Assembly: GCA_947466405.1 (NCBI GenBank)
Contig: CANICR010000002.1
Span: forward strand, 1 to 64,000
From: Chitinophagaceae bacterium
GTDB taxonomy: Bacteria > Bacteroidota > Bacteroidia > Chitinophagales > Chitinophagaceae
Direction of reading: 5' to 3'
Length of the DNA stretch: 64,000 bases
The position numbers and the translations under genes are program-made. Within the stretch, counting starts at the first letter, position 1. Each line of letters begins with the position of its first letter. The notes under the pieces are model-generated. The model saw only the letters and a program-made list of their open reading frames with translations, ran no database searches and was not told the origin of the DNA. This document shows positions 1 to 64,000 of this stretch, one piece after another.

Positions 1-1
1 T

Positions 2-418
2 AATTATTTCTTTTCTGAATATCTTATTTTTAATTTAGACCACTTCCCGGATAATAAGTCATGGATATTAGGTGAGTCTTCATTGAATTTGAATTCTTTC
101 TTCTCTCTTCCGATTATCGAAAACGAAGCGTACGAAATAAATTTACAAAAATTTAGCCCATTGACTGACTTTATCCATTCAGCGCCTAATCAACCAATTC
201 AATTTGAATTCTTACATTCTAACCAATCTCTTATTTCATCTATTTCAATCATTACTGGAGATGGGAATAAACAATCAAATCCAGAGAGGATAAATTTCAC
301 AGATGCCAATGGGAAAATAAGTTTTTCCTACACTTTTAAAAAATCAGCTTCTTTCCCATTCAAAATATTAATAAATAACAACCTTTTTTTAATTTACCAT
401 GTTGAAATTAGCGAATAA
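2..418 (+). CDS. C-terminal part of an unknown protein, cut by the window edge
   Basis: The reading frame is open from base 2, well upstream of the TTG at base 83 that the ORF track uses, so this is almost certainly the 3' end of a gene beginning outside the window. About 138 residues are visible. They contain no cysteine and no motif I recognise. The last 60 or so residues have alternating hydrophobic/polar strands (for example NGKISFSYTF) like a beta-sandwich or Ig-like domain, which would suit a surface or secreted protein. It converges on the PIG-L gene, whose stop lies 10 bases beyond its own. Function unknown; confidence is only in its being coding. Confidence 0.6.
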   Translation, partial: NYFFSEYLIFNLDHFPDNKSWILGESSLNLNSFFSLPIIENEAYEINLQKFSPLTDFIHSAPNQPIQFEFLHSNQSLISSISIITGDGNKQSNPERINFTDANGKISFSYTFKKSASFPFKILINNNLFLIYHVEISE

Positions 419-427
419 AATATTTTT

Positions 428-2896
428 TTATTTACTAATTAAATTTGCAAATAATCGATAAGCCCCAGAAACCCCTGCTGGCAATTGTCTGAAAAAAGAT
501 ATGCCCGTATAAATAAATTTCCCTTTCCCATAATTTGCAATAATCAAGCTGCCGTCATTATTATTCTCTCCTGGATCTTTCATTAATAAAGGCCTTTCAT
601 AATGGCTATCTATATCTGATGCATGATAAATACTTCTTTCCTGAACCCAATCGTTAAAATCAGCTTGAGATATTTTATTAGGGGAATTAAAAATAGATGA
701 TTTCGGATTTACCAACTCAATAGTTGCCTTTTCATCTGTTATCCTATTTCTGGAAATAGTAAAAGGATAAGGACCTATTTTAGCCTTGATCGGTCCAATT
801 TGGTTGCTTGTATTATATTGTACTAACAACACACCTCCTTCTTGAATATAATTCATCAACACATCATACACTTCATTCATCCATTCATTAGTATTATATG
901 CTCGAACACCTGTAATTATTGCATCGTATTTTTTAAGCAACCCCTTTTTAATATCTTTTTGTGTTAAAACATCTACCTGATAACCCATTTGCAATAAAGA
1001 TTCTTTCACCTTATCCCCCGCACCAATTATATAGCCTATTTTTTTTCCTGAAATTTTTAAATCGATTTTTTTATACAGAATTAGCGATGGTTTAAATAAA
1101 ACAATATCCGGTATGTGGTCATAATGAATTTCATGCATATCCTGATTGAACATGTTTTCATTTTCAAAATAATTAATACTATTATCTCCTTGCAAAAGGG
1201 GTAATTCAATAACTTTATTGTCGAACTTTTTGAAATGGATCGGGTATCTAATATCCAACAATTTATTATTTGAATGAATGGCGCTTACGTCAATGTCTCT
1301 GTTAGCCGTAATTTTTACAGAAACTGATTCCTTTGAATTAATAAACAATAACTTTTCTGGATGAATAATCAATGAAGGCAAAATAGAAACAGGTTGATAC
1401 TTTTCGCCATTTACAGGATCGGTATTTTTATATAAAAGAGACTTTTTAATTGTAATAACCAAGCCTCCTTTTATTTTAAAATCAACCAAAAATTCAATTG
1501 CAGGTTCATTTTCGGATTTCAAAAGATCATATTTATCTTGAATTTCAAAACTACCAGAAGTCATTTTCTTCCTTAACCAATATGGCTGGCTAATCTGTAC
1601 ACTATTAGGAATAAATAAACTTTTATTAATTTGAATAGTATTATTGTATTTCAAGCTGTCAATCGAAAGTATATTATTGTCAAATAATTTAACTTTTATA
1701 CTTTCTATAGGAATACCTAGTCTGTTATTTACAGTAAAATTTATTTTTACACTATCATTAATGGTTATATACTTTGATGAAGAAACAGCCTCAAAAAAAA
1801 CACCCCCACAGGCAAGTATGATATTTTTTATTTCTTCTATTTTGCGTTCACGTATAGGAATATCAGACACTCTTGTAAGTATGGCATCATATAGAATCAT
1901 TAAACCTTGTACAGATAATTCTGGATGAAATGGATCATAATGATTAATAATCGAATCAATTAAGCGCTGGATTTGCAGATAACCAATTCCACTCCAACTT
2001 GTTGCTACCCCATCAAATAATGAATAAACAGGTGCATCCCCTTTTATCGTTGCAAAGTATTCGATTGAACTCCCTCTTTGTGCAGGGACACCAAAACCTT
2101 GACTTTTATGTTGACTTCTGCTTAATGCAGCCATCTCACCATAACTCTTACCTGCTAAAGCATTATACCCACCTATGTCTAATTTAAATTGATCATCTTT
2201 TTGTGTATTTACTGCTCCAAAATTAAACGTATTCCAAAGTAAGCGTTTAGCCTTCCACGTTGTTACCCCAAAAGTGAGTTGATCACTAAATCTAGTTGAA
2301 TCTCCAGCAGCCTCAAATGCTTCTTGTGCTAATATTGCTGAGGCTGTGTGATGACCATGCCCTCCTTCTCCAGTTGAAGGGAATCTGCATATAATTACAT
2401 CCGGCCTAACATTTCTTATAATCCAAACAACATCGCCTAATATTTTATTGTGATTCCAAATGCTAAAAGTTTCCTGTGGATTTTTACTATACCCAAAATC
2501 GTAGGCACTTGAGAAATATTGTTCGGCTCCATCAATTCTTCTAGCTGCTAATAATTCCTGCGTTCTTATTAATCCTAATTCGACCCCTTGTTCATCTCCA
2601 ATTAAATTCTGTCCTCCATCCCCTCTTGTTAAACTTAAATAACCAGTTTTATAGCGTTTTTCTTTTGATAAATAAGCTAATAGTTTGGTGTTTTCATCAT
2701 CAGGATGTGCGGCTATATATAACACAGAACCTAATTCATTGAGCTTCTTGATTTGGGCTAATATCTCTGAAGAATTTAAAGAAGTAGGCGTTTGAGCAAA
2801 TAAATCTCCTTTACAAAACACGAATACTAATAGTAGCAGTAATGATTTAAACATCTTAAAAAAAACACCCACTTTCAAACTTTTCACTGCGCTCAT
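428..2896 (-). CDS. Secreted PIG-L (LmbE-like) family deacetylase with C-terminal amidotransferase-like domain
   Basis: An 822-residue zinc-dependent N-deacetylase homologue. The N-terminus carries a signal peptide, most compactly read from the internal Met15 (start 2854; MFKSLLLLLVFVFCKGDLFAQ region); either start is possible. The PIG-L core shows AHPDDE at residues 63-68, RGDGGQN near 91-97 and GHGHHTASA near 179-187, which hold the family's zinc and catalytic residues. PIG-L proteins remove N-acetyl groups from sugars; the substrate here is unknown. Residues about 380-610 look like beta-rich spacer domains. Residues 617-822 form a flavodoxin/class-I-amidotransferase-like domain without an obvious nucleophile cysteine. 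It lies 17 bases after the M14 peptidase gene, so the two are probably cotranscribed. Confidence 0.88.
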   Translation of the reverse strand: MSAVKSLKVGVFFKMFKSLLLLLVFVFCKGDLFAQTPTSLNSSEILAQIKKLNELGSVLYIAAHPDDENTKLLAYLSKEKRYKTGYLSLTRGDGGQNLIGDEQGVELGLIRTQELLAARRIDGAEQYFSSAYDFGYSKNPQETFSIWNHNKILGDVVWIIRNVRPDVIICRFPSTGEGGHGHHTASAILAQEAFEAAGDSTRFSDQLTFGVTTWKAKRLLWNTFNFGAVNTQKDDQFKLDIGGYNALAGKSYGEMAALSRSQHKSQGFGVPAQRGSSIEYFATIKGDAPVYSLFDGVATSWSGIGYLQIQRLIDSIINHYDPFHPELSVQGLMILYDAILTRVSDIPIRERKIEEIKNIILACGGVFFEAVSSSKYITINDSVKINFTVNNRLGIPIESIKVKLFDNNILSIDSLKYNNTIQINKSLFIPNSVQISQPYWLRKKMTSGSFEIQDKYDLLKSENEPAIEFLVDFKIKGGLVITIKKSLLYKNTDPVNGEKYQPVSILPSLIIHPEKLLFINSKESVSVKITANRDIDVSAIHSNNKLLDIRYPIHFKKFDNKVIELPLLQGDNSINYFENENMFNQDMHEIHYDHIPDIVLFKPSLILYKKIDLKISGKKIGYIIGAGDKVKESLLQMGYQVDVLTQKDIKKGLLKKYDAIITGVRAYNTNEWMNEVYDVLMNYIQEGGVLLVQYNTSNQIGPIKAKIGPYPFTISRNRITDEKATIELVNPKSSIFNSPNKISQADFNDWVQERSIYHASDIDSHYERPLLMKDPGENNNDGSLIIANYGKGKFIYTGISFFRQLPAGVSGAYRLFANLISK

Positions 2897-2913
2897 AATT
2901 TTATATTATTTTA

Positions 2914-5406
2914 TTATTGACCGACTAAAAAAACTGCATTAGAAAACAGCAATTTCCCATTTTCCCAAAAGCTTCTAAAAATTGGATCATCCACGAAATA
3001 AACAATGGATCCACTGCCATATTCCTGAACGGCAATGGTAGAGCCATCTTTAATTTGACTTTTTACATTACTCCCCACAAATCCAGCAACCTGATTCTCC
3101 TGTTTAATTGTCCCTACATTCCATCCTTCTTTCAAAAATTCTATCACATTGGAATTCATTTTTAATGAAAAATAATAATCAGGATAACCAAAGGCTAAAG
3201 GATGTGAATCATCTATTCCTAATTTATAAATAGCTCCAGGTATATTGTTTATAATACTTTGTCTTTCTCTTTCATCATAACGCTTAATATCTTGATAACC
3301 TACTGTCTTATTTTCTGTATTTTCTATAGCTTTCTTTATTTTAATTCCCCAATCACCCATTGCCATTTGCGAAACGGCATTCTCGAGTGCGATTAATTTA
3401 CCTCCTTGTCTAACCCAATTTTTAAGAATAATTTCTTTATCTGTTAAGAATTTATAGTCCCCATCAGGAATAATTATTACATCTAAATTATTTAAATAGC
3501 CATTTAGAAGATCATTGACGTTTATCAATACCAAAGGGTAATCTAATTGTTGCTCAAACAGATGCCACACTTCACCAGCAGCAGTTGATGAAGAAACATC
3601 ATCTACCACTAATGCAACTTTTAGTTGATTTAATTTATGAACTTTTTCGGAACCGAAATCAACTCCTGATTCCATAAATCCAGAACTGACTGTAGAAATA
3701 TTTGCATTATATAGATCAGCTAGTGAAAGTAATTGATCTATTTTTTTTTCATTGTCATTTTTAATAACAATTAAAGTTCCTTTTTTGTATACCTTTTTAT
3801 TAAATGAAAAATCCTTTTCGCTAAACCTTACTTTGAAATTATTTTTTAATAAAGAAGATAGTAGCTGGGCATCTTTAAATGAGTTGTATTGAATCAAATA
3901 TGCATATTCATTGTTACCCAATTTATTTTTATTAATAGCAACTGGCATACGCTCACCTTGCAGTTTATCTTTTAAAGCATAACAATCCATTCCATAAGCA
4001 TAAGGCAGAGCCCAAGCTGTTATATCATAGGTTACAGAATCTGCCAATTTAGATTGAGGCTCAAATAACACTTTAACCAATGAGCCTTTTGACTGATAAG
4101 TAGAAACTATTACATCATTTGAAGTGGTTATATAATTTTCATCATTTTTTGTGTTGTATCTATATCCTTTTATTAAAGAACCTGAACGAGCATATGAAAA
4201 TTCTATTTGATTCTTTTTAAACAAATCTAGCAATGATAATAACTTATTATTATTTTGACCGTTAATTACATAAGTCTTATACAAACCTGCCCCATTAGTT
4301 CTTGTATCATTAAAATACGCTTTAAATGATTCATTGATTTTTCTTGCATTCATAGATGCCGCTTCAATTGTACTAATACTAGTTGTGAAATGATGCTGAA
4401 TTCTATCTTCCAATGTAAGTGTATCGTCATCTACTTGTATGGTAAGCCCTCCTCTTGAATGGCCTGCTTGCTCATAAGTCATTCCAATTGATCCATTATA
4501 AAGCGGATAAGTATCTCCGTATGAAGGGTAAAACAAATCAAACACTTCTTTTGTGAAATACAACCAACCATTTGCATCAAAATACCTTGCATGATTTTTT
4601 CCTATTACAGTTTGAAATTCTCTTTGCCATGGTGTTATTACCTCATGAAAAGGCTCTGCAGCGGGTGCAAAATAATATGGACTATTTGGGTATTGTTCGT
4701 GGAAATCACAATGAATTTCGGGCATCCAATTATTATATAATTTAATTCTTTGCTGAGTTTCAACTTGTGTTTGCCATGCCCAATCACGATTTAAATCATA
4801 ATAATAATGATTGCTTCTTCCTCCAGGCCATGGTTCATTATGTTCTCTTGCCAATGGATTAGCCACTGATTTTTTTCCGACAACTTGATTATACCAATTA
4901 ACGTAACGATCCCTACCATCAGGATTTAAACATGGGTCAATAATTATGACCGTATTTTTCAACCACTCATTTAAATTTACGTTTTTACCAGAAACCAATT
5001 CGTACAATAACTTCATGGAAACTTCTGTTGAACTTGCTTCATTACCATGAACATTATAACTAAGCCAAACAATTGTCGGCATAGTTAAATTAGCTGGCTT
5101 GTCATTCATCGAACCAGTAATGCGTAAATTATTTTTTCTGATTTCTTCAAGTTGAGCAATATTCTCAAAAGTAGAAACAGCAGCAATTAATAATTCTTTC
5201 CCTTCATTGGTAAAGCCATACGTTTCCAGTTTTACTTTATGGGTTAAACTATTTGAAACATAATGGAAATATTCCACTACTTTATAAGAAGGTGTAAAAG
5301 CAGTACCTAATTTATACCCAAGGAACTCATCTGGACTTTTAAGATTTTGAGCATATGAAAAATTAAATAATGAAATAACGAGAACTACAGATAATAATAA
5401 ACGCAT
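2914..5406 (-). CDS. Secreted M14-family zinc carboxypeptidase
   Basis: An 830-residue protein with a clear signal peptide (MRLLLSVVLVISLFNFSYAQ) and an M14 peptidase domain at about residues 30-350. Visible zinc ligands are H120 and E123 (NVHGNEAS) and H236 (CDFHEQ). NPDGRDR supplies the substrate-binding Arg, and E312 in GMTYEQAG is the likely catalytic glutamate. M14 enzymes hydrolyse C-terminal or isopeptide bonds, so an extracellular or periplasmic peptide-degrading role is inferred. Residues 593-830 resemble the C-terminal domain of the neighbouring PIG-L protein (see findings). It is the first gene of the pair. Confidence 0.9.
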   Translation of the reverse strand: MRLLLSVVLVISLFNFSYAQNLKSPDEFLGYKLGTAFTPSYKVVEYFHYVSNSLTHKVKLETYGFTNEGKELLIAAVSTFENIAQLEEIRKNNLRITGSMNDKPANLTMPTIVWLSYNVHGNEASSTEVSMKLLYELVSGKNVNLNEWLKNTVIIIDPCLNPDGRDRYVNWYNQVVGKKSVANPLAREHNEPWPGGRSNHYYYDLNRDWAWQTQVETQQRIKLYNNWMPEIHCDFHEQYPNSPYYFAPAAEPFHEVITPWQREFQTVIGKNHARYFDANGWLYFTKEVFDLFYPSYGDTYPLYNGSIGMTYEQAGHSRGGLTIQVDDDTLTLEDRIQHHFTTSISTIEAASMNARKINESFKAYFNDTRTNGAGLYKTYVINGQNNNKLLSLLDLFKKNQIEFSYARSGSLIKGYRYNTKNDENYITTSNDVIVSTYQSKGSLVKVLFEPQSKLADSVTYDITAWALPYAYGMDCYALKDKLQGERMPVAINKNKLGNNEYAYLIQYNSFKDAQLLSSLLKNNFKVRFSEKDFSFNKKVYKKGTLIVIKNDNEKKIDQLLSLADLYNANISTVSSGFMESGVDFGSEKVHKLNQLKVALVVDDVSSSTAAGEVWHLFEQQLDYPLVLINVNDLLNGYLNNLDVIIIPDGDYKFLTDKEIILKNWVRQGGKLIALENAVSQMAMGDWGIKIKKAIENTENKTVGYQDIKRYDERERQSIINNIPGAIYKLGIDDSHPLAFGYPDYYFSLKMNSNVIEFLKEGWNVGTIKQENQVAGFVGSNVKSQIKDGSTIAVQEYGSGSIVYFVDDPIFRSFWENGKLLFSNAVFLVGQ

Positions 5407-5568
5407 GGTTAATTTTTTAATCCATAAAATTATTAAAACTTACTGTATAAAGGCCGAAAAATAATAGAGCAGAAATTAGATAATTACATAAATAGACAAA
5501 AAGCCACTACAATTTGTTAAAAAACATCCTTTTATGAGAAGAAACAAGTCGTTTTAGATGATATTCTG

Positions 5569-5600
5569 TTGCCTCAATAGGGAGGAATGGCTAAATTTGC
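5569..5600 (+). promoter_or_regulatory. Promoter candidate for the TamB-like gene
   Basis: TTG at 5569-5571 and TAAATTTGC at 5592-5600, 20 bases apart, fit the Bacteroidota consensus TTG-N17-23-TAnnTTTG. Transcription would start around 5605, leaving a leader of about 10 bases to a CTG at 5616 or 45 bases to the TTG at 5649. Confidence 0.6.
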
Positions 5601-5648
5601 AGATAAAAATAAAGACTGAAAAAAGCGATTAAAATATCGACAAAAATA

Positions 5649-8600
5649 TTGATTGTACTATTGATCTTATTAGGATCACTGTATGGTTTACTTCATACTA
5701 TTTTTATACAAACCTGGTTGGCTAAAAAAGTATGCGCTCATTATTCAAAGGAACTAAAAACAAAAATCACCATAAAGAAAATCGAAGTCGCCTTTTTTAG
5801 CAAAGTAAAGCTAAGTGATTTGCTTATACTTGATAAAAATAATGACAGCTTATTGTATGCCGGAAATATAGATTTGGATTTAAATGATTGGTTTTTTTTA
5901 AAAGATACCATTATCATTAATAATATTTCCTTAGATAATATTGCTATTCATTCAACTAGGGAAAATTCTAATTGGAATTATCAATTTATATCAGATTACT
6001 TTCTCACTTCATCAGATAAAAAACAAAAATCCGCAAACCCTATCAACATAAAATTTGACAACATTCATTTAAGAAATATAATTTTAAGCAATACAGACAA
6101 ATGGATCGGAGAAGATATTTCATTTTCCTTAAAAGAATTCAACGCTAAAGTAAAAACATTTGACCTTTCAAATAAAAATATAATCATTGATCAAGCCGAA
6201 ATAGCGACTCCTATATTCGAAAGAAAAGACTATGAAGGCAAAAGGCCAACAAGAGAAAAAAAGAAGATCCAGAAAATGGAATCCCCAAATGATTGGAAAA
6301 TATTTGCAAGAAGTATTATTTTAAAAAATGGAGTTGTTAAAAATGATAAAGAAACAGTAAGATTACCTTATAAAAATAAATTTGACGAATTACATATTTT
6401 CTTCCATTCGATTAATGGGAACATTGAAAATTTAAATTTAGAAAAAGATACTTTACAAGCGAATGTCAATTTATCTACTAAAGAGAAATGTGGATTTTCA
6501 GTCTTGAATTTAAAATCGAAATTCAAATTTACCCCTAGGAAAATGGAATTTGACAGCTTGGATTTATTGACAAAAACAAGTCATCTTAAGAATTATTACT
6601 CCATGAATTATACGTCTTTCCAAGACGATATGGATAACTTTATAAACAAAGTAAATTTAGTTGGCCGATTAAATGACTCAAAAGTCAGCAGCGAAGACAT
6701 AAGTTTTTTTGCGCCTGAATTAAAAAATTGGGATCGTATTTTCAATATTACATCTGAAGTAAATGGCACAATTGAAGAATTGCACCTAAATAATGCAAAG
6801 TTAAAAAATACCAACACTTCTATTGAAGGATCTGGCATTCTTAAGCATTTGACCAATATCAACTCTTTTTCTATAGACTTTAATTCAACAGGCAGTAAAA
6901 CAAACATCAATGATATAATTGGAGCAATCCCAAACCTTAAGTCTATTAAACAACCTTCAATAAGAAAATTAGGCGACATTAAATTTACAGGCAAGTTTTA
7001 TTGTACAAATGAAAAATATACAACTGAAGGTACTGTTGAAACAAGCCTTGGCAATATTAACACTAAATTAAAACTGGAATTTCCTGCAATAGGCCAACCT
7101 TTATATTCCGGACATATCCTTTCAAAGAAATTCAATATCGGCTCCTTTTTAAATGAAAACAAACTAGGGGACATTTCAATCGAAGGGGAAATTAATGGAT
7201 CAGGCTTTGACCTTGAAAAAATAAAATCGAATTTTACAGGTCAAATACAAAACCTTTTTTTTAATGAATATAATTACAAAAACATCGGTATTAATGGAGA
7301 TTTTAAAAACAAATCATTTATTGGACGTCTTGAAATTGACGACCCTAATATTAAAATAAATGAATTGAATGGATCTATCTCATTTATTGGCAACGATATT
7401 AATTTAAACATCTCCTCAGAATTATCTAAATGTAACTTTAAAAAATTACATTTCACAAACAGAGACATTTCCTTATCTGGCTTATTTAATTTTAATTTTA
7501 TCGGGAATAATATTGATGACTTTTTAGGAGAAGCAAAAGTTTACAAATCATCACTACAAGACGAAAACAAGATTTTATATTTCGATTCTCTTACACTTTC
7601 TTCAGCACTTGAAAAAAATAATAAAACTTTATCTCTTCAATCAAGTGATATAGACGCTAATATTACAGGCGTGTTTAAAATAAAAGAACTAACTGACGCA
7701 TTTAAAGTTTTTTTAAGCAATTATTACCCTAACTATATATCGAAACCAACAAAAAAATTAAGCAATCAAAATTTTTCTTTTTACATAAAAACAAAAAATA
7801 CAGAAGACCTTTTAAAAGTACTAGACCCGAAAATAATTGGCGGAAACAATTCAATTATAAATGGTAGAGTAGATCTGTATAATAAGTCAATAAATGCTTA
7901 TGCTGAAATACCTAGAATTGGTTATAACAATCGGGTTTTTTCAAATGTTTCTATGACCGAGCAAGGGAACTTAGATAGCTTATTGACAAATATTAATTTT
8001 GGAAATATCATACTTACAGAAAATGCTAGCATCCCCAATACATCAATATATATAAAATCAAGTAATGATATTTCAGATATTAAATTAACCACCAGCAGTT
8101 CAGAAAATATTAATAATGCAGAACTCAATGCAAGTCTAACCACTCTGACTGATGGGATTAAAATACATTTCTACCCTTCTTCCTTTATTATAAATGATAA
8201 AACGTGGAATCTAGAAAAAGATGGAGAATTGACTTTGAGAAAAAATCTTATACATGCCAATGAAATCAAGTTCAACCAAGATAACCAATCGGTATTAATT
8301 TCAACCGAACTTGACAATACAAGTGAAGAGCAAAGGATTATTGCTCAAATAAACAATTTTTCACTGGAAGACTTCATTCCATTCGCTTTTAAAGACCCTT
8401 CTGTAAAAGGATTTTTGACGGGAACTGCTATTATAAAAGATCCAATGGGAAAAATGGATATTGAATTTAAAGGAGATGTGAAGAATTTATATTTAGATAA
8501 TAAAATCATTGGTAATGTTGCCATAAACTCAACTGCAAATACTTCAAGTGGTTTAATTAATTATTTTGCTGATAACATAGATAGCCAAAATGTGTTCTCA

Positions 8601-10268
8601 TTAAAAGGAACATATAATTACAAAGACTCTGTGAATAATCTACGTGCAAATCTTGATGCACATAAAATCAACCTGTCTATTTTACAGCCTTATTTAAGTG
8701 ATATTTTTAATCAAATGGATGGTATTGCTACCACCAATTTAAAACTTTCCGGTGGAGATGATCATCAATACCTGACTGGAAAAGCACATATACCTGCTGG
8801 CAGCTTTACTGTAGACTATACAAAATGCAAGTACACTTTAGAAAATCAAGACATAGATTTTAGTGACGATTTTATAGATTTAAACTTCATTCAAATAAAA
8901 GACACACTTAATAACACCGCAACAATTAATGGCAAAATTCATCACAACTTATTCAATGATATTTCTTTTAATAATTTAAAAGTAGAAACTGGGAAGTTGA
9001 TATTGTTACACACAACTAAAAATGATAACCCTGATTTTTATGGTAATATTATTGGCAAATCTTCCTTGAGTATTAATGGACCTATTAGCAATGCTGTGAT
9101 TAATATTGATGGCGAACCAAGCCTTTTAGATACTAGCCATATTTATATCCCAACATCAGACAGTAAAGAAAGTATAAAGACAGATTATATAGAATTTGTG
9201 AAATTTGGAAAAGAACTTGACAATACGAATATTTCAAATGGGAATAATATAACCATCAATTTAAAAATAAAAGCAAACCCTTCTTGTAAAGTTGATGTTA
9301 TTCTAGATGAAGAAACAGGTGATATCATAAAAGGGCAAGGAGAAGGACTTATTGATATTAAAGTTGGCTCATCAGAACCACTTTCAATTAGAGGGAATTA
9401 TAAATTAACCAAAGGTGAATATAATTTTAATTTTCAAACCTTTTTCCAAAAGCCTTTCACATTAAATAGTGGCACCATTACATGGAATGGGGATCCCTAT
9501 CAAGCGAATATTGATATCTATGCTGAATATCTTGCCAAAAATGTAGACATCAGCAATTTGTCAACTTCTAGCGGCTTTAAGCAAAAGGAAGACATTAAAA
9601 TCATATCCCACTTAACTGGAATACTTCAAAATCCTTTAGTAAAATTTGATTTAGAATTGCCTGAAAAAAGTGACGCCAAAAGAGAGGATATTATTGTAAA
9701 GAGATTAGCTGATTTTAAAAATGATGAAAATGAAATGAATAAACAAGTAGCTAGCTTACTTCTATTTAATACATTTATCATTGGGAATCAAAATTTCTTG
9801 ACTCAGGGTAATGCAAGTACTTTAATTACAAATACTATAGGCGGAGTAGTTAGTAGCTTATTGACAAATTTGTTAAATAAAGAATTGGAAAAAGCAACAA
9901 AAGGAATGCTATCTACGTATGTTGACATAAATCCAACATTAGATTTACAAAAAAGTGCCTCTCAATTACAAGCGAACATTAGGGCAGGATTGAAAATATT
10001 ATTAAGCAATAAGTTGGTTGTTTTAGTAGGGGGAAATTTAGACTACAACAACCCTACTTACTCCCAGCAATTAGAAAAGAAAGGATTGCTTTCTCCAGAC
10101 ATTACCATAGAATGGCTAATCAATAAAGATGGAACTTTGAGGATTGTTGGATTTAACAGGAGCAGCATTGATTTAACCTTAAATCAAAGAAATCGTTCCG
10201 GCCTTCAACTGTCATACAGAAAAGACATTAATAAACTAAGAGAAATTTTCACAAAATCAAAGAAATAA
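5649..10268 (+). CDS. tamB: TamB-like translocation and assembly protein (DUF490 C-terminus)
   Basis: A 1539-residue protein with an N-terminal membrane anchor, a very long beta-strand-rich body of the AsmA/TamB type, and a C-terminal region (about 1170-1510) matching the TamB/DUF490 pattern: repeated short strands, GxGEGLIDIKV, the QKPFTLNSGTITWNGDPY segment and an amphipathic end (RSGLQLSYRKDI). TamB proteins span the periplasm and help insert outer-membrane proteins or move lipids; no TamA/Omp85 partner is in this window. The start is uncertain. No ATG or GTG exists between the upstream in-frame stop (5610) and the TTG at 5649. A CTG at 5616 would add LKKAIKISTKI, giving the basic residues expected before the anchor. 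Confidence 0.88.
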   Translation: MIVLLILLGSLYGLLHTIFIQTWLAKKVCAHYSKELKTKITIKKIEVAFFSKVKLSDLLILDKNNDSLLYAGNIDLDLNDWFFLKDTIIINNISLDNIAIHSTRENSNWNYQFISDYFLTSSDKKQKSANPINIKFDNIHLRNIILSNTDKWIGEDISFSLKEFNAKVKTFDLSNKNIIIDQAEIATPIFERKDYEGKRPTREKKKIQKMESPNDWKIFARSIILKNGVVKNDKETVRLPYKNKFDELHIFFHSINGNIENLNLEKDTLQANVNLSTKEKCGFSVLNLKSKFKFTPRKMEFDSLDLLTKTSHLKNYYSMNYTSFQDDMDNFINKVNLVGRLNDSKVSSEDISFFAPELKNWDRIFNITSEVNGTIEELHLNNAKLKNTNTSIEGSGILKHLTNINSFSIDFNSTGSKTNINDIIGAIPNLKSIKQPSIRKLGDIKFTGKFYCTNEKYTTEGTVETSLGNINTKLKLEFPAIGQPLYSGHILSKKFNIGSFLNENKLGDISIEGEINGSGFDLEKIKSNFTGQIQNLFFNEYNYKNIGINGDFKNKSFIGRLEIDDPNIKINELNGSISFIGNDINLNISSELSKCNFKKLHFTNRDISLSGLFNFNFIGNNIDDFLGEAKVYKSSLQDENKILYFDSLTLSSALEKNNKTLSLQSSDIDANITGVFKIKELTDAFKVFLSNYYPNYISKPTKKLSNQNFSFYIKTKNTEDLLKVLDPKIIGGNNSIINGRVDLYNKSINAYAEIPRIGYNNRVFSNVSMTEQGNLDSLLTNINFGNIILTENASIPNTSIYIKSSNDISDIKLTTSSSENINNAELNASLTTLTDGIKIHFYPSSFIINDKTWNLEKDGELTLRKNLIHANEIKFNQDNQSVLISTELDNTSEEQRIIAQINNFSLEDFIPFAFKDPSVKGFLTGTAIIKDPMGKMDIEFKGDVKNLYLDNKIIGNVAINSTANTSSGLINYFADNIDSQNVFSLKGTYNYKDSVNNLRANLDAHKINLSILQPYLSDIFNQMDGIATTNLKLSGGDDHQYLTGKAHIPAGSFTVDYTKCKYTLENQDIDFSDDFIDLNFIQIKDTLNNTATINGKIHHNLFNDISFNNLKVETGKLILLHTTKNDNPDFYGNIIGKSSLSINGPISNAVINIDGEPSLLDTSHIYIPTSDSKESIKTDYIEFVKFGKELDNTNISNGNNITINLKIKANPSCKVDVILDEETGDIIKGQGEGLIDIKVGSSEPLSIRGNYKLTKGEYNFNFQTFFQKPFTLNSGTITWNGDPYQANIDIYAEYLAKNVDISNLSTSSGFKQKEDIKIISHLTGILQNPLVKFDLELPEKSDAKREDIIVKRLADFKNDENEMNKQVASLLLFNTFIIGNQNFLTQGNASTLITNTIGGVVSSLLTNLLNKELEKATKGMLSTYVDINPTLDLQKSASQLQANIRAGLKILLSNKLVVLVGGNLDYNNPTYSQQLEKKGLLSPDITIEWLINKDGTLRIVGFNRSSIDLTLNQRNRSGLQLSYRKDINKLREIFTKSKK

Positions 10269-10272
10269 AGAA

Positions 10273-11484
10273 TTAATGTCCATGCAGAATCGTATGTCCT
10301 AACTTATCGCGCTTAGTAAATAAATATTTTTGATTGTGCGCATTGGGCTTCATTTCAATAGAAATAGTTTCGGTAACAACTAACCCATACCCATTTATAC
10401 CAGCTCTCTTTTTAGGATTATTAGTGATAAGTTTCATTTTTGTTACGCCTAAATGCCTGAGTATTTGCGCTCCAATTCCATAATCTCTTTCATCCATTCC
10501 AAAGCCAAGTTTCAAATTAGCTTCTACAGTATCCAATCCTTGTTCTTGCAATTTATAAGCCTTTAATTTATTTACTAGTCCAATCCCTCTTCCCTCTTGA
10601 TTCATATACAATACAATACCTTTCCCTTCGGATTCAATCATTTCTAGTGCATGATGTAATTGCTCACCACAATCACAACGAAGTGAGCCTAATATATCTC
10701 CTGTCATACAACTACTATGAACTCTAACCAGAACAGGTTCATCTTTTTCCCATTCTCCTTTTTTTAATGCCATATGCGTCTCTCCTGTATTAAGCTGCGT
10801 AAATGCAATTAATTCAAACTCGCCATAAATTGTGGGCATGTTAACTTTTACTTCTTCTCTGATTAATGTTTCTTTTTGTAATCGGTATTCAATTAAATCC
10901 TTGATTGATATTATTTTCAAATCAAACTTTTTTGCAATTTCCAACAATTCAGGCAATCTGGCCATCTCTCCATCCTCTTTCATAATTTCTACCAACACCC
11001 CAGCAGGTTGAAGCCCTGATAACTTAGCCAAATCGATGGTAGCTTCAGTATGACCAGCCCTTCTTAACACTCCTCCTTTTTTTGCACGAAGTGGAAATAT
11101 ATGACCTGGTCTTCCTAAATCTTCAGGCTTTGTATTTGGATTTACAAGAGCCTGTATCGTTTTAGCTCTATCTTGTGCAGATATTCCTGTTGTGCACCCA
11201 TTTCCTAATAAATCTACACTAACCATAAAAGCAGTTTCATGAAGTGATGTATTGTCAACAACCATTGGTTGTAAATCCAATTCTACGCACCTCTCTTCTG
11301 TAATGGAAGCACATATCAACCCCCTGCCATGAGTACTCATGAAATTGATTATTTCGGGAGTTACCTTTTCTGCTGCGGCTACGAAATCACCTTCATTTTC
11401 TCTATCTTCATCGTCAACCACGATAATAAGTTTTCCCATGCTAAGGTCTTCAATGGCAGAATCAATACTATCAAGCATATACAA
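10273..11484 (-). CDS. ribBA: Bifunctional 3,4-dihydroxy-2-butanone-4-phosphate synthase / GTP cyclohydrolase II
   Basis: A 403-residue fusion that starts both branches of riboflavin synthesis in the cytoplasm. Residues 1 to about 200 form the RibB domain (acidic [10 protein letters not shown] at 24-33, GRPGH and RRAGHTEA loops). Residues about 207-403 form the RibA domain, with zinc cysteines C259, C270 and C272 ([17 protein letters not shown]) and the GTP-binding NQEGRGIG loop. Both halves look intact and full length. It converges on the tamB-like gene, separated by 4 bases. No FMN riboswitch is visible in the short upstream gap. No other rib gene is nearby. Confidence 0.97.
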
Positions 11485-11494
11485 TTATTTAATT

Positions 11495-11503
11495 GCAAAG
11501 TTA
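11495..11503 (-). promoter_or_regulatory. Promoter -7 element candidate for ribBA
   Basis: On the minus strand TAACTTTGC matches TAnnTTTGC and ends 11 bases before the ribBA ATG. A TTTTGG lies about 16 bases further upstream, slightly closer than the usual spacing. Confidence 0.45.
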
Positions 11504-11600
11504 ACAACTAGACCCCTTCCAAAATGGATTATTTAAAATATAAAACAGAATAAAATCTATTGCTGAAGAAATTATACCTTTAATATATAATTTAATAAAA

Positions 11601-12254
11601 ATGCAGGAGATTCAGTACCCCATTACTATATTAATCATAGCCGCTAATGTCATTTTTAGTTTTCTGGCATTTTCCAATAAAGAATTGCTTGATAACACAA
11701 TTATGTGGCCATATAATGTAAAAAGGAAAAATGAGTTATACAGATTTATAACCTCCGGTTTTTTACATGCCGATATGATTCACTTATTCTTTAACATGTT
11801 TACCCTTTATTTTTTCGGAAGAAATATAGAAATTATTTTAAAGGAATATAATCTTGGAGGGGCGTTAACTTATTTAGGATTGTATTTTGGGAGTTTAATC
11901 ATTTCGGATTTACCTTGTTTTTTCAAATACAAGGACTCTTATCATTATAGATCACTTGGCGCATCTGGCGCTGTTTCCGCCATTGTATTTGCAACCATCA
12001 TTTTTAGTCCCTGGGAAAGTATTTATTTGTATGGAGCTATAAAAATATCGGCAGCTTTATATGCAATTTTATTTATTGCTTATTGCATTTATATGGGTAA
12101 AAAAGGGAACGACAACATCAATCATGATGCTCATCTTTGGGGTGCAATATTTGGATTGATATTTATCTTAATACTCGTTTCATCAAAGCAACCATATTTA
12201 CTGGAAGGAATAATAGAACAACTAAAACATCCAAGTTTATTTGGAAATGGTTAA
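11601..12254 (+). CDS. Rhomboid-family intramembrane serine protease
   Basis: A 217-residue polytopic membrane protein with about six hydrophobic segments. The rhomboid signature is complete: HxxxN in the second segment (H61...N65, HLFFNMFTL), the catalytic serine S122 in LGASGAVSA, and the catalytic histidine H178 in DAHLWGAIFG. Rhomboids cut substrates inside the membrane; the substrate here cannot be inferred. The start ATG follows an AT-rich leader. The 3' end overlaps the convergent tilS gene by 18 bases, so the last six codons of both genes share DNA. Confidence 0.92.
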   Translation: MQEIQYPITILIIAANVIFSFLAFSNKELLDNTIMWPYNVKRKNELYRFITSGFLHADMIHLFFNMFTLYFFGRNIEIILKEYNLGGALTYLGLYFGSLIISDLPCFFKYKDSYHYRSLGASGAVSAIVFATIIFSPWESIYLYGAIKISAALYAILFIAYCIYMGKKGNDNINHDAHLWGAIFGLIFILILVSSKQPYLLEGIIEQLKHPSLFGNG

Positions 12255-13586
12255 CTGCACTGTACTTTTTGTGCCTGGATAAATTTTACACCTATCATCA
12301 ATACGCCATCCAACGACCCATACTATTTTTTTATTTGACTCAACTACCCAAATATTTTCTTTTTCAATGAGTGATAACTTATTGTCAATTAAAAAACGAC
12401 TTACTTTTTTCTTTTTATTCATCCCTAAAGGATAAAAATAATCTCCCTGTTTCCATTTTCGCAAAACCATTGGATAATGAATAAAACTTGAGTCTATCTG
12501 AGCGATTGACTGATCAAATATGATGTCATTGTTATCTTTTTTATTTTCTATTAACAACCTATTTCCTTGAAATTGAATTTGCTGAACACCTTCTTCAATT
12601 AAGTACAAATTCAAGTCTGGCGAATTAATGGGTGACAAAACAATCCATTGTCTATTTTTAATTACACGATGCGTATCTGACAAAATAAATTTTCCTGAAT
12701 CTGAGTCGCAGAGCTTTATTATTTCAGGGATTTGTTGAACAGAGAACCCCGATGATTTAAAAATTTCATACAAAATAGTATTCAAAGCCGGCGCTTTCAA
12801 TAATTTTAAAATAGGGAAATGCAACTCCGCTCCTTTTCGCACTATAATCTTATCAACTATTTGCTTTACTGCAATATTGTATAGCTCGTGCACTTCTTTA
12901 AACCGTTCAATATTCTTTAAAATATTTTCTTCAACCTGTGGGTATACTTTTTTAATAGAGGGAATCAGCTCATTTCTAAAATAATTGCGTGTATATTTTA
13001 TACTTTCATTTGATGAATCTTCGCGCCAACTAAGTTTATGTTGCATAGCAAATGAAACAATGGTTTCTTTTTTGGCAAAAAGAAGTGGCCTAATTATTCG
13101 ATTTCCTATACCCGCATTATTAGATTGAATACCTTGCAGCCCACTAATGCCAGTGCCTTTAAGAAAATTCATTAATACTGTTTCAATATTATCATTCGCA
13201 TGATGAGCCGTAAGGATATATTTAAAATTCAATTCTTTTTCGGCATCAATCAATTCATTAAACCATTGGTATCTAAGCTCTCTTGCAGCAATCTGAATAT
13301 TTGCATTATGATCTGCTATATATTTAGCAATATCGAATTTTTTTTTATAGACGTTTACTCCATATTTTTTTCCAAGCTCTTCTACAAGCATTTCATCCTC
13401 ATCACTTTCGATACCTCTTAATTGAAAATTGCAATGAGCAATAGAAAAATCAAAACCTGATTGAAAACACAATTCACATAAAACAAGTGAATCGATGCCT
13501 CCACTTACTGCGATTAAAAGCTTGTCTTTTTTATTAAAAAGTTTATGTTGTGTTATATTCTTTACAAATTCCGTTAACAGATTCAT
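12237..13586 (-). CDS. tilS: tRNA(Ile)-lysidine synthase
   Basis: A 449-residue ATP-dependent enzyme that converts the wobble cytidine of tRNA-Ile(CAU) to lysidine, so that it reads AUA. The N-type PP-loop SGGIDS is at residues 28-33, followed by the family's TAHHANDNIETVLMNFLKGTGISGL stretch and the RPLL segment. The C-terminal TilS domain is present (WKQGDYFYPLGMNKKKKVS and the following lysine-rich loop). The length is normal. It lies downstream of the TPR gene with a 36-base gap and is probably cotranscribed with it. Confidence 0.95.
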   Translation of the reverse strand: MNLLTEFVKNITQHKLFNKKDKLLIAVSGGIDSLVLCELCFQSGFDFSIAHCNFQLRGIESDEDEMLVEELGKKYGVNVYKKKFDIAKYIADHNANIQIAARELRYQWFNELIDAEKELNFKYILTAHHANDNIETVLMNFLKGTGISGLQGIQSNNAGIGNRIIRPLLFAKKETIVSFAMQHKLSWREDSSNESIKYTRNYFRNELIPSIKKVYPQVEENILKNIERFKEVHELYNIAVKQIVDKIIVRKGAELHFPILKLLKAPALNTILYEIFKSSGFSVQQIPEIIKLCDSDSGKFILSDTHRVIKNRQWIVLSPINSPDLNLYLIEEGVQQIQFQGNRLLIENKKDNNDIIFDQSIAQIDSSFIHYPMVLRKWKQGDYFYPLGMNKKKKVSRFLIDNKLSLIEKENIWVVESNKKIVWVVGWRIDDRCKIYPGTKSTVQLTISK

Positions 13587-13622
13587 TTCGAAATCGCTTT
13601 TTCTAAACTACTATTTACAATT

Positions 13623-13931
13623 TTATTCAAGATCTTCTTTCGCTGCCATTAATTCATTATAGCTATGCTGGTCTTTTATCTTTTGGGCTTCCAACATTCC
13701 ATTTTCATAGGTAAATATAGCCTTATCTAAATTATTGAGCTTTTCATACAATTTACCCAAATGATAATAAGAACCAACATAAGAAGGTTCTCTATCCAAT
13801 AAATCTTCAAATTGCAATAGGGCTTCATCAAAATGACCTATTTTGATATATTCCAATGCTAATGCATGCTGAAGAAAGCTGTCTTTCCCGGCAGATTGAA
13901 GCATTTGTATAATTTTTTCTATTCGGCTCAT
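13623..13931 (-). CDS. Small tetratricopeptide-repeat protein
   Basis: A 102-residue soluble protein with two to three TPR units: residues about 20-50 (LEYIKIGHFDEALLQFEDLLDREP) and 54-87 (GSYYHLGKLYEKLNNLDKAIFTYENGM). There is no signal peptide or membrane segment, so it is cytoplasmic. TPRs mediate protein-protein contacts; the partner is unknown. Its position just upstream of tilS on the same strand suggests an operon. It is divergent from etfB, with a 100-base gap between start codons. Confidence 0.8.
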   Translation of the reverse strand: MSRIEKIIQMLQSAGKDSFLQHALALEYIKIGHFDEALLQFEDLLDREPSYVGSYYHLGKLYEKLNNLDKAIFTYENGMLEAQKIKDQHSYNELMAAKEDLE

Positions 13932-13960
13932 TTATGCTTTTTTTTAACCCCTAATCAAAG

Positions 13961-13969
13961 TATATTTGC
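13961..13969 (+). promoter_or_regulatory. Promoter -7 element for etfBA
   Basis: TATATTTGC matches TAnnTTTGC. It overlaps the TTG that the ORF track uses as start of the long etfB version, so translation must begin downstream, at ATG 14032. The -33 region is only a T-run. Confidence 0.55.
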
Positions 13970-14031
13970 AACGTGAAATGTTACCTATCATTGAAGATTG
14001 GTGGCTATTTTTCAATTACAACTTTACTATT

Positions 14032-14775
14032 ATGAAAATATTAGTTTGCATCAGTAAAACGCCAGACACTACTGCAAAAATAGCTTTCGCAGATAACAAT
14101 ACGAAATTTGCTTCAGATGGCGTACAGTGGATTATTAATCCATATGACGAATGGTATTCTTTAGTTAGGGCTATTGAATTAAAAGAAGCGGATCCTACTA
14201 TTTCCATTCACTTGATTAATGTTGGAGGGCCAGAAAGTGAACCGATCATCAGAAAAGCACTGGCTTTAGGGGGCGATGAAGCTATAAGAATTAATTGTGA
14301 TAGCAACGATAGTTTTAATGTTGCTTCACAAATTGCCAATGTGGCAAAACAAGGAAATTACGACCTAATTTTTACCGGAAAAGAAACCATTGATTTCAAC
14401 GGATCTTCTATTGGAGGGATGTTAGCCGAATTACTTGACTTACCATTTGTTTCTCATGTTACAAAATTCAACATAGAAACAAATATGGCAGTTATTATAA
14501 GAGAAATTGATGGTGGCGAAGAAACAAATAAAGCAGCAATGCCATTAGTTATTAGTTGTCAGAAAGGTATGGCAGAGCAAAGAATTCCAAATATGAAGGG
14601 AATTATGGGCGCCAGAACAAAGCCTTTAAAAGTACTAGATCCTGTAGATGTGGTCAGCTTAACAAGTATTGTTTCCTTTGATTTACCCCCAGCAAAAGCC
14701 GGAGTGAAATTAGTATCTCCGGAAAATCCAGAAGAGTTAGTGAGGTTATTGCATGAAGAGGCCAAAGCCATTTAG
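14032..14775 (+). CDS. etfB: Electron transfer flavoprotein, beta subunit
   Basis: A 247-residue subunit starting MKILVCISKTPDTTAKI. I chose the ATG at 14032, not the TTG at 13966, because the TTG lies inside a promoter motif and the longer N-terminus (MQREMLPIIEDWW...) is not ETF sequence. ETF accepts electrons from acyl-CoA dehydrogenases and passes them to ETF:quinone oxidoreductase. The conserved AMP-binding strand region (IFTGKETIDFNGSSIGGMLAE) and the recognition-loop area ending in MKGIMGARTKP are present. It is followed 36 bases later by etfA. An acyl-CoA dehydrogenase, a likely electron donor, lies 6 kb downstream. Confidence 0.95.
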   Translation: MKILVCISKTPDTTAKIAFADNNTKFASDGVQWIINPYDEWYSLVRAIELKEADPTISIHLINVGGPESEPIIRKALALGGDEAIRINCDSNDSFNVASQIANVAKQGNYDLIFTGKETIDFNGSSIGGMLAELLDLPFVSHVTKFNIETNMAVIIREIDGGEETNKAAMPLVISCQKGMAEQRIPNMKGIMGARTKPLKVLDPVDVVSLTSIVSFDLPPAKAGVKLVSPENPEELVRLLHEEAKAI

Positions 14776-14811
14776 ACACTATTTTATTTATTATTAAGAA
14801 ACGATATCAAT

Positions 14812-15777
14812 ATGAGTGTATTAGTATTTATAGATCAAGCAGAAGGGCATATTAAGAAATCTTCTTTTGAAGCAGCTAGTTATGGCGCAAAAACTGCCGA
14901 GTTATCTGGAACTTTTGCGGAAGCAATTGTAATTGGCCAAATGAAAGACGACCTAAGTGAATTAGGTAAATATGGCATTAAAAAAGTACATGCAATTTCC
15001 AACGAAGCGCTAAACAATTTCGATTCGAAAGTATATACAACCTTAATTCAGCAATTGGTTGAATCAACCAATGCTAACACAGTCATCTTTTCAAACAATA
15101 CTTCAGGAAAATCTATTGCCCCACGCTTGAGTATCAGAATGAAGGCTGGATTGGTATCTGGAGCTGTTGCTTTGCCAGATATTACTAGTGGTTTTATAAT
15201 TAAAAAAAGTGTATTTAGTGGAAAAGCATTTGCCAATATAAAAATTCACACAGAAAAGAAAATAATTACCTTAAACCCAAACGCGTTTAACATCATTAAA
15301 GGAAATGGCGTTGCTGAAATAGTTGAATTCACTACTACCCTTCCTGCCTATTCTATTGAAGTTACAGAAACCAATAAAATTGTTGGTGATGTTCCATTGA
15401 GTGAAGCAGATATTGTAATTAGTGGAGGACGAGGATTAAAAGGGCCAGAAAACTGGGGATTGGTAACCGATTTAGCAAAATTATTAGGAGCTGCGACAGC
15501 CTGTAGCAGACCAGTTGCTGATATTCATTGGCGTCCTCATCATGAACATGTGGGTCAAACAGGATTAGCCATTGCCCCTAATTTATATATTGCCATTGGA
15601 ATATCAGGTGCAATACAGCATTTAGCGGGTGTTAACAGGAGTAAAACAATAGTTGTAATCAATAAAGACCCTGAAGCACCCTTCTTCAAAGCCGCTGATT
15701 ATGGTATAGTTGGAGATGCATTTGAAGTGGTGCCAAAGATCATAGAATCAATCAAAAAAATGAAATCTTTGTCATAA
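14812..15777 (+). CDS. etfA: Electron transfer flavoprotein, alpha subunit
   Basis: A 321-residue partner of EtfB. The N-terminal half is the structural domain. The C-terminal half (about 190-321) is the FAD-binding domain, with the signature ISGGRGLKGPENW, the ATACSRPVAD segment and HVGQTG, then the flavin loop YIAIGISGAIQHLAG and the terminal VINKDPEAPFF. The length is normal and all landmarks are intact. With EtfB it forms the soluble heterodimeric electron carrier for fatty-acid and amino-acid oxidation. It is cotranscribed with etfB. Confidence 0.96.
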   Translation: MSVLVFIDQAEGHIKKSSFEAASYGAKTAELSGTFAEAIVIGQMKDDLSELGKYGIKKVHAISNEALNNFDSKVYTTLIQQLVESTNANTVIFSNNTSGKSIAPRLSIRMKAGLVSGAVALPDITSGFIIKKSVFSGKAFANIKIHTEKKIITLNPNAFNIIKGNGVAEIVEFTTTLPAYSIEVTETNKIVGDVPLSEADIVISGGRGLKGPENWGLVTDLAKLLGAATACSRPVADIHWRPHHEHVGQTGLAIAPNLYIAIGISGAIQHLAGVNRSKTIVVINKDPEAPFFKAADYGIVGDAFEVVPKIIESIKKMKSLS

Positions 15778-15835
15778 TGATATATAACATAAAAAATCAG
15801 CGCTTTTCATTATAAGTAGGAAGGCTTAATTTTTT

Positions 15836-15843
15836 TATATTTG
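15836..15843 (+). promoter_or_regulatory. Promoter -7 element for the bifunctional nuclease gene
   Basis: TATATTTG fits TAnnTTTG, about 28 bases before the ATG at 15872. No clear -33 TTG is seen. Confidence 0.45.
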
Positions 15844-15871
15844 TATCCGAGTATAAACACTGATCAAATAC

Positions 15872-16459
15872 ATGAAAAAAATAGAATTGGAAATTGTAGC
15901 CCTTTCTCATAGCATTACGCAAACACATTCGTATGCAGTAGTATTAGGTGAAATTAATGGACTTAGGCGTCTTCCAATTGTTATTGGCGGATTTGAAGCA
16001 CAGGCTATAGCTGTTGCACTCGAAAGGATGAACACCACCCGTCCCCTTACACATGACCTTATGAAAAATTTCATGATGGCCTTTAATATCGAGCTACATG
16101 AAATAATAATAAATGATTTACAAGAAGGTATCTTTTTCACAAAATTAGTATGTAGCTCTGCAAATGATACAGTAGAAATAGACTCTAGGACTTCAGATGC
16201 ATTAGCCCTAGCCGTTAGATTTGGATGCCCTATTTACACATACGAAAACGTACTTTCAAATGCAGACACTTATGCTGAAAGTAATCAAAAAGAAATAGAA
16301 ACATCTTCCGTAACAAGCGAGATAGGTAAAGGCAAAGACGATTTACAATCAATGAATACATCAGATTTAAAAACAATGCTAAACGATGTACTCGAACAAG
16401 AAGATTATATTAAAGCTATTTCCATCAGAGATGAATTGAAAAGCAGGGGTCAAGAATAA
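15872..16459 (+). CDS. Bifunctional nuclease family protein (DUF151) with UVR motif
   Basis: A 195-residue cytoplasmic protein. Residues 1 to about 130 match the bifunctional nuclease (DUF151) fold, with family landmarks LPIVIGGFEAQAIA, RPLTHDLM and the R-T-S-D-A-L-A-L-A-V-R stretch near residue 110. Residues about 155-190 (DLKTMLNDVLEQEDYIKAISIRDEL) resemble a UvrB/UvrC (UVR) interaction motif. The plant and mycobacterial relatives have been described as RNase/DNase enzymes; the role in this group is inferred. It has its own -7 element and is followed 42 bases later by ispE. Confidence 0.85.
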   Translation: MKKIELEIVALSHSITQTHSYAVVLGEINGLRRLPIVIGGFEAQAIAVALERMNTTRPLTHDLMKNFMMAFNIELHEIIINDLQEGIFFTKLVCSSANDTVEIDSRTSDALALAVRFGCPIYTYENVLSNADTYAESNQKEIETSSVTSEIGKGKDDLQSMNTSDLKTMLNDVLEQEDYIKAISIRDELKSRGQE

Positions 16460-16501
16460 CGACAATTACTGTTTATATTTCAACTAAAATAATCAAACTA
16501 C

Positions 16502-17320
16502 ATGATTTCTTTTCCCAATGGCAAGATAAATATTGGATTGTCTGTAATAGGGAAAAGAACAGATGGTTATCATGATCTCGAATCGATTTTTTATCCTATT
16601 AACGTTAAGGATTCATTAGAAATAATAACATCAAATTTAGATCAACTAGAAATTTCATTTACTAGTTCGGGATTGGAAATTGACGGGAACGAATCAAACA
16701 ATCTATGCATTAAAGCATATAAACTATTAAAAAAGGATTTCCCCTCACTGCCTCATATTAAAATGCATTTACACAAAGCGATTCCTATAGGCGCCGGACT
16801 TGGTGGGGGTTCTGCCAATGGAACAGCGGTATTAAAAATACTTATTGAGAAATTTGGAATCAGTATAAATAATGAAATGCTTCTACACTATGCTTTACAG
16901 CTAGGGAGCGATTGCCCCTTTTTTATAAACAACACTCCAAGTTTGGCAACTGGAAGAGGTGAAATACTAAAACCAATCAATCTTGATTTATCTGCCTATA
17001 ATATATTCATTATCAATCCAGGTATTCATATAAATACAGCCTGGGCATTTTCAAAACTAAAACCAGACTCCTCTGTTACTAATTTAAATAATATCATTTC
17101 AATACCCATAGATAACTGGAAAGAATTAATACGGAACGACTTCGAAATTGCTATTTTCAATTCTTTCCCTGTGTTGGAATTAATAAAATCTTCATTGTAC
17201 AAAGCAGGTGCACTATATGCATCTATGAGTGGTAGCGGAAGCACTTTGTATGGAATTTTCGAAAAATCAAATAAACCTACTTTTGATTTTCCTGCAACGT
17301 ATTTTTGCAAATGGAATTAA
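16502..17320 (+). CDS. ispE: 4-diphosphocytidyl-2-C-methyl-D-erythritol kinase
   Basis: A 272-residue GHMP kinase of the non-mevalonate isoprenoid pathway, phosphorylating CDP-methylerythritol at the 2-hydroxyl. The N-terminal substrate motif is FPNGKINIGL (catalytic K8) with KRTDGYHDLESIF. The ATP loop PIGAGLGGGSANG is at 95-107, LGSDCPFF carries the catalytic Asp, and the C-terminal motif is SGSGSTLYGIF. The length is normal. It follows the nuclease gene closely and no other isoprenoid gene is adjacent. The promoter of the next gene starts inside its 3' end. Confidence 0.95.
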   Translation: MISFPNGKINIGLSVIGKRTDGYHDLESIFYPINVKDSLEIITSNLDQLEISFTSSGLEIDGNESNNLCIKAYKLLKKDFPSLPHIKMHLHKAIPIGAGLGGGSANGTAVLKILIEKFGISINNEMLLHYALQLGSDCPFFINNTPSLATGRGEILKPINLDLSAYNIFIINPGIHINTAWAFSKLKPDSSVTNLNNIISIPIDNWKELIRNDFEIAIFNSFPVLELIKSSLYKAGALYASMSGSGSTLYGIFEKSNKPTFDFPATYFCKWN

Positions 17321-17477
17321 GTAATTATATTTGATGATCGAAACAGCCACAACGATATTTTATTTTCTTCAAACTAACCTTGATTTACTCAATCATCGAA
17401 GTGTTTAAATAATGCGCCCCTCTTCTCTTGAGGGAATATTCCTGTTTACCTATTTTTAAAAAATCAATCCCAATACA
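17304..17477 (+). promoter_or_regulatory. Promoter and ~140-base leader of the ornithine aminotransferase gene
   Basis: TTTG at 17304-17307 and TATATTTG at 17326-17333, 18 bases apart, make one of the best promoter matches in the window; the -33 part lies inside ispE. The transcript would carry about 135 untranslated bases, far more than other genes here. The leader holds GATGAT/ATCATC arms (near 17333 and 17392) and a CCCTC-TTCTCTT-GAGGG hairpin near 17417-17433 that is not followed by a T-run. I recognise no riboswitch class. Confidence 0.5.
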
Positions 17478-18716
17478 ATGTATTCAAAGAGCAATTTTTC
17501 CCCTAATACCCAATATTTTCTTGACTTAGAAAATAAATACGGCGCACACAATTATCATCCATTACCAGTAGTATTAAAAAAAGGAGCTGGTGTTTTTTTA
17601 TGGGATGTTGACGATAAGCGTTATTACGATTTCTTAAGTGGTTATTCAGCCGTCAATCATGGCCATTGCCATCCTAAAATAATAGAAGCATTACAATCTC
17701 AAGCAGAAATACTCACCCTAACTTCCAGAGCATTTCATAATAATTTATTAGGTGAATACGAACAATACATCACACAATATTTTGGATACGACAAGGTTTT
17801 ACCAATGAATACAGGAGTTGAAGGAGGTGAAACAGCCATCAAATTAGCCCGAAAATGGGGATATGAAGTAAAGGGTATTGAGTCAAATAAAGCAAAGATA
17901 CTTTTTGCAGAAGGGAACTTTTGGGGAAGAACCATGGCAGCGATATCCTCCTCTACCGATCCTAGTAGTTATACAAATTTTGGCCCTTACATGCCAGGAT
18001 TTGAAGTAATTCCATACAATGATTTAATAGCCTTAGAAAAATCGTTTCAAGATAAAAATGTGGCAGCTTTTATGTTTGAACCAATTCAAGGAGAAGCAGG
18101 CATTATAATTCCAGATGAAGGATATTTAACCGGCATTAGAGAATTGTGCAGCAAATACAATGTATTAATGATTGCAGATGAAATTCAAACAGGGTTAGCT
18201 CGCACTGGCAAAATGTTGGCCTGTGATTATGAAAATGTAAAACCTGATATTTTAATTTTAGGAAAAGCATTGAGCGGAGGCACACTTCCAATAAGCGCGG
18301 TATTGTGCAATGATGAAATCATGCTTACCATAAAGCCAGGAGAACATGGAAGCACTTATGGAGGGAACCCATTGGCCTGTAAAGTAGCAATCACTTCACT
18401 CCAAATATTAAAAGAAGAAAAATTATCCGAAAATGCCGCAGCCATGGGAATACTTTTCAGAGAAGGAATAGAGAAAATTAATTCTCCGCTTATTTCATGT
18501 GTGCGTGGCCGTGGTCTATTAAATGCAATAGTAATAAGCCATCAAAATACAGATGCAGCATGGGATTTATGTTTATTGTTGAAAGAAAATGGATTACTTG
18601 CAAAGCCAACACATGGTGATAAAATAAGATTTGCACCTCCATTAATTATCAATGAAATTCAAATAAAAGACTGTATCTCTATCATCGAAAAAACATTACC
18701 CACCTTACAATCATAA
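17478..18716 (+). CDS. rocD: Ornithine-oxo-acid (ornithine delta-) aminotransferase
   Basis: A 412-residue class-III PLP aminotransferase that turns ornithine plus 2-oxoglutarate into glutamate semialdehyde and glutamate. Diagnostic stretches are the N-terminal [16 protein letters not shown] (typical of OAT), [27 protein letters not shown], the cofactor Asp in [11 protein letters not shown], and the Schiff-base lysine K263 in [10 protein letters not shown]. Full length. N-acetylornithine aminotransferase is the main alternative, but the N-terminal signature favours OAT. A VIT1-type transporter gene starts 2 bases after its stop and is probably translationally coupled. Confidence 0.92.
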
Positions 18717-18718
18717 AT

Positions 18719-19426
18719 ATGGACACACATCTTCATCATGATCATTTAGAAAGTCATCTAAAAAGTTCTGAATTACTAAGAGATATTGTTATTGGAATGA
18801 GTGACGGCCTAACAGTACCTTTTGCATTAGCTGCAGGATTGAGTGGTGCAGTAGATAGCAGCAATATTGTTGTCATTGCTGGGATAGCCGAGATTGCGGC
18901 AGGAAGTATTGCCATGGGACTTGGTGGTTATTTAGCCGGCAAAACAGAAATGGATCATTATGCCAGCGAATTGAGGCGAGAATATGATGAAGTTGAAAAT
19001 TTGCCACATAAAGAAATTGAAGAAACAAAAGAATTTTTTGCCAGCATTGGGTTAAGTGAAGAATTACAAGAAAAAGCAACTATTGAAATTGCAAAAGATA
19101 AAAACAGATGGGTAGATTTTATGATGAAATATGAATCAGGATTAGAAAAGCCAGATCCAAAAAGAGCTACCAAAAGTGCTTTAAATATTGGGTTATCATA
19201 CGTAGCAGGAGGCATCATTCCACTTAGTCCATATTTCTTTATCAATGATGCTGCAGAAGCTTTGCAATATTCTGTAGTAGCCACATTGTGTTGTTTATTT
19301 GCTTTTGGTTTTATAAAAAGCAAAGTAACAGGCATTAATCCATGGATGGGCGCTACGAGAGTAATGATGATTGGCGCATTGGCTGCTGCTGCTGCTTTTG
19401 GAGTTGCAAAATTATTAACACATTAA
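18719..19426 (+). CDS. VIT1/CCC1-family iron or manganese transporter
   Basis: A 235-residue membrane protein with about five hydrophobic segments. The first carries the family signature DIVIGMSDGLTVPFALAAGLSGA. A cytoplasmic acidic/His loop follows (YASELRREYDEVENLPHKEIEETKEFF), matching the metal-binding helices of VIT-type exporters, and the C-terminal half is ALNIGLSYVAGGIIPLSPYF. The His-rich N-terminus (HLHHDHLESH) may also bind metal. The family moves Fe2+ or Mn2+ out of the cytoplasm. It is coupled to rocD but has no evident metabolic link with it, and converges on a CDF metal transporter. Confidence 0.88.
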   Translation: MDTHLHHDHLESHLKSSELLRDIVIGMSDGLTVPFALAAGLSGAVDSSNIVVIAGIAEIAAGSIAMGLGGYLAGKTEMDHYASELRREYDEVENLPHKEIEETKEFFASIGLSEELQEKATIEIAKDKNRWVDFMMKYESGLEKPDPKRATKSALNIGLSYVAGGIIPLSPYFFINDAAEALQYSVVATLCCLFAFGFIKSKVTGINPWMGATRVMMIGALAAAAAFGVAKLLTH

Positions 19427-19433
19427 ATTACTA

Positions 19434-20423
19434 TTATGTAATAATTTGATGTTTTTTATCAGTAGAAATATTTTCCATCGTCCAGGTTATCTTCTTAACA
19501 AAATTTGTTTTTCGCTCCTTACAATCAACCTTATCGCAAATGGAACAAGAGAAATCCATGCAACCATCGGAGTGAACAAAAAGTTCAACGGATTGACCAA
19601 ATTCGTTTCTGACTAGATCAGACAATGCATCAATTTCCTTGTGTGCTTCATGCACATTAAAATACCATGGAACAGTAAGGTGACAATCAAGATGAATAGT
19701 GGTACCATACTTAATAATTCTGAGATTGTGTAAATCTACCCAGTTGACTCCCCTCTTTTTATTCAAGGTGTCAACCATTTTTTCTAATAATTTCTCATCA
19801 GCCTCATCCATTATTCCTGCGATAGAACTTCTCACAATATTAAACCCAGTATATAAAATTATTAATGCAAATAAAATAGCCACTGCACTATCCAACCAAA
19901 TAATATTTGTAACCAAAATCAAAACCAATCCTATACAAATGCCCAGTGTTGTGTAAGTATCTGCAATTAAATGCCTTCCTCCTGCAATCAATGCCAAAGA
20001 ATTATTTTTTGAACCAGCTTTCACACAAATTCTTCCAGCAACGTAATTAATAATTGCGGTGAACAAAATCAAATAGATTCCATAATCTAATTGATGAATG
20101 GTATGATTTACAAAAATATTAGATACTGATTTATATATAATCATTAACCCGGCAAGAGCAATAAGTACCCCTTCAATTGCAGAAGAAATGAATTCAACTT
20201 TTCCATGTCCATATGGATGATCCGTATCCTTTGGTTTTCCAGAAATAAATAAACTATATAGTCCAATTAAACCTGCTATAACATTAACAATACTTTCTAA
20301 TGCATCGGTTAAAATAGCTACTGAATGAGTAAGATACCAAGCGAGGATTTTAATAAGAAAAAGGGAAATCGATACAAAGGTGATGTATTTTTGAATTTTA
20401 AAATTTTGAGCAGCTGTATTCAA
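19434..20423 (-). CDS. Cation diffusion facilitator (CDF) family transporter with C-terminal cysteine cluster
   Basis: A 329-residue divalent-metal/proton antiporter homologue with six membrane segments. Metal-site motifs are visible: HPYGHGKVE between the second and third segments and HLIADTYTTLG in the fifth. The cytoplasmic domain (about 205-290) includes VDLHNLRIIKYGTTIHLDCHLTVP. The tail CMDFSCSICDKVDC holds four cysteines that could bind metal. The start must be TTG: the codons back to the upstream stop read TAA-ATA-ATT-TTG and contain no ATG or GTG. Metal specificity cannot be read from sequence. It converges on the VIT1 gene. Confidence 0.9.
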   Translation of the reverse strand: MNTAAQNFKIQKYITFVSISLFLIKILAWYLTHSVAILTDALESIVNVIAGLIGLYSLFISGKPKDTDHPYGHGKVEFISSAIEGVLIALAGLMIIYKSVSNIFVNHTIHQLDYGIYLILFTAIINYVAGRICVKAGSKNNSLALIAGGRHLIADTYTTLGICIGLVLILVTNIIWLDSAVAILFALIILYTGFNIVRSSIAGIMDEADEKLLEKMVDTLNKKRGVNWVDLHNLRIIKYGTTIHLDCHLTVPWYFNVHEAHKEIDALSDLVRNEFGQSVELFVHSDGCMDFSCSICDKVDCKERKTNFVKKITWTMENISTDKKHQIIT

Positions 20424-20555
20424 AATTATTTATTGAAATGAATGAAAAATAAAAGAACCTTTACCTATTCTCTCATTTAGTAAAGATACATATATCCCTT
20501 TATTCCAAAAAAACATATATTATTTATATTAATACTTTTCTAACTTTACTTGTCT

Positions 20556-20564
20556 TATTTTTGC
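20556..20564 (+). promoter_or_regulatory. Promoter -7 element for the acyl-CoA dehydrogenase gene
   Basis: TATTTTTGC matches TAnnTTTGC, 17 bases before the ATG at 20581, implying a very short leader. The -33 region is AT-rich without a clear TTG. Confidence 0.5.
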
Positions 20565-20580
20565 AAAAATAAAATCTATT

Positions 20581-21735
20581 ATGAATTTCCAACTTTCAGA
20601 AGAACATTTAATGATACAAAAAGCAGCACGTGATTTTGCTCAAAATGAATGTTTGCCTGGTGTTATTGAAAGAGATGAAAATCAACAATTTCCAAAAGAG
20701 CAAATTGAAAAATTAGCTGACCTTGGATTTATGGGTATGATGGTGAAGCCGGAATATGGAGGAAGTGGCATGGATACAATAAGTTACGTTTTGGCAATAG
20801 AAGAAATTAGTAAAATTGATGCGAGTGTTAGTGTATGCATGAGCGTTAATAACAGCCTTGTTTGTTATGGGCTGCAGGAATATTGCAATGAAGAACAAAA
20901 ACAAAAATATTTAACTCCATTAGCACAAGGAAAAAAAGATGGAGAACTGTATATCGGAGCTTTTTTACTAAGTGAGCCAGAGGCCGGAAGTGACGCTACT
21001 TCACAAAGAACCACCGCAGAAGACAAGGGTGATTACTACTTACTAAATGGAACTAAAAATTGGATTACTAATGGCAATAGTGCTAGTGTGTATCTGGTAA
21101 TTGCACAAACAGATCCAAGCAAGGGCAGCAAAGGTATTAATGCTTTTATTGTTGAAAAAAATTGGCCTGGTGTGATTGTGGGGGCTAAAGAAAATAAATT
21201 AGGCATTCGAGGAAGCGATACCCACACTATCTTATTTAATGATGTTAAAGTTCCAAAAGAAAACAGAATAGGTGAAGATGGTTTTGGCTTTAAATTTGCC
21301 ATGAAAACTTTAGCTGGAGGACGAATTGGGATAGCGTCTCAAGCATTAGGAATTGCCAGTGGTGCATATGAATTATCATTAGCTTACAGTAAACAGCGCA
21401 AAGCTTTCGGAACAGAAATCATGAACCATCAGATCATTCAATTTAAATTAGCCGACATGGCTACAAAAATAGAATCTGCGAGACTTTTATGTTTAAAGGC
21501 TGCCTGGGAAAAAGATAATAAAATTGATTACGCATTATCTAGCTCTATGGCGAAAGTTTTTAGTAGTGAAACTGCAATGTGGACCGCTACTGAAGCGGTA
21601 CAAATCCATGGTGGCTATGGATTTGTAAAAGAATATCATGTAGAAAGAATGATGAGAGATGCAAAGATTACACAGATATATGAAGGCACCAGCGAAGTGC
21701 AACGAATTGTCATTAGCAGAACAATTTTAAAATAA
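20581..21735 (+). CDS. Acyl-CoA dehydrogenase (short/medium-chain type)
   Basis: A 384-residue FAD enzyme that oxidises acyl-CoA to enoyl-CoA and hands electrons to ETF. The three domains are in order: an N-terminal helical domain, a middle beta domain with LSEPEAGSDA and NGTKNWITNG, and a C-terminal helical domain with RKAFGTEIMNHQ and IHGGYGFVKEYHVERMMRDAKI. The catalytic base is E368 in IYEGTSEVQR. The overall pattern matches butyryl- or short-chain-specific enzymes. It stands alone, with a promoter before it and an intrinsic terminator after it. The etfBA genes in the same window supply a plausible partner. Confidence 0.94.
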   Translation: MNFQLSEEHLMIQKAARDFAQNECLPGVIERDENQQFPKEQIEKLADLGFMGMMVKPEYGGSGMDTISYVLAIEEISKIDASVSVCMSVNNSLVCYGLQEYCNEEQKQKYLTPLAQGKKDGELYIGAFLLSEPEAGSDATSQRTTAEDKGDYYLLNGTKNWITNGNSASVYLVIAQTDPSKGSKGINAFIVEKNWPGVIVGAKENKLGIRGSDTHTILFNDVKVPKENRIGEDGFGFKFAMKTLAGGRIGIASQALGIASGAYELSLAYSKQRKAFGTEIMNHQIIQFKLADMATKIESARLLCLKAAWEKDNKIDYALSSSMAKVFSSETAMWTATEAVQIHGGYGFVKEYHVERMMRDAKITQIYEGTSEVQRIVISRTILK

Positions 21736-21756
21736 CATTTTATTTATACTACTTTT

Positions 21757-21789
21757 AATCCATGATGCGATAACCATCATGGATTTTTT
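21757..21789 (+). terminator. Intrinsic terminator after the acyl-CoA dehydrogenase gene
   Basis: AATCCATGATG and CATCATGGATT form a perfect 11-bp stem with a 7-base loop, followed by TTTT. It lies between the dehydrogenase stop and yggS. Confidence 0.85.
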
Positions 21790-21805
21790 ATTTTAATTTT
21801 ACACC

Positions 21806-22486
21806 ATGCCATTCAATTTAGAAAAATACACATCAATAAAAAACGAATTACCTTCTACTAAAATTAACATCGTTGCGGTTTCAAAAACAAAATCTGTTGA
21901 AGACATTCAAGAAGCTTACGATGCTGGAATACGTGATTTTGGAGAAAATTACGTCCAAGAACTTATTGGGAAATATGAAATGCTTCCAAAAGATATCAGG
22001 TGGCATTTTATTGGGCATCTCCAATCTAACAAAGTAAAATACATAGCTCCATTTATACATCTGATTCATGGTGTTGATAGCGAAAAACTACTTTTAGAAA
22101 TTAATAAACAGGCAAAAAAAAATCAAAAGAAAATAAACTGCTTACTTCAAGTGTATATTGCTAGTGAAGAAACAAAATTCGGCTTTGATAAAACCGAATT
22201 AGAACTATTAATCACAAATTACTTTTCACTAAAAAAAAGTGAAGCTCTTAAAAATATAAACATCTTAGGTCTTATGGGTATGGCAAGCTTTACTGATGAC
22301 TTATCTATTGTCGAATCTGAATTTTCGTATCTAAAAACCATTTACGATACAACCCGAAATTTTTCAACAACTAATTTCAATCTTTCGATCTTAAGTATGG
22401 GTATGAGCAGTGATTACCAAATTGCAATCAAGCATGGTAGTAATATGATTAGAATTGGTAGCCTCTTGTTTGGGGAAAGACATTAA
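21806..22486 (+). CDS. YggS/PROSC-family pyridoxal-phosphate homeostasis protein
   Basis: A 226-residue single-domain PLP-binding TIM-barrel protein. The PLP lysine is K27 in VAVSKTKS. Family landmarks follow: DFGENYVQEL, WHFIGHLQSNKVK, GLMGMASF and the phosphate-binding end LSMGMSSDYQIAIKHGSNMIRIGSLLFG. Members buffer free PLP and affect vitamin B6 and amino-acid balance; they are not classical enzymes. Length is typical. It converges on yraN with 20 bases between the stops. Confidence 0.93.
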   Translation: MPFNLEKYTSIKNELPSTKINIVAVSKTKSVEDIQEAYDAGIRDFGENYVQELIGKYEMLPKDIRWHFIGHLQSNKVKYIAPFIHLIHGVDSEKLLLEINKQAKKNQKKINCLLQVYIASEETKFGFDKTELELLITNYFSLKKSEALKNINILGLMGMASFTDDLSIVESEFSYLKTIYDTTRNFSTTNFNLSILSMGMSSDYQIAIKHGSNMIRIGSLLFGERH

Positions 22487-22506
22487 AAAACATAAAATTT
22501 ATCCTA

Positions 22507-22857
22507 CTACAAAAAAACATCTTCCATTAGGAAATAATCTATATTCGGGTTTAAGGTTATCGACAAAATATCAAATTGAATTCTATCCCATTCCGGATTT
22601 TCTAATAAATAACGCTCCGCCCCATTTATAACAAATTGGAGCTTTGACTTTGTTACGGCTTCCTCCGGATATCCATGAATGTTATTGGTTTTTGTTTTCA
22701 CTTCAATAAAATGTAATATTCCCATTCTTTTCGCAATGATATCTATTTCCCAATTTCCACTTCTCCAGTTTTTATCTAGTATTTTATAGCCTTTTTTCAC
22801 AAAAAAAGCAACAGCTAACCGCTCCCCCATTTGTCCAATTTTATTATGTTTAGCCAT
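22507..22857 (-). CDS. YraN (UPF0102) family predicted endonuclease-fold protein
   Basis: A 116-residue cytoplasmic protein with the restriction-endonuclease-like core of the UPF0102 family: GERLAVAFFVKKGYKIL, then NWRSGNWEIDIIAKRMGILHFIEVKTKT, where E-x-D and E-V-K are the nuclease-type residues, and the late SKLQFVINGAERYL helix. Its function in the cell is not established. The ATG is preceded by AT-rich sequence shared with the divergent DUF6580 gene. Confidence 0.9.
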   Translation of the reverse strand: MAKHNKIGQMGERLAVAFFVKKGYKILDKNWRSGNWEIDIIAKRMGILHFIEVKTKTNNIHGYPEEAVTKSKLQFVINGAERYLLENPEWDRIQFDILSITLNPNIDYFLMEDVFL

Positions 22858-22940
22858 AACTCAAGCTATAAAAATAGTTTATTAACAACATGAGGATAAA
22901 AGCATAATATGAGAATGAAAAAACATACCTTATAATTACC

Positions 22941-22949
22941 TATTTTTGC
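22941..22949 (+). promoter_or_regulatory. Promoter -7 element for the DUF6580-like gene
   Basis: TATTTTTGC matches TAnnTTTGC. The TTG within it was taken by the ORF track as a start codon; the first ATG, 18 bases downstream at 22967, fits the transcript better. Confidence 0.5.
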
Positions 22950-22966
22950 TTCAAATATTTATAAAA

Positions 22967-23515
22967 ATGAAACAACGTAACCTAAACTATATCATATCTG
23001 GTGTATTAATATTGTTTGCAGCTATCCTGAAAGTAGCTACTTTCCCTAATAGTTTTAATCCTATTATTGCCATTTCATTATTCTCTGGCGTAATTATTAA
23101 AGATAAAAAATTCGCTTTTGCAATACCACTTTTAGCCATGTTTACATCCGACATTATGCTTGAAGTTTTTAATATTACTTCAGGATTTTACGGAATGAGT
23201 CAAGTAGGCAATTATGCCTCTTTATTATTTATTACAGTACTAGGTTTCACAATGAAAAAATCTTCAATCGTTCATATTGGAGGGTACACTATTTTATCTT
23301 CGATTATATTTTTCTTTTTAAGCAACACGAATTGTTTCTTTTTTGATAATGCCAATTATTATGGTTCCGGAATAAGTGGCTGGACTAATTGTTTAATCGC
23401 GGGAATACCTTTTGTAAAAAACGGAATGATTACAGATTTATTTTTTAGTGCGGTTCTTTTCGGAAGTTATATTCTATTTGTAAAGAGCAATCAAAAACGT
23501 ATAATTGCAGGTTAA
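22967..23515 (+). CDS. DUF6580-like integral membrane protein
   Basis: A 182-residue protein from ATG 22967 (MKQRNLNYIISG), with about five hydrophobic segments. The sequence pattern (FPNSFNPIIAISLFSGVIIKDKKFAFAIPLLAMFTSD, a central VGNYASLLFI, and a late GWTNCLIAGIPFVKNGMITDLFFSAVLFGSYILF) fits a conserved Bacteroidota family labelled a putative transport protein; it resembles the substrate-binding S components of ECF transporters. The family assignment is from memory and transport is inference. It converges on aat with 4 bases between stops. Confidence 0.7.
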   Translation: MKQRNLNYIISGVLILFAAILKVATFPNSFNPIIAISLFSGVIIKDKKFAFAIPLLAMFTSDIMLEVFNITSGFYGMSQVGNYASLLFITVLGFTMKKSSIVHIGGYTILSSIIFFFLSNTNCFFFDNANYYGSGISGWTNCLIAGIPFVKNGMITDLFFSAVLFGSYILFVKSNQKRIIAG

Positions 23516-23519
23516 CTAA

Positions 23520-24167
23520 TTAATGACAATATTTATTCAAGAGTTCTATATAATATTGCCTATCAATCATTTCTCCTCCCATTTTCAACAAATGATCTGT
23601 TTTCATTTGACAATCTATTAATTGGACTCCTTCGTTGGATAATTGTGCTACTAGTTTTATCAATGCAAATTTACTCGCATTGGAAACTAATGAGAACATA
23701 CTTTCACCATAGAACACTTTTCCAATCTTTACACCATATAGTCCTCCAACCAATTTACCATTCATCCATGTTTCTGCACTAAGCGCAAATCCCTTTTTAT
23801 ACAATTGCGAATAGCTATCAATAATATCTTCATTAATCCAAGTACCATTGCCATCTTTTCTTGAAATTGTCTGGCATTGTTTTATCACTTGACTAAAACA
23901 CTCATTTTTAGTAAATTGAAATTTTGGCTGACGTAAAAGCTGCTGCATGCTTTTGCTAACTTTTATTTTTTTAGGGAATAATACACAACGAGGGTCAGGC
24001 GACCACCACAAAATTGGATCCATTTCATTATACCATGGGAAGATTCCATTTTTATACGCGAAAATTAGCCTTTCTTCTGAGAGATCCCCACCTATGGCTA
24101 ACAAACCATCTTCATCTGCTACATCTACTGAAGGGAATTCAATCTTTTCATCTAAAACATAATACAT
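23520..24167 (-). CDS. aat: Leucyl/phenylalanyl-tRNA-protein transferase
   Basis: A 215-residue GNAT-fold enzyme that adds Leu or Phe to proteins beginning with Lys or Arg, marking them for ClpS/ClpAP degradation (N-degron pathway). Signatures are FPWYNEMDPILWWSPDPRCVLFP, the GNGTWINEDIIDSYSQLYKKGFALSAE active-site stretch, VGGLYGVKIGKVFYGESMFS and VQLIDCQMKTDHL. The length is normal. It follows trmH by 12 bases on the same strand, likely one transcript. Confidence 0.96.
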   Translation of the reverse strand: MYYVLDEKIEFPSVDVADEDGLLAIGGDLSEERLIFAYKNGIFPWYNEMDPILWWSPDPRCVLFPKKIKVSKSMQQLLRQPKFQFTKNECFSQVIKQCQTISRKDGNGTWINEDIIDSYSQLYKKGFALSAETWMNGKLVGGLYGVKIGKVFYGESMFSLVSNASKFALIKLVAQLSNEGVQLIDCQMKTDHLLKMGGEMIDRQYYIELLNKYCH

Positions 24168-24179
24168 CTTTCAGCAAAA

Positions 24180-24770
24180 TTAATTTTCATCCAAAAAGCC
24201 CCATTGAATTCGTAAATCACTTAACTCTTTTCCAAGCATCTGCGGCTGATTATAATGCCCTGCATTTTGTTTCTGACGAAAAGCTTCATACACACTAACT
24301 GCACAGGCAACAGATATATTTAGTGACTTTATTATGCCCACTTGAGGAATTATGAAATTACCATCAGCCAAGCTAATCAATTCTTCACTTACGCCACCAT
24401 GTTCATTTCCAAAAACAAGCGCTACTGATTCTGTTAAATTTAATTCATATAAGCCAACTGCATCTGAACTTAAATGCGTTGTATAAACTTTATTATATTT
24501 TTTTCTAAGTGCTTCAAAGCAAGCTGCGACATCTGTAAACTGATAAATAGTAAGCCACTTAGACGCACTCGAACTACTTTTAGTTCCCCATTTTTTATGT
24601 TTAGGAATAACCGTATTTAGAATATAAATCTCCTGAATTCCCACTGCATCGCAAGTTCTCATGACCGCAGAAATGTTATGAGGATCAGCCACATTTTCCA
24701 ATACAACGGTTATATTAAACTGTCGCTTACTTAATACATCATTCAATCTGTCTATACGTTCTGGTGTCAT
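24180..24770 (-). CDS. trmH: SpoU/TrmH-family tRNA (guanosine-2'-O-)-methyltransferase
   Basis: A 196-residue SPOUT methyltransferase. Motif 1 is VLENVADPHNISAVMRTCDAVGI, motif 2 is LVFGNEHGGVSEEL, and motif 3, the S-adenosylmethionine-binding knot, is IPQVGIIKSLNISVACAVSVYEAFRQ. These match TrmH, which 2'-O-methylates G18 in the D-loop of tRNAs. The C-terminus is short. TrmL and other SpoU enzymes are alternatives, but the R-T-C-D and N-E-H-G pattern favours TrmH. It is first in a likely trmH-aat transcript and divergent from the M13 peptidase gene. Confidence 0.88.
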   Translation of the reverse strand: MTPERIDRLNDVLSKRQFNITVVLENVADPHNISAVMRTCDAVGIQEIYILNTVIPKHKKWGTKSSSSASKWLTIYQFTDVAACFEALRKKYNKVYTTHLSSDAVGLYELNLTESVALVFGNEHGGVSEELISLADGNFIIPQVGIIKSLNISVACAVSVYEAFRQKQNAGHYNQPQMLGKELSDLRIQWGFLDEN

Positions 24771-24868
24771 AATTGCGAAAATCGGATAAATGTTTTGATA
24801 AAGATCAAAGAATAAAATATTTTTTACAAACCCTAATGTTTTACTACATTTATCAAAATTATACTTTT

Positions 24869-26899
24869 ATGAACAAATCAGTTATTGTATTAATAGGGCT
24901 TATATGCTTACAATCCTGTAATAACAAAAAAGAAACTACCCAGATGCCTGATGTAGTAGCAATGAATATAGATACGGCTGTTAGCCCCTCAAAAGATTTC
25001 TTTGAGTATGCGAACGGCAATTGGATTAAGCAAAATCCTATTCCAGGAGAACAATCAAGTTGGGGTATTGCAAATCTAGTTATTGAAGAAAATTTAAAAC
25101 GCTTAAGAGAAATTAGCGAAAAAGCAGCAACCATAAAAGACAATCCCGGAAGCAGTAATCAAAAAATTGGAGACTTTTGGAGTGTAGCCATGGATACCAA
25201 TAAAATTGAGCAAGAAGGATTAAAACCAATTCAATTATTGCTGGATAAAATAAATACAATCACTGATATCAATTCACTCATTAACATTGTTGCGGAATTA
25301 AAAAAAACAGGATCTTCAACTTTGTTTAATGACGGTGTTGGCCAGGATGCAAAAAATAGCGAAGTCATGTCCTATCAATTATCACAAGGTGGAATTGGAT
25401 TGCCGGATAGAGAATACTATTTTAAAAATGATTCCACCACTATTGACATTCGCAATAAATACCTAGAATACATCTCATCAATATTAACAATGGCCGGGGA
25501 AAACCCAATGAATGCTAAAATTGTCGCGAAAAATATCTTGCAATTAGAAACAAAACTAGCCGCGGCATCCAGGAAAATTGAAGACTTAAGAGATCCTTAT
25601 AAAAATTACAATAAACTATCCATTTCCGATTTAAATAAATTATCGGATAATATTAATTGGACTAACTACTTACAGATTATAGGTGTTAAAACTAAAGATT
25701 CAGTGATCGTAGGTCAACCCGAATTCTTCAAAGCTTTAAATACCATTTTAAAAACTACTCCCATTCAGGTATGGAAAAATTACGTGCGATTTAATTTAGT
25801 AAGCGATATGGCAGCTGTTCTTCCTGATGCCTATGGGGTAGCATCATTTGATTTCAATAAATTATTCAGTGGAGCAAAGACAAGAAAACCTCGCTGGAAG
25901 AGAATGATACAAATGGAAGAAGATGCTATGGGGGAAATGCTAGGCCAGCTGTATGTTAAAGAATTTTTTAACGAAACGGCTAAAAACAGATACACTAAAA
26001 TGGTGGGTGCAATTAAAGATGCCTTAAAAGACAGAATCAGTAAATTATCATGGATGAGTGATAGCACTAAAAACAAGGCTTTCACTAAATTAGCGACTAT
26101 CAAAAGTAAAGTTGGATACCCGGATAAATGGAAAGATTTTTCTACTATGCAAATTGGTAGAGAAAGTCTAGCTAAAAACTATATGAATTCAAGACTTTGG
26201 TGGCACAATTATGAATATAGCAAATTAGGGAATCCTGTAAACAGGGATGAGTGGGATATGTATCCTCAAACTTACAATGCTTATTACAATCCAAGCAACA
26301 ATGAAATTGTATTACCAGCTGGAATATTTACGGTGCCAGGCTACAGAGATGAAGATTTAGATGACGCTGTTGTATATGGATATGGTGGTGCAAGTACAAT
26401 TGGACACGAAATTACACATGGCTTTGATGATGAAGGTCGTCAATTTGATGAGAAAGGAAACTTAGTCAGTTGGTGGTTAAAGTCTGACGAAATTGCATTT
26501 AACAAAAGAGCGGATGTAATGATTAATCAGTTTAATGAATTTGAACCAGTAAAAGGTTATCATATTAATGGCAAAGCAACACTTGGAGAAAATATTGCAG
26601 ATCTTGGGGGTATTCTTTTAGGCATAGAAGCATTCAAGAAAACTACTCAATTTAAAGAAAACAAACAAATTGCCGGTCTTACTCCTATGCAACGTTATTT
26701 CTTAGGCTACGCATTAGGATGGCTAGGACATACAAGAGAAGAGCAATTAAAAAACAGACTAATGACAGATGTTCACTCTCCTGCTAAGTACAGAGTTAAT
26801 GGACCTTTTGCAGATGTTGATGAATTTTATTCAACTTTCAATATCATGCCAGGGGCACCAATGTATAGACCGGATAGTTTACGAGTAAGAATTTGGTAA
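24869..26899 (+). CDS. M13-family (neprilysin/PepO-like) zinc metallopeptidase lipoprotein
   Basis: A 676-residue peptidase from ATG 24869. I rejected the track's upstream start (24773) because MNKSVIVLIGLICLQSCNNK is a lipoprotein signal with its lipid-attachment Cys in LQSC. The N-terminal M13 domain begins SKDFFEYANGNWIKQNPIP. The catalytic part has HEITH at 513-517 and the third zinc ligand E574 with D578 in GENIADLGG, then the Arg-rich end and the typical C-terminus close to W. M13 enzymes cleave oligopeptides outside the cytoplasm. All active-site residues are present. A strong terminator follows. Confidence 0.94.
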   Translation: MNKSVIVLIGLICLQSCNNKKETTQMPDVVAMNIDTAVSPSKDFFEYANGNWIKQNPIPGEQSSWGIANLVIEENLKRLREISEKAATIKDNPGSSNQKIGDFWSVAMDTNKIEQEGLKPIQLLLDKINTITDINSLINIVAELKKTGSSTLFNDGVGQDAKNSEVMSYQLSQGGIGLPDREYYFKNDSTTIDIRNKYLEYISSILTMAGENPMNAKIVAKNILQLETKLAAASRKIEDLRDPYKNYNKLSISDLNKLSDNINWTNYLQIIGVKTKDSVIVGQPEFFKALNTILKTTPIQVWKNYVRFNLVSDMAAVLPDAYGVASFDFNKLFSGAKTRKPRWKRMIQMEEDAMGEMLGQLYVKEFFNETAKNRYTKMVGAIKDALKDRISKLSWMSDSTKNKAFTKLATIKSKVGYPDKWKDFSTMQIGRESLAKNYMNSRLWWHNYEYSKLGNPVNRDEWDMYPQTYNAYYNPSNNEIVLPAGIFTVPGYRDEDLDDAVVYGYGGASTIGHEITHGFDDEGRQFDEKGNLVSWWLKSDEIAFNKRADVMINQFNEFEPVKGYHINGKATLGENIADLGGILLGIEAFKKTTQFKENKQIAGLTPMQRYFLGYALGWLGHTREEQLKNRLMTDVHSPAKYRVNGPFADVDEFYSTFNIMPGAPMYRPDSLRVRIW

Positions 26900-26912
26900 T
26901 TGAAATAACAAT

Positions 26913-26949
26913 TAAAAAAAGTCAATACTTAGTATTGACTTTTTTTTTT
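26913..26949. terminator. Bidirectional intrinsic terminator between the M13 peptidase and dipeptide epimerase genes
   Basis: An A-run, GTCAATAC, loop TTA, GTATTGAC and a run of ten T form a perfect hairpin with T-tracts in both orientations. It serves the two convergent genes; the T-run overlaps the epimerase stop region. Confidence 0.88.
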
Positions 26950-27964
26950 AGAATGAAACTGATTCTATACCAAGACCATGGAATTCATTGTAAATTATCT
27001 TTCCAAAATCAAACCGATTAGCAATGGCAATATCTTCTGATAGTAACATCGGGCCATCCATATCAACATAGTCAATCATAGGTGCTAATTGAGCAATAGC
27101 GGCAGACCCTATAGAAGATTCGTTCATGCATCCTATCATTATTTTCATATTTAACGACTTAGCTTTTTCAATCATTCTTCTAGCAGGAGTCATACCGCTG
27201 CATTTCGTTAATTTAATATTAACACCATGAAAGTGCTGATGACATTTTTCAATATCAGACTCTTTTACACATGCTTCATCTGCCAAAATGGGAAGTGTTG
27301 AATTTTCGAAAAGAACTTTCATTCCATCCCAATTATCTTTGGCTAATGGTTGTTCAATGAATTCAACACCTAAATCTTTTAACAAAGGAATTTTGTGAAG
27401 TGCTGCTTCCAGATCCCAAGCTGCATTTGCATCAACTCTAAATATAGCATTGGTTTCTTTTCTTAGTAATGCCACTGTATCAATATCATTTTCAAAGCCT
27501 ACTTTTATTTTATAGATTGGCCAGGGTTGTTCATTCATTTTCTGAACCATATTTTCAATACTATCGATACCTATTGTAAAATCGGTTAAAGGGGCTGCAT
27601 CTAGATTCAAATTCCATAAGCTATGCAATTGCTTTTTTTTCATTTTACCATAGATATCCCAACCTGCCATATCCAATGCACAAACCAGAAATGAATTATC
27701 TGGAAACAAGTGATGCAGATAATGCCAATATCTTTCAGGATCGGAGAATGCAAACTTTTCTAGCATTGGTCTTTTGCTTTCTAAATCCGATTGCATTTTA
27801 TCAACAGGTATGTTGTAATAACTTATTGCGGGGGCTTCTCCATAACCTTTTATACCAAAATAATCCAATTCAACAACAAAAGTTGGTTGATGGGTTTTAG
27901 TTCCTTTAGAAATAGTAAAAGGATGTTTAAATGGGAGGTTAAATATTTTATAGTTGACTTTCAT
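26948..27964 (-). CDS. Dipeptide (L-Ala-D/L-Glu type) epimerase of the enolase superfamily
   Basis: A 338-residue protein of the muconate-lactonising subgroup. The N-terminal capping domain begins MKVNYKIFNLPFKHPFTISKGT. In the barrel I see the KxK acid/base pair in YKIKVGFE, metal ligands in FRVDANAAW, EQPL and ILADEACVKESD, and the second lysine in NIKLTKCSG. The C-terminal DMDGPMLLSEDIA pattern fits dipeptide epimerases acting on murein-derived peptides. O-succinylbenzoate synthase is a less likely alternative. A bidirectional terminator sits at its 3' end. Confidence 0.82.
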   Translation of the reverse strand: MKVNYKIFNLPFKHPFTISKGTKTHQPTFVVELDYFGIKGYGEAPAISYYNIPVDKMQSDLESKRPMLEKFAFSDPERYWHYLHHLFPDNSFLVCALDMAGWDIYGKMKKKQLHSLWNLNLDAAPLTDFTIGIDSIENMVQKMNEQPWPIYKIKVGFENDIDTVALLRKETNAIFRVDANAAWDLEAALHKIPLLKDLGVEFIEQPLAKDNWDGMKVLFENSTLPILADEACVKESDIEKCHQHFHGVNIKLTKCSGMTPARRMIEKAKSLNMKIMIGCMNESSIGSAAIAQLAPMIDYVDMDGPMLLSEDIAIANRFDFGKIIYNEFHGLGIESVSF

Positions 27965-28039
27965 TAATTAGATTATGTTAAGCAAATTAAAGAATAATAA
28001 AAGAATAGATTTAAATTTCTGCATTTTTACAATCTGCCT

Positions 28040-28048
28040 TATATTTGC
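28040..28048 (+). promoter_or_regulatory. Promoter -7 element of the 51-codon gene
   Basis: TATATTTGC matches TAnnTTTGC and ends 15 bases before the ATG at 28064. The -33 region is T-rich without a clear TTG. Confidence 0.5.
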
Positions 28049-28063
28049 ACAAATAATGTCAAC

Positions 28064-28219
28064 ATGGAAAAAACTAAAAAATCTACCGCAATTTATTGGG
28101 TGTTGTTTCTTGCCTCTATAGCTGCATTTTTTGGAGTTTACACAATTGGAGGTGGATATTGTTCAATGGTATTACCTTTTAATGTCACTTTATTTGCTAT
28201 GGCAATGGACTTAATGTAA
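28064..28219 (+). CDS. Small membrane protein, 51 residues, unknown function
   Basis: This ORF is below the length cut of the ORF track. It starts MEKTKKSTAIYW, and residues about 9-29 form a hydrophobic helix ending in GVYTIGGGY, followed by CSMVLPFN and a second short hydrophobic stretch VTLFAMAMDLM. A basic N-terminus followed by a helix suggests an inner-membrane microprotein with its N-terminus inside. It is supported by a TATATTTGC element just upstream and a strong terminator just downstream, so it is a self-contained transcription unit. I do not recognise the family. Confidence 0.6.
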   Translation: MEKTKKSTAIYWVLFLASIAAFFGVYTIGGGYCSMVLPFNVTLFAMAMDLM

Positions 28220-28231
28220 TTATTAAAAAAT

Positions 28232-28270
28232 AAAAATAAGCCCATGATCTAAAATCATGGGCTTATTTTT
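28232..28270 (+). terminator. Intrinsic terminator after the 51-codon gene
   Basis: AAAAATAAGCCCATGAT and ATCATGGGCTTATTTTT form a perfect 17-bp stem with a 5-base CTAAA loop, followed by more T. The symmetry lets it also stop the convergent DsbA-like gene on the minus strand. Confidence 0.88.
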
Positions 28271-28333
28271 TTGTATCATTAGCCTAATTACTTTTTACAA
28301 TCAGAAACAATTGATTAAAATAAATTAAACTCT

Positions 28334-29182
28334 TTACTTTGTCTTTCTTTTTGTTTTTGAAGTAGCTTTTACAACTGGCTTAGCTTTTGATTTTACAACT
28401 GTTTTTATTATCCCCTTTTTTGCAATTTTAACTGGCGCCTTTACTATAACTGTAGCTTTTTTTGCAACAGCAACTTTAACCTTTTCAACAGTTTTTGTCA
28501 ACGATTTTTTTACTTCCTTTTTCAAAATTTCTTTAACAGGCGTTTTTACAGCGGCACCCTTAGGCTGCTTTGATGCTGGGATAGGCTTTTCAGGACCTTT
28601 CTTAAGCACAACAGTGTAAGGAACTACTGGTTTAAGATTCTTTTTTCCAATATTTTTGATCGCAAGATCAATAGCTTTTTTTAACTCTTCATAAGTTGGC
28701 TTTACAACCAAAATACCATTTACAAAAAAGGTAGGTACATCTTTAACTCCTCTATCAATACCTTCTTTAAGATCACCTTGCACCTGCCAACCATAGGTAG
28801 CATTTACTAATTCATCTAAAAATTTCTTATTCTTAACACCAGCTTCTTTTGAATGTAATTTTAAGCTTGTAGTTCCAAGGTTTCTTCTATTGGCAAATAG
28901 GATATTATGCATTTCCCAAAACTTACCTTCCTGAGCAGTTGCAACAGCCGCTTCGCCAGCTTTTAAACTTCTTTGATGAATTTTGGTAAGTGGAAAATGA
29001 CGGAAATTAAATCTTATTTTGCCATCATATTCTTGTAATAATTGCTTTACAAATTCATTTGCTTTAGCACATATTTCACTTTCATATTCGCCGAATTCCT
29101 CTAAAGTAACCTCCGCTTTTGGATTGCCTACAAACACATCCCTTGGTTCAATAATTTCTACAACTTCTTTCTTAAATGCCAT
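28334..29182 (-). CDS. DsbA-like thioredoxin-fold protein with altered active site and lysine-rich tail
   Basis: A 282-residue protein without a signal peptide, so probably cytoplasmic. Residues about 14-175 match the DsbA/thioredoxin_4 family: VGNPKAEVTLEEFGEYE, RFNFRHFPL, HQRSLKAGEAAVAT and the cis-proline loop VKDVPTFFVNG. Where relatives have a CPYC-type motif this protein has S35-E-I-C38, so the first cysteine is a serine and only one cysteine remains. From about residue 190 the tail is a Lys/Ala/Pro/Val repeat-like region (VKVAVAKKATVIVKAPVKIAKKG) ending KTKRKTK, like histone-H1/HctB tails that bind nucleic acid. Disulfide exchange is therefore doubtful. Confidence 0.82.
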   Translation of the reverse strand: MAFKKEVVEIIEPRDVFVGNPKAEVTLEEFGEYESEICAKANEFVKQLLQEYDGKIRFNFRHFPLTKIHQRSLKAGEAAVATAQEGKFWEMHNILFANRRNLGTTSLKLHSKEAGVKNKKFLDELVNATYGWQVQGDLKEGIDRGVKDVPTFFVNGILVVKPTYEELKKAIDLAIKNIGKKNLKPVVPYTVVLKKGPEKPIPASKQPKGAAVKTPVKEILKKEVKKSLTKTVEKVKVAVAKKATVIVKAPVKIAKKGIIKTVVKSKAKPVVKATSKTKRKTK

Positions 29183-29378
29183 TTTCTTTCTTATTTTTTG
29201 ATTTCTATATTTGGTTTAACAGTATATACTAATTATTGTTCTAAAAACATAAAAAATAATAGTATTCGGCTGAAGATAGTAAATTTTATTTTCTATACTT
29301 AACTTTTTGAAACTTTTTGAACAAAAAAATTTATAATTATTTGATTTTCAATATGTTAGCAAGGTTAATTTTTTGTTA

Positions 29379-31991
29379 TTACGCTATTTTATTGACTGAA
29401 ATTTCATTCCTAAAAACAACTACCCCATCAAAAACATCTACTAATACTGGAAGGGTTTTATTGATATCACCGGCTAAAATTTTCTTACTTAATTGGTTTA
29501 TTATCTGTTTTTGAATTAATCGTTTTAGCGGCCTAGCTCCAAATTGAGGATCAAATCCATTTTCTGCGAGATAATCAAGTGCATAATCACTAAATATAAT
29601 ATTTATTTCATTTTTAGAGACCAATTGCCTTAAAAGCTCCAGTTGCAAACTGATTATATTTTTAATGTCTTTTTTTAACAACGGCTGGAACATGATTATT
29701 TCATCTATCCTATTTAAAAACTCAGGCTTTATTAATTGCTTTAAGAGATTTACAACTTCTATTTTAGTATTTTCAACAATTTCATGAATATTATCTTCAT
29801 CAACCTTTTTGAAATTAGATTGAATAATTTCACTTCCCATATTACTAGTCATTATGATAATTGTATTTTTGAAATTCACAACCCGGCCTTTATTATCAGT
29901 TAACCTTCCTTCATCTAACACTTGTAATAAAATATTAAAAACATCTGGGTGTGCTTTTTCTATTTCATCAAACAATACCACCGAATATGGTTTTCTTCTC
30001 ACCGCTTCCGTTAGTTGACCACCTTCTTCATAACCAATATACCCTGGAGGAGCTCCAACCAATCTGCTGACAGCATGCTTTTCTTGATATTCACTCATGT
30101 CTATCCTAGTCATCATACTATCATCATCAAAAAGATAATCGGCTAATGCCTTGGCTAATTCAGTTTTACCCACTCCTGTGGTACCTAAGAAAATAAATGA
30201 TCCAATTGGTCTACGAGCATCTTGAAGTCCTGCCCTACTGCGCCTTATTGCATCCGAAACAGCTTCGATTGCTTCTTCTTGCCCTACCACTCTTTTGTGT
30301 AATTCATCTTCAAGACGCAATAACTTCTCTCTATCCGACTGCATCATTTTAGACACGGGTATTCTGGTAGTCTTAGCAACACTTTCTGCAATATCTTCTG
30401 CGTCCACTTCTTCTTTCAGCAATCTTTTTTCAGACAATTCATCTAATTGGCCGGTAAGTAAAACAATTAATTCTTCTTGCTCTTTAATTTTTCCATATCT
30501 AATTTCTGCCACCTTTCCATAATCCCCATGACGCTCGGCTTGTTCTGCTTCTTGTTTTAATTCTTCAATGGAAGCCTTGCCATTTTGAATTTTTTCTACG
30601 ATTTCTTTCTCCTGTTTCCACTTTGATCTATAAGTATCCCTTTCCACTGATAAATTGGCAATTTCGGTATTTAATTCTTTTAATTTCGATTCATCCTTTT
30701 CTCTCTTAATGGCTTCTCTTTCAATTTCCAATTGACGTATTTGCCTTTCCAGCTTATCTAAATCTTCTGGCATAGAATTCATTTCCAAACGTAGTTTAGC
30801 AGCACTTTCATCAATTAAATCAATGGCCTTATCTGGAAGAAATCTATCTGTAATATACCGATGTGATAATTCAACCGCAGATATAATAGCTTCATCTTTT
30901 ATTCTAACGTGATGATACGTTTCATACTTGTCTTTAATTCCCCGTAAAATCGAAATGGCATCCTCGATGGAAGGCTCATCTATGATAACCTTTTGAAATC
31001 TTCGTTCCAATGCTTTATCTTTTTCAAAATATTTTTGATATTCATTCAATGTAGTTGCTCCAATTGCCCTTAATTCACCTCTAGCTAAAGCTGGCTTTAA
31101 TATATTAGCGGCATCCATCGCCCCATCACCACCACCAGCACCTACCAAAGTATGTATTTCATCAATAAACAAAATTATTTCGCCATCACTACCTGTAACT
31201 TCCTTAACAACTGATTTTAATCTTTCTTCAAATTCTCCTTTATATTTTGCTCCAGCAATTAACTGGCCCATATCTAATGCATAAATAATTTTTGATTTTA
31301 AATTCTCAGGAACATCTCCATTAACGATTCTCATGGCCAATCCTTCTGCAATAGCTGTCTTCCCTACTCCCGGCTCACCAACCAGGATTGGATTGTTTTT
31401 TGTTCTTCTACTTAGTATATGTAACGTTCTTCTGATTTCTTCATCTCTTCCAATTACAGGATCTAATTTCCCTACTCGAGCCAACTCTATCAAATTTTTG
31501 GCGTACTTATTTAATGAATTAAAAGTAGTTTCCTGGGTTTGATCATTAACCGTAGACCCTTTCCTCAATTCATTAATGGCCAGTATTAAACCTTTTTCAG
31601 CTAACCCTGCATCTTTTAAAATATTTGCCACCGCATCTTTACCTTGCAAAATGGCCAATAACAAATGTTCAGGCGTAACGAATTCATCTTTAAATTGCTT
31701 CAAAACAGCATTCGCTCTTAATAATACAGCATTGGCTTCTCTACCTAATGCTTGTGCGGGCTCCGAAGAAGTCTGTGGTAATTTATTTAAAAAGTCTTGT
31801 AGCTTTGATTCTACCAAATGAATGGCTACGTTATTCTTTTTTAATAAATAACTTATTGGAGAGTCTTCTAATTGAAGCAAAGATTTTAATAAATGCTCCG
31901 TTTCAATATTTGGATTTTTTTGGTTAAAAGCAATTTGCTGAGCTGATTGAATTACCTCAGATGCTTTAATTGTAAAATTATTTAGATTCAT
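29379..31991 (-). CDS. clpB: ATP-dependent disaggregase ClpB
   Basis: An 870-residue Hsp100 chaperone that, with DnaK, pulls proteins out of aggregates. The Clp N-domain occupies residues 1-145. AAA+ module 1 has [15 protein letters not shown] near 206 and [19 protein letters not shown] coiled-coil middle domain spans about 400-525 ([30 protein letters not shown]). AAA+ module 2 has [15 protein letters not shown] near 605 and [29 protein letters not shown]. The middle domain identifies ClpB, not ClpA or ClpC. Full length and intact. A 7-8-7 inverted repeat lies just upstream of its start. Confidence 0.97.
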
Positions 31992-32000
31992 ACATTTAGT

Positions 32001-32022
32001 GTTTGATATATTATCATCAAAC
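32001..32022 (-). promoter_or_regulatory. Inverted repeat upstream of clpB, operator candidate
   Basis: GTTTGAT-ATATTATC-ATCAAAC is a perfect 7+8+7 inverted repeat starting 10 bases before the clpB start codon. It is not the CIRCE sequence. It may bind a regulator or form a leader hairpin. Confidence 0.35.
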
Positions 32023-32169
32023 GTTTGTCCAATTATAAATTCATGCGATTATGACATACTTTTTAAAAATTTTATGCCTTAGTTTCAGTTGCAGATAACT
32101 AATCCTGCTATAATTTCATTAAACCTGATGAAGAAAATCATAGTTTTGTAGCTTTAACTAATATCTTTT

Positions 32170-32973
32170 ATGATAAATAAAATAACCATCGCATTCTTAA
32201 TATTTGTTTCACTTCATTCCTTTGGTCAACAGAAAAGTACATTTTTTAAAGGTATGTATATACAATGGGGTTATAACACGGAGTGGTATACGAAAAGTAA
32301 TATTCATTTTAAACTTGGAAATGGCAGTGATTTTACAATCCATCATGTAGTTGCATCAGACAAACCCGATTTTGATGCCATAATAAAAAAGCCAGTAGAA
32401 ATATCTATCCCTCAATATAATTACCGCATTGGTTTTTATCTTAACGAAAAGAAAAGTCAATCAGTTGAGATTAATTTCGATCATGCAAAATATGTTGTTA
32501 CTGATTTTCAAAAAGCACACATTACTGGAACCATAGATGGGGAATACGTAAATGGTGACAGTATATTAAATCCTGAAACTTTTTTACACTTAGAGCATAC
32601 TGATGGAGCTAATTGGCTACACATTAATTATGTTCGACAAAAAACAATATTACACAAGAAGCTATCCTCCCTTCCTTTGTTAAATTATATTTACAAAGCA
32701 GGGGCTGGCATAAATATACCTAGAACAGATTTTACCTGGCGGGGCGATCGATTAAATAACTATTTTCATATTGCCGGCTACAATATTAGCGTAGAAGCAG
32801 GCGCCAGGATTTACCCATGCAAACATCTATTCATAGAAGCTACAGGAAAAACCGGTTTCGTTCAATACATAAATGCATTGGCTAATACTACACAAATGAA
32901 AAATAGCAGGGTTAAACATAACTTTGAATATTTTGAATTAATTGGTTTAGTTGGATACGATATCACTTTTTAA
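32170..32973 (+). CDS. Putative exported outer-membrane beta-barrel protein
   Basis: A 267-residue protein with a signal peptide (MINKITIAFLIFVSLHSFGQ). The mature part consists of alternating strands rich in Tyr, His and Asn (GMYIQWGYNTEWYTKSNIHFKL, YRIGFYLNEKKSQSVEINFDHAKY, HNFEYFELIGLVGYDITF) and ends in an aromatic residue, as outer-membrane barrel proteins often do. I do not recognise a named family. It is first in a same-strand run with the next gene only 9 bases away. Confidence 0.68.
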   Translation: MINKITIAFLIFVSLHSFGQQKSTFFKGMYIQWGYNTEWYTKSNIHFKLGNGSDFTIHHVVASDKPDFDAIIKKPVEISIPQYNYRIGFYLNEKKSQSVEINFDHAKYVVTDFQKAHITGTIDGEYVNGDSILNPETFLHLEHTDGANWLHINYVRQKTILHKKLSSLPLLNYIYKAGAGINIPRTDFTWRGDRLNNYFHIAGYNISVEAGARIYPCKHLFIEATGKTGFVQYINALANTTQMKNSRVKHNFEYFELIGLVGYDITF

Positions 32974-32982
32974 ACTATCAAT

Positions 32983-33342
32983 ATGTACGAAAATAAAAGA
33001 CAACAATTAGCAACAACACAAGAATACAGAAAAAGAAAAAAGAAAAATGCTATTCTTGCCTTTGTTGTTATGGGATCTAGTTTATTGATAGGTGTATTTG
33101 GATATAAAATAACCGTACCAGAATTTGACTGGTATGATAGCCTATTGAATGCCTCCATGATATTAAGTGGAATGGGGCCTGTTATTGATGCTAAAATAAC
33201 ACTCACTAATGAAGCAAAAGTATTCGCTTCATTTTATGCGCTATTCAGCGGGATAACTTTTTTATCAACTTTCGGTATATTGATTGCGCCGATCATACAT
33301 CGCTTTTTTCACAAACTTCACGTAGAGAGTGATGAAATATAA
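32983..33342 (+). CDS. Small membrane protein of unknown function
   Basis: A 119-residue protein with a strongly basic N-terminus (YRKRKKKN) and three hydrophobic segments: about 24-43, 51-68 (NASMILSGMGPVI) and 79-101. A short cytoplasmic His-containing tail follows (HRFFHKLHVE). The middle segment resembles a re-entrant or half-helix, reminiscent of ion-channel pore regions, but there is no selectivity filter of the GYG type, so I make no functional claim. It lies 9 bases after the barrel gene and 19 bases before queG. Confidence 0.62.
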   Translation: MYENKRQQLATTQEYRKRKKKNAILAFVVMGSSLLIGVFGYKITVPEFDWYDSLLNASMILSGMGPVIDAKITLTNEAKVFASFYALFSGITFLSTFGILIAPIIHRFFHKLHVESDEI

Positions 33343-33361
33343 TTATTGATATTACTTATTG

Positions 33362-34288
33362 ATGAACAGAGAAAAACATTCCCTTCTTATTAAATCAATG
33401 GCTTCAGAGCTAGGCTTTGAATTTTGTGGCATCGCAAAAGCGGTTCAATTAGATGAAGATGCCAAGCGATTAGAGAAATGGCTACAAAAAGGAATGCATG
33501 GCACAATGGATTACATGCAAAACAACTTCGACTTAAGAATTAATCCTACCAAGCTAGTTCCAAATGCAAAATCGGTAATCACTTTACTATTAAATTATTT
33601 CCCTGAAGAAAAACAAAAAAACGAATCCCCTAAAATAGCTAAATATGCATTTGGCAATGACTATCATGATACAATAAAAAATAAGCTTCATCACTTTTTT
33701 TTTAAAATAAAAGAAAAAATAGGTGATATCAATGGTAGAGGATTTGTAGACAGTGCTCCCGTATTAGAAAGATCTTGGGCCCAACAATCAGGGCTAGGCT
33801 GGATTGGGAAAAATGGAAACTTGATACATAAAAAACAAGGATCCTTCTTCTTTATAGCTTCATTAATTGTAGATATAGAACTACAATACGACGACCCTTT
33901 CATTAAAGACTATTGCGGATCCTGTACAAAATGTATAGACAATTGCCCCACCGAAGCAATCTTACCTGAAAAAGTAATAGATGGCAGTAAATGTATTTCA
34001 TACTTTACCATCGAACTAAAAGAAGCATTGATCCCAGATAAAATGAAAGGCAAATTTGATGATTGGCTATTTGGATGTGATATTTGTCAGGATGTATGCC
34101 CATGGAACAGGTTCTCGAAATATACAAAGGAAGAAACTTTTAAACCTATACCAGAAATATTAAACTTTAATGAAAATGATTGGAATGATTTAACAGAAGA
34201 AAAATTCAAAATCATCTTCAAATCATCTGCCATAAAAAGATCAAAATTTAAAGGAATAAAAAGAAATCTGAATTTTATAAAAAAGTAA
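33362..34288 (+). CDS. queG: Epoxyqueuosine reductase
   Basis: A 308-residue cobalamin-dependent iron-sulfur enzyme that performs the last step of queuosine synthesis in tRNA. I use the ATG at 33362, which follows the track's TTG directly. The family domain covers the N-terminal half ([50 protein letters not shown]). Two 4Fe-4S clusters are shown by [17 protein letters not shown] and [11 protein letters not shown]. The C-terminal HEAT-like extension of longer homologues is absent, giving the shorter form. It is followed one base later by anmK. Confidence 0.94.
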
Positions 34289-34289
34289 A

Positions 34290-35483
34290 ATGAAATCTTC
34301 AATAGATCGATTATACAATATCAGTAATAAATATTCTAAAAGAATTATTGGCCTAATGAGTGGCACTTCTTTAGATGGATTAGATATTGCATTATGTGAC
34401 ATTTCAGGAAATGGAAAAGATACAAGTATTAATTTATTGAATTTCACTACCATTCCATACGATGATTATTTTAAAAATGAAATAACCTTTATAGCATCAA
34501 AAAAAGAGGTCGAATTAGAAAGAGTTTGCATGCTAAATGAAGCAATTGCTAGAAAACATGCTGCGATGATAAATGAATGTCTGATAAAATGGGGAATCAA
34601 TCATTCAAGCATCGATTTAATAGCCAGCCATGGTCAAACAATATACCATGCTCCTGAAATTTTTCACAAAAATGATTACTATAATAATGCGACATTACAA
34701 ATTGGAGATGGCGACCATATTGCAACCTTAACAGGCATTATTACTATCAGTGATTTCAGACAAAAACATGTTGCTGCAGGAGGCGAAGGCGCTCCATTAG
34801 TATCCTACGGAGATTATCTGCTTTTTGCTAAAGATCAAACCAATAAAATATTGCTAAATATTGGCGGCATTGCCAACCTTACTTTTATTCCAGCGAATGC
34901 TAATTTTGAGGATATTATTTCAACAGATATTGGACCGGGAAATACCTTAATGGACAAATGGATTAAAAGAGAAATTCCAGAAATGCATTTTGACAACAAT
35001 GGAGAAATGGCGAGTAAAGGAAAAGTAAACGCCACTTTATTAAACAAAATGCTATCGCATCCTTTTTTCTCATTACCATTACCAAAAACAACAGGACCTG
35101 AATTATTTAATTTAGCATTTATTGACATGGCTATTCAAGAATTAGATATCCCTGCAATATCAACAGAAGACATGTTGGCTACATTAAATAAATTAACAGC
35201 AGTTTCAATATGCAATACAATAAATAAAACAATTCCGAGAAATGCTACAGTAGAATTAATGATAAGTGGAGGTGGTATGAAAAACAATGCACTTATATCT
35301 ACTTTGAGAAACGAATTGCAATCATGCATATATAAAGATCACACCTTACATGCAGATGCAAAAGAAGCTATGCTATTTGCTATATTGGCTAACGAAACGC
35401 TATCTGGTAACGAATCTACTTTTGGGAAAGGATCACCTCATCTGCCAAATATTAGCATGGGGAAAATAAGTTTTCCGAACTAA
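34290..35483 (+). CDS. anmK: Anhydro-N-acetylmuramic acid kinase
   Basis: A 397-residue kinase of the ASKHA fold that opens and phosphorylates 1,6-anhydro-MurNAc during peptidoglycan recycling. The phosphate loop is GLMSGTSLDGLDIALC near residue 22. Further landmarks are SHGQTIYH, TISDFRQKHVAAGGEGAPLV (with the catalytic Asp region), LLNIGGIANLTFIP, DIGPGNTLMD and the C-terminal SGGGMKNNALI. Full length. A murein-peptide-type epimerase at 27 kb may act on the peptide part of the same recycled material. It converges on the ABC-2 permease gene with 4 bases between stops. Confidence 0.95.
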   Translation: MKSSIDRLYNISNKYSKRIIGLMSGTSLDGLDIALCDISGNGKDTSINLLNFTTIPYDDYFKNEITFIASKKEVELERVCMLNEAIARKHAAMINECLIKWGINHSSIDLIASHGQTIYHAPEIFHKNDYYNNATLQIGDGDHIATLTGIITISDFRQKHVAAGGEGAPLVSYGDYLLFAKDQTNKILLNIGGIANLTFIPANANFEDIISTDIGPGNTLMDKWIKREIPEMHFDNNGEMASKGKVNATLLNKMLSHPFFSLPLPKTTGPELFNLAFIDMAIQELDIPAISTEDMLATLNKLTAVSICNTINKTIPRNATVELMISGGGMKNNALISTLRNELQSCIYKDHTLHADAKEAMLFAILANETLSGNESTFGKGSPHLPNISMGKISFPN

Positions 35484-35487
35484 TCAT

Positions 35488-36600
35488 TTACTCCCATTTA
35501 AACACTTTGACTGCGATAGCATAGGCCAAAATCCCCCATAAAATCAAAATGCCGATTTCGGATTTTACCTGCCAAAGTGATTGTCCTTCAAACGCAACTT
35601 CTCTCAATGCTGTATTCAAATGCGTTAGTGGAAGCGCTTTTGAAATAGGCTGCAACCATTTAGGAAAAGATTCTGCAGAAAAAAAAGTTCCTCCCAATAA
35701 AAACTGTGGTAAAGTTATCAAGTTGGCAAAAGGTGGTATAGTACTATCATTTTTCGCTACCCCACTTACTATAAAACCAAATCCCATAAACACTACTAAG
35801 CCTATAAAACTTAAAAACATCATGTCGAAGAATGTTCTAAAATGATGTACTAATGTAAATCCAAAGCAAAAATATCCAACTAAAATAATTACAACAGCTG
35901 TAATTAATTGAAATATAACTCTACTTAACCCCTCTCCTAAAATTATGTATGTCTTATTGATAGGTGTGGCAAAAAACCTCTTAAGCACTAATGTGTTTCT
36001 TAAATTAAAAAACATAAAAGCAACACCGAAAACACCAGCGCTCAATAAAGAAAAACCCAATTGACCCGGCAAAATGAAATCAATAGTTTTATACTCTCGC
36101 ACTTGCTCCACGTCTTTTTCAGGATTAAATGAAAACATTGCATACACAGGCCTATTCTTATAAATCGCATTACTTACATTATTCACCACATTATCCAATA
36201 GATTTTTTAGTTGAGGCCATTTATCATTATTGGCAGTGGTAGTTTTTAAAACAAGTTGATATGGACTATTAAGATTAGCCGTATTTTTTTCTATCAAAAT
36301 CACTCCTGCAATATTCCCTTCATTTAAGGCTGCTTTCATTTGCAGTTCGGTCTCAAACTCTTTGAACTTCAAAACATCCATTGATTTAAGAGCGGCATAT
36401 AATAAATTAGCCGTGTCTGATTTTTTATCTATGACCACTTTAAAGGATTGCTTAGCTCCTCCATTTCCGATAAATCCAAAAACTAAAATAAAAATAAAAG
36501 GAAAAATAAAACTAAAAATCATTGCAGATGGACTTCTTGTAATGGCTCTAAGGCTTGCCTTAGTAATTGCCCACATTGCTTTAAATTGACTATATTTCAT
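35488..36600 (-). CDS. ABC-2 type transporter permease
   Basis: A 370-residue membrane protein of the ABC-2 (NodJ/YhhJ-like) type. It has one N-terminal membrane segment (AMIFSFIFPFIFILVFGFIG), a large extracytoplasmic domain at about 45-165, then five segments including FILPGQLGFSLLSAGVFGVAF, GFIVSGVAKNDSTIPPFANLITLPQFLLGGTFF and the terminal helix. FPKWLQPISKALPLTHLNTALREV is the usual ABC-2 loop. The exported substrate is unknown. No ATPase gene is next to it, so the partner must be encoded elsewhere. Confidence 0.88.
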   Translation of the reverse strand: MKYSQFKAMWAITKASLRAITRSPSAMIFSFIFPFIFILVFGFIGNGGAKQSFKVVIDKKSDTANLLYAALKSMDVLKFKEFETELQMKAALNEGNIAGVILIEKNTANLNSPYQLVLKTTTANNDKWPQLKNLLDNVVNNVSNAIYKNRPVYAMFSFNPEKDVEQVREYKTIDFILPGQLGFSLLSAGVFGVAFMFFNLRNTLVLKRFFATPINKTYIILGEGLSRVIFQLITAVVIILVGYFCFGFTLVHHFRTFFDMMFLSFIGLVVFMGFGFIVSGVAKNDSTIPPFANLITLPQFLLGGTFFSAESFPKWLQPISKALPLTHLNTALREVAFEGQSLWQVKSEIGILILWGILAYAIAVKVFKWE

Positions 36601-36700
36601 ATAATTTCATTACTTAGCAAAGCTAATTGAAATAATTCAAACTAGTCTTTCGAAAAACTTAATCTTGTTGTATTTTAGCGTTCGTTAATTTAAATGTTTA

Positions 36701-37180
36701 ATGAACAAAATATATTTATTACTAGGGAGCAACATAGGGCCTATTTCGAAAAATTTAAGCTTAGCAAAAAAACATATCCAACAAGAGATTGGAAAAATAA
36801 ATCGTGAATCTTCTGTTTACGTAACTAAAGCTTGGGGCAAACCCGATCAAGCAGATTTCTTAAATCAGGTAATTATTGTAAACACTAATTTAGACCCCTC
36901 CAAAATAATGCAACTTATTCTAAAAATAGAAAAAAGCATGGGTAGGGTAAGGACTATAAAAAATGCGCCAAGAATCATTGATATTGATATTTTATTTTAT
37001 AACAAAGAAATAATTTCACTCCCCAATTTATCCATTCCTCATCCATTAATACAGGAAAGGAGATTTGTATTAGCACCACTTAACGAGCTTTCCCCCAATT
37101 TAAAGCATCCGATTTTACAAAAAAACATACATGAACTTTTAACTTGTTGCAAAGACTCGCTCGCTGTGAATAAAATTTAG
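36701..37180 (+). CDS. folK: 2-amino-4-hydroxy-6-hydroxymethyldihydropteridine diphosphokinase
   Basis: A 159-residue folate-pathway enzyme that transfers pyrophosphate from ATP to hydroxymethyl-dihydropterin. Family features are LLLGSNIGPISKNL at the start, SSVYVTKAWG, FLNQVIIVNT and the catalytic signature RTIKNAPRIIDIDILFYN, then PHPLIQERRFVLAPLNEL. The length is normal. It begins a short operon with the deoxynucleoside kinase (37-base gap) and the MFS exporter (8-base gap). Confidence 0.95.
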   Translation: MNKIYLLLGSNIGPISKNLSLAKKHIQQEIGKINRESSVYVTKAWGKPDQADFLNQVIIVNTNLDPSKIMQLILKIEKSMGRVRTIKNAPRIIDIDILFYNKEIISLPNLSIPHPLIQERRFVLAPLNELSPNLKHPILQKNIHELLTCCKDSLAVNKI

Positions 37181-37217
37181 CTATATTTTATTCCATTAAA
37201 CTTATTTTGCAGCCGAA

Positions 37218-37850
37218 ATGAAATACAGTTTTATTACAATCGAAGGCAATATTGGTGCAGGCAAAACAACGCTTGCTGAAATTTTAAGTAAAAGACTAAA
37301 TGCTAGGCTTATCTTAGAAGAATTTGCCGACAACCCATTTCTGCCAAAATTTTATGAAAGTCCAGAACAATACGCTTTCCCATTAGAGCTTTTTTTCATG
37401 GCTGAAAGGTATAAACAACTGAAAGAATTGTTGCAAATGAAAGAGTTATTTCAAACAGTAACCGTTTCAGACTACCTATTTACAAAATGTTTATTATTTG
37501 CAAAAGTAAATTTACCCGAAGAAGAATTTAAGTTGTATCAAAAATTATTTGAAATCATTAACCCTCAAATAATACAGCCTGAAATTCTAATTTACCTGCA
37601 TAGCCCTGTAGAAAAATTGCAGGATAATATAAAAAAACGTAATAGAGATTATGAGAAAGGTATACCAGATGATTATCTATTAACACTTCAAGATACTTAT
37701 ACAAACTACATCAAACAACACAAAATAAAAACGCTTTTCATTGACGCTTCAAATGCCGACTTTATCGGAAATGATGCGCACGTGAAAATAATATTAGATG
37801 CGCTGGATAACGAATATGAAAATGGACAACATTACATAACATTACCCTAA
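37218..37850 (+). CDS. Deoxynucleoside kinase family protein
   Basis: A 210-residue nucleotide-salvage kinase of the dGK/dCK type. The P-loop is IEGNIGAGKTTLAEIL. Substrate-site features are EEFADNPFLPKFYE, LFFMAERYKQL, the TVSDYLFTKCLLFAK loop, YLHSPVEKLQDNIKKRNRDYEKGI with the LID arginines, and YL-x-LQDTY near 150. It phosphorylates deoxynucleosides; which base it prefers cannot be read from sequence. It follows folK, a pairing that links pterin and nucleoside metabolism. Confidence 0.9.
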   Translation: MKYSFITIEGNIGAGKTTLAEILSKRLNARLILEEFADNPFLPKFYESPEQYAFPLELFFMAERYKQLKELLQMKELFQTVTVSDYLFTKCLLFAKVNLPEEEFKLYQKLFEIINPQIIQPEILIYLHSPVEKLQDNIKKRNRDYEKGIPDDYLLTLQDTYTNYIKQHKIKTLFIDASNADFIGNDAHVKIILDALDNEYENGQHYITLP

Positions 37851-37858
37851 TTTAATTC

Positions 37859-39103
37859 TTGACAAATCAATCAAATACAGGCCCATACGACGCTTTAAAA
37901 ATAAAAGAGTTTAAGTTTTTTATTTTAGGTCGTTTTATTTTCATCATGGGATTGCGCATGTCCGGAACCGTTGTTGGATGGTGGATATATGATTTAACAA
38001 ATAGCCCTTTAGCGCTTGGGCTTGTAGGCTTATCCGAAGTTATTCCTGCACTTTCGTTCGCTTTATATGCAGGTCATTATATAGATAGGAATGAAAACAA
38101 AAACCTTCTATTAAAATGTATTATTTTATACACCTGCTGCATACTATTTTTTTTATTTTTATCCGACAGTCATACCATTAACTTATTAAAACCATGGACA
38201 ATTGCTACAATTATTTTTGGTGTCATTGCCATAACGGGGATCATTAGGTCATTTTCAGGTCCTACCTTTTCTTCCATGATTGCTAAGATCGTTCCTAGAA
38301 ACATATTGTCTTCTGCTGCTGCCATTAGTTCTGCAACCTGGCTCATTGCTTCTATATTTGGACATGCCTGTGGTGGTTTTTTAATTGCATTCCTGGGTAT
38401 CCATTATACATTTTTGGTAATCTTAGGCTTACTAATCATTGGTTACTTTTTATTATCGAGGATTTCTTCAAAACCAATAATGATAAACAGCTCCGCTGTG
38501 TCTACCTGGCAAAGTGTAAAGGAAGGACTTCAATACGTATATAAAACTAAGGAAATACTGGGGGCGCTTACCCTTGATTTGTTTGCAGTATTATTTGGCG
38601 GAGCCGTAGCGTTGATACCTGTTTTTGCCAGAGATATTTTACATATTGGCGCTATCGGATTTGGTTGGTTAAATTCTGCTACAGATATCGGATCTATTAT
38701 TACAGTAACTACATTAACTATTTTACCATTAAGAAAAAAGCAAGGGAAGATATTACTCTACTCCGTTGCCGGCTTTGGCTTTTTTATTATCGTATTTGCT
38801 TTATCTAATGTGTTCTGGCTTTCCTTTATCGCTTTATTATTTAGTGGCATGCTAGATGGTGTGAGTATGATTGTGAGAGGAACCATATTGCAATTAAAAT
38901 CACCGGACGAATTAAGAGGAAGAGTCATGTCTGTTAACAGTATGTTTATTAATTCATCTAATGAACTCGGACAGTTTGAAAGTGGTATTGCTGCCAAATT
39001 AATGGGCATTATCCCTTCTGTTATTTTTGGGGGATGCATGACTATCGCAGTAGTAGTAGCAACCTGGTTTAAGGCGCCCTCTCTAAGAAAGATGGAATAT
39101 TAA
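37859..39103 (+). CDS. MFS transporter (EntS-like exporter type)
   Basis: A 414-residue protein with about 12 membrane segments. The pattern GWWIYDLTNSPLALGLVGLSEVIPALSFALYAGHYIDR is typical of the MFS_3/enterobactin-exporter group, and a matching RGTILQLKSPDELRGRVMSVN sits in the second half. The start has to be TTG: the preceding in-frame codons are TAA-TTC-TTG, and the next ATG lies inside the first membrane helix. Substrate unknown. It is the last gene of the folK operon and converges on the YkgJ-type gene. Confidence 0.88.
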   Translation: MTNQSNTGPYDALKIKEFKFFILGRFIFIMGLRMSGTVVGWWIYDLTNSPLALGLVGLSEVIPALSFALYAGHYIDRNENKNLLLKCIILYTCCILFFLFLSDSHTINLLKPWTIATIIFGVIAITGIIRSFSGPTFSSMIAKIVPRNILSSAAAISSATWLIASIFGHACGGFLIAFLGIHYTFLVILGLLIIGYFLLSRISSKPIMINSSAVSTWQSVKEGLQYVYKTKEILGALTLDLFAVLFGGAVALIPVFARDILHIGAIGFGWLNSATDIGSIITVTTLTILPLRKKQGKILLYSVAGFGFFIIVFALSNVFWLSFIALLFSGMLDGVSMIVRGTILQLKSPDELRGRVMSVNSMFINSSNELGQFESGIAAKLMGIIPSVIFGGCMTIAVVVATWFKAPSLRKMEY

Positions 39104-39113
39104 TATCGGAATT

Positions 39114-39599
39114 TTATTTTCCTACCACCAATAATTTTTCTAAAACATAATAAACAATAGGACAAAAAGTAGCATTTTTCAAGGTTATCTTACTCCTTTT
39201 CAAAAGAACATCTTCATCTGTATAAGGAAATCTCGCGCAGTCGGAAGGCCTAACTTCGTATATGCTGCAATAATTATCCTGCCCTAAAAAAGGACAAGGC
39301 TTTGAGGAAACCACATAATCGCCCTCTTCATCTAACTGCAGATATTTTTCAATAAAAATGCCTTCTTTAACCTGTAGATATTTCGAAATTCTCTTTATGT
39401 CTGGATTTTTAAACCGAGGGGAGTAATTTTTGCAGCAAGCAGCACAATCCAAGCAATCTATTTTCTTAAATGCTTCCTCATGGAAATCAGGCATTAATTT
39501 TAACGCTTTATTTTTATCAACTTTCAGCAGCAGTTGCTTATACTGCTTTTGATGTTCGGCTGATTTAAGTTGCCAATTGCGGAAAAAATCATTAGACAT
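39114..39599 (-). CDS. YkgJ-family cysteine-cluster protein
   Basis: A 161-residue cytoplasmic protein with the zinc/iron-chelating CxxC pattern of the family: CLDCAACCKNY near residue 45 and PCPFLGQDNYCSIYEVRPSDCARFPYT near 100-125, eight cysteines in all in the two clusters. Family members are thought to bind a metal or iron-sulfur cluster; a reaction has not been assigned here. It is divergent from gcvP across a 138-base gap. Confidence 0.88.
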   Translation of the reverse strand: MSNDFFRNWQLKSAEHQKQYKQLLLKVDKNKALKLMPDFHEEAFKKIDCLDCAACCKNYSPRFKNPDIKRISKYLQVKEGIFIEKYLQLDEEGDYVVSSKPCPFLGQDNYCSIYEVRPSDCARFPYTDEDVLLKRSKITLKNATFCPIVYYVLEKLLVVGK

Positions 39600-39687
39600 T
39601 GTTGAATAATATGGGGTTATTTATTCTATACTTTTCCACAAGTTAAAACAATGAAATATAACCACATAATATCTAGTGCTGATTCTT

Positions 39688-39696
39688 TAAATTTGC
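39688..39696 (+). promoter_or_regulatory. Promoter -7 element for gcvP
   Basis: TAAATTTGC matches TAnnTTTGC, about 42 bases before the ATG. No clear -33 TTG is seen, and no tandem glycine-riboswitch-like structure is visible in the gap. Confidence 0.5.
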
Positions 39697-39737
39697 AAAG
39701 TCTTAAGCTAATATAAACGCCTTCAAATACAATAATT

Positions 39738-42620
39738 ATGAACATTTTCGAACAACAGGGAAAAGAATTTATTCAAAGACATATAGGTCCTAATGAAAAC
39801 GAAGTTGCGAGCATGTTGAAATCGATAGGATCTAAAAGCATTGATGAGTTAATCGAAAAAACAATTCCAACGTCTATTCGATTAAAAACTCCCATGCAAA
39901 CCACCAATCCTATTAGTGAGTATGAATATTTATCGGAGTTGAAAAAAATCGCATCGAAAAATAAAGTCTTTCGCAATTATATTGGTAAAGGCTATTACAA
40001 TACGATTACACCAAGTGTGATTTTAAGAAATGTTTTTGAAAACCCAGGCTGGTATACTCAATACACGCCTTATCAGGCCGAAATAGCACAAGGGAGATTA
40101 GAAAGCTTATTAAACTTCCAAACAATGGTAAGCGAACTAACTGCTTTACCTATTGCAAATGCAAGTTTATTAGATGAAGGCACCGCAGCTGCGGAAGGAA
40201 TGGCAATGCTATTTAATCACAAAAACAAAGACACTGACCATATTACTGCTCCGAAGTTTTTTGTGGATGAAAATATTTTTACGCAAACAAAAGATATCTT
40301 AATCACCAGAGCAAAGCCAATTCATATCGAATTGGTGTTTGGCGATTACAAAACAGCAACAATTGACGATACTTATTTTGGAGTTATTATTCAGTATCCG
40401 AATCAAAATGGATCCATTGAAGACTATTCGACATTTATAGAAAAAGTACATAATGCAAATGCTCAAGTAATAATGGCTACTGATTTGCTAGCGCTTTGTC
40501 TTCTAACACCACCCGGTGAATTAAATGCAGATATTGCGATTGGCAACACGCAACGTTTTGGTGTTCCGATTGGATTTGGCGGACCTCATGCAGCCTTTTT
40601 TGCCTGCAAGGAAGAGTTTAAGAGAAATATTCCAGGCAGAATTATAGGCGTTAGCGTTGATGTAAAAGGGAACAGATGTTTGCGCATGGCCTTACAAACA
40701 AGAGAGCAACACATTAGGAGGGAAAAAGCAACCAGCAATATATGTACTGCACAAGCATTGCTGGCAAATATTGCTGCTTTATATGCTGTTTATCATGGAT
40801 CAGATGGATTGAAATCAATTGCAAAAAGGACAAGCTCGTTAACCCTTACCCTTAGCAATGAATTGATAAAAATGGGATACATCAACAATAATAAATTCTT
40901 CTTTGATACCATTAATATTAAAATTGAAAATATAGACCTCCTTAAATTAATGGCAGAAGAAAAGGAGATGAATTTTGGATACAACGAAAACTGCGTATCT
41001 ATTTCCTTAGATGAATCAACTACAAAATCAGACATCATTTCAATATTGGAAATTTTTGCAAAACATAAAAACAGCAAAATAGATGTTACGGCAATTCAAA
41101 CTGATAACATTTTAAGCAATATACCAATAACGCATACACGCACAACAGAATTTCTTAGCCATCCGGTTTTTAATTCGCACAAAAGCGAAACCAAAATGAT
41201 GCGTTATTTAAAATATTTAGAAAACAAAGATTTAAGTTTAAATACTTCGATGATATCATTAGGTAGTTGCACAATGAAGCTGAACGCTGCCACCGAATTA
41301 ATTCCAGTAAGCTGGCCAGCATTCAATGCAATACATCCTTTTGCCCCTTCAAATCAATGGATGGGATACCAACAAATAATTAAGGAGCTAGAATCATGGC
41401 TTAGTAATATTACAGGATTTAAGGCCACCTCATTACAACCTAATAGTGGTGCACAAGGAGAATATGCCGGTCTATTAACTATTCGTGCTTATCATGAAAG
41501 CAGAAATGAAAAACATCGACAAGTTATATTAATTCCAATATCTGCTCATGGCACAAATCCTGCATCTGCAGTGATGGCGGGATTTAAGGTTGTTGTAACT
41601 AAATGTGACGAGGCTGGCAATATAGATGTTGAAGATTTAAAATCACAAGCAGAAAAACACAAAGACAATTTAGCAGGCTTAATGATAACTTATCCAAGTA
41701 CCCATGGCGTATTTGAAGAAAGTGTAATTGAAATCTGTTCTTTAATTCATACAAATGGAGGCTTGGTATACATGGATGGCGCTAATATGAATGCTCAAGT
41801 AGGCCTTACTAGTCCGGGTAATATTGGAGCAGATGTTTGTCACCTTAATTTACATAAAACATTTGCAATTCCACACGGCGGTGGCGGTCCAGGCATGGGA
41901 CCTATCTGTGTAAATGAAAAACTAGCGCCCTTTCTTCCAGGACATACTTCACTTTCAAATAACCAAACGGCTATCCCAGCTGTAAGTGCTGCACCATATG
42001 GCAGCGCAAGTATTCTACTAATCAGTTACGCCTATATAAAGATGCTTGGTGCTGAAGGCATGAAAAAGAGTACAGAAATAGCCATCTTGAATGCTAACTA
42101 CATGAAAGTAAGACTTGAGAAAGAATTTAAAATATTATATACAGGAAAAAATGGCACATGTGCACATGAATTTATAGTAGACTTAAGGCCATATAAACAA
42201 AGCGTAGGTATTGAGGCGGAGGATGTGGCAAAGCGATTGATGGATTACAACTTCCATGCTCCTACTTTAAGCTTTCCAGTTCCGGGAACAATAATGATTG
42301 AACCTACAGAAAGTGAAGACAAAGACGAATTAGATCGTTTTTGCGATGCGCTCCTTAGTATCAGAGATGAAATTAAAGCAATAGAATCAGGAACTTCTGA
42401 TAAAAATGATAACCCGTTAAAAAATGCACCGCATACTCAATTTGAAATAACTGTCAACGAATGGCAACATCCTTATTCAAGACAACAAGCAGCATATCCG
42501 CTTGAATATGTTAAGTTGAATAAGTTTTGGCCTTCTGTTAGCAGGGTTAATAATACGTATGGCGATAGGAACTTAATTTGCACCTGCGAGCCAATAAGTA
42601 CTTACATAGACAAAGCGTAA
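39738..42620 (+). CDS. gcvP: Glycine dehydrogenase (decarboxylating), P protein of the glycine cleavage system
   Basis: A 960-residue fused P protein that decarboxylates glycine and loads the aminomethyl group on lipoyl-H protein. The N-terminal half has FIQRHIGPNENEVASML and YYNTITPSVILRNVFENPGWYTQYTPYQAEIAQGRLE. The C-terminal half has the PLP lysine in HLNLHKTFAIPHGGGGPGMGPI plus SAAPYGSAS. This is the full-length one-chain form. The gcvT and gcvH partners are not in the window. It has its own promoter element and ends about 100 bases before the cold-shock gene. Confidence 0.97.
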   Translation: MNIFEQQGKEFIQRHIGPNENEVASMLKSIGSKSIDELIEKTIPTSIRLKTPMQTTNPISEYEYLSELKKIASKNKVFRNYIGKGYYNTITPSVILRNVFENPGWYTQYTPYQAEIAQGRLESLLNFQTMVSELTALPIANASLLDEGTAAAEGMAMLFNHKNKDTDHITAPKFFVDENIFTQTKDILITRAKPIHIELVFGDYKTATIDDTYFGVIIQYPNQNGSIEDYSTFIEKVHNANAQVIMATDLLALCLLTPPGELNADIAIGNTQRFGVPIGFGGPHAAFFACKEEFKRNIPGRIIGVSVDVKGNRCLRMALQTREQHIRREKATSNICTAQALLANIAALYAVYHGSDGLKSIAKRTSSLTLTLSNELIKMGYINNNKFFFDTINIKIENIDLLKLMAEEKEMNFGYNENCVSISLDESTTKSDIISILEIFAKHKNSKIDVTAIQTDNILSNIPITHTRTTEFLSHPVFNSHKSETKMMRYLKYLENKDLSLNTSMISLGSCTMKLNAATELIPVSWPAFNAIHPFAPSNQWMGYQQIIKELESWLSNITGFKATSLQPNSGAQGEYAGLLTIRAYHESRNEKHRQVILIPISAHGTNPASAVMAGFKVVVTKCDEAGNIDVEDLKSQAEKHKDNLAGLMITYPSTHGVFEESVIEICSLIHTNGGLVYMDGANMNAQVGLTSPGNIGADVCHLNLHKTFAIPHGGGGPGMGPICVNEKLAPFLPGHTSLSNNQTAIPAVSAAPYGSASILLISYAYIKMLGAEGMKKSTEIAILNANYMKVRLEKEFKILYTGKNGTCAHEFIVDLRPYKQSVGIEAEDVAKRLMDYNFHAPTLSFPVPGTIMIEPTESEDKDELDRFCDALLSIRDEIKAIESGTSDKNDNPLKNAPHTQFEITVNEWQHPYSRQQAAYPLEYVKLNKFWPSVSRVNNTYGDRNLICTCEPISTYIDKA

Positions 42621-42686
42621 GTAATTGATTAGTAGTAGCCTACGCATAAATATGAATAAAGATCGATGAAATTAGATAAAATACAA

Positions 42687-42694
42687 TACCTTTG
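42687..42694 (+). promoter_or_regulatory. Promoter -7 element for the cold-shock gene
   Basis: TACCTTTG matches TAnnTTTG, 29 bases before the ATG, so the leader is short, unlike the long leader of enterobacterial cspA. Confidence 0.45.
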
Positions 42695-42723
42695 TGCTTT
42701 ACTAAAATACAATACAAATTAAA

Positions 42724-42927
42724 ATGGACACAAAAAATCAAGGAACCGTTAAGTTTTTCAATTCTGAAAAAGGATTCGGTTTTATCAAGCATGACGATTC
42801 AGACAAAGAAACTTTCGTACACGTAAGTGGTTTGATTAATGAAATCAAAGAAGGCGACAAAGTTGAGTTTGAACTTCAAAATGGCAAAAAAGGAATGAAT
42901 GCTGTTAACGTAACAGTTATCGGATAA
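42724..42927 (+). CDS. Cold-shock domain protein (CspA family)
   Basis: A 67-residue single cold-shock domain, an OB-fold that binds single-stranded RNA or DNA and melts RNA structure. RNP1 is KGFGFI in FFNSEKGFGFIKHDD and RNP2 is FVHVSGL. The sequence is complete and of usual length. It forms its own transcription unit, with a -7 element upstream and a hairpin terminator 18 bases after the stop. Confidence 0.94.
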   Translation: MDTKNQGTVKFFNSEKGFGFIKHDDSDKETFVHVSGLINEIKEGDKVEFELQNGKKGMNAVNVTVIG

Positions 42928-42944
42928 ATCACCGTCATTTAATC

Positions 42945-42980
42945 AAAAATAGGCTAACCTTTTGGTAGCCTATTTTTTTT
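42945..42980 (+). terminator. Intrinsic terminator after the cold-shock gene
   Basis: AAAAATAGGCTAACC-TTTT-GGTAGCCTATTTTTTTT forms a stem with one bulged A, followed by a T-run. The -33 part of the next promoter lies inside the hairpin. Confidence 0.82.
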
Positions 42981-42993
42981 TGAATTATATTTG
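42961..42993 (+). promoter_or_regulatory. Promoter for the DUF6263 gene, overlapping the upstream terminator
   Basis: TTTG at 42961-42964 and TATATTTG at 42986-42993 are 21 bases apart. The start codon at 43016 is 22 bases downstream. Confidence 0.5.
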
Positions 42994-43015
42994 CATAAAC
43001 AATAAAATAAAAAGA

Positions 43016-43843
43016 ATGAAAAAATTACTTTCTATAGCATGCTTCTTTATTACTGCAATCACTGCGGCTCAATCAACTTCAAAAATATCCTTAAAAAAAG
43101 GACAATCCATTACGGCAACATCTACTGTAAATACAGAATCTGAGTTATCTATGGGCACAACAAAAAATGATATTGCTTTAACGAATGTGATGAATGTACT
43201 AAATGAAAAAGGAAATAACTACATCGTAACAGTTACTGCTACTAAGATGAAAATGGAAATGGAAGGCATGGGTCAGAATATCAGCTTTGACTCTGATAAA
43301 AAAGAAGATAAAGAATCTGAAATAGGTCAGTCAGTTGCTGGAAAACTAAATGTAACGGACACTTTCGAATTAGATAAATCAACAGGAAAACTAACTTTGA
43401 TCAACCTTAAAAAAACAGAAGAAGAATCGAACATGTCTGCTGGCATGAGCATAATGAGTGGTGGTGAAGAAGATCAACCTTTCAATGGCGCATTTTTAAT
43501 CATTCCTTCGAATAAAAAAACAGGAGACAGTTGGGAAGAAACCATTACTAACAAAGGATTAATCACAAAGAAAACATATGCTATTAAATCTATCGAAAAA
43601 TCAATTGCCACAATAGAATTAACTGGCACAACGATTGGTACTATTGAACAGGAAATGCAGGGTATGACCATGAATATTACTATGGATTCTAAATTTAAAG
43701 GAAGCGTAAAAGCAGACATTACAACCGGAACAGTAATTGAATCAACTAATAATCAAGACTCTAATAATTCAATGGATGTAATGGGACAACAAATGCAAGT
43801 AGCCTCCAAAATAAATTCAACAACTCTTTTTACAGTAAAATAA
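43016..43843 (+). CDS. DUF6263-like exported protein
   Basis: A 275-residue protein from ATG 43016. The track's earlier TTG start lies in the cold-shock terminator, upstream of the promoter element, so it is wrong. The signal peptide is MKKLLSIACFFITAITAAQ. The mature chain has strands SKISLKKGQSITATSTV, a Met-rich and acidic middle (KMKMEMEGMGQNI, DSDKKEDKESEIGQS), an AFLIIPSNKKTGDSWEE stretch and a second Met-rich strand pair near 225-270. This fits the Bacteroidota DUF6263 family as I remember it; its function is unknown. It converges on the phosphorylase gene with 7 bases between. Confidence 0.75.
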   Translation: MKKLLSIACFFITAITAAQSTSKISLKKGQSITATSTVNTESELSMGTTKNDIALTNVMNVLNEKGNNYIVTVTATKMKMEMEGMGQNISFDSDKKEDKESEIGQSVAGKLNVTDTFELDKSTGKLTLINLKKTEEESNMSAGMSIMSGGEEDQPFNGAFLIIPSNKKTGDSWEETITNKGLITKKTYAIKSIEKSIATIELTGTTIGTIEQEMQGMTMNITMDSKFKGSVKADITTGTVIESTNNQDSNNSMDVMGQQMQVASKINSTTLFTVK

Positions 43844-43850
43844 TTATTTT

Positions 43851-45503
43851 TTATTTATACAAGGTGTTATAATATTCTTTGGCCATTCTATTGCTGTCGA
43901 ATTGCGTACGAACATCATTCATTCCATTTTTTACAACTCTCCTCCAATTAACTGGATCATTGTAATACATTGGTAAAATTTCTTTTTCAAGAATATCATA
44001 CAGGTTATCCAAATCATATTGATCTTGTTCTTCAACAGACATTTTTTCATACTCAACCAATGGAACTACGAATCCATTTTTTCCATGATGAATAAATTCC
44101 CTTATCCAACCATCATTAGTACTTAAGTTGACAGATCCATTCATCGCTGCAGTCATTCCGCTTGTACCACTGGCCTCTCGGGGTACTCTTGGATTGTTAA
44201 GCCAAACATCAGAAACCTGTTTTAAGGTTTTACTCAATGTTAATTCATACCCAATACAAACAGCAACATTATTATACCCTTTACTAAGATTTACTAAATA
44301 ATTAAACTCACTAATTGCTGGATAATCTAATGGATATGGTTTCCCTGCCCAAACAAATTGAACTGGAAATTCTTTATTATTAACAAGCCTATTAAACTTT
44401 TCAAGATCTCTTGTAAGTAAATCAGCCCTTTTATATCCTGCGAATCTTCTGGCCCAAACAATTGTAAATACATCAGGATTAAATAGCTTGCCGGTTTGAT
44501 CAGCAATTACTTCTATTGCTGCTTTTTTAAGATCTCTTTTTCTGTCAATAAATAATTTCTCATCTTTCTCATCCAAATTTGCGTATAACACCTTATCCGA
44601 CCAGTACTGCCAATCCTGTGCATTGGTTATTGATTTAATATCACAAATATTATCATATTTTTTCCACATTCCATTACTAACTTCTCCATGAAGCATGCTA
44701 ACTCCATTCGCTAACTTTGCGAAGCGGAATGCTGCTAATGAATGATTAAACATATCATCAGTACAGCTCGTTAATTCTTTTACTTCATCTAAAGGCATAC
44801 CACAGAAATAGCCCATTTTTTCGCAAAGAAAAATATCATGCTTTTCGTTGCCTGCTTCTTCCGGAGTATGTGTTGTGAATACCAATTTTTTTTTAACCTC
44901 TAATTTATTACCATATTTATTATATAAATAAAATGCTGCACTAATTGAATGCGCTTCATTTAAATGATAATAATCAGCATGGAAATTTATTTCATCAATC
45001 AGCTTGGCACCTCCTACACCGAGTAGTATAAATTGAGCTACTTTGGTAGCAACATTGCCATCATATAACCTATGAGAAATTGTTTGGGAAACATAATCAT
45101 TCTCAGGTAAATCTGTTGTTAATAAAAACAATGGTGCACAATTGAAAGTTTCAGGATTGAGGTAAAGAGCTTTTACCCAAACAGGATGACTATGAATTTC
45201 AATTTGAAATCTTATACCGGTATCTTCCAAAAAACTATACAACTTTTCATTCCATTGCACCTGTAAGCTTTGATCTGGATTCCTTGCTTGATCATAATAT
45301 CCATATTTCCATAAAATACCAACACCAATCATATTCTGACGAAGTTCGTACGCACTTCTAAGGTGAGAGCCACTCAAATAACCCAATCCCCCACTATAAA
45401 TTTTTAAGGGCTGATGAACAGCATACTCCATTGAAAAATAAGCAACCTTACTCGCATAATCACTATTCACCTCGTAAGGAACCTTGTAGTGGTTAAAATT
45501 CAT
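43851..45503 (-). CDS. Short alpha-glucan phosphorylase-family (GT35) protein lacking the PLP lysine
   Basis: A 550-residue cytoplasmic protein of the short bacterial alpha-glucan phosphorylase type: VAYFSMEYAVHQPLKIYSGGLGYLSGSHLRSA at the N-terminus, FTTHTPEEAGNEKHD in the middle and VWARRFAGYKRADLL in the C-terminal Rossmann half. The family's cofactor motif reads EASGTSGM-T451-AAMNG. The position that is the PLP-binding lysine in known phosphorylases (M-K) is threonine here, as the DNA codon ACT (44151-44153, minus strand) confirms. Phosphorolysis of glycogen is therefore not assured; it could be a glycosyltransferase or use another mechanism. No other glycogen gene is nearby. Confidence 0.85.
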   Translation of the reverse strand: MNFNHYKVPYEVNSDYASKVAYFSMEYAVHQPLKIYSGGLGYLSGSHLRSAYELRQNMIGVGILWKYGYYDQARNPDQSLQVQWNEKLYSFLEDTGIRFQIEIHSHPVWVKALYLNPETFNCAPLFLLTTDLPENDYVSQTISHRLYDGNVATKVAQFILLGVGGAKLIDEINFHADYYHLNEAHSISAAFYLYNKYGNKLEVKKKLVFTTHTPEEAGNEKHDIFLCEKMGYFCGMPLDEVKELTSCTDDMFNHSLAAFRFAKLANGVSMLHGEVSNGMWKKYDNICDIKSITNAQDWQYWSDKVLYANLDEKDEKLFIDRKRDLKKAAIEVIADQTGKLFNPDVFTIVWARRFAGYKRADLLTRDLEKFNRLVNNKEFPVQFVWAGKPYPLDYPAISEFNYLVNLSKGYNNVAVCIGYELTLSKTLKQVSDVWLNNPRVPREASGTSGMTAAMNGSVNLSTNDGWIREFIHHGKNGFVVPLVEYEKMSVEEQDQYDLDNLYDILEKEILPMYYNDPVNWRRVVKNGMNDVRTQFDSNRMAKEYYNTLYK

Positions 45504-45553
45504 AATCAGTTAATTTATTAGTACAATTTATATAGAAATATGATGTAAAAAAA

Positions 45554-45570
45554 TGATTTTCATAAAATCA
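45554..45570. promoter_or_regulatory. Inverted repeat in the phosphorylase/Nramp intergenic region
   Basis: TGATTTT-CAT-AAAATCA is a perfect 7+3+7 palindrome in the 211-base divergent gap, about 50 bases before the phosphorylase start. It could be an operator for either gene or a minus-strand hairpin. Confidence 0.3.
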
Positions 45571-45634
45571 AAAATTGGGTTGCAAACTAACATAATGAAT
45601 AGTACTGAAGAACATAATACGAGAGATTGATTCA

Positions 45635-45695
45635 TATCTTTGCCAAGCACTTCTAATAAATAATGGTAGTCTTTAATATTAAAATTTTATTTTTG
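45635..45695 (+). promoter_or_regulatory. Two tandem promoter -7 candidates for the Nramp-Usp gene
   Basis: TATCTTTG at 45635-45642 and TATTTTTG at 45688-45695 both match TAnnTTTG. The second ends 20 bases before the TTG start codon. Neither has a clear TTG at -33. Confidence 0.4.
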
Positions 45696-45714
45696 CATAA
45701 ACAAAATATAGTAT

Positions 45715-47649
45715 TTGAAAAAAAATGTTCCCATATTTGAAAACTCACTACATGACATCCATGGAAGTATTGATACAACTAAAAAGGCAAGAGGGTTTAA
45801 GAAAATATTTTCATTTATTGGGCCAGCTTATCTAGTGAGTGTAGGATATATGGATCCTGGAAACTGGGCTACCGATATTGCAGGTGGAAGCAAATACGGC
45901 TATAGCTTAATTTGGGTTCTTTTCATCAGCAACCTAATTGCCATATTATTGCAAAGTTTAAGTGCTCGTTTAGGTATAGTAAGAGGGCGTGATCTTGCTC
46001 AGGCAAACAGAGAATCATTTCCTAAGCCGATAAATTTTGTATTATGGATATTAGCAGAAATCGCAATAGCCGCAACAGATTTGGCAGAAGTACTTGGAAT
46101 GGCAATCGGGATTCAACTTTTATTTGGATTACCACTAATCATTGGAGTTAGTATTACAATTTTAGATACTTTTATTTTATTGTATTTACAAAAATTAGGG
46201 ATAAGAAAAATAGAAGCATTCATCATTGTGCTTATTGCAATTATTGGTGTAAGTTTTTTGATAAATATAATCATCGCGGCCCCTTCATTTAATGAAATAA
46301 TCAAAGGGTTTATTCCTTCCCTTCCAGATGCAAAATTACTATATCAACAAAAAGGCATAGTAGGAGAAATCCCAAGCCAGACTGCCCTTTACATCGCGAT
46401 AGGTATGATTGGAGCTACCATTATGCCCCATAATTTATACCTGCATTCCGCGTTGATTCAAACCAGGAAGATTAATAAAAACAGCAAAGGGATAAAAGAA
46501 GCATTGAGGTGGAGCTTGATAGACAGTTCAATTGCTCTAAATATTGCATTTCTGATAAATGCGGCTATTTTAATTTTAGCAGCAACTGTATTTTTTAAAA
46601 CAGGCAGAACTGATGTGGGAGAAATCAAACAAGCACATACGCTACTGTCTCCATTATTAGGAAATAAAATAGCCTCTACTCTTTTCGCAATTGCATTAAT
46701 TGCTTCTGGCCAAAGCTCTACAATTACAGGAACCTTATCTGGTCAAATTGTAATGGAAGGCTATCTGCAAATCAGAATAAACCCTCTCGCAAGAAGATTT
46801 ATCACCAGGTTAGTAGCCATTATTCCAGCTATTATTTTCATTTATCATACTCAAGAAAATAAAATTGACAACTTATTAATATTTAGCCAAGTAATCTTAA
46901 GTGTTCAATTAGGTTTTGCCGTTATCCCACTTATACATTTTGTAAGCGACAAAAAATTGATGAAAGAATTTACAATAAAAAAGCCCATTCAATTGTTAGC
47001 TTGGTTATTTACATTTTTACTCGTTGCGTTAAACGCAAAGTTGATTATTGATACCCTCAGTGAAAACTGGGCTATGTTCGATTCCCTACTGCTAAAAATA
47101 TCAATCGTAACGATATGCCTGCTTTTCATAGGCCTTATGGTATATGTATTACTTTTCCCTTTATTAAAGAAAAATACCCCTGTTGGTTCAATTGAAATGC
47201 ACCCTACTATTCCCGATATCAATAACATACCAATACATAACTATCAAAAAGTAGCAATCGCACTTGATTTTAGCTCTGATGATTTGAAATTAATTTCTAC
47301 TGCAATTGGACAAACTGGAGAAGGCGGGGAAATTGTGCTGATTCATATTGTGGAAAGCGCTTCGGCAAAATTACACGGACTTGATACAGATGATTATGAA
47401 ACAAAAAAAGACAAAGAAAATCTTGAAAAACTAGTCACTCAATTAATTGAAAAAGGCTACAACACTAAAGGAGTTCTTGGATTCACAAACAGGGCAAAAG
47501 AAATCATAAGAATTGTAGAAGAAGAAAAGGCTGAGCTTTTAGTAATTGGGGCTCATGGTCATAAGGGGATAAAAGATTTGCTGTACGGCAGTACGATAAA
47601 CAAGGTGAGGCATGAACTAAAAATACCTGTATTCATTGTGAAAGTATAA
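45715..47649 (+). CDS. Nramp-family divalent metal transporter fused to a universal stress protein domain
   Basis: A 644-residue fusion. Residues about 30-480 are an Nramp/MntH transporter with 11 membrane segments. The first has the metal motif GYMDPGNWATDIAGG and the sixth has MPHNLYLHSALIQTR, the usual residues for Mn2+/Fe2+ uptake with protons. Residues about 505-644 are a UspA domain (KVAIALDFSSDDLKLI at the start; LLVIGAHGHKGIKDLLYGSTINKV with the ATP-binding G-2x-G-9x-G-S/T pattern). The start is TTG: a TAG stop lies two codons upstream and there is no ATG before the first helix. A nucleotide-sensing regulatory role for the Usp tail is inference. Confidence 0.9.
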   Translation: MKKNVPIFENSLHDIHGSIDTTKKARGFKKIFSFIGPAYLVSVGYMDPGNWATDIAGGSKYGYSLIWVLFISNLIAILLQSLSARLGIVRGRDLAQANRESFPKPINFVLWILAEIAIAATDLAEVLGMAIGIQLLFGLPLIIGVSITILDTFILLYLQKLGIRKIEAFIIVLIAIIGVSFLINIIIAAPSFNEIIKGFIPSLPDAKLLYQQKGIVGEIPSQTALYIAIGMIGATIMPHNLYLHSALIQTRKINKNSKGIKEALRWSLIDSSIALNIAFLINAAILILAATVFFKTGRTDVGEIKQAHTLLSPLLGNKIASTLFAIALIASGQSSTITGTLSGQIVMEGYLQIRINPLARRFITRLVAIIPAIIFIYHTQENKIDNLLIFSQVILSVQLGFAVIPLIHFVSDKKLMKEFTIKKPIQLLAWLFTFLLVALNAKLIIDTLSENWAMFDSLLLKISIVTICLLFIGLMVYVLLFPLLKKNTPVGSIEMHPTIPDINNIPIHNYQKVAIALDFSSDDLKLISTAIGQTGEGGEIVLIHIVESASAKLHGLDTDDYETKKDKENLEKLVTQLIEKGYNTKGVLGFTNRAKEIIRIVEEEKAELLVIGAHGHKGIKDLLYGSTINKVRHELKIPVFIVKV

Positions 47650-47691
47650 TCAATATTTTATTTTTAATTACCTTTAAATAAAAAAATCAAT

Positions 47692-48057
47692 ATGCTAATT
47701 GAAATTTCAAATGGTGAGATTGTCGACAAATTAACAATTATAGAAATCAAACTGTCTAGAATAGAAGACCCTAGTAAAAGAAAAAACCTTGAAGCAGAAT
47801 TAGAAATTCTAAATGCTGCAGTTTCGCAAATCATTGAAAAAAATAATCCTTTGTACAAAAAGCTTTATGCTATCAATGACAAACTATGGGACATTGAAGA
47901 CGATTGCAGAATGTTTGAAAAAAACAACGACTTTAGTGATGCATTTATTGCTACTGCTAGAAGTGTATATCAAACAAATGATGAGAGAGCTGCCGTAAAA
48001 AAAGAAATAAACAACATTACGGGATCCAGATTAACGGAAGAAAAATCATATCAATAA
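47692..48057 (+). CDS. DUF6165-like protein linked to a glycosyltransferase
   Basis: A 121-residue soluble, largely helical protein: MLIEISNGEIVDKLTIIEIKL, then LNAAVSQIIEKNN, LYAINDKLWDIEDDCRMFE and FIATARSVYQTNDERAAVKKEIN. These match my recollection of the DUF6165 family, often found next to polysaccharide or LPS glycosyltransferases. The highly conserved LWDIED and ARSVYxxNDxRAxxK stretches suggest a specific binding role, but no activity is known to me. Its stop is one base from the start of the GT9 gene, so the two are translationally coupled. Confidence 0.78.
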   Translation: MLIEISNGEIVDKLTIIEIKLSRIEDPSKRKNLEAELEILNAAVSQIIEKNNPLYKKLYAINDKLWDIEDDCRMFEKNNDFSDAFIATARSVYQTNDERAAVKKEINNITGSRLTEEKSYQ

Positions 48058-48058
48058 T

Positions 48059-49081
48059 ATGAACCGCATTTTGGTTATCAGATTTTCTGCCATGGGTGAT
48101 GTTGCGATGACATTACCCATCATCAGGCTAATACTCAATGAAAACCCTACGATTGAAGTTACTTTTTTAACAAGAAAAAACTTTTCCCCTATTTTCGAAA
48201 ATATAGATAGAATAAAAGTAATAGGAGTCGACTTCTCCAATAATTACAATAAGTGCTTAGGTTTAAAAAGATTACACCGAGATTTATCCAATAACAATAA
48301 ATTTGACGCCATTATTGATTTGCATGATGTATTAAGAACAAAAATACTTCGAAGCTACTTTAAATTCTCTGGCACAAAGGTATTTACTATAGACAAAGAC
48401 AGATCGGCTAAAAGAAAAATGATTCGCGCCAAAATATTACAACCACTTCCCCATTCAACCACCAGATATCTAAACGTTTTTAAAAAAGCCGGTATTTTTG
48501 CCAATGAAAATAATATACGCTTCCCTTCGATTGTTTTTTCGGAAAAAGATAAAGAGATTACGAATGAATTTCTATCTAATTATCAGCAACCATTTATTGC
48601 TTTTGCACCATTTGCCAAACACGCAAGCAAAACATTGCCTTTAAATAAATCTGAACAGCTCATTAAAAAACTATCAGAAAAGTATACCGTATTTTTATTA
48701 GGCGGCAATGAAAACATTCGACAGTTTGATGAATGGGTAAATACTCACAGCAATGTATATACTACAACTTCACTTCAACTAACTCAGCAAGTGCTATTAA
48801 TGTCCTCTATGAAAGCTGTAATAAGCATGGATAGTGCAAATATGCACCTTGCTGCTATACAAGGAGTGCCCGTGGTGAGCATTTGGGGAGCAACACATCC
48901 TTATTTTGGATTTAGCGGAATTAACACTAAGCCAAGTAGCTGGGTGTCAACCAAAGAAAAACTCTACTGCAGGCCATGCAGTGTTTTTGGCAACAAATCA
49001 TGCATTAACAAAAAAGAACCTTATGCATGTTTGAATCAAATAGATATAGCAGACATTATGGAAGCGATTGCCCTCATTTAA
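48059..49081 (+). CDS. Glycosyltransferase family 9 (heptosyltransferase-like) protein
   Basis: A 340-residue GT-B enzyme. The N-terminal domain begins RILVIRFSAMGDVAMTLPIIRLI, the typical start of ADP-heptose:LPS heptosyltransferases. The C-terminal domain has FAPFAKHASKTLPL, FLLGGNEN and the donor-site SMDSANMHLAAIQGVPVVSIWGATHPYFGF. A cysteine-containing end (KLYCRPCSVFGNKSCI...CLNQI) is common in this group. It probably adds a sugar to the LPS core on the inner face of the membrane. It is coupled to the DUF6165 gene and converges on an MFS gene. Confidence 0.9.
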   Translation: MNRILVIRFSAMGDVAMTLPIIRLILNENPTIEVTFLTRKNFSPIFENIDRIKVIGVDFSNNYNKCLGLKRLHRDLSNNNKFDAIIDLHDVLRTKILRSYFKFSGTKVFTIDKDRSAKRKMIRAKILQPLPHSTTRYLNVFKKAGIFANENNIRFPSIVFSEKDKEITNEFLSNYQQPFIAFAPFAKHASKTLPLNKSEQLIKKLSEKYTVFLLGGNENIRQFDEWVNTHSNVYTTTSLQLTQQVLLMSSMKAVISMDSANMHLAAIQGVPVVSIWGATHPYFGFSGINTKPSSWVSTKEKLYCRPCSVFGNKSCINKKEPYACLNQIDIADIMEAIALI

Positions 49082-49089
49082 TTACAATA

Positions 49090-50316
49090 TCACTCCTCAA
49101 TAAAATCCAAATCGTTTCCAAAGGTTTCTTTGATATATACCACTGCTACTAATGAAATAGACATGATAATAACGGCAGTAATCCAACCGGCATCATAATA
49201 AGTGGTGAAATTTCTCAACCCTTTGAATAGAGGTAAAATAACAATAGCCAACATCCCTCTAACCATATTTGGAATGGTGGTTGTAGCTGTAGCTCTGAGG
49301 TTGGTACCAAATTGTTCTGCTGCCATAGTTACAAAAATTGCCCAAAAACCTGTACCTAAACCAAGACCGGCACAAATTATATACATACCGTTTGCAGAGC
49401 CGTTCATCTGTGCTGTAAAAAACAAAACAATAAATAAGATAGTTATTGCATAGAAAATATACATTGCTTTTTTTCTGCTTCGCAACCATTGACTAATGAA
49501 TCCAATACCAATATCTCCGATTGATATAAACACGTAAGCATACATAACAGCTTTGCCTGGATCAATTTTTTCTTTAATCCCCATTTGCATACCAAATTCA
49601 TTAGAAAAGGTAATTAACACACCGATAACTAACCAGGTAGGCAACCCTATCAATACATTTAATAAATAACGTTTTAGCCTATCCCTATTTGTAAATAATA
49701 ATAAAAAATTGCCTCTTTGTACGCTTGTTTGTGTTAATTGATGATACATCCCTGATTCGAAAACAGAGACTCTCAAAAGTAGCAATAGTAAACCCATGCC
49801 GCCCCCGATAAAATAACAAGTACGCCAATCGAAATTTTGTTTCATTACAAAAGCAATGATAGCGCCTGTCAAACCTATTCCGGCTACTAACGACGTGGCA
49901 ATACCTCTACTTTCTTTTGCAACCATTTCTGATACTAATGTAATTCCAGCACCCAACTCTCCGGCCAAACCCAACCCTGCAATAAATCGCACCCATTTAT
50001 ATTGATCTACTTGTTGAATAAACCCATTAGCAATATTTGCTAATGAATATAATAGAATAGATCCAAACAATACGCTCAATCTGCCTTTTTTATCCCCCAT
50101 CATACCCCATATAATTCCACCAATCAATAATCCAACCATTTGCCACATTAATATTTTTTCGCCTTCTGATTTTACCTGATCTGGCGATAATCCAAGTGAT
50201 TCTAAACTCGGCATTCTTATAATACTGAATAAAAGCAAATCGTATATATCTACAAAATAACCAAGTGCAGCAACGATTACGGCAATACCGAATATTGATT
50301 TTGTATTATTAGACAT
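49090..50316 (-). CDS. MFS transporter (metabolite:proton symporter type)
   Basis: A 408-residue protein with 12 membrane segments. The first carries YFVDIYDLLLFSIIRMPSL, a pattern of sugar-acid or organic-acid MFS symporters, and the loop GMMGDKKGRLSVLFGSI is the MFS signature between segments 2 and 3. RFIAGLGLAGELGAGITLVSEMVAKESRGIA is the matching segment-4 motif. The substrate is probably an organic anion, but this is inference. It is the third gene of a minus-strand operon after DedA, with a 6-base gap. Confidence 0.87.
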   Translation of the reverse strand: MSNNTKSIFGIAVIVAALGYFVDIYDLLLFSIIRMPSLESLGLSPDQVKSEGEKILMWQMVGLLIGGIIWGMMGDKKGRLSVLFGSILLYSLANIANGFIQQVDQYKWVRFIAGLGLAGELGAGITLVSEMVAKESRGIATSLVAGIGLTGAIIAFVMKQNFDWRTCYFIGGGMGLLLLLLRVSVFESGMYHQLTQTSVQRGNFLLLFTNRDRLKRYLLNVLIGLPTWLVIGVLITFSNEFGMQMGIKEKIDPGKAVMYAYVFISIGDIGIGFISQWLRSRKKAMYIFYAITILFIVLFFTAQMNGSANGMYIICAGLGLGTGFWAIFVTMAAEQFGTNLRATATTTIPNMVRGMLAIVILPLFKGLRNFTTYYDAGWITAVIIMSISLVAVVYIKETFGNDLDFIEE

Positions 50317-50322
50317 GATATA

Positions 50323-51015
50323 TTACTCTGTTGTAGTTTTTGTTTTTTTACTGGTAACCATTTTTAAAATGACAGGTAGTGTAGTAACCAATACAATTCC
50401 GATAACGATCACTTCTAAATGTTGTTTCAAATCAAACCCAGTTGAATTAAAAATTATTTTTTGAAGATAATGACCGGCAAATAGCATAGAAAACACCCAA
50501 GCAAAACTTCCAATAAAATTATAAAACGAAAATTTCTTCTTATCCATTTGAACTATACCGGCCACTATAGGAGCAAATGTTCTAACAATGGGTAAAAATC
50601 TTGCCATTACTATAGCACTGCCTCCATGCTTATCATAAAAATCTTTTGCCTGATATAAATATTTCTTTTTGAAGAAAAAAGTATCTTTTCTTTCAAATAA
50701 GAAAGGACCACTTTTTCTGCCGAACCAATACCCTACAATATTTCCTATAACTCCTGCCATTGAAATAAATACACCAAGTAAAAAAAGGTGAACAATGCTA
50801 TTATTGAAATTATATCTAAAAGCTCCTGATATCAGATCGTCACTATATATCCCTGCAACAAACAACAAAGAATCACCTGGCAAGAAAAAGCCTGCAAACA
50901 ATCCTGTTTCAGCAAAAACAACAAAAAGAATAAACCAAAGACCCCCGTTTTCAATATACCATTGAGGATGAATAAGGTTTGTCCATTGGAAATCTAAAAA
51001 AATCATTTCAAGCAT
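50323..51015 (-). CDS. DedA-family membrane protein (VTT domain)
   Basis: A 230-residue membrane protein with four to six hydrophobic segments. DedA hallmarks are GLFAGFFLPGDSLLFVAGIYS, GNIVGYWFGRKSGPF, the amphipathic FYDKHGGSAIVMARFLPIVRTFAPIVAG with the F-x-R-x-x-P-x-x-R pattern, and NFIGSFAWVFSM. The family is now associated with lipid scrambling such as undecaprenyl-phosphate recycling and with membrane-potential homeostasis. The start could also be the internal ATG at 51006. Middle gene of the operon. Confidence 0.92.
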   Translation of the reverse strand: MLEMIFLDFQWTNLIHPQWYIENGGLWFILFVVFAETGLFAGFFLPGDSLLFVAGIYSDDLISGAFRYNFNNSIVHLFLLGVFISMAGVIGNIVGYWFGRKSGPFLFERKDTFFFKKKYLYQAKDFYDKHGGSAIVMARFLPIVRTFAPIVAGIVQMDKKKFSFYNFIGSFAWVFSMLFAGHYLQKIIFNSTGFDLKQHLEVIVIGIVLVTTLPVILKMVTSKKTKTTTE

Positions 51016-51034
51016 ACGCTGTTTTATTTAATTT

Positions 51035-52300
51035 TTAATTTTTTAACTCTCCCTCCCACTTACTAACGGCAGCGGTTGCCAGCGCATTTCCCAATACGTT
51101 TGTCATACTTCTACCCATATCACAAAAGGTATCAATAGCAAGCACCAATCCAATACCTTCTGGAGGAATACCAAACATACTGCCAGTGGCTAACACCACT
51201 ACCAGCGAAGCCCTTGGCACTCCCGCTACACCTTTGCTGGTTAGCATAAATACCAACAACATCGCAATTTGTGTGTCTAGATGATTTGTTATTGAAGTGA
51301 TATTATACGCCTGCGCAATAAACATACTGGCAAAAGTCATATACATCATGCTTCCATCTAAATTAAATGAATAACCTAAAGGCAAAGTGAAAGAAACAAT
51401 TTTATTATTACATCCGAAACGCTCCATCTCTTCTACTAACTTAGGGAAAACAGCCTCACTACTTGAAGTACTAAACGCCACCGCCATCGGATTAGATAAT
51501 CGCTTTAATAAAACCATTAACCTTTTTTTAAGGACTAGATAGCCTACAAACAGTAATACTATCCACAATACAGCTAAGCCCAAATAAAATGAACCGATAT
51601 AGTACGCGTATGTTTTTAATATCCCTAAACCTTTAATAGCAATCACTCCCGTCATTGCTCCAAACACACCAAGGGGTGCTAATTTCATAACATAAGAAAC
51701 CATTTTCAACACCACGTGTGTTAATGAATCTAGTGCATTGATAATATTTTTTCCTTTATCGCCAATAGCGGTTAAAGCCACGCCAAAGAAAATAGAAAAA
51801 ATAACTAATTGTAGTATTTCGTTGGATGCCATAGCTTCTATAACACTCCTAGGAAATACATGCTCTACAAATTTATCAATAGAGAAATCGGCTGTTTTGC
51901 CTCGAAGATCAGAAGCTCCAATTATATCTGCATTATTAATATTTACACCAACGCCAGGTTTGGTTATAGACACAACAATTAACCCTAAGGTTAAACTTAA
52001 TAAGGAAGCCGAAATAAACCATATCATTGCCTTTCCACCTACTCGACCTACTGCTTTCAAATCGCCTAATTTTGCAATACCCACTACTAATGTAGCAAAA
52101 ACCAATGGAGCAATTATCATTTGAACTAATCGTAAAAAAATAGTTGCCAGTAGTTTTATTTTAGGAGCAAAGTCCTTAACAAATTCAGGAGAGGCATTTG
52201 TATTTACAATATAACCAACTACTATCCCTAATACCATAGCCATCAAAATATAAATGGTTAACCTATTGGACTTTACAGATTGTGATGTATGATTTTGCAT
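51035..52300 (-). CDS. Dicarboxylate/amino acid:cation symporter (DAACS, GltP/DctA-like)
   Basis: A 421-residue transporter from ATG 52300; the track start at 52321 is a TTG without better support. The glutamate-transporter fold is clear: eight membrane helices, the serine-rich re-entrant loop AFSTSSSEAVFPKLVEEMERFG (HP1), the segment-7 motif SFNLDGSMMYMTFASMFIAQ, LLVFMLTSKGVAGVPRASLVVVLAT (HP2) and the helix-8 DTFCDMGRSMTNVLGNALAT with the substrate-binding Asp and Arg. It takes up aspartate, glutamate or C4-dicarboxylates with H+ or Na+. It is first in an operon with DedA and an MFS transporter. Confidence 0.93.
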   Translation of the reverse strand: MQNHTSQSVKSNRLTIYILMAMVLGIVVGYIVNTNASPEFVKDFAPKIKLLATIFLRLVQMIIAPLVFATLVVGIAKLGDLKAVGRVGGKAMIWFISASLLSLTLGLIVVSITKPGVGVNINNADIIGASDLRGKTADFSIDKFVEHVFPRSVIEAMASNEILQLVIFSIFFGVALTAIGDKGKNIINALDSLTHVVLKMVSYVMKLAPLGVFGAMTGVIAIKGLGILKTYAYYIGSFYLGLAVLWIVLLFVGYLVLKKRLMVLLKRLSNPMAVAFSTSSSEAVFPKLVEEMERFGCNNKIVSFTLPLGYSFNLDGSMMYMTFASMFIAQAYNITSITNHLDTQIAMLLVFMLTSKGVAGVPRASLVVVLATGSMFGIPPEGIGLVLAIDTFCDMGRSMTNVLGNALATAAVSKWEGELKN

Positions 52301-52458
52301 AGTATTAATTTGGTGTTGCAATATAATATTTTAAACCGAATAGAAATTTGAAGTACATAAATTGTACATTATTATCATAGTTTGAAAAATGTTTTAGCGA
52401 AATGAATGAATAATTTCTTATTTTTCAGCATAATTTATCACATAAACTATTAACCAAT

Positions 52459-53940
52459 ATGGGATTATTTACAAAAAAACCTATGCATTTGCTGTTAAGC
52501 GAAGCAGCAGACTCAGAAAAAGGAATGAAACGAACCTTAAGTGCCGGTTCATTAGTAGCCCTTGGTATTGGGGCTATCATTGGTGCTGGCCTATTTGTAA
52601 GAACTGCTGCTGCCGCCGCACAAAATGCAGGACCTTCTGTAACCTTAGGGTTTATAGTTGCTGCTGTTGGTTGCGCATTAGCCGGCTTATGCTATGCCGA
52701 ACTTTCTTCTTCTATCCCCATTTCAGGAAGTGCCTATACTTACACATACGCTACAATGGGAGAATTACTAGCCTGGATAATTGGCTGGGATTTAATTCTT
52801 GAATATGCTGTAGGAGCTGCCACTGTTGGCATTGCCTGGAGCGAATATTTGAATAATTTATTGGTTCAGGTATTACACTGGAAACCTATCGCATACGAAT
52901 GGTGTCATTCGCCTTTCGAACACTCCATTCCAGATGCAATGGGTATGGTTCATACCGGTATAATTAATTTACCCGCTCTTGGAATTGTCACCGCCTTAAG
53001 TTTACTATTAATAAAAGGAACACAAGAATCGGCTTTTGTAAATGGATTAATTGTAATTACCAAAGTTTCCATTGTAATATTAATCATTATACTTGGGTGG
53101 GGATTTGTCAATAGCACAAATCATACTCCATACATTCCTGCCGCTTCTATTTACACCGACCATCAAGGAATCGATCATCATTTTGGTGGCATTATGGGCA
53201 TTTTGGGTGCAGCCGGCGTTGTATTCTTTGCCTTTATTGGATTTGACGCAGTTAGTACTGCTGCGCAAGAAACAAAAAATCCTAAAAAAGCAATGCCTAT
53301 TGGGATATTAGGCTCATTGGCTGTTTGTACAGTTTTATACATACTATTTGCTCATGTACTTACCGGACTTGCTCCAGTCGAGTTTTTTAGAACCGATGGA
53401 AGAGAAGCTTCCGTTGTAGCGGCTATAAATAAATTCATGCCTGGATATGCCTGGTTAGGAAAACTTGTAACCATTGCCATTCTTGCCGGATTCTCTTCTG
53501 TAATTTTAGTGATGCTATTAGGACAAAGTCGCGTTTTTTACTCCATGAGTAAAGATGGGTTACTGCCTAAATCCCTAAGTACCCTTCATCCGAAATTCCA
53601 CACTCCTTACAAAGCCAATTTAATCATTTTGATATTAGTAGGCGCTTTTGCAGCATTTGTGCCTGGAGATATTGTAGGTGACATGACAAGCATTGGTACT
53701 TTATTTGCATTTATTCTTGTATGCGCTGCCGTTATCATTTTAAGAAAAACAAATCCTGAATTACCAAGACAATTCAAAACACCATTGGTGCCGCTTGTTC
53801 CAATATTAGGTATAATAGTTTGCGCAGCAATGATCTTTGGATTGGGCTGGACTAACTGGCTTAGACTTTTCGTATGGCTTGCCATTGGTTTTTTATTTTA
53901 CTTTGGGTACAGCAAAAAAAATAGCAAACTCAAGGATTAA
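52459..53940 (+). CDS. APC-family amino acid permease (cationic amino acid transporter type)
   Basis: A 493-residue membrane protein with 12 to 13 segments. The first holds the APC substrate motif LGIGAIIGAGLFVRTAAAAAQNAGP. The second and third contain ALAGLCYAELSSSIPISGSAYTYTYATMGELLAWIIGWDLILEYAVGAATVGIAWSEY, typical of CAT/YfnA-like permeases. GVVFFAFIGFDAVSTAAQETKNPKKAMPIGI is the segment-6/loop signature. The specificity for basic or branched amino acids is not determined by what I can see. It stands alone and ends at a strong terminator shared with the convergent GH92 gene. Confidence 0.92.
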   Translation: MGLFTKKPMHLLLSEAADSEKGMKRTLSAGSLVALGIGAIIGAGLFVRTAAAAAQNAGPSVTLGFIVAAVGCALAGLCYAELSSSIPISGSAYTYTYATMGELLAWIIGWDLILEYAVGAATVGIAWSEYLNNLLVQVLHWKPIAYEWCHSPFEHSIPDAMGMVHTGIINLPALGIVTALSLLLIKGTQESAFVNGLIVITKVSIVILIIILGWGFVNSTNHTPYIPAASIYTDHQGIDHHFGGIMGILGAAGVVFFAFIGFDAVSTAAQETKNPKKAMPIGILGSLAVCTVLYILFAHVLTGLAPVEFFRTDGREASVVAAINKFMPGYAWLGKLVTIAILAGFSSVILVMLLGQSRVFYSMSKDGLLPKSLSTLHPKFHTPYKANLIILILVGAFAAFVPGDIVGDMTSIGTLFAFILVCAAVIILRKTNPELPRQFKTPLVPLVPILGIIVCAAMIFGLGWTNWLRLFVWLAIGFLFYFGYSKKNSKLKD

Positions 53941-53974
53941 TATATTTTCAGAGACTACAATCACTTTTATCACT

Positions 53975-54005
53975 AGCTCACGATTTTATCGTGAGCTTTT
54001 TTTTT
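53975..54005. terminator. Intrinsic terminator between the APC permease and GH92 genes
   Basis: AGCTCACGAT-TTT-ATCGTGAGCT is a perfect 10-bp stem followed by nine or more T on the plus strand. The T-run overlaps the stop of the convergent GH92 gene. Confidence 0.86.
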
Positions 54006-56952
54006 ACTGAATGGAAATTTCATCCAAAAATATATACGTATCACCTCCTGCTCCTTGATGCCATGAAGGCAACTTTCCATATTGCTTTGCTTGAACTCTA
54101 ACATATCTAGATGTTTGTTTTGGAAAGTGTCCGACAACTTTTTGTAATTGAGGTTGTAAATCTTCTATCGACACGTACCCACTTCCGCTATATACTTGCT
54201 GAAAATTAATACCATCATTAGAAATTTCTATTGATACTGATTTAGGCATTACAATCCAAGAACGGGTATCTTGCAAAAAACCGATTGACACTTTTTCTAT
54301 CGATACACTTTTTTTCATATCAATTACAACATCTACATTATCCAACTGATATCCCTGCCAATTACCCATTCTCCAGTTTGTGGCTCCTTCTATTCCATCT
54401 ATTAATCCTGCAGTGCCGCCTCCATCATATTGTGGATCAAAAACAGTATTTAATTGTATATACCAATCATGCTCCCTTTTTTTATATACCGCCGTACTTA
54501 CAAAACTTTTATTCCCTTTTTTATCTATTGCAATAGCTTTCAACACTAGTGATGAATCAATTAATAGAGGCTTTCTGTATTGTCGACTTTTTTCATTTGG
54601 CATGAGGCCATCAAGCGTATAAAAAATAGTCGCCCCTTTTTGAGGTGAATTAATGGCAACTATTTTAGAATTTTTAAATGACATTCCACCTCCATGAATT
54701 ACAGGATTCAGTAATAGTTCGGCATCAACATTATTTGACAACGACTCTTCCTGAATGGCAGAAGTAAAAGCCTTTGATTTCTTTTTCCCCATAGTAAAAT
54801 CGATACCACCACCTTGCTCTATATCTTTAAAATACAAATACGGATGTTTCCATTTTTTTGAAACAGCCAAATCTGGTGTATGCAAACTAGCTGATTGAAT
54901 ATAGATATTATCCGCTTGTACATGATCTGCCTTCAACACAAAATCATTACCGTTTTCTAGGTGAATAGTGGCTGCGTTAAATTGCGGACTGCCAATAGCA
55001 AATGAATTTTTTACAGGAGATACCGGATAAAAACCTAATGAACTCAATACATACCAGGCGCTCATTTGTCCGCAATCTTCATTTCCAATTAAGCCATCTG
55101 GTTCATTTTTATAAAACTCGTTCATTACTTTATTAGCATAGTATTGTGATTTATAAGGACTATTTGTGTAATTATACAGATAAATGATATGGTGGCTCGG
55201 TTCATTACCATGAGCATATTGACCAATCATGCCGGTAATATCACTCTGATTTCTTCCAGTAGTAGCTATGCTTTCATTAAAAAGGGCATCTAGTTTTTTT
55301 TCAAGATTATTTTTTCCGCCAATTCTCTTGATGTACCCCGAAATATCTTGCGTGAAATAAAAAGAATATTGCCAGCTGTTTGCTTCCGTAAAATGATTGT
55401 TGACTTCTTTTGGATCAAAAGGACTTAACCAATCTCCATTTTTTTTAGGACGCATAAATCCTGTTTGGGGATCGAAGATATTTTCATAATAAAGGGATCT
55501 TTTAAAAAAAAGTTTATACACTTCCTCGTTACCGATGGCTTTTGCAAATGCAGCAATACAATAATCATCAAAAGAATATTCCAGTGTTTTGCTTACACTT
55601 TCATGTTCATCCTCCGATGCGATTACTCCATTTTCTCTGTAATATTTTAAGCCATATCTATCCGCATTAGCACTTTTCAACATGGCTTCCAAAGCCAATT
55701 TTGTATCAAATCCTGTAATACCTTTTTCATAAGCATCTGCAATAACGGGCACGCTATGATAACCAATCATACAATCAGTTTCACAAGAAGCCAGCTCCCA
55801 TACCGGCAAACGGCCTCCTTGCTGATATTGAGCTAAAAAGGTTTTTATATAATCCAATGTTCTTTTTTTGTCAATGATATTATACAGAGGATGAGCAGCC
55901 CTGTAAGTATCCCACAAAGAAAATACAGAATAATAAGTAAAGTCTTTTGCCTGATGTATTTGATTGTCTCTGCCTCTGTACTGCCCATCCACATCCATAT
56001 TAATATTGGGAACAATAGAAGTATGATATAATGCCGTATAAAAAATACTTAGCTTATTGGTATCGGTAGACTTAACATCAATTCTGGCTAATTCATTAGC
56101 CCATTTTTGTTGCGCTTCCTTTTTTATCGTTAAAAAAGATTTTTCACCCACTTCTGCTTGTCTGTTTTTCTTAGCCCCTTCAATGCTGACAGGCGAAATA
56201 GCTACTTGAACAAATAAATCATTGTCATTGGACTCTTTAAACCGAAAATACGCTTTGATATTTTTGCCATTTATTCCATCCGATACATTCATTTCTTCTA
56301 GCTGTTCATTTTGCCAAACACCAAACTGCACAATAGGTTTTGAAAATTTTATCACAAAATAAACATACTGATTATCTGCCCATGCCTTGCTTCTTCGCAT
56401 ACCCGATACAGTGACACTATCTTCTATTTTGAGCGAAGATTCAATCACTTCATCGCGATGCTTTAAATCTAGTAGAACATAATTCTCTTTCCATGTATCA
56501 AAATGATAATGATGATAACCTACTCGTTCAGTTGCTGTCAGATTTACATCAATGTTGTCATCTAATAAACGGACCTTATAAAAACCAGGCGAAGCCGACT
56601 CTGATTGATGGGAGAATAATGAGCCATAGATTGTATTATTGGTTGAAGGTTGTCCATTGCCCGGCATCAATAAAATATCACCAAAATCGCTACAACCCGT
56701 ACCGCTTAAATGAGTGTGAGAAAAACCATAAATAAAACTATCTGCATAATGATATCCGCTACATCCGTCCCAACCTTCCAATCGGGTATCCGGACTTAAT
56801 TGCACCATACCATGAGGTAATGTAGCACCTGGATAGGTATGACCATGTCCACCAGTTCCAATAAATGGATTTACCCATTTAGTATAATTCGATTGAGAAA
56901 AAGAGTGTGCAGATAATGAAATCAGAATGGCGAAAGAGATTATTTTATGCAT
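54004..56952 (-). CDS. GH92 family alpha-mannosidase with C-terminal beta-hexosaminidase-type and discoidin-like domains
   Basis: A 982-residue exported glycoside hydrolase with signal peptide MHKIISFAILISLSAHSFSQ. The GH92 N-domain starts WVNPFIGTGGHGHTYPGATLPHGMVQLSPDT and includes GYHYADSFIYGFSHTHLSGTGC. The (alpha/alpha)6 catalytic domain has YAHGNEPSHH and NEDCGQMSAWYVLSSLGFYPVSP, the family's active-site segments. Residues about 765-835 (INSPQKGATIFYTLDGLMP) are a chitobiase C-terminal-type domain and about 845-982 look like an F5/8-type C carbohydrate-binding domain. GH92 enzymes are calcium-dependent exo-alpha-mannosidases. It is not in a recognisable polysaccharide-utilisation locus, since no SusC/SusD genes are nearby. 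Confidence 0.93.
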   Translation of the reverse strand: MHKIISFAILISLSAHSFSQSNYTKWVNPFIGTGGHGHTYPGATLPHGMVQLSPDTRLEGWDGCSGYHYADSFIYGFSHTHLSGTGCSDFGDILLMPGNGQPSTNNTIYGSLFSHQSESASPGFYKVRLLDDNIDVNLTATERVGYHHYHFDTWKENYVLLDLKHRDEVIESSLKIEDSVTVSGMRRSKAWADNQYVYFVIKFSKPIVQFGVWQNEQLEEMNVSDGINGKNIKAYFRFKESNDNDLFVQVAISPVSIEGAKKNRQAEVGEKSFLTIKKEAQQKWANELARIDVKSTDTNKLSIFYTALYHTSIVPNINMDVDGQYRGRDNQIHQAKDFTYYSVFSLWDTYRAAHPLYNIIDKKRTLDYIKTFLAQYQQGGRLPVWELASCETDCMIGYHSVPVIADAYEKGITGFDTKLALEAMLKSANADRYGLKYYRENGVIASEDEHESVSKTLEYSFDDYCIAAFAKAIGNEEVYKLFFKRSLYYENIFDPQTGFMRPKKNGDWLSPFDPKEVNNHFTEANSWQYSFYFTQDISGYIKRIGGKNNLEKKLDALFNESIATTGRNQSDITGMIGQYAHGNEPSHHIIYLYNYTNSPYKSQYYANKVMNEFYKNEPDGLIGNEDCGQMSAWYVLSSLGFYPVSPVKNSFAIGSPQFNAATIHLENGNDFVLKADHVQADNIYIQSASLHTPDLAVSKKWKHPYLYFKDIEQGGGIDFTMGKKKSKAFTSAIQEESLSNNVDAELLLNPVIHGGGMSFKNSKIVAINSPQKGATIFYTLDGLMPNEKSRQYRKPLLIDSSLVLKAIAIDKKGNKSFVSTAVYKKREHDWYIQLNTVFDPQYDGGGTAGLIDGIEGATNWRMGNWQGYQLDNVDVVIDMKKSVSIEKVSIGFLQDTRSWIVMPKSVSIEISNDGINFQQVYSGSGYVSIEDLQPQLQKVVGHFPKQTSRYVRVQAKQYGKLPSWHQGAGGDTYIFLDEISIQ

Positions 56953-57020
56953 ATGTGAATGTAGGATAAAAACAAAATGTATAAAAATTATTCAGAAAAA
57001 GAAATTCTCCATAAAATCAA

Positions 57021-57048
57021 ATAGCCCACGAATACATTCGTAGGCTAT
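57021..57048 (-). terminator. Terminator-like hairpin downstream of ssb
   Basis: On the minus strand ATAGCCTACGAAT pairs with ATTCGTGGGCTAT (one G-U pair) over a very short loop, followed by TTTGATTTT. It lies about 60 bases after the ssb stop and before the GH92 start. Confidence 0.65.
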
Positions 57049-57108
57049 CATTGAAATACAATAATCGTTGTTTACTTAGCGCATAAACCAATAAAATATT
57101 CAATCTTA

Positions 57109-57525
57109 TTAAAATGGCAAATCATCATCACCCGATGAGGCCATAGTTTCAGTTTTTGCTGATGCAGGCATAGATGATGCAGCTGTATTAACTCCACTAC
57201 CTTCTGAAGCATTATTGCCTAATAATTGTACATTCTGAACCCTCATTCTTAAGGTTGATGCAGCTTGGCCTTCTTTGTTGGTATAAGCATCTGCTTCGGG
57301 ACTACCTTCTGCATACACCGTACGACCTTTTGTAAGATACTGGGCTACGGCAGTTCTATCTGTCCAATAAGCACACTCTACCCAAGTTGTTCTTTCTTTT
57401 TGATTTCCCTGACTGTCTTTGTAACGCTCTGTATGCGCCACGCTGAAGTTAATTACGTTTTTACCATTTACTTCTTTTACAATGCAATCTTTTCCTAAGT
57501 TGCCGATGATCTGTAATTTAATCAT
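57109..57525 (-). CDS. ssb: Single-stranded DNA-binding protein
   Basis: A 138-residue SSB. The OB-fold covers residues 1 to about 105 (LQIIGNLGKDCIVKEVNGKNVINFSVAHTERYKDSQGN, TTWVECAYWTDRTAVAQYLTKGRTVYAEGSPEADAYTNKEGQ, LRMRVQNVQLLG). A short flexible linker leads to the acidic tail SGDDDLPF that docks RecO, PriA, ExoI and other partners. It protects single-stranded DNA in replication and repair. Length is typical for the phylum. The XRE-S24 regulator gene lies about 200 bases upstream on the same strand. Confidence 0.96.
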   Translation of the reverse strand: MIKLQIIGNLGKDCIVKEVNGKNVINFSVAHTERYKDSQGNQKERTTWVECAYWTDRTAVAQYLTKGRTVYAEGSPEADAYTNKEGQAASTLRMRVQNVQLLGNNASEGSGVNTAASSMPASAKTETMASSGDDDLPF

Positions 57526-57722
57526 AACTGTGTTTTTTAATTGTTATCGATGTATCTAAAATTATCTTTAAAGTTATTATTATGTATACCAAATCCTACA
57601 AAGTAAACAGCGCATTTTTACACATTAAATGAACAATACTCTTTTTATAAAATGCAACATGAACAAAATGATATTTTTTTAAGCGATTTTTTAAAACCGA
57701 CATAAATTAAAGATGTACACTT

Positions 57723-58481
57723 TTAATTCATTTTCTTTTTTAACGTAGTCACTTGATCTTGCAAATTATTTACAAGGTTAGCTAGTGAATTAACATCCCA
57801 TCGCTGCTGTGTAACGACTTTGCCAATAACCACTTGCGCCTGCCATAATTCTACAATATCCTCTGCATTTATTTGATACGGATGATAATTAGGATTGTCA
57901 CTCTCCAACGTTATTTTATTTTTTGCTCTGTTATTTTTTTGAATTCTTTTATAAACAATTCCTTCGTTTCTACTCACAACAATATAAGCCTGCCCATTTT
58001 TTGTATCTTCCAAAGATTCCACTTTCTCTCCAACAATAATGCTACCACTAGGTGTAGGCAACATACTATCTCCAATAATTTCAAATGCGCGGTATTGACC
58101 ACCCGTAAGCATAGGAAGAGTAAATGTATTTAGTTCATCAATAAATTCAGTATCCGCATAACTGGCAAGATACCCTGCAGCAGCTTTCACCGGAACAAAA
58201 TGAATAATATTTCGATCGGCAGACAACATTTTCTGCATCCTTCTCTTCTGTAAATAACTACCTGTATTTATCGAATTGGATAAATCCTTTAGCAATAATT
58301 CATCCAATGAAAGCTTGAAAATATTAGCCACTATTTCTAATACTTCAATTCTGGGATCTGCGCGCTCCTCTTCATAAGCCCCTATTAAAGATCTTTTAAT
58401 GTTTAATTTAATGGCAAATTCTTCTTGCGTCCAACCGCGCAATTTGCGCAAGTATTTTAGATTTAATCCGGCTCTAGACAT
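57723..58481 (-). CDS. XRE-type repressor with LexA/S24 self-cleavage domain
   Basis: A 252-residue regulator. Residues 7-62 are a helix-turn-helix domain (LKYLRKLRGWTQEEFAIKLNIKRSLIGAYEEERADP). Residues about 95-220 are an S24/LexA-like peptidase domain with the catalytic Ser139 in IGDSMLP and Lys178 in IVYKRI. An Ala-Gly pair (KAAAGYL, A102-G103) lies 36 residues before the serine, the same layout as the self-cleavage site of LexA, UmuD and lambda CI. The C-terminus (LANLVNNLQDQVTTLKKKMN) could be a coiled coil. It probably represses its own promoter through two palindromes. RecA-stimulated cleavage is inference. Confidence 0.88.
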   Translation of the reverse strand: MSRAGLNLKYLRKLRGWTQEEFAIKLNIKRSLIGAYEEERADPRIEVLEIVANIFKLSLDELLLKDLSNSINTGSYLQKRRMQKMLSADRNIIHFVPVKAAAGYLASYADTEFIDELNTFTLPMLTGGQYRAFEIIGDSMLPTPSGSIIVGEKVESLEDTKNGQAYIVVSRNEGIVYKRIQKNNRAKNKITLESDNPNYHPYQINAEDIVELWQAQVVIGKVVTQQRWDVNSLANLVNNLQDQVTTLKKKMN

Positions 58482-58488
58482 AATTAAA

Positions 58489-58534
58489 CTAATTTGATTA
58501 GCACAAATATACTAAACTTTTTAGTTTTTCCAAA
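58489..58534 (-). promoter_or_regulatory. Promoter and paired operator palindromes of the XRE-S24 gene
   Basis: On the minus strand TTTG (58534-58531) and TATATTTG (58511-58504), 19 bases apart, form a full Bacteroidota promoter. Two palindromes of the same form flank the -7 element: ACTAAA-CTT-TTTAGT (58511-58525) between -33 and -7, and CTAAT-TTG-ATTAG (58489-58501) around the transcription start. Both fit CTAAW-N3-WTTAG with centres 23 bases apart. This is the layout expected for autorepression. Confidence 0.65.
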
Positions 58535-58617
58535 TTTATTTTTATTTTTTCATTTTAGACAAAACACTCCACAGCCGATATTGTATAATCATCAGTCAAT
58601 TAACCAATCATACTACT

Positions 58618-58625
58618 TATTTTTG
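58618..58625 (+). promoter_or_regulatory. Promoter -7 element for the 58.6-60.2 kb gene group
   Basis: TATTTTTG (followed by C) matches TAnnTTTG, 16 bases before the ATG at 58642. No clear -33 TTG. Confidence 0.45.
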
Positions 58626-58641
58626 CTTAAAATTTAAAACC

Positions 58642-59103
58642 ATGGAATTTACCCTCGTTTTTCACAGTATTATCAGATGGGCCATTCTGCTATTTGGCGC
58701 ATGGACAGTAATTAATGCATTAACAGGCCTTGCCTCTAAACGCCCCTACTCAGCCAACGACAATCGCAGTAGTTTATTTTTTATGATCTTTTGTGATGTA
58801 CAACTTATTTTAGGATTAATCTTACTTTTTTCCAACACCTGGATTGATAAAATAAAATCAGGTATGGGACCATTAATGAAAGATCCTACCAATCGATTTT
58901 TTGTTGTTGAACATGGCATGATGATGATGATTGCTTGGGTATTAGTTCATATCGGAAGATCCGCCGTTAAAAAAACAACTCCTGAAAATAAACATAAAAA
59001 AATGTTGGTGTTTTTCGGACTAGCTTTTTTAATTATTATCATTTCAATTCCATGGCCTAATAGAACCGAAGTTGCCAGACCTCTAATACGCTGGTTTAAT
59101 TAA
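58642..59103 (+). CDS. Four-helix membrane protein of unknown function
   Basis: A 153-residue membrane protein with four hydrophobic segments: about 4-27, 45-65, 88-106 and 118-137. Conserved-looking polar residues sit in or near the helices: H8 and R12 (LVFHSIIRWAILL), D52 (IFCDVQLILG) and H90 (FVVEHGMMMM) with H102 (VLVHIGR). Histidines in this pattern recall haem-binding cytochrome-b-like proteins, which is only a suggestion. It leads a likely operon with surE (9-base gap). Confidence 0.7.
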   Translation: MEFTLVFHSIIRWAILLFGAWTVINALTGLASKRPYSANDNRSSLFFMIFCDVQLILGLILLFSNTWIDKIKSGMGPLMKDPTNRFFVVEHGMMMMIAWVLVHIGRSAVKKTTPENKHKKMLVFFGLAFLIIIISIPWPNRTEVARPLIRWFN

Positions 59104-59112
59104 TATATTTTT

Positions 59113-59901
59113 ATGGCTAATAAGAAAAAAGAAGAACCTATAATTCTAATAACGAATGATGATGACATTACTTCAAAAGGAATCAGAAGCCTTGTTGAAG
59201 CAGTTAAAGGGTTAGGGAAAGTAGTAGTGGTGGCACCCGACAAACCTCAAAGTGGCATGGGACATGCTATTACCATTGGATCGCCACTGAGGATGAATAA
59301 ATTGAATATTTTTGGAGATATTGAAGCGTGGCAAACTAGTGGCACCCCCGTCGATTGCGTTAAATTAGCGGTTGATAAAATATTGCACCGTAAGCCTACC
59401 ATTTGTTTAAGTGGCATCAATCATGGAGCCAATCATTCTATCAATGTAATTTATAGTGGCACCATGTCAGCCGCGATGGAAGCGTCTATTGAAGGCATAC
59501 CAAGTATTGGATTTTCTTTACTGGACTATAAAGCAGATGCCGATTTTGAAGCATCCAAACATATTGTACGTACAATTGTTACTGAAATATTACAGCAGAA
59601 AACACCTGATAAACATTTGCTGTTAAATGTAAATATCCCTGCTGTTCCTTTAAAAGAAATAAAAGGAATCAAAATTTGCAAACAGGCCTATGCTAAGTAT
59701 GATGAAGCTTTTGATGAACGCATTGACCCTCAAGGTAAAAAATATTATTGGCTAACTGGCGAATTTAAAAACTTTGATAAATCAACCGATACGGATGTTT
59801 GGGCTTTGCAACGCAATTACGTAAGTGTTGTGCCCGTGCAATTTGATCTTACAAATTATACATTAAAGAAACAATTAGAAAAAAGTAAATTATTCAAATG
59901 A
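59113..59901 (+). CDS. surE: 5'/3'-nucleotidase SurE
   Basis: A 262-residue metal-dependent phosphatase acting on nucleoside monophosphates. Features are the N-terminal metal motif ILITNDDDITSKGIRSL (N15, D16, D17), the SGMGHAIT loop, TSGTPVDCVKLA, and CLSGINHGANHSINVIYSGTMSAAMEA with the metal-binding Asn. In most relatives the first motif reads NDDG; here the glycine is Asp18. The remaining residues look intact. Its stop codon overlaps the next start by four bases (ATGA). Confidence 0.93.
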   Translation: MANKKKEEPIILITNDDDITSKGIRSLVEAVKGLGKVVVVAPDKPQSGMGHAITIGSPLRMNKLNIFGDIEAWQTSGTPVDCVKLAVDKILHRKPTICLSGINHGANHSINVIYSGTMSAAMEASIEGIPSIGFSLLDYKADADFEASKHIVRTIVTEILQQKTPDKHLLLNVNIPAVPLKEIKGIKICKQAYAKYDEAFDERIDPQGKKYYWLTGEFKNFDKSTDTDVWALQRNYVSVVPVQFDLTNYTLKKQLEKSKLFK

Positions 59902-60200
59902 TCTTAACTAAAGACAATACAAAACTAGGATTGACACTTGGATTAATCGCTCCCATGTTTGGAATGATGATATTCAAATGGTACAAGTTTGGCATTTTTT
60001 CTTTGAAAGAATTTTTCCAATTTATTTTTGTAGAACCTGGTTTTAGAACATTATCAGCAGGATTAAGCCTCTCCCTCCTTGCCAATGCCATCGTTTTTAC
60101 GCTTTATATTAATGTACAGAAAGATAATACAGCAAAAGGCATATTTATTACCACTACAATTTATGGCCTAGTTATTTTATTGATTAAAACATTCGCTTAA
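59898..60200 (+). CDS. Small membrane protein coupled to surE
   Basis: A 100-residue protein with three hydrophobic segments, about 8-25 (GLTLGLIAPMFGMMIF), 50-71 (LSAGLSLSLLANAIVFTLYI) and 83-98. The ATG overlaps the surE stop (ATGA), so the two are translationally coupled. No family recognised. A lipid-A disaccharide synthase gene sometimes follows surE in related genomes, but here the transcript runs into the candidate RNA region instead. Confidence 0.72.
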   Translation: MILTKDNTKLGLTLGLIAPMFGMMIFKWYKFGIFSLKEFFQFIFVEPGFRTLSAGLSLSLLANAIVFTLYINVQKDNTAKGIFITTTIYGLVILLIKTFA

Positions 60201-60232
60201 GAAGAATATTTTAATCAAAGATCATTAGCCCA

Positions 60233-60262
60233 TTGGCTTTAGTCGCCGCTAGTTATTTTTGC
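60233..60262 (+). promoter_or_regulatory. Promoter in the gap before ftsY, for a candidate small RNA
   Basis: TTG at 60233-60235 and TATTTTTGC at 60254-60262, 18 bases apart, are a good consensus match but no ORF follows. A weaker alternative is TTTG at 60310-60313 with TATTGTTT at 60332-60339, which would start transcription near 60345. Confidence 0.5.
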
Positions 60263-60266
60263 ATAC

Positions 60267-60480
60267 ACATTTTCCATCCACATTTATTATCAATAACCAA
60301 GCAATCTGATTTGAAAAAATCATTAACATTTTATTGTTTAATTATTGGCTAAAGGTTAACAGCAATAACTGCAAACCCATTGTATGTTTGTGGTGGAATT
60401 AATGTAGTAATAATTTTCTCATAAGCAGTTAGTTTTGGTAACCGAAGCCCTTATTCTTAAGGGCTTCTTTCATTTCTTTT
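60267..60480 (+). ncRNA. Candidate structured small RNA of unknown class (6S-like?)
   Basis: This fills the only gap longer than 300 bases (60201-60510). I see no plausible ORF. It has a promoter match upstream and an intrinsic terminator at its 3' end. Inside, nested arms can form one long rod: GGC (60347-60349) with GCC (60447-60449), GGTTA (60354-60358) with TAACC (60439-60443), a symmetric 7/7 internal loop, then TAACTGC (60366-60372) with GCAGTTA (60425-60431), and an apical AATTA/TAATT hairpin. A rod with a large central loop is the general shape of 6S RNA. Homology to a known class is not shown; the 5' end could be near 60267 or 60345. Confidence 0.5.
60444..60480 (+). terminator. Intrinsic terminator at the end of the candidate RNA
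   Basis: GAAGCCCTTA-TTCT-TAAGGGCTTC is a perfect 10-bp stem with a 4-base loop, followed by TTTCATTTCTTTT. The T-rich side is on the plus strand, so it belongs to plus-strand transcription and not to ftsY. Confidence 0.82.
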
Positions 60481-60510
60481 CCACAACAATTTTTGGAAAA
60501 TAAAATATGC

Positions 60511-61476
60511 TTATTTCAATTGGAATAATCCATTAACAAAATCCTGCTTATCAAAAACCAATAAATCAGTAGCTTGTTCACCTACCCCTATAAACTTCAC
60601 TGGGATTTTGAATTGATCTGCAATAGCGATAACCACTCCACCTTTTGCGGTTCCGTCTAATTTAGTAATCGCTAATGCCGTAACTTCTGTAGCAGCAGTA
60701 AAATGCCTGGCTTGCTCTAGTGCATTTTGCCCCGTACTTCCATCCAATACCAGCAATACCTCGTGAGGCGCATCAGGAATGACCTTTTGGATGACTCTTT
60801 TTATTTTCGACAATTCCTCCATTAAATGAGCTTTATTATGCAATCTACCTGCAGTATCAATCAAAATCACATCTGCATTTTTTGCAACGCCGCTGATCAC
60901 AGTGTCATAAGCAACAGAAGCAGGATCACTACCCATTTCTTTTTTTACGATTGGCACATTGGTTCTTTCACTCCAAACAGTTAATTGGTCAATTGCTGCG
61001 GCCCTAAAGGTATCAGCAGCACCAAGCAATACCGATTTGCCTGCCAATGAAAAATTGTGCGCTAATTTGCCAATTGTGGTTGTTTTGCCCACTCCATTTA
61101 CACCTACCACTAAAATAATATGCGGTTTATAGCCAACAGGCAACTCATAATTCACATAGGCATTATTTTGAGGAGCGCTTATTAAAATATGTTGAATTTC
61201 TTCTTTAATTAAATTATTTAATTCGCTGGCATGTAAATATTTGTCCTTTGAAACCCTTTCTTCTAATTGTTGAATAATTTTTACCGTAGTTGAAATTCCT
61301 ACATCGGCACTTACTAATGCATTTTCCACTTCATCAAGTACTTCTTCATCAATAGAGTTTTTGCCAGCAATAGCTTTAGCTATTTTTCCAAAAAAACCTT
61401 CCCGTGTCTTTTGAAGTCCTTGATCTAATGACTCCTGTTGTTGTTTTTTTCCAAAAATCTTATCAAACAATCCCAT
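60511..61476 (-). CDS. ftsY: Signal recognition particle receptor FtsY
   Basis: A 321-residue SRP GTPase with N and G domains. G-motifs are GVNGVGKTTTIGKLA near 130, DTFRAAAIDQL, LIDTAGRLHN and TKLDGTAKGG, with GEQATDLLVFDKQDFVNGLF at the end. The N-terminal acidic A domain of E. coli FtsY is absent; a short basic start (MGLFDKIFGKKQQQ) probably serves membrane contact. It receives the SRP-ribosome complex at the SecYEG translocon. It lies downstream of the rpmB-rpmG-DUF4295 genes, but a terminator separates it from them. Confidence 0.96.
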   Translation of the reverse strand: MGLFDKIFGKKQQQESLDQGLQKTREGFFGKIAKAIAGKNSIDEEVLDEVENALVSADVGISTTVKIIQQLEERVSKDKYLHASELNNLIKEEIQHILISAPQNNAYVNYELPVGYKPHIILVVGVNGVGKTTTIGKLAHNFSLAGKSVLLGAADTFRAAAIDQLTVWSERTNVPIVKKEMGSDPASVAYDTVISGVAKNADVILIDTAGRLHNKAHLMEELSKIKRVIQKVIPDAPHEVLLVLDGSTGQNALEQARHFTAATEVTALAITKLDGTAKGGVVIAIADQFKIPVKFIGVGEQATDLLVFDKQDFVNGLFQLK

Positions 61477-61510
61477 GATGAAATATTTTATCTAGTACCT
61501 GATTATCTAT

Positions 61511-61551
61511 AAAAAAATAAAGCCATTCTGAAGTTACAGAACAGCTTTATT
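61511..61551 (-). terminator. Terminator after the rpmB-rpmG-DUF4295 operon
   Basis: On the minus strand AATAAAGC / GCTTTATT (8 bp), a CA/CA-type internal loop and TTCTG / CAGAA (5 bp) form a hairpin followed by a run of seven T. It would separate the ribosomal-protein transcript from ftsY or attenuate read-through. Confidence 0.75.
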
Positions 61552-61574
61552 CAATATTTATGTATAAAAAACTA

Positions 61575-61742
61575 TTAAGCTAAGTGCTCCTTAATCTTAT
61601 CCTTATGAACCATAGATTCTTTGAAGGTATAAGCTCCTGTTTTAGGACTACGTAATGCGCGAATTACTTTTGTCCAGTTTTTTGCCTCAGCTGCTGCTTT
61701 TTGGTCTTTTGTTTTAATCGCGGTTTTAGCTGCTTTTGCCAT
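61575..61742 (-). CDS. DUF4295 small basic protein, probable Bacteroidota-specific ribosomal protein
   Basis: A 55-residue ORF below the ORF-track cut: MAKAAKTAIKTKDQKAAAEA, then NWTKVIRALRSPKTGAYTFKESMVHKDKIKEHLA. It is very basic and lies just after rpmG on the same strand. I recognise it as DUF4295, which occurs beside rpmB-rpmG across Bacteroidota. I recall that a small extra large-subunit protein was described in a Flavobacterium ribosome structure (called bL38) and this may be the same family, but I cannot verify that. Its size, charge and operon make a ribosomal role likely. Confidence 0.82.
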   Translation of the reverse strand: MAKAAKTAIKTKDQKAAAEAKNWTKVIRALRSPKTGAYTFKESMVHKDKIKEHLA

Positions 61743-61789
61743 TGTATTTATTTTGATGGTTTGGTATTATTAAATACCCAACCGATTAA

Positions 61790-61972
61790 TTATTTAATTT
61801 CTTTGTGAACAGTTACTTTCTTTAAAATAGAATTGAACTTCTTTAATTCCATACGCTCAGGCGTATTTTTTTTGTTTTTGGTGGTGATATAACGGCTTGT
61901 CCCAGCTTTTCCGCTAGTTTTATGCTCAGTACATTCTAATACCACTTGCACCCTATTACCTTTCTTTGCCAT
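61790..61972 (-). CDS. rpmG: 50S ribosomal protein L33 (bL33)
   Basis: A 60-residue ribosomal protein: [20 protein letters not shown], then [37 protein letters not shown]. It is the zinc-free form: only one of the four zinc cysteines is present. It sits in the tRNA-exit region of the large subunit. It is 24 bases downstream of rpmB and 47 bases upstream of DUF4295, in one operon. Confidence 0.96.
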
Positions 61973-61996
61973 TTGATGATGTTTTAAAAACGCTTA

Positions 61997-62233
61997 TTAA
62001 ATTTTTTCGCCTGTAGCACGTAATTTTTTCACTACACTATACAGACCATTTTTATTAATGGTTCTAATTGCTTCAGAAGACACTTTTAAAGTTATCCATT
62101 TATCTTCTTCCGCTAAAAAATAACGCTTCGTCTGTAAGTTTGGTAAAAACCTACGCTTTGTTTTAATATTAGAATGTGAAACCTTATTACCTGTAATTGG
62201 TTTCTTTCCTGTTACCTGACATACTCTAGCCAT
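61997..62233 (-). CDS. rpmB: 50S ribosomal protein L28 (bL28)
   Basis: A 78-residue ribosomal protein with the family start [38 protein letters not shown] and the end [23 protein letters not shown]. It has a single cysteine, so it is the zinc-free form. First gene of the rpmB-rpmG-DUF4295 operon, preceded by a TACCTTTGC promoter element. Confidence 0.97.
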
Positions 62234-62251
62234 GATCCTTAATTTTGGACG

Positions 62252-62260
62252 GCAAAGGTA
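62252..62260 (-). promoter_or_regulatory. Promoter -7 element of the rpmB operon
   Basis: On the minus strand TACCTTTGC matches TAnnTTTGC and ends 18 bases before the rpmB ATG. The -33 TTG is not obvious. Confidence 0.55.
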
Positions 62261-62395
62261 AGAATAAAAATTTGATATTTAATACTTAAAATTAAAAAGT
62301 TTTAGAATAACCATTTTGCCCGGCATTTTGTAATAAGAATTTCAAATGAATTACCTTTAATATTGACCTATTTTATTAATATAATTCATAATACA

Positions 62396-62809
62396 ATGGA
62401 CTCCCACCACATTAATGTTGCCTTTGAAAAAGACATGGTTTTTACTGCTACAATTGACGAGTATTCTATTGTCCTCGATACCACTAGTGAATTAACCAGC
62501 CATGCAGGACCGAGCCCCAAAAAATTAATGCTGACTTCTTTAGCGGGATGTACCGGGATGGACGTTGTGTCTATTCTTAACAAAATGAGGGTGAATTTCA
62601 GTCAATTCAGCATAGCCGTTTCTGGAAATTTAACAGCGGAACATCCAGTTATTTATTCAGCAGTAGAAATCATTTACTCCATAAAAATAGACGACTCCGA
62701 TCAAAAAAATATGGAAAAAGCTGTAGCCTTATCAAAAGAAAAGTACTGTGGCGTAAGCGCCATGTTTAGTAAATTTTCTACAATAAAAACCACTATACAC
62801 TATTTATAA
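62396..62809 (+). CDS. OsmC/Ohr-family protein
   Basis: A 137-residue protein from ATG 62396; the track's TTG at 62363 adds a non-family extension. The two OsmC cysteines are visible in LAGCTGMDVVSILNKMR and EKYCGVSAMFSKF. Other features are GPSPKKLMLTSL and the strand region ISVACxV-like AVEIIYSIKI. OsmC/Ohr proteins reduce organic peroxides with a cysteine pair; this subtype is closer to the general OsmC-like group than to Ohr proper. Its last codons overlap the convergent EamA gene by 17 bases. Confidence 0.88.
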   Translation: MDSHHINVAFEKDMVFTATIDEYSIVLDTTSELTSHAGPSPKKLMLTSLAGCTGMDVVSILNKMRVNFSQFSIAVSGNLTAEHPVIYSAVEIIYSIKIDDSDQKNMEKAVALSKEKYCGVSAMFSKFSTIKTTIHYL

Positions 62810-63677
62810 CTTTTTTAATTTTCAACACCCTGAACATTTGCAACACAATAGCCAAAACAATTAATATCAAGCCAATATAAAAATGGCTGTTAAGTAGTTT
62901 GTTTTCATTAAAAATAACAAAGGCTAATACAATACCATACAAAGGTTCTAAATTATACGTGAGATTAGAAGTGAACGCTGATATTTTCCTTAAAGCATTT
63001 AATTGAAAATCAAAAGCCATTACTGTACAAAACACCGTCAAAATCATCAGCCAAAATAAATCAATTTGCGTAGGTAAATAATATGCTGGTTTAAATGATA
63101 CGAAATAAAAAGGGAGTAATAGTGTAAGAAAAAAAAGTCCCCCGGTAAATTCATAAAATGTAAGTATCCGCGGAGTAAATTTTATAAGCAACCTTTTATT
63201 AAAAATGGGGAACAAAGCACTCCCAAGTGAAGACAACATTCCAAAAATAATTCCGATTTTATATTGAGGGTGAAAATCAAAAATAATATAAATACCTAAA
63301 AGCGATAAAATACCTAATCCTAATTCTGCATAAATCAGTTTCTTTTTTAAAATCAACGGCTCTAATATGGAAGAATAAAAACCAGCTGCAGACAAACAAA
63401 CAACAGCCACTGAGGCATTAGAATATTTAACACTACCATAAAAAGTAACCCAATGGCATGCCAGAATCAATCCAACTAAAGCTATATTTATAAAGTCGCT
63501 TACCTCAATTTTCTTAAATTGCTTTTTCCATACCAAAACGACTCCGATTAACAGTATGGAGAACAACAATCGGTACCAAACCAGCAAGCCTTCATTCAGC
63601 TCGATTAACTTACCGAGAATAGCAGTAAACCCAGCAAGGAAAACGGCAATATGCAATTGCAAAAAAGCTTTTTTCAT
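62793..63677 (-). CDS. EamA/DMT-family transporter
   Basis: A 294-residue protein from ATG 63677 with ten membrane helices in two EamA repeats. The first repeat begins LQLHIAVFLAGFTAILGKLIELN and the second starts around residue 150 (IIFGMLSSLGSALFPIFNKRLL), with the typical NLTYNLEPLYGIVLAFVIFNENKLL near 250. DMT transporters export metabolites such as amino acids; the substrate is unknown. The track start at 63686 is a TTG inside a promoter motif. The 3' end overlaps the OsmC-like gene by 17 bases. Confidence 0.9.
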   Translation of the reverse strand: MKKAFLQLHIAVFLAGFTAILGKLIELNEGLLVWYRLLFSILLIGVVLVWKKQFKKIEVSDFINIALVGLILACHWVTFYGSVKYSNASVAVVCLSAAGFYSSILEPLILKKKLIYAELGLGILSLLGIYIIFDFHPQYKIGIIFGMLSSLGSALFPIFNKRLLIKFTPRILTFYEFTGGLFFLTLLLPFYFVSFKPAYYLPTQIDLFWLMILTVFCTVMAFDFQLNALRKISAFTSNLTYNLEPLYGIVLAFVIFNENKLLNSHFYIGLILIVLAIVLQMFRVLKIKKVINSV

Positions 63678-63682
63678 ATCCC

Positions 63683-63691
63683 GCAAAGGTA
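63683..63691 (-). promoter_or_regulatory. Promoter -7 element of the EamA gene
   Basis: On the minus strand TACCTTTGC lies only 5 bases before ATG 63677, so the mRNA may be leaderless or nearly so, or the true start may be further downstream. Confidence 0.4.
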
Positions 63692-63819
63692 TTTGAATTT
63701 GATATTGGTTGTTAATTGTACATTTTAAATTTGTTAAATCTTACCTGATCTGAAAAAAAACAGTAAAAGATTCTTTGAAAGAAAAAGAAAAAATTAACTT
63801 TATTCTATATTGAATTACT

Positions 63820-64000
63820 ATGACCCATTCCTTTGAAGAAGAAAAAAACAAGAAAGCACTTTTATACACCATCATAATATGCTTTCTATTATCCATCTTA
63901 TTTTTTATTATCCGTTGGAAATCAATTCCACCGCCTGATTTTATTACCCAAGACTTAATCGAAATTAATTTAGGAAATAATATGGAAGGTATGGGCGAAG
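63820..64000 (+). CDS. N-terminal part of a membrane-anchored TonB-like protein, cut by the window edge
   Basis: An open frame from ATG 63820 runs off the end: MTHSFEEEKNKKALLYT, a membrane helix (IIICFLLSILFFIIRW), then KSIPPPDFITQDLIEINLGNN. A short cytoplasmic start, a single anchor and a periplasmic stretch with prolines and DLIEINLGN fit energy-transducer TonB-type proteins of Bacteroidota as I remember them. The diagnostic C-terminal domain is outside the window, so the call is tentative. Confidence 0.6.
   Translation, partial: MTHSFEEEKNKKALLYTIIICFLLSILFFIIRWKSIPPPDFITQDLIEINLGNNMEGMGE

Follow-up and report, generated by a model that had tools for sequence, protein, structure and literature searches.

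A multicopy family of predicted small RNAs in Chitinophagaceae with complementarity to SusC start regions

The window, a 64,000-nt stretch of a Chitinophagaceae genome, contains a 310-nt gap (60201-60510) between a 100-aa open reading frame (ORF) downstream of surE and the convergent gene ftsY. Pfam identifies SurE and an SRP54-type GTPase (ftsY) on the flanks of this gap. A first-pass annotation had described a gap of more than 300 bases with no ORF and with a plus-strand terminator, and had read it as an RNA gene. These descriptions held up: there is no plausible ORF in 60201-60510, and a 10-bp intrinsic hairpin is found at 60444-60467. That the gap harbors a real, previously unannotated small-RNA gene is now strongly supported from sequence, because promoter, core and terminator are conserved in more than 100 genomes. 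We rejected a coding reading of the conserved element, as it lacks both a start codon and a conserved frame; ATG frames on the reverse strand adjoining the copies are just 8-22 aa long. A role as an ftsY leader or attenuator was also rejected, since the orientation is wrong.

All features of the predicted gene lie on the plus strand. A -33 element, TTAACA (60356-60361), and a -7 element, TATGTTTG (60383-60390), are separated by 21 nt and score 12/12 as a sigma-A-type pair; the -7 element is further defined by alignment and by the published TAnnTTTG consensus, which sits at -12 to -5 (PMC9723704). Given this position, transcription from the window copy would start near 60395, and the predicted RNA would span about 60395-60473 (~79 nt), its start being placed from the -7 box and its end from the terminator. 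The layout comprises a short A/T-rich leader, the conserved core TTTTCTCATAAGCAGTTAGTTTTGGTAA (60414-60441), and an intrinsic terminator with the hairpin GAAGCCCTTA-TTCT-TAAGGGCTTC (60444-60467) and a T-rich tail (60468-60480). Within the core, which is marked by its conservation and by complementarity to SusC start regions, a CAT at 60420-60422 lies opposite the AUG of SusC. The 5' half of the RNA is predicted to be unpaired, and the terminator is its single hairpin; terminator-like sites numbered 2, against 0.4 expected. Upstream of the promoter, an alignment of eight copies from the same locus (locus A, below) contains a conserved DNA box, TTAAC ... TTATTGGC (60323-60349), which is a possible activator site.

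Two other features of the gap lie further upstream. A second TAnnTTTG, TATTTTTG, is found on the left side at 60254-60261 and in none of the aligned relatives. It belongs to the promoter that the first-pass annotation had favored (TTG-18-TATTTTTG, 60233-60261), which is present in the window and absent from 7/7 aligned relatives. In addition, a 42-nt sequence elsewhere (G000:C23:17391-17432) is 86% identical to positions 60283-60324, upstream of the RNA gene.

DNA searches with the gap gave matches in 35/35 other genomes of the genus, frequently at two places in each, and the part common to these matches is usually the final ~65 nt, comprising TTTTCTCATAAGCAGTTAGTTTTGGTAA and the terminator. 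A covariance model matched 146/200 Chitinophagaceae genomes and 77/104 genera, with up to 9 copies per genome; about a quarter of the family's genomes gave no match to it. Among 296 genomes sampled across the class, matches were confined to members of the Chitinophagaceae (0 of ~288 genomes outside the family). An exact 21-mer scan of GTDB genomes returned at least 116 stretches, and among the matches listed, records that bear a name are either Chitinophagaceae, with the cultured Ferruginibacter paludis and Paraflavitalea pollutisoli as two carriers, or Bacteroidota MAGs with less specific names. Nearly every copy observed in other genera has the same 24-nt core, an invariance that partly reflects how the copies were selected, as both the exact 21-mer scan and the covariance model are biased toward the core. 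The RNAalifold consensus on a mixed alignment mis-registers two terminator types; the covariance model is thus in essence a model of sequence, and we tallied changes in the stem apart from it. No Rfam 15 family was matched in the window at gathering score, the gap had no convincing match at E<=10, and in a scan of 20 relatives the sole Rfam 15 match was a tRNA in one flank. The predicted sRNA is best described as one of a multicopy family that is distributed across Chitinophagaceae. The window's own genome has a single copy; at five sites in other sequences, RNA-gene copies are arranged in tandem, each with its own terminator.

Two syntenic loci account for many of the 135 distinct copies. Locus A (37 copies), to which the window copy belongs, adjoins convergent ftsY, in most cases following surE and the 100-aa ORF. 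Locus B (72 copies) is a prfA-tatC locus, as identified by the Pfam domains PCRF/RF-1 and TatC, and does not neighbor ftsY. Terminator stems of at least 8 bp are present in 34/37 locus-A and 66/72 locus-B copies. The stem is kept via pair changes in relatives, with several pair types per position, while the TTCT-type loop is conserved and ~7 of the next 10 nt are T. On these comparisons, the conserved structure of the predicted RNA is the terminator alone.

The two loci carry different promoters, each of a class established in Bacteroidota (PMC9723704). At locus A, TTAACA and TAnnTTTG are spaced by ~20 nt, and 28/36 copies score at least 11/12 for this pair, against 0.04 expected. At locus B, a sigma-54 -24/-12 promoter, TTGGCA(T/C)-N4-TTTGC, is present in 65/71 copies, against 1.2 expected. 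Co-occurrence of rpoN with locus B is uninformative, since rpoN is found in most genomes and is nearly universal. We also observe that, in the sigma-54 promoters of locus B, a TTAACA is retained whose distance from TTTG is close to that of the -33 box at locus A (three copies serve as examples), and that this TTAACA/TTTG pair scores at least 10/12 in 56/71 copies, against 4 expected. Locus-B promoters may be dual-sigma, or may have retained an activator site. The two promoter types suggest one constitutive or growth-linked copy and one copy activated by sigma-54. As the sigma-54 regulon of Flavobacterium has ties to the quality control of proteins, to envelope stress and to gliding (PMC9723704), the sigma-54 copy may plausibly act as a brake through which stress limits outer-membrane transporters.

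The reverse complement of the core, TTACCAAAACTAACTGCTTATGAGAAAA, resembles a start region. In a blind pattern test (20-mer, 3 mismatches, 39 genomes), 10 of ~33 matches outside the RNA copies fell on genuine start codons, compared with 1/30 and 1/3 for permuted controls. With all ordinary genes taken as targets, start-region pairing was just weakly above that of shuffles. Because this general effect was weak, and because FopS, a known sRNA family of Bacteroidaceae that brakes SusC translation (PMC11697453), pointed to SusC, we tested the start regions of 87 SusC/RagA genes (TIGR04056) from 6 genomes, with start codons picked by a heuristic rule. The mean best duplex between the core and these regions was -15.86 kcal/mol, compared with -9.25 kcal/mol for mononucleotide-shuffled cores (sd of means 0.70), -10.5 for dinucleotide-shuffled cores (0/300 as low as the core) and -8.7 for random natural 28-mers of the window (0/600 as low); the 87 genes are paralogues and not independent, and shuffling the core holds them fixed. 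Duplexes of -14 or below are predicted for 71% of SusC start regions, whereas the figure is 9.4% for 958 other genes (Mann-Whitney p=1.6e-33) and 8.8% for signal-peptide genes; a mild A-rich bias shared by Bacteroidota leaders raises generic pairing slightly. The start codon is covered in 77/87 SusC duplexes, most of which span about -16 to +8. This complementarity is visible in all five larger genomes, with ATTACCAAAACTATCTACAAATGAGAT and AACGTAAAACTAATTTGCAGATGAGAAAAC as example sites. In the window's own genome, 3 of 11 SusC matches were scored, at -18.6, -17.5 and, for a poor third, -7.5.

Start codons with near-complementary sites are found in ten stretches, in genes that are not necessarily SusC; by eye, these include fructose-bisphosphate-aldolase-like, aquaporin-like and sigma-factor-like proteins. 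In the window, the start region of a glucan-phosphorylase-like gene (glgP, 43851-45503, minus strand) pairs with the core at -18.5. We rejected glgP as a target, as the position of the site is unconserved in orthologues, though these average -11.0 against -8.9 for shuffles.

Our data point to a ~79-nt trans-acting sRNA that, with high likelihood, represses SusC translation by antisense pairing at the start codon. A shutdown of SusC translation is probable because the invariant core is complementary to SusC mRNA start sites. The sRNA would be transcribed from the Bacteroidota sigma-A promoter formed by TTAACA (60356-60361) and TATGTTTG (60383-60390) and would end at the intrinsic terminator. 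Its unpaired core, 5'-UUUUCUCAUAAGCAGUUAGUUUUGGUAA-3', could then bind mRNAs across leader and start codon where the start region is similar to the core complement (ACCAAAACUAA...AUGAGAAA), above all the mRNAs of SusC/RagA TonB-dependent outer-membrane transporters. Such binding, perhaps aided by a helper protein, would keep ribosomes from loading, so that less transporter is made. Through its sigma-54 promoter, the prfA-tatC paralogue may tie this repression to stress or nutrient signals.

Alternatively, the RNA could be real and its core could chiefly serve as a sponge, either for an RRM-type RNA-binding protein or for the ribosome, with SusC pairing secondary. With 24 nt or more that hardly vary across many genera, the core is long for a seed that acts by pairing, multicopy families are able to act as sponges, and RbpB binds FopS in Bacteroides (PMC11697453). 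However, a protein reading both RNAs would favor the same sequence in each, whereas in SusC leaders it is the complement that is found, with the start codon at its center. We consider a sponge unlikely. A non-transcribed DNA element, either a mobile repeat or a mere shared terminator beside ftsY, is far less probable still: it would fit the convergence of the window copy with ftsY, the multicopy nature of the family and the terminator hairpin, but it leaves aside the promoters of two sigma types that lie at a near-fixed distance in most copies, the 28 nt conserved outside the hairpin, and locus B, which does not adjoin ftsY.

The first-pass annotation had gone further and drawn a 6S-like rod from nested complementary arms, with TATGTTTG in its loop as a promoter mimic. 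The arms do fold in the single window sequence, and TATGTTTG lies at 60383-60390 as described, but the helices of the rod are not conserved in syntenic copies. GCAGTTA is conserved and its TAACTGC partner is not: a complete 7/7 partner occurs in the equivalent upstream stretch of 1/36 locus-A copies, a chance-level result (2% expected from shuffles), and in 1/70 locus-B copies. The 5' arms are promoter-region DNA upstream of the predicted start site, with GGC and GGTTA forming parts of the conserved DNA box and the -33 element, and TATGTTTG itself matches the RNA's own promoter, TTAACA-N21-TAnnTTTG, at 12/12. Covariance models for 6S and 6S-Flavo did not match the gap at E<=10, nor anything in the window at gathering score, and the hallmark of 6S, a conserved long rod with a central open-promoter-like bulge, is absent from the predicted ~79-nt RNA, whose 5' half is unpaired and whose single hairpin is the terminator. 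An RNA that traps RNA polymerase through a promoter-like rod and loop, as the single-sequence fold with TATGTTTG in the drawn loop would have it, thus retains almost no credibility beside an unconserved helix, a conserved promoter element correctly spaced from TTAACA, and unmatched 6S models; the gap RNA is not 6S.

SusC/RagA transporters determine which polymers are edible to Bacteroidota. The Chitinophagaceae sRNA would be a second, unannotated family that shares the start-codon logic of FopS, in a large environmental lineage. The family lends itself to direct tests, since its seed hardly varies, its loci are defined in isolates and each genome has tens of predicted targets, and locus B is a concrete candidate for a sigma-54-controlled sRNA in Bacteroidota.

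In enterobacteria, the sigma-E sRNAs RybB and MicA depend on Hfq and base-pair close to start codons to silence outer-membrane proteins. The logic proposed for locus B is similar, in that an sRNA under an alternative sigma factor would silence outer-membrane proteins. The locus-B sRNA differs from RybB and MicA in sigma factor and sequence, and we do not claim homology. Closer to Chitinophagaceae, Rfp18 of Flavobacterium psychrophilum is likewise a conserved sRNA of Bacteroidota for which mRNA pairing is predicted, but it is strongly folded and acts on metalloprotease mRNAs (PMC9723704), which sets the gap RNA apart. GibS of Bacteroides has an R1 seed of the FopS type and, as predicted for the gap RNA, pairs at translation initiation regions; unlike the gap RNA, it has a second seed (R2), a dedicated promoter motif, induction by mucin-type glycans and other targets (PMC11697453).

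The gap RNA probably works like FopS. In Bacteroides thetaiotaomicron, FopS is multicopy and has a conserved seed in a single-stranded 5' part that precedes a Rho-independent terminator; the seed binds susC homologues around their start codon (PMC11697453). The gap RNA also has a single-stranded 5' region followed by a Rho-independent terminator, its core is predicted to pair around the susC start codon, and Chitinophagaceae genomes hold several paralogues, up to 9, with one in the window's own genome. The seed sequences differ. FopS, reported for Bacteroidaceae, has 12-15 copies per Bacteroides genome and canonical sigma-ABfr promoters (PMC11697453), whereas the Chitinophagaceae sRNA has 1-9 copies per genome and one syntenic paralogue with a sigma-54 promoter. 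The R1' seed of FopS aligns with the core over ~31 columns (TTT-TCAT-AG-TTAG-TTT-GGT-AAC; shuffle p about 0.02 for local and 0.12 for global alignment), and its predicted pairing with SusC starts of Chitinophagaceae exceeds that of shuffles (z -8.4), as expected whether the two seeds are homologous or have converged on one target site. One could envision, tentatively and with rather less than even confidence, a family-wide two-input circuit in which a housekeeping sigma-A copy and a sigma-54-activated copy of the sRNA act together, through a start-codon seed common to both, to tune the translation of dozens of SusC transporters in each genome. Such a circuit would parallel, in Bacteroidota, the sigma-E/RybB-MicA envelope response; it might have common ancestry with FopS, and if so would place this control of SusC deep in Bacteroidia.
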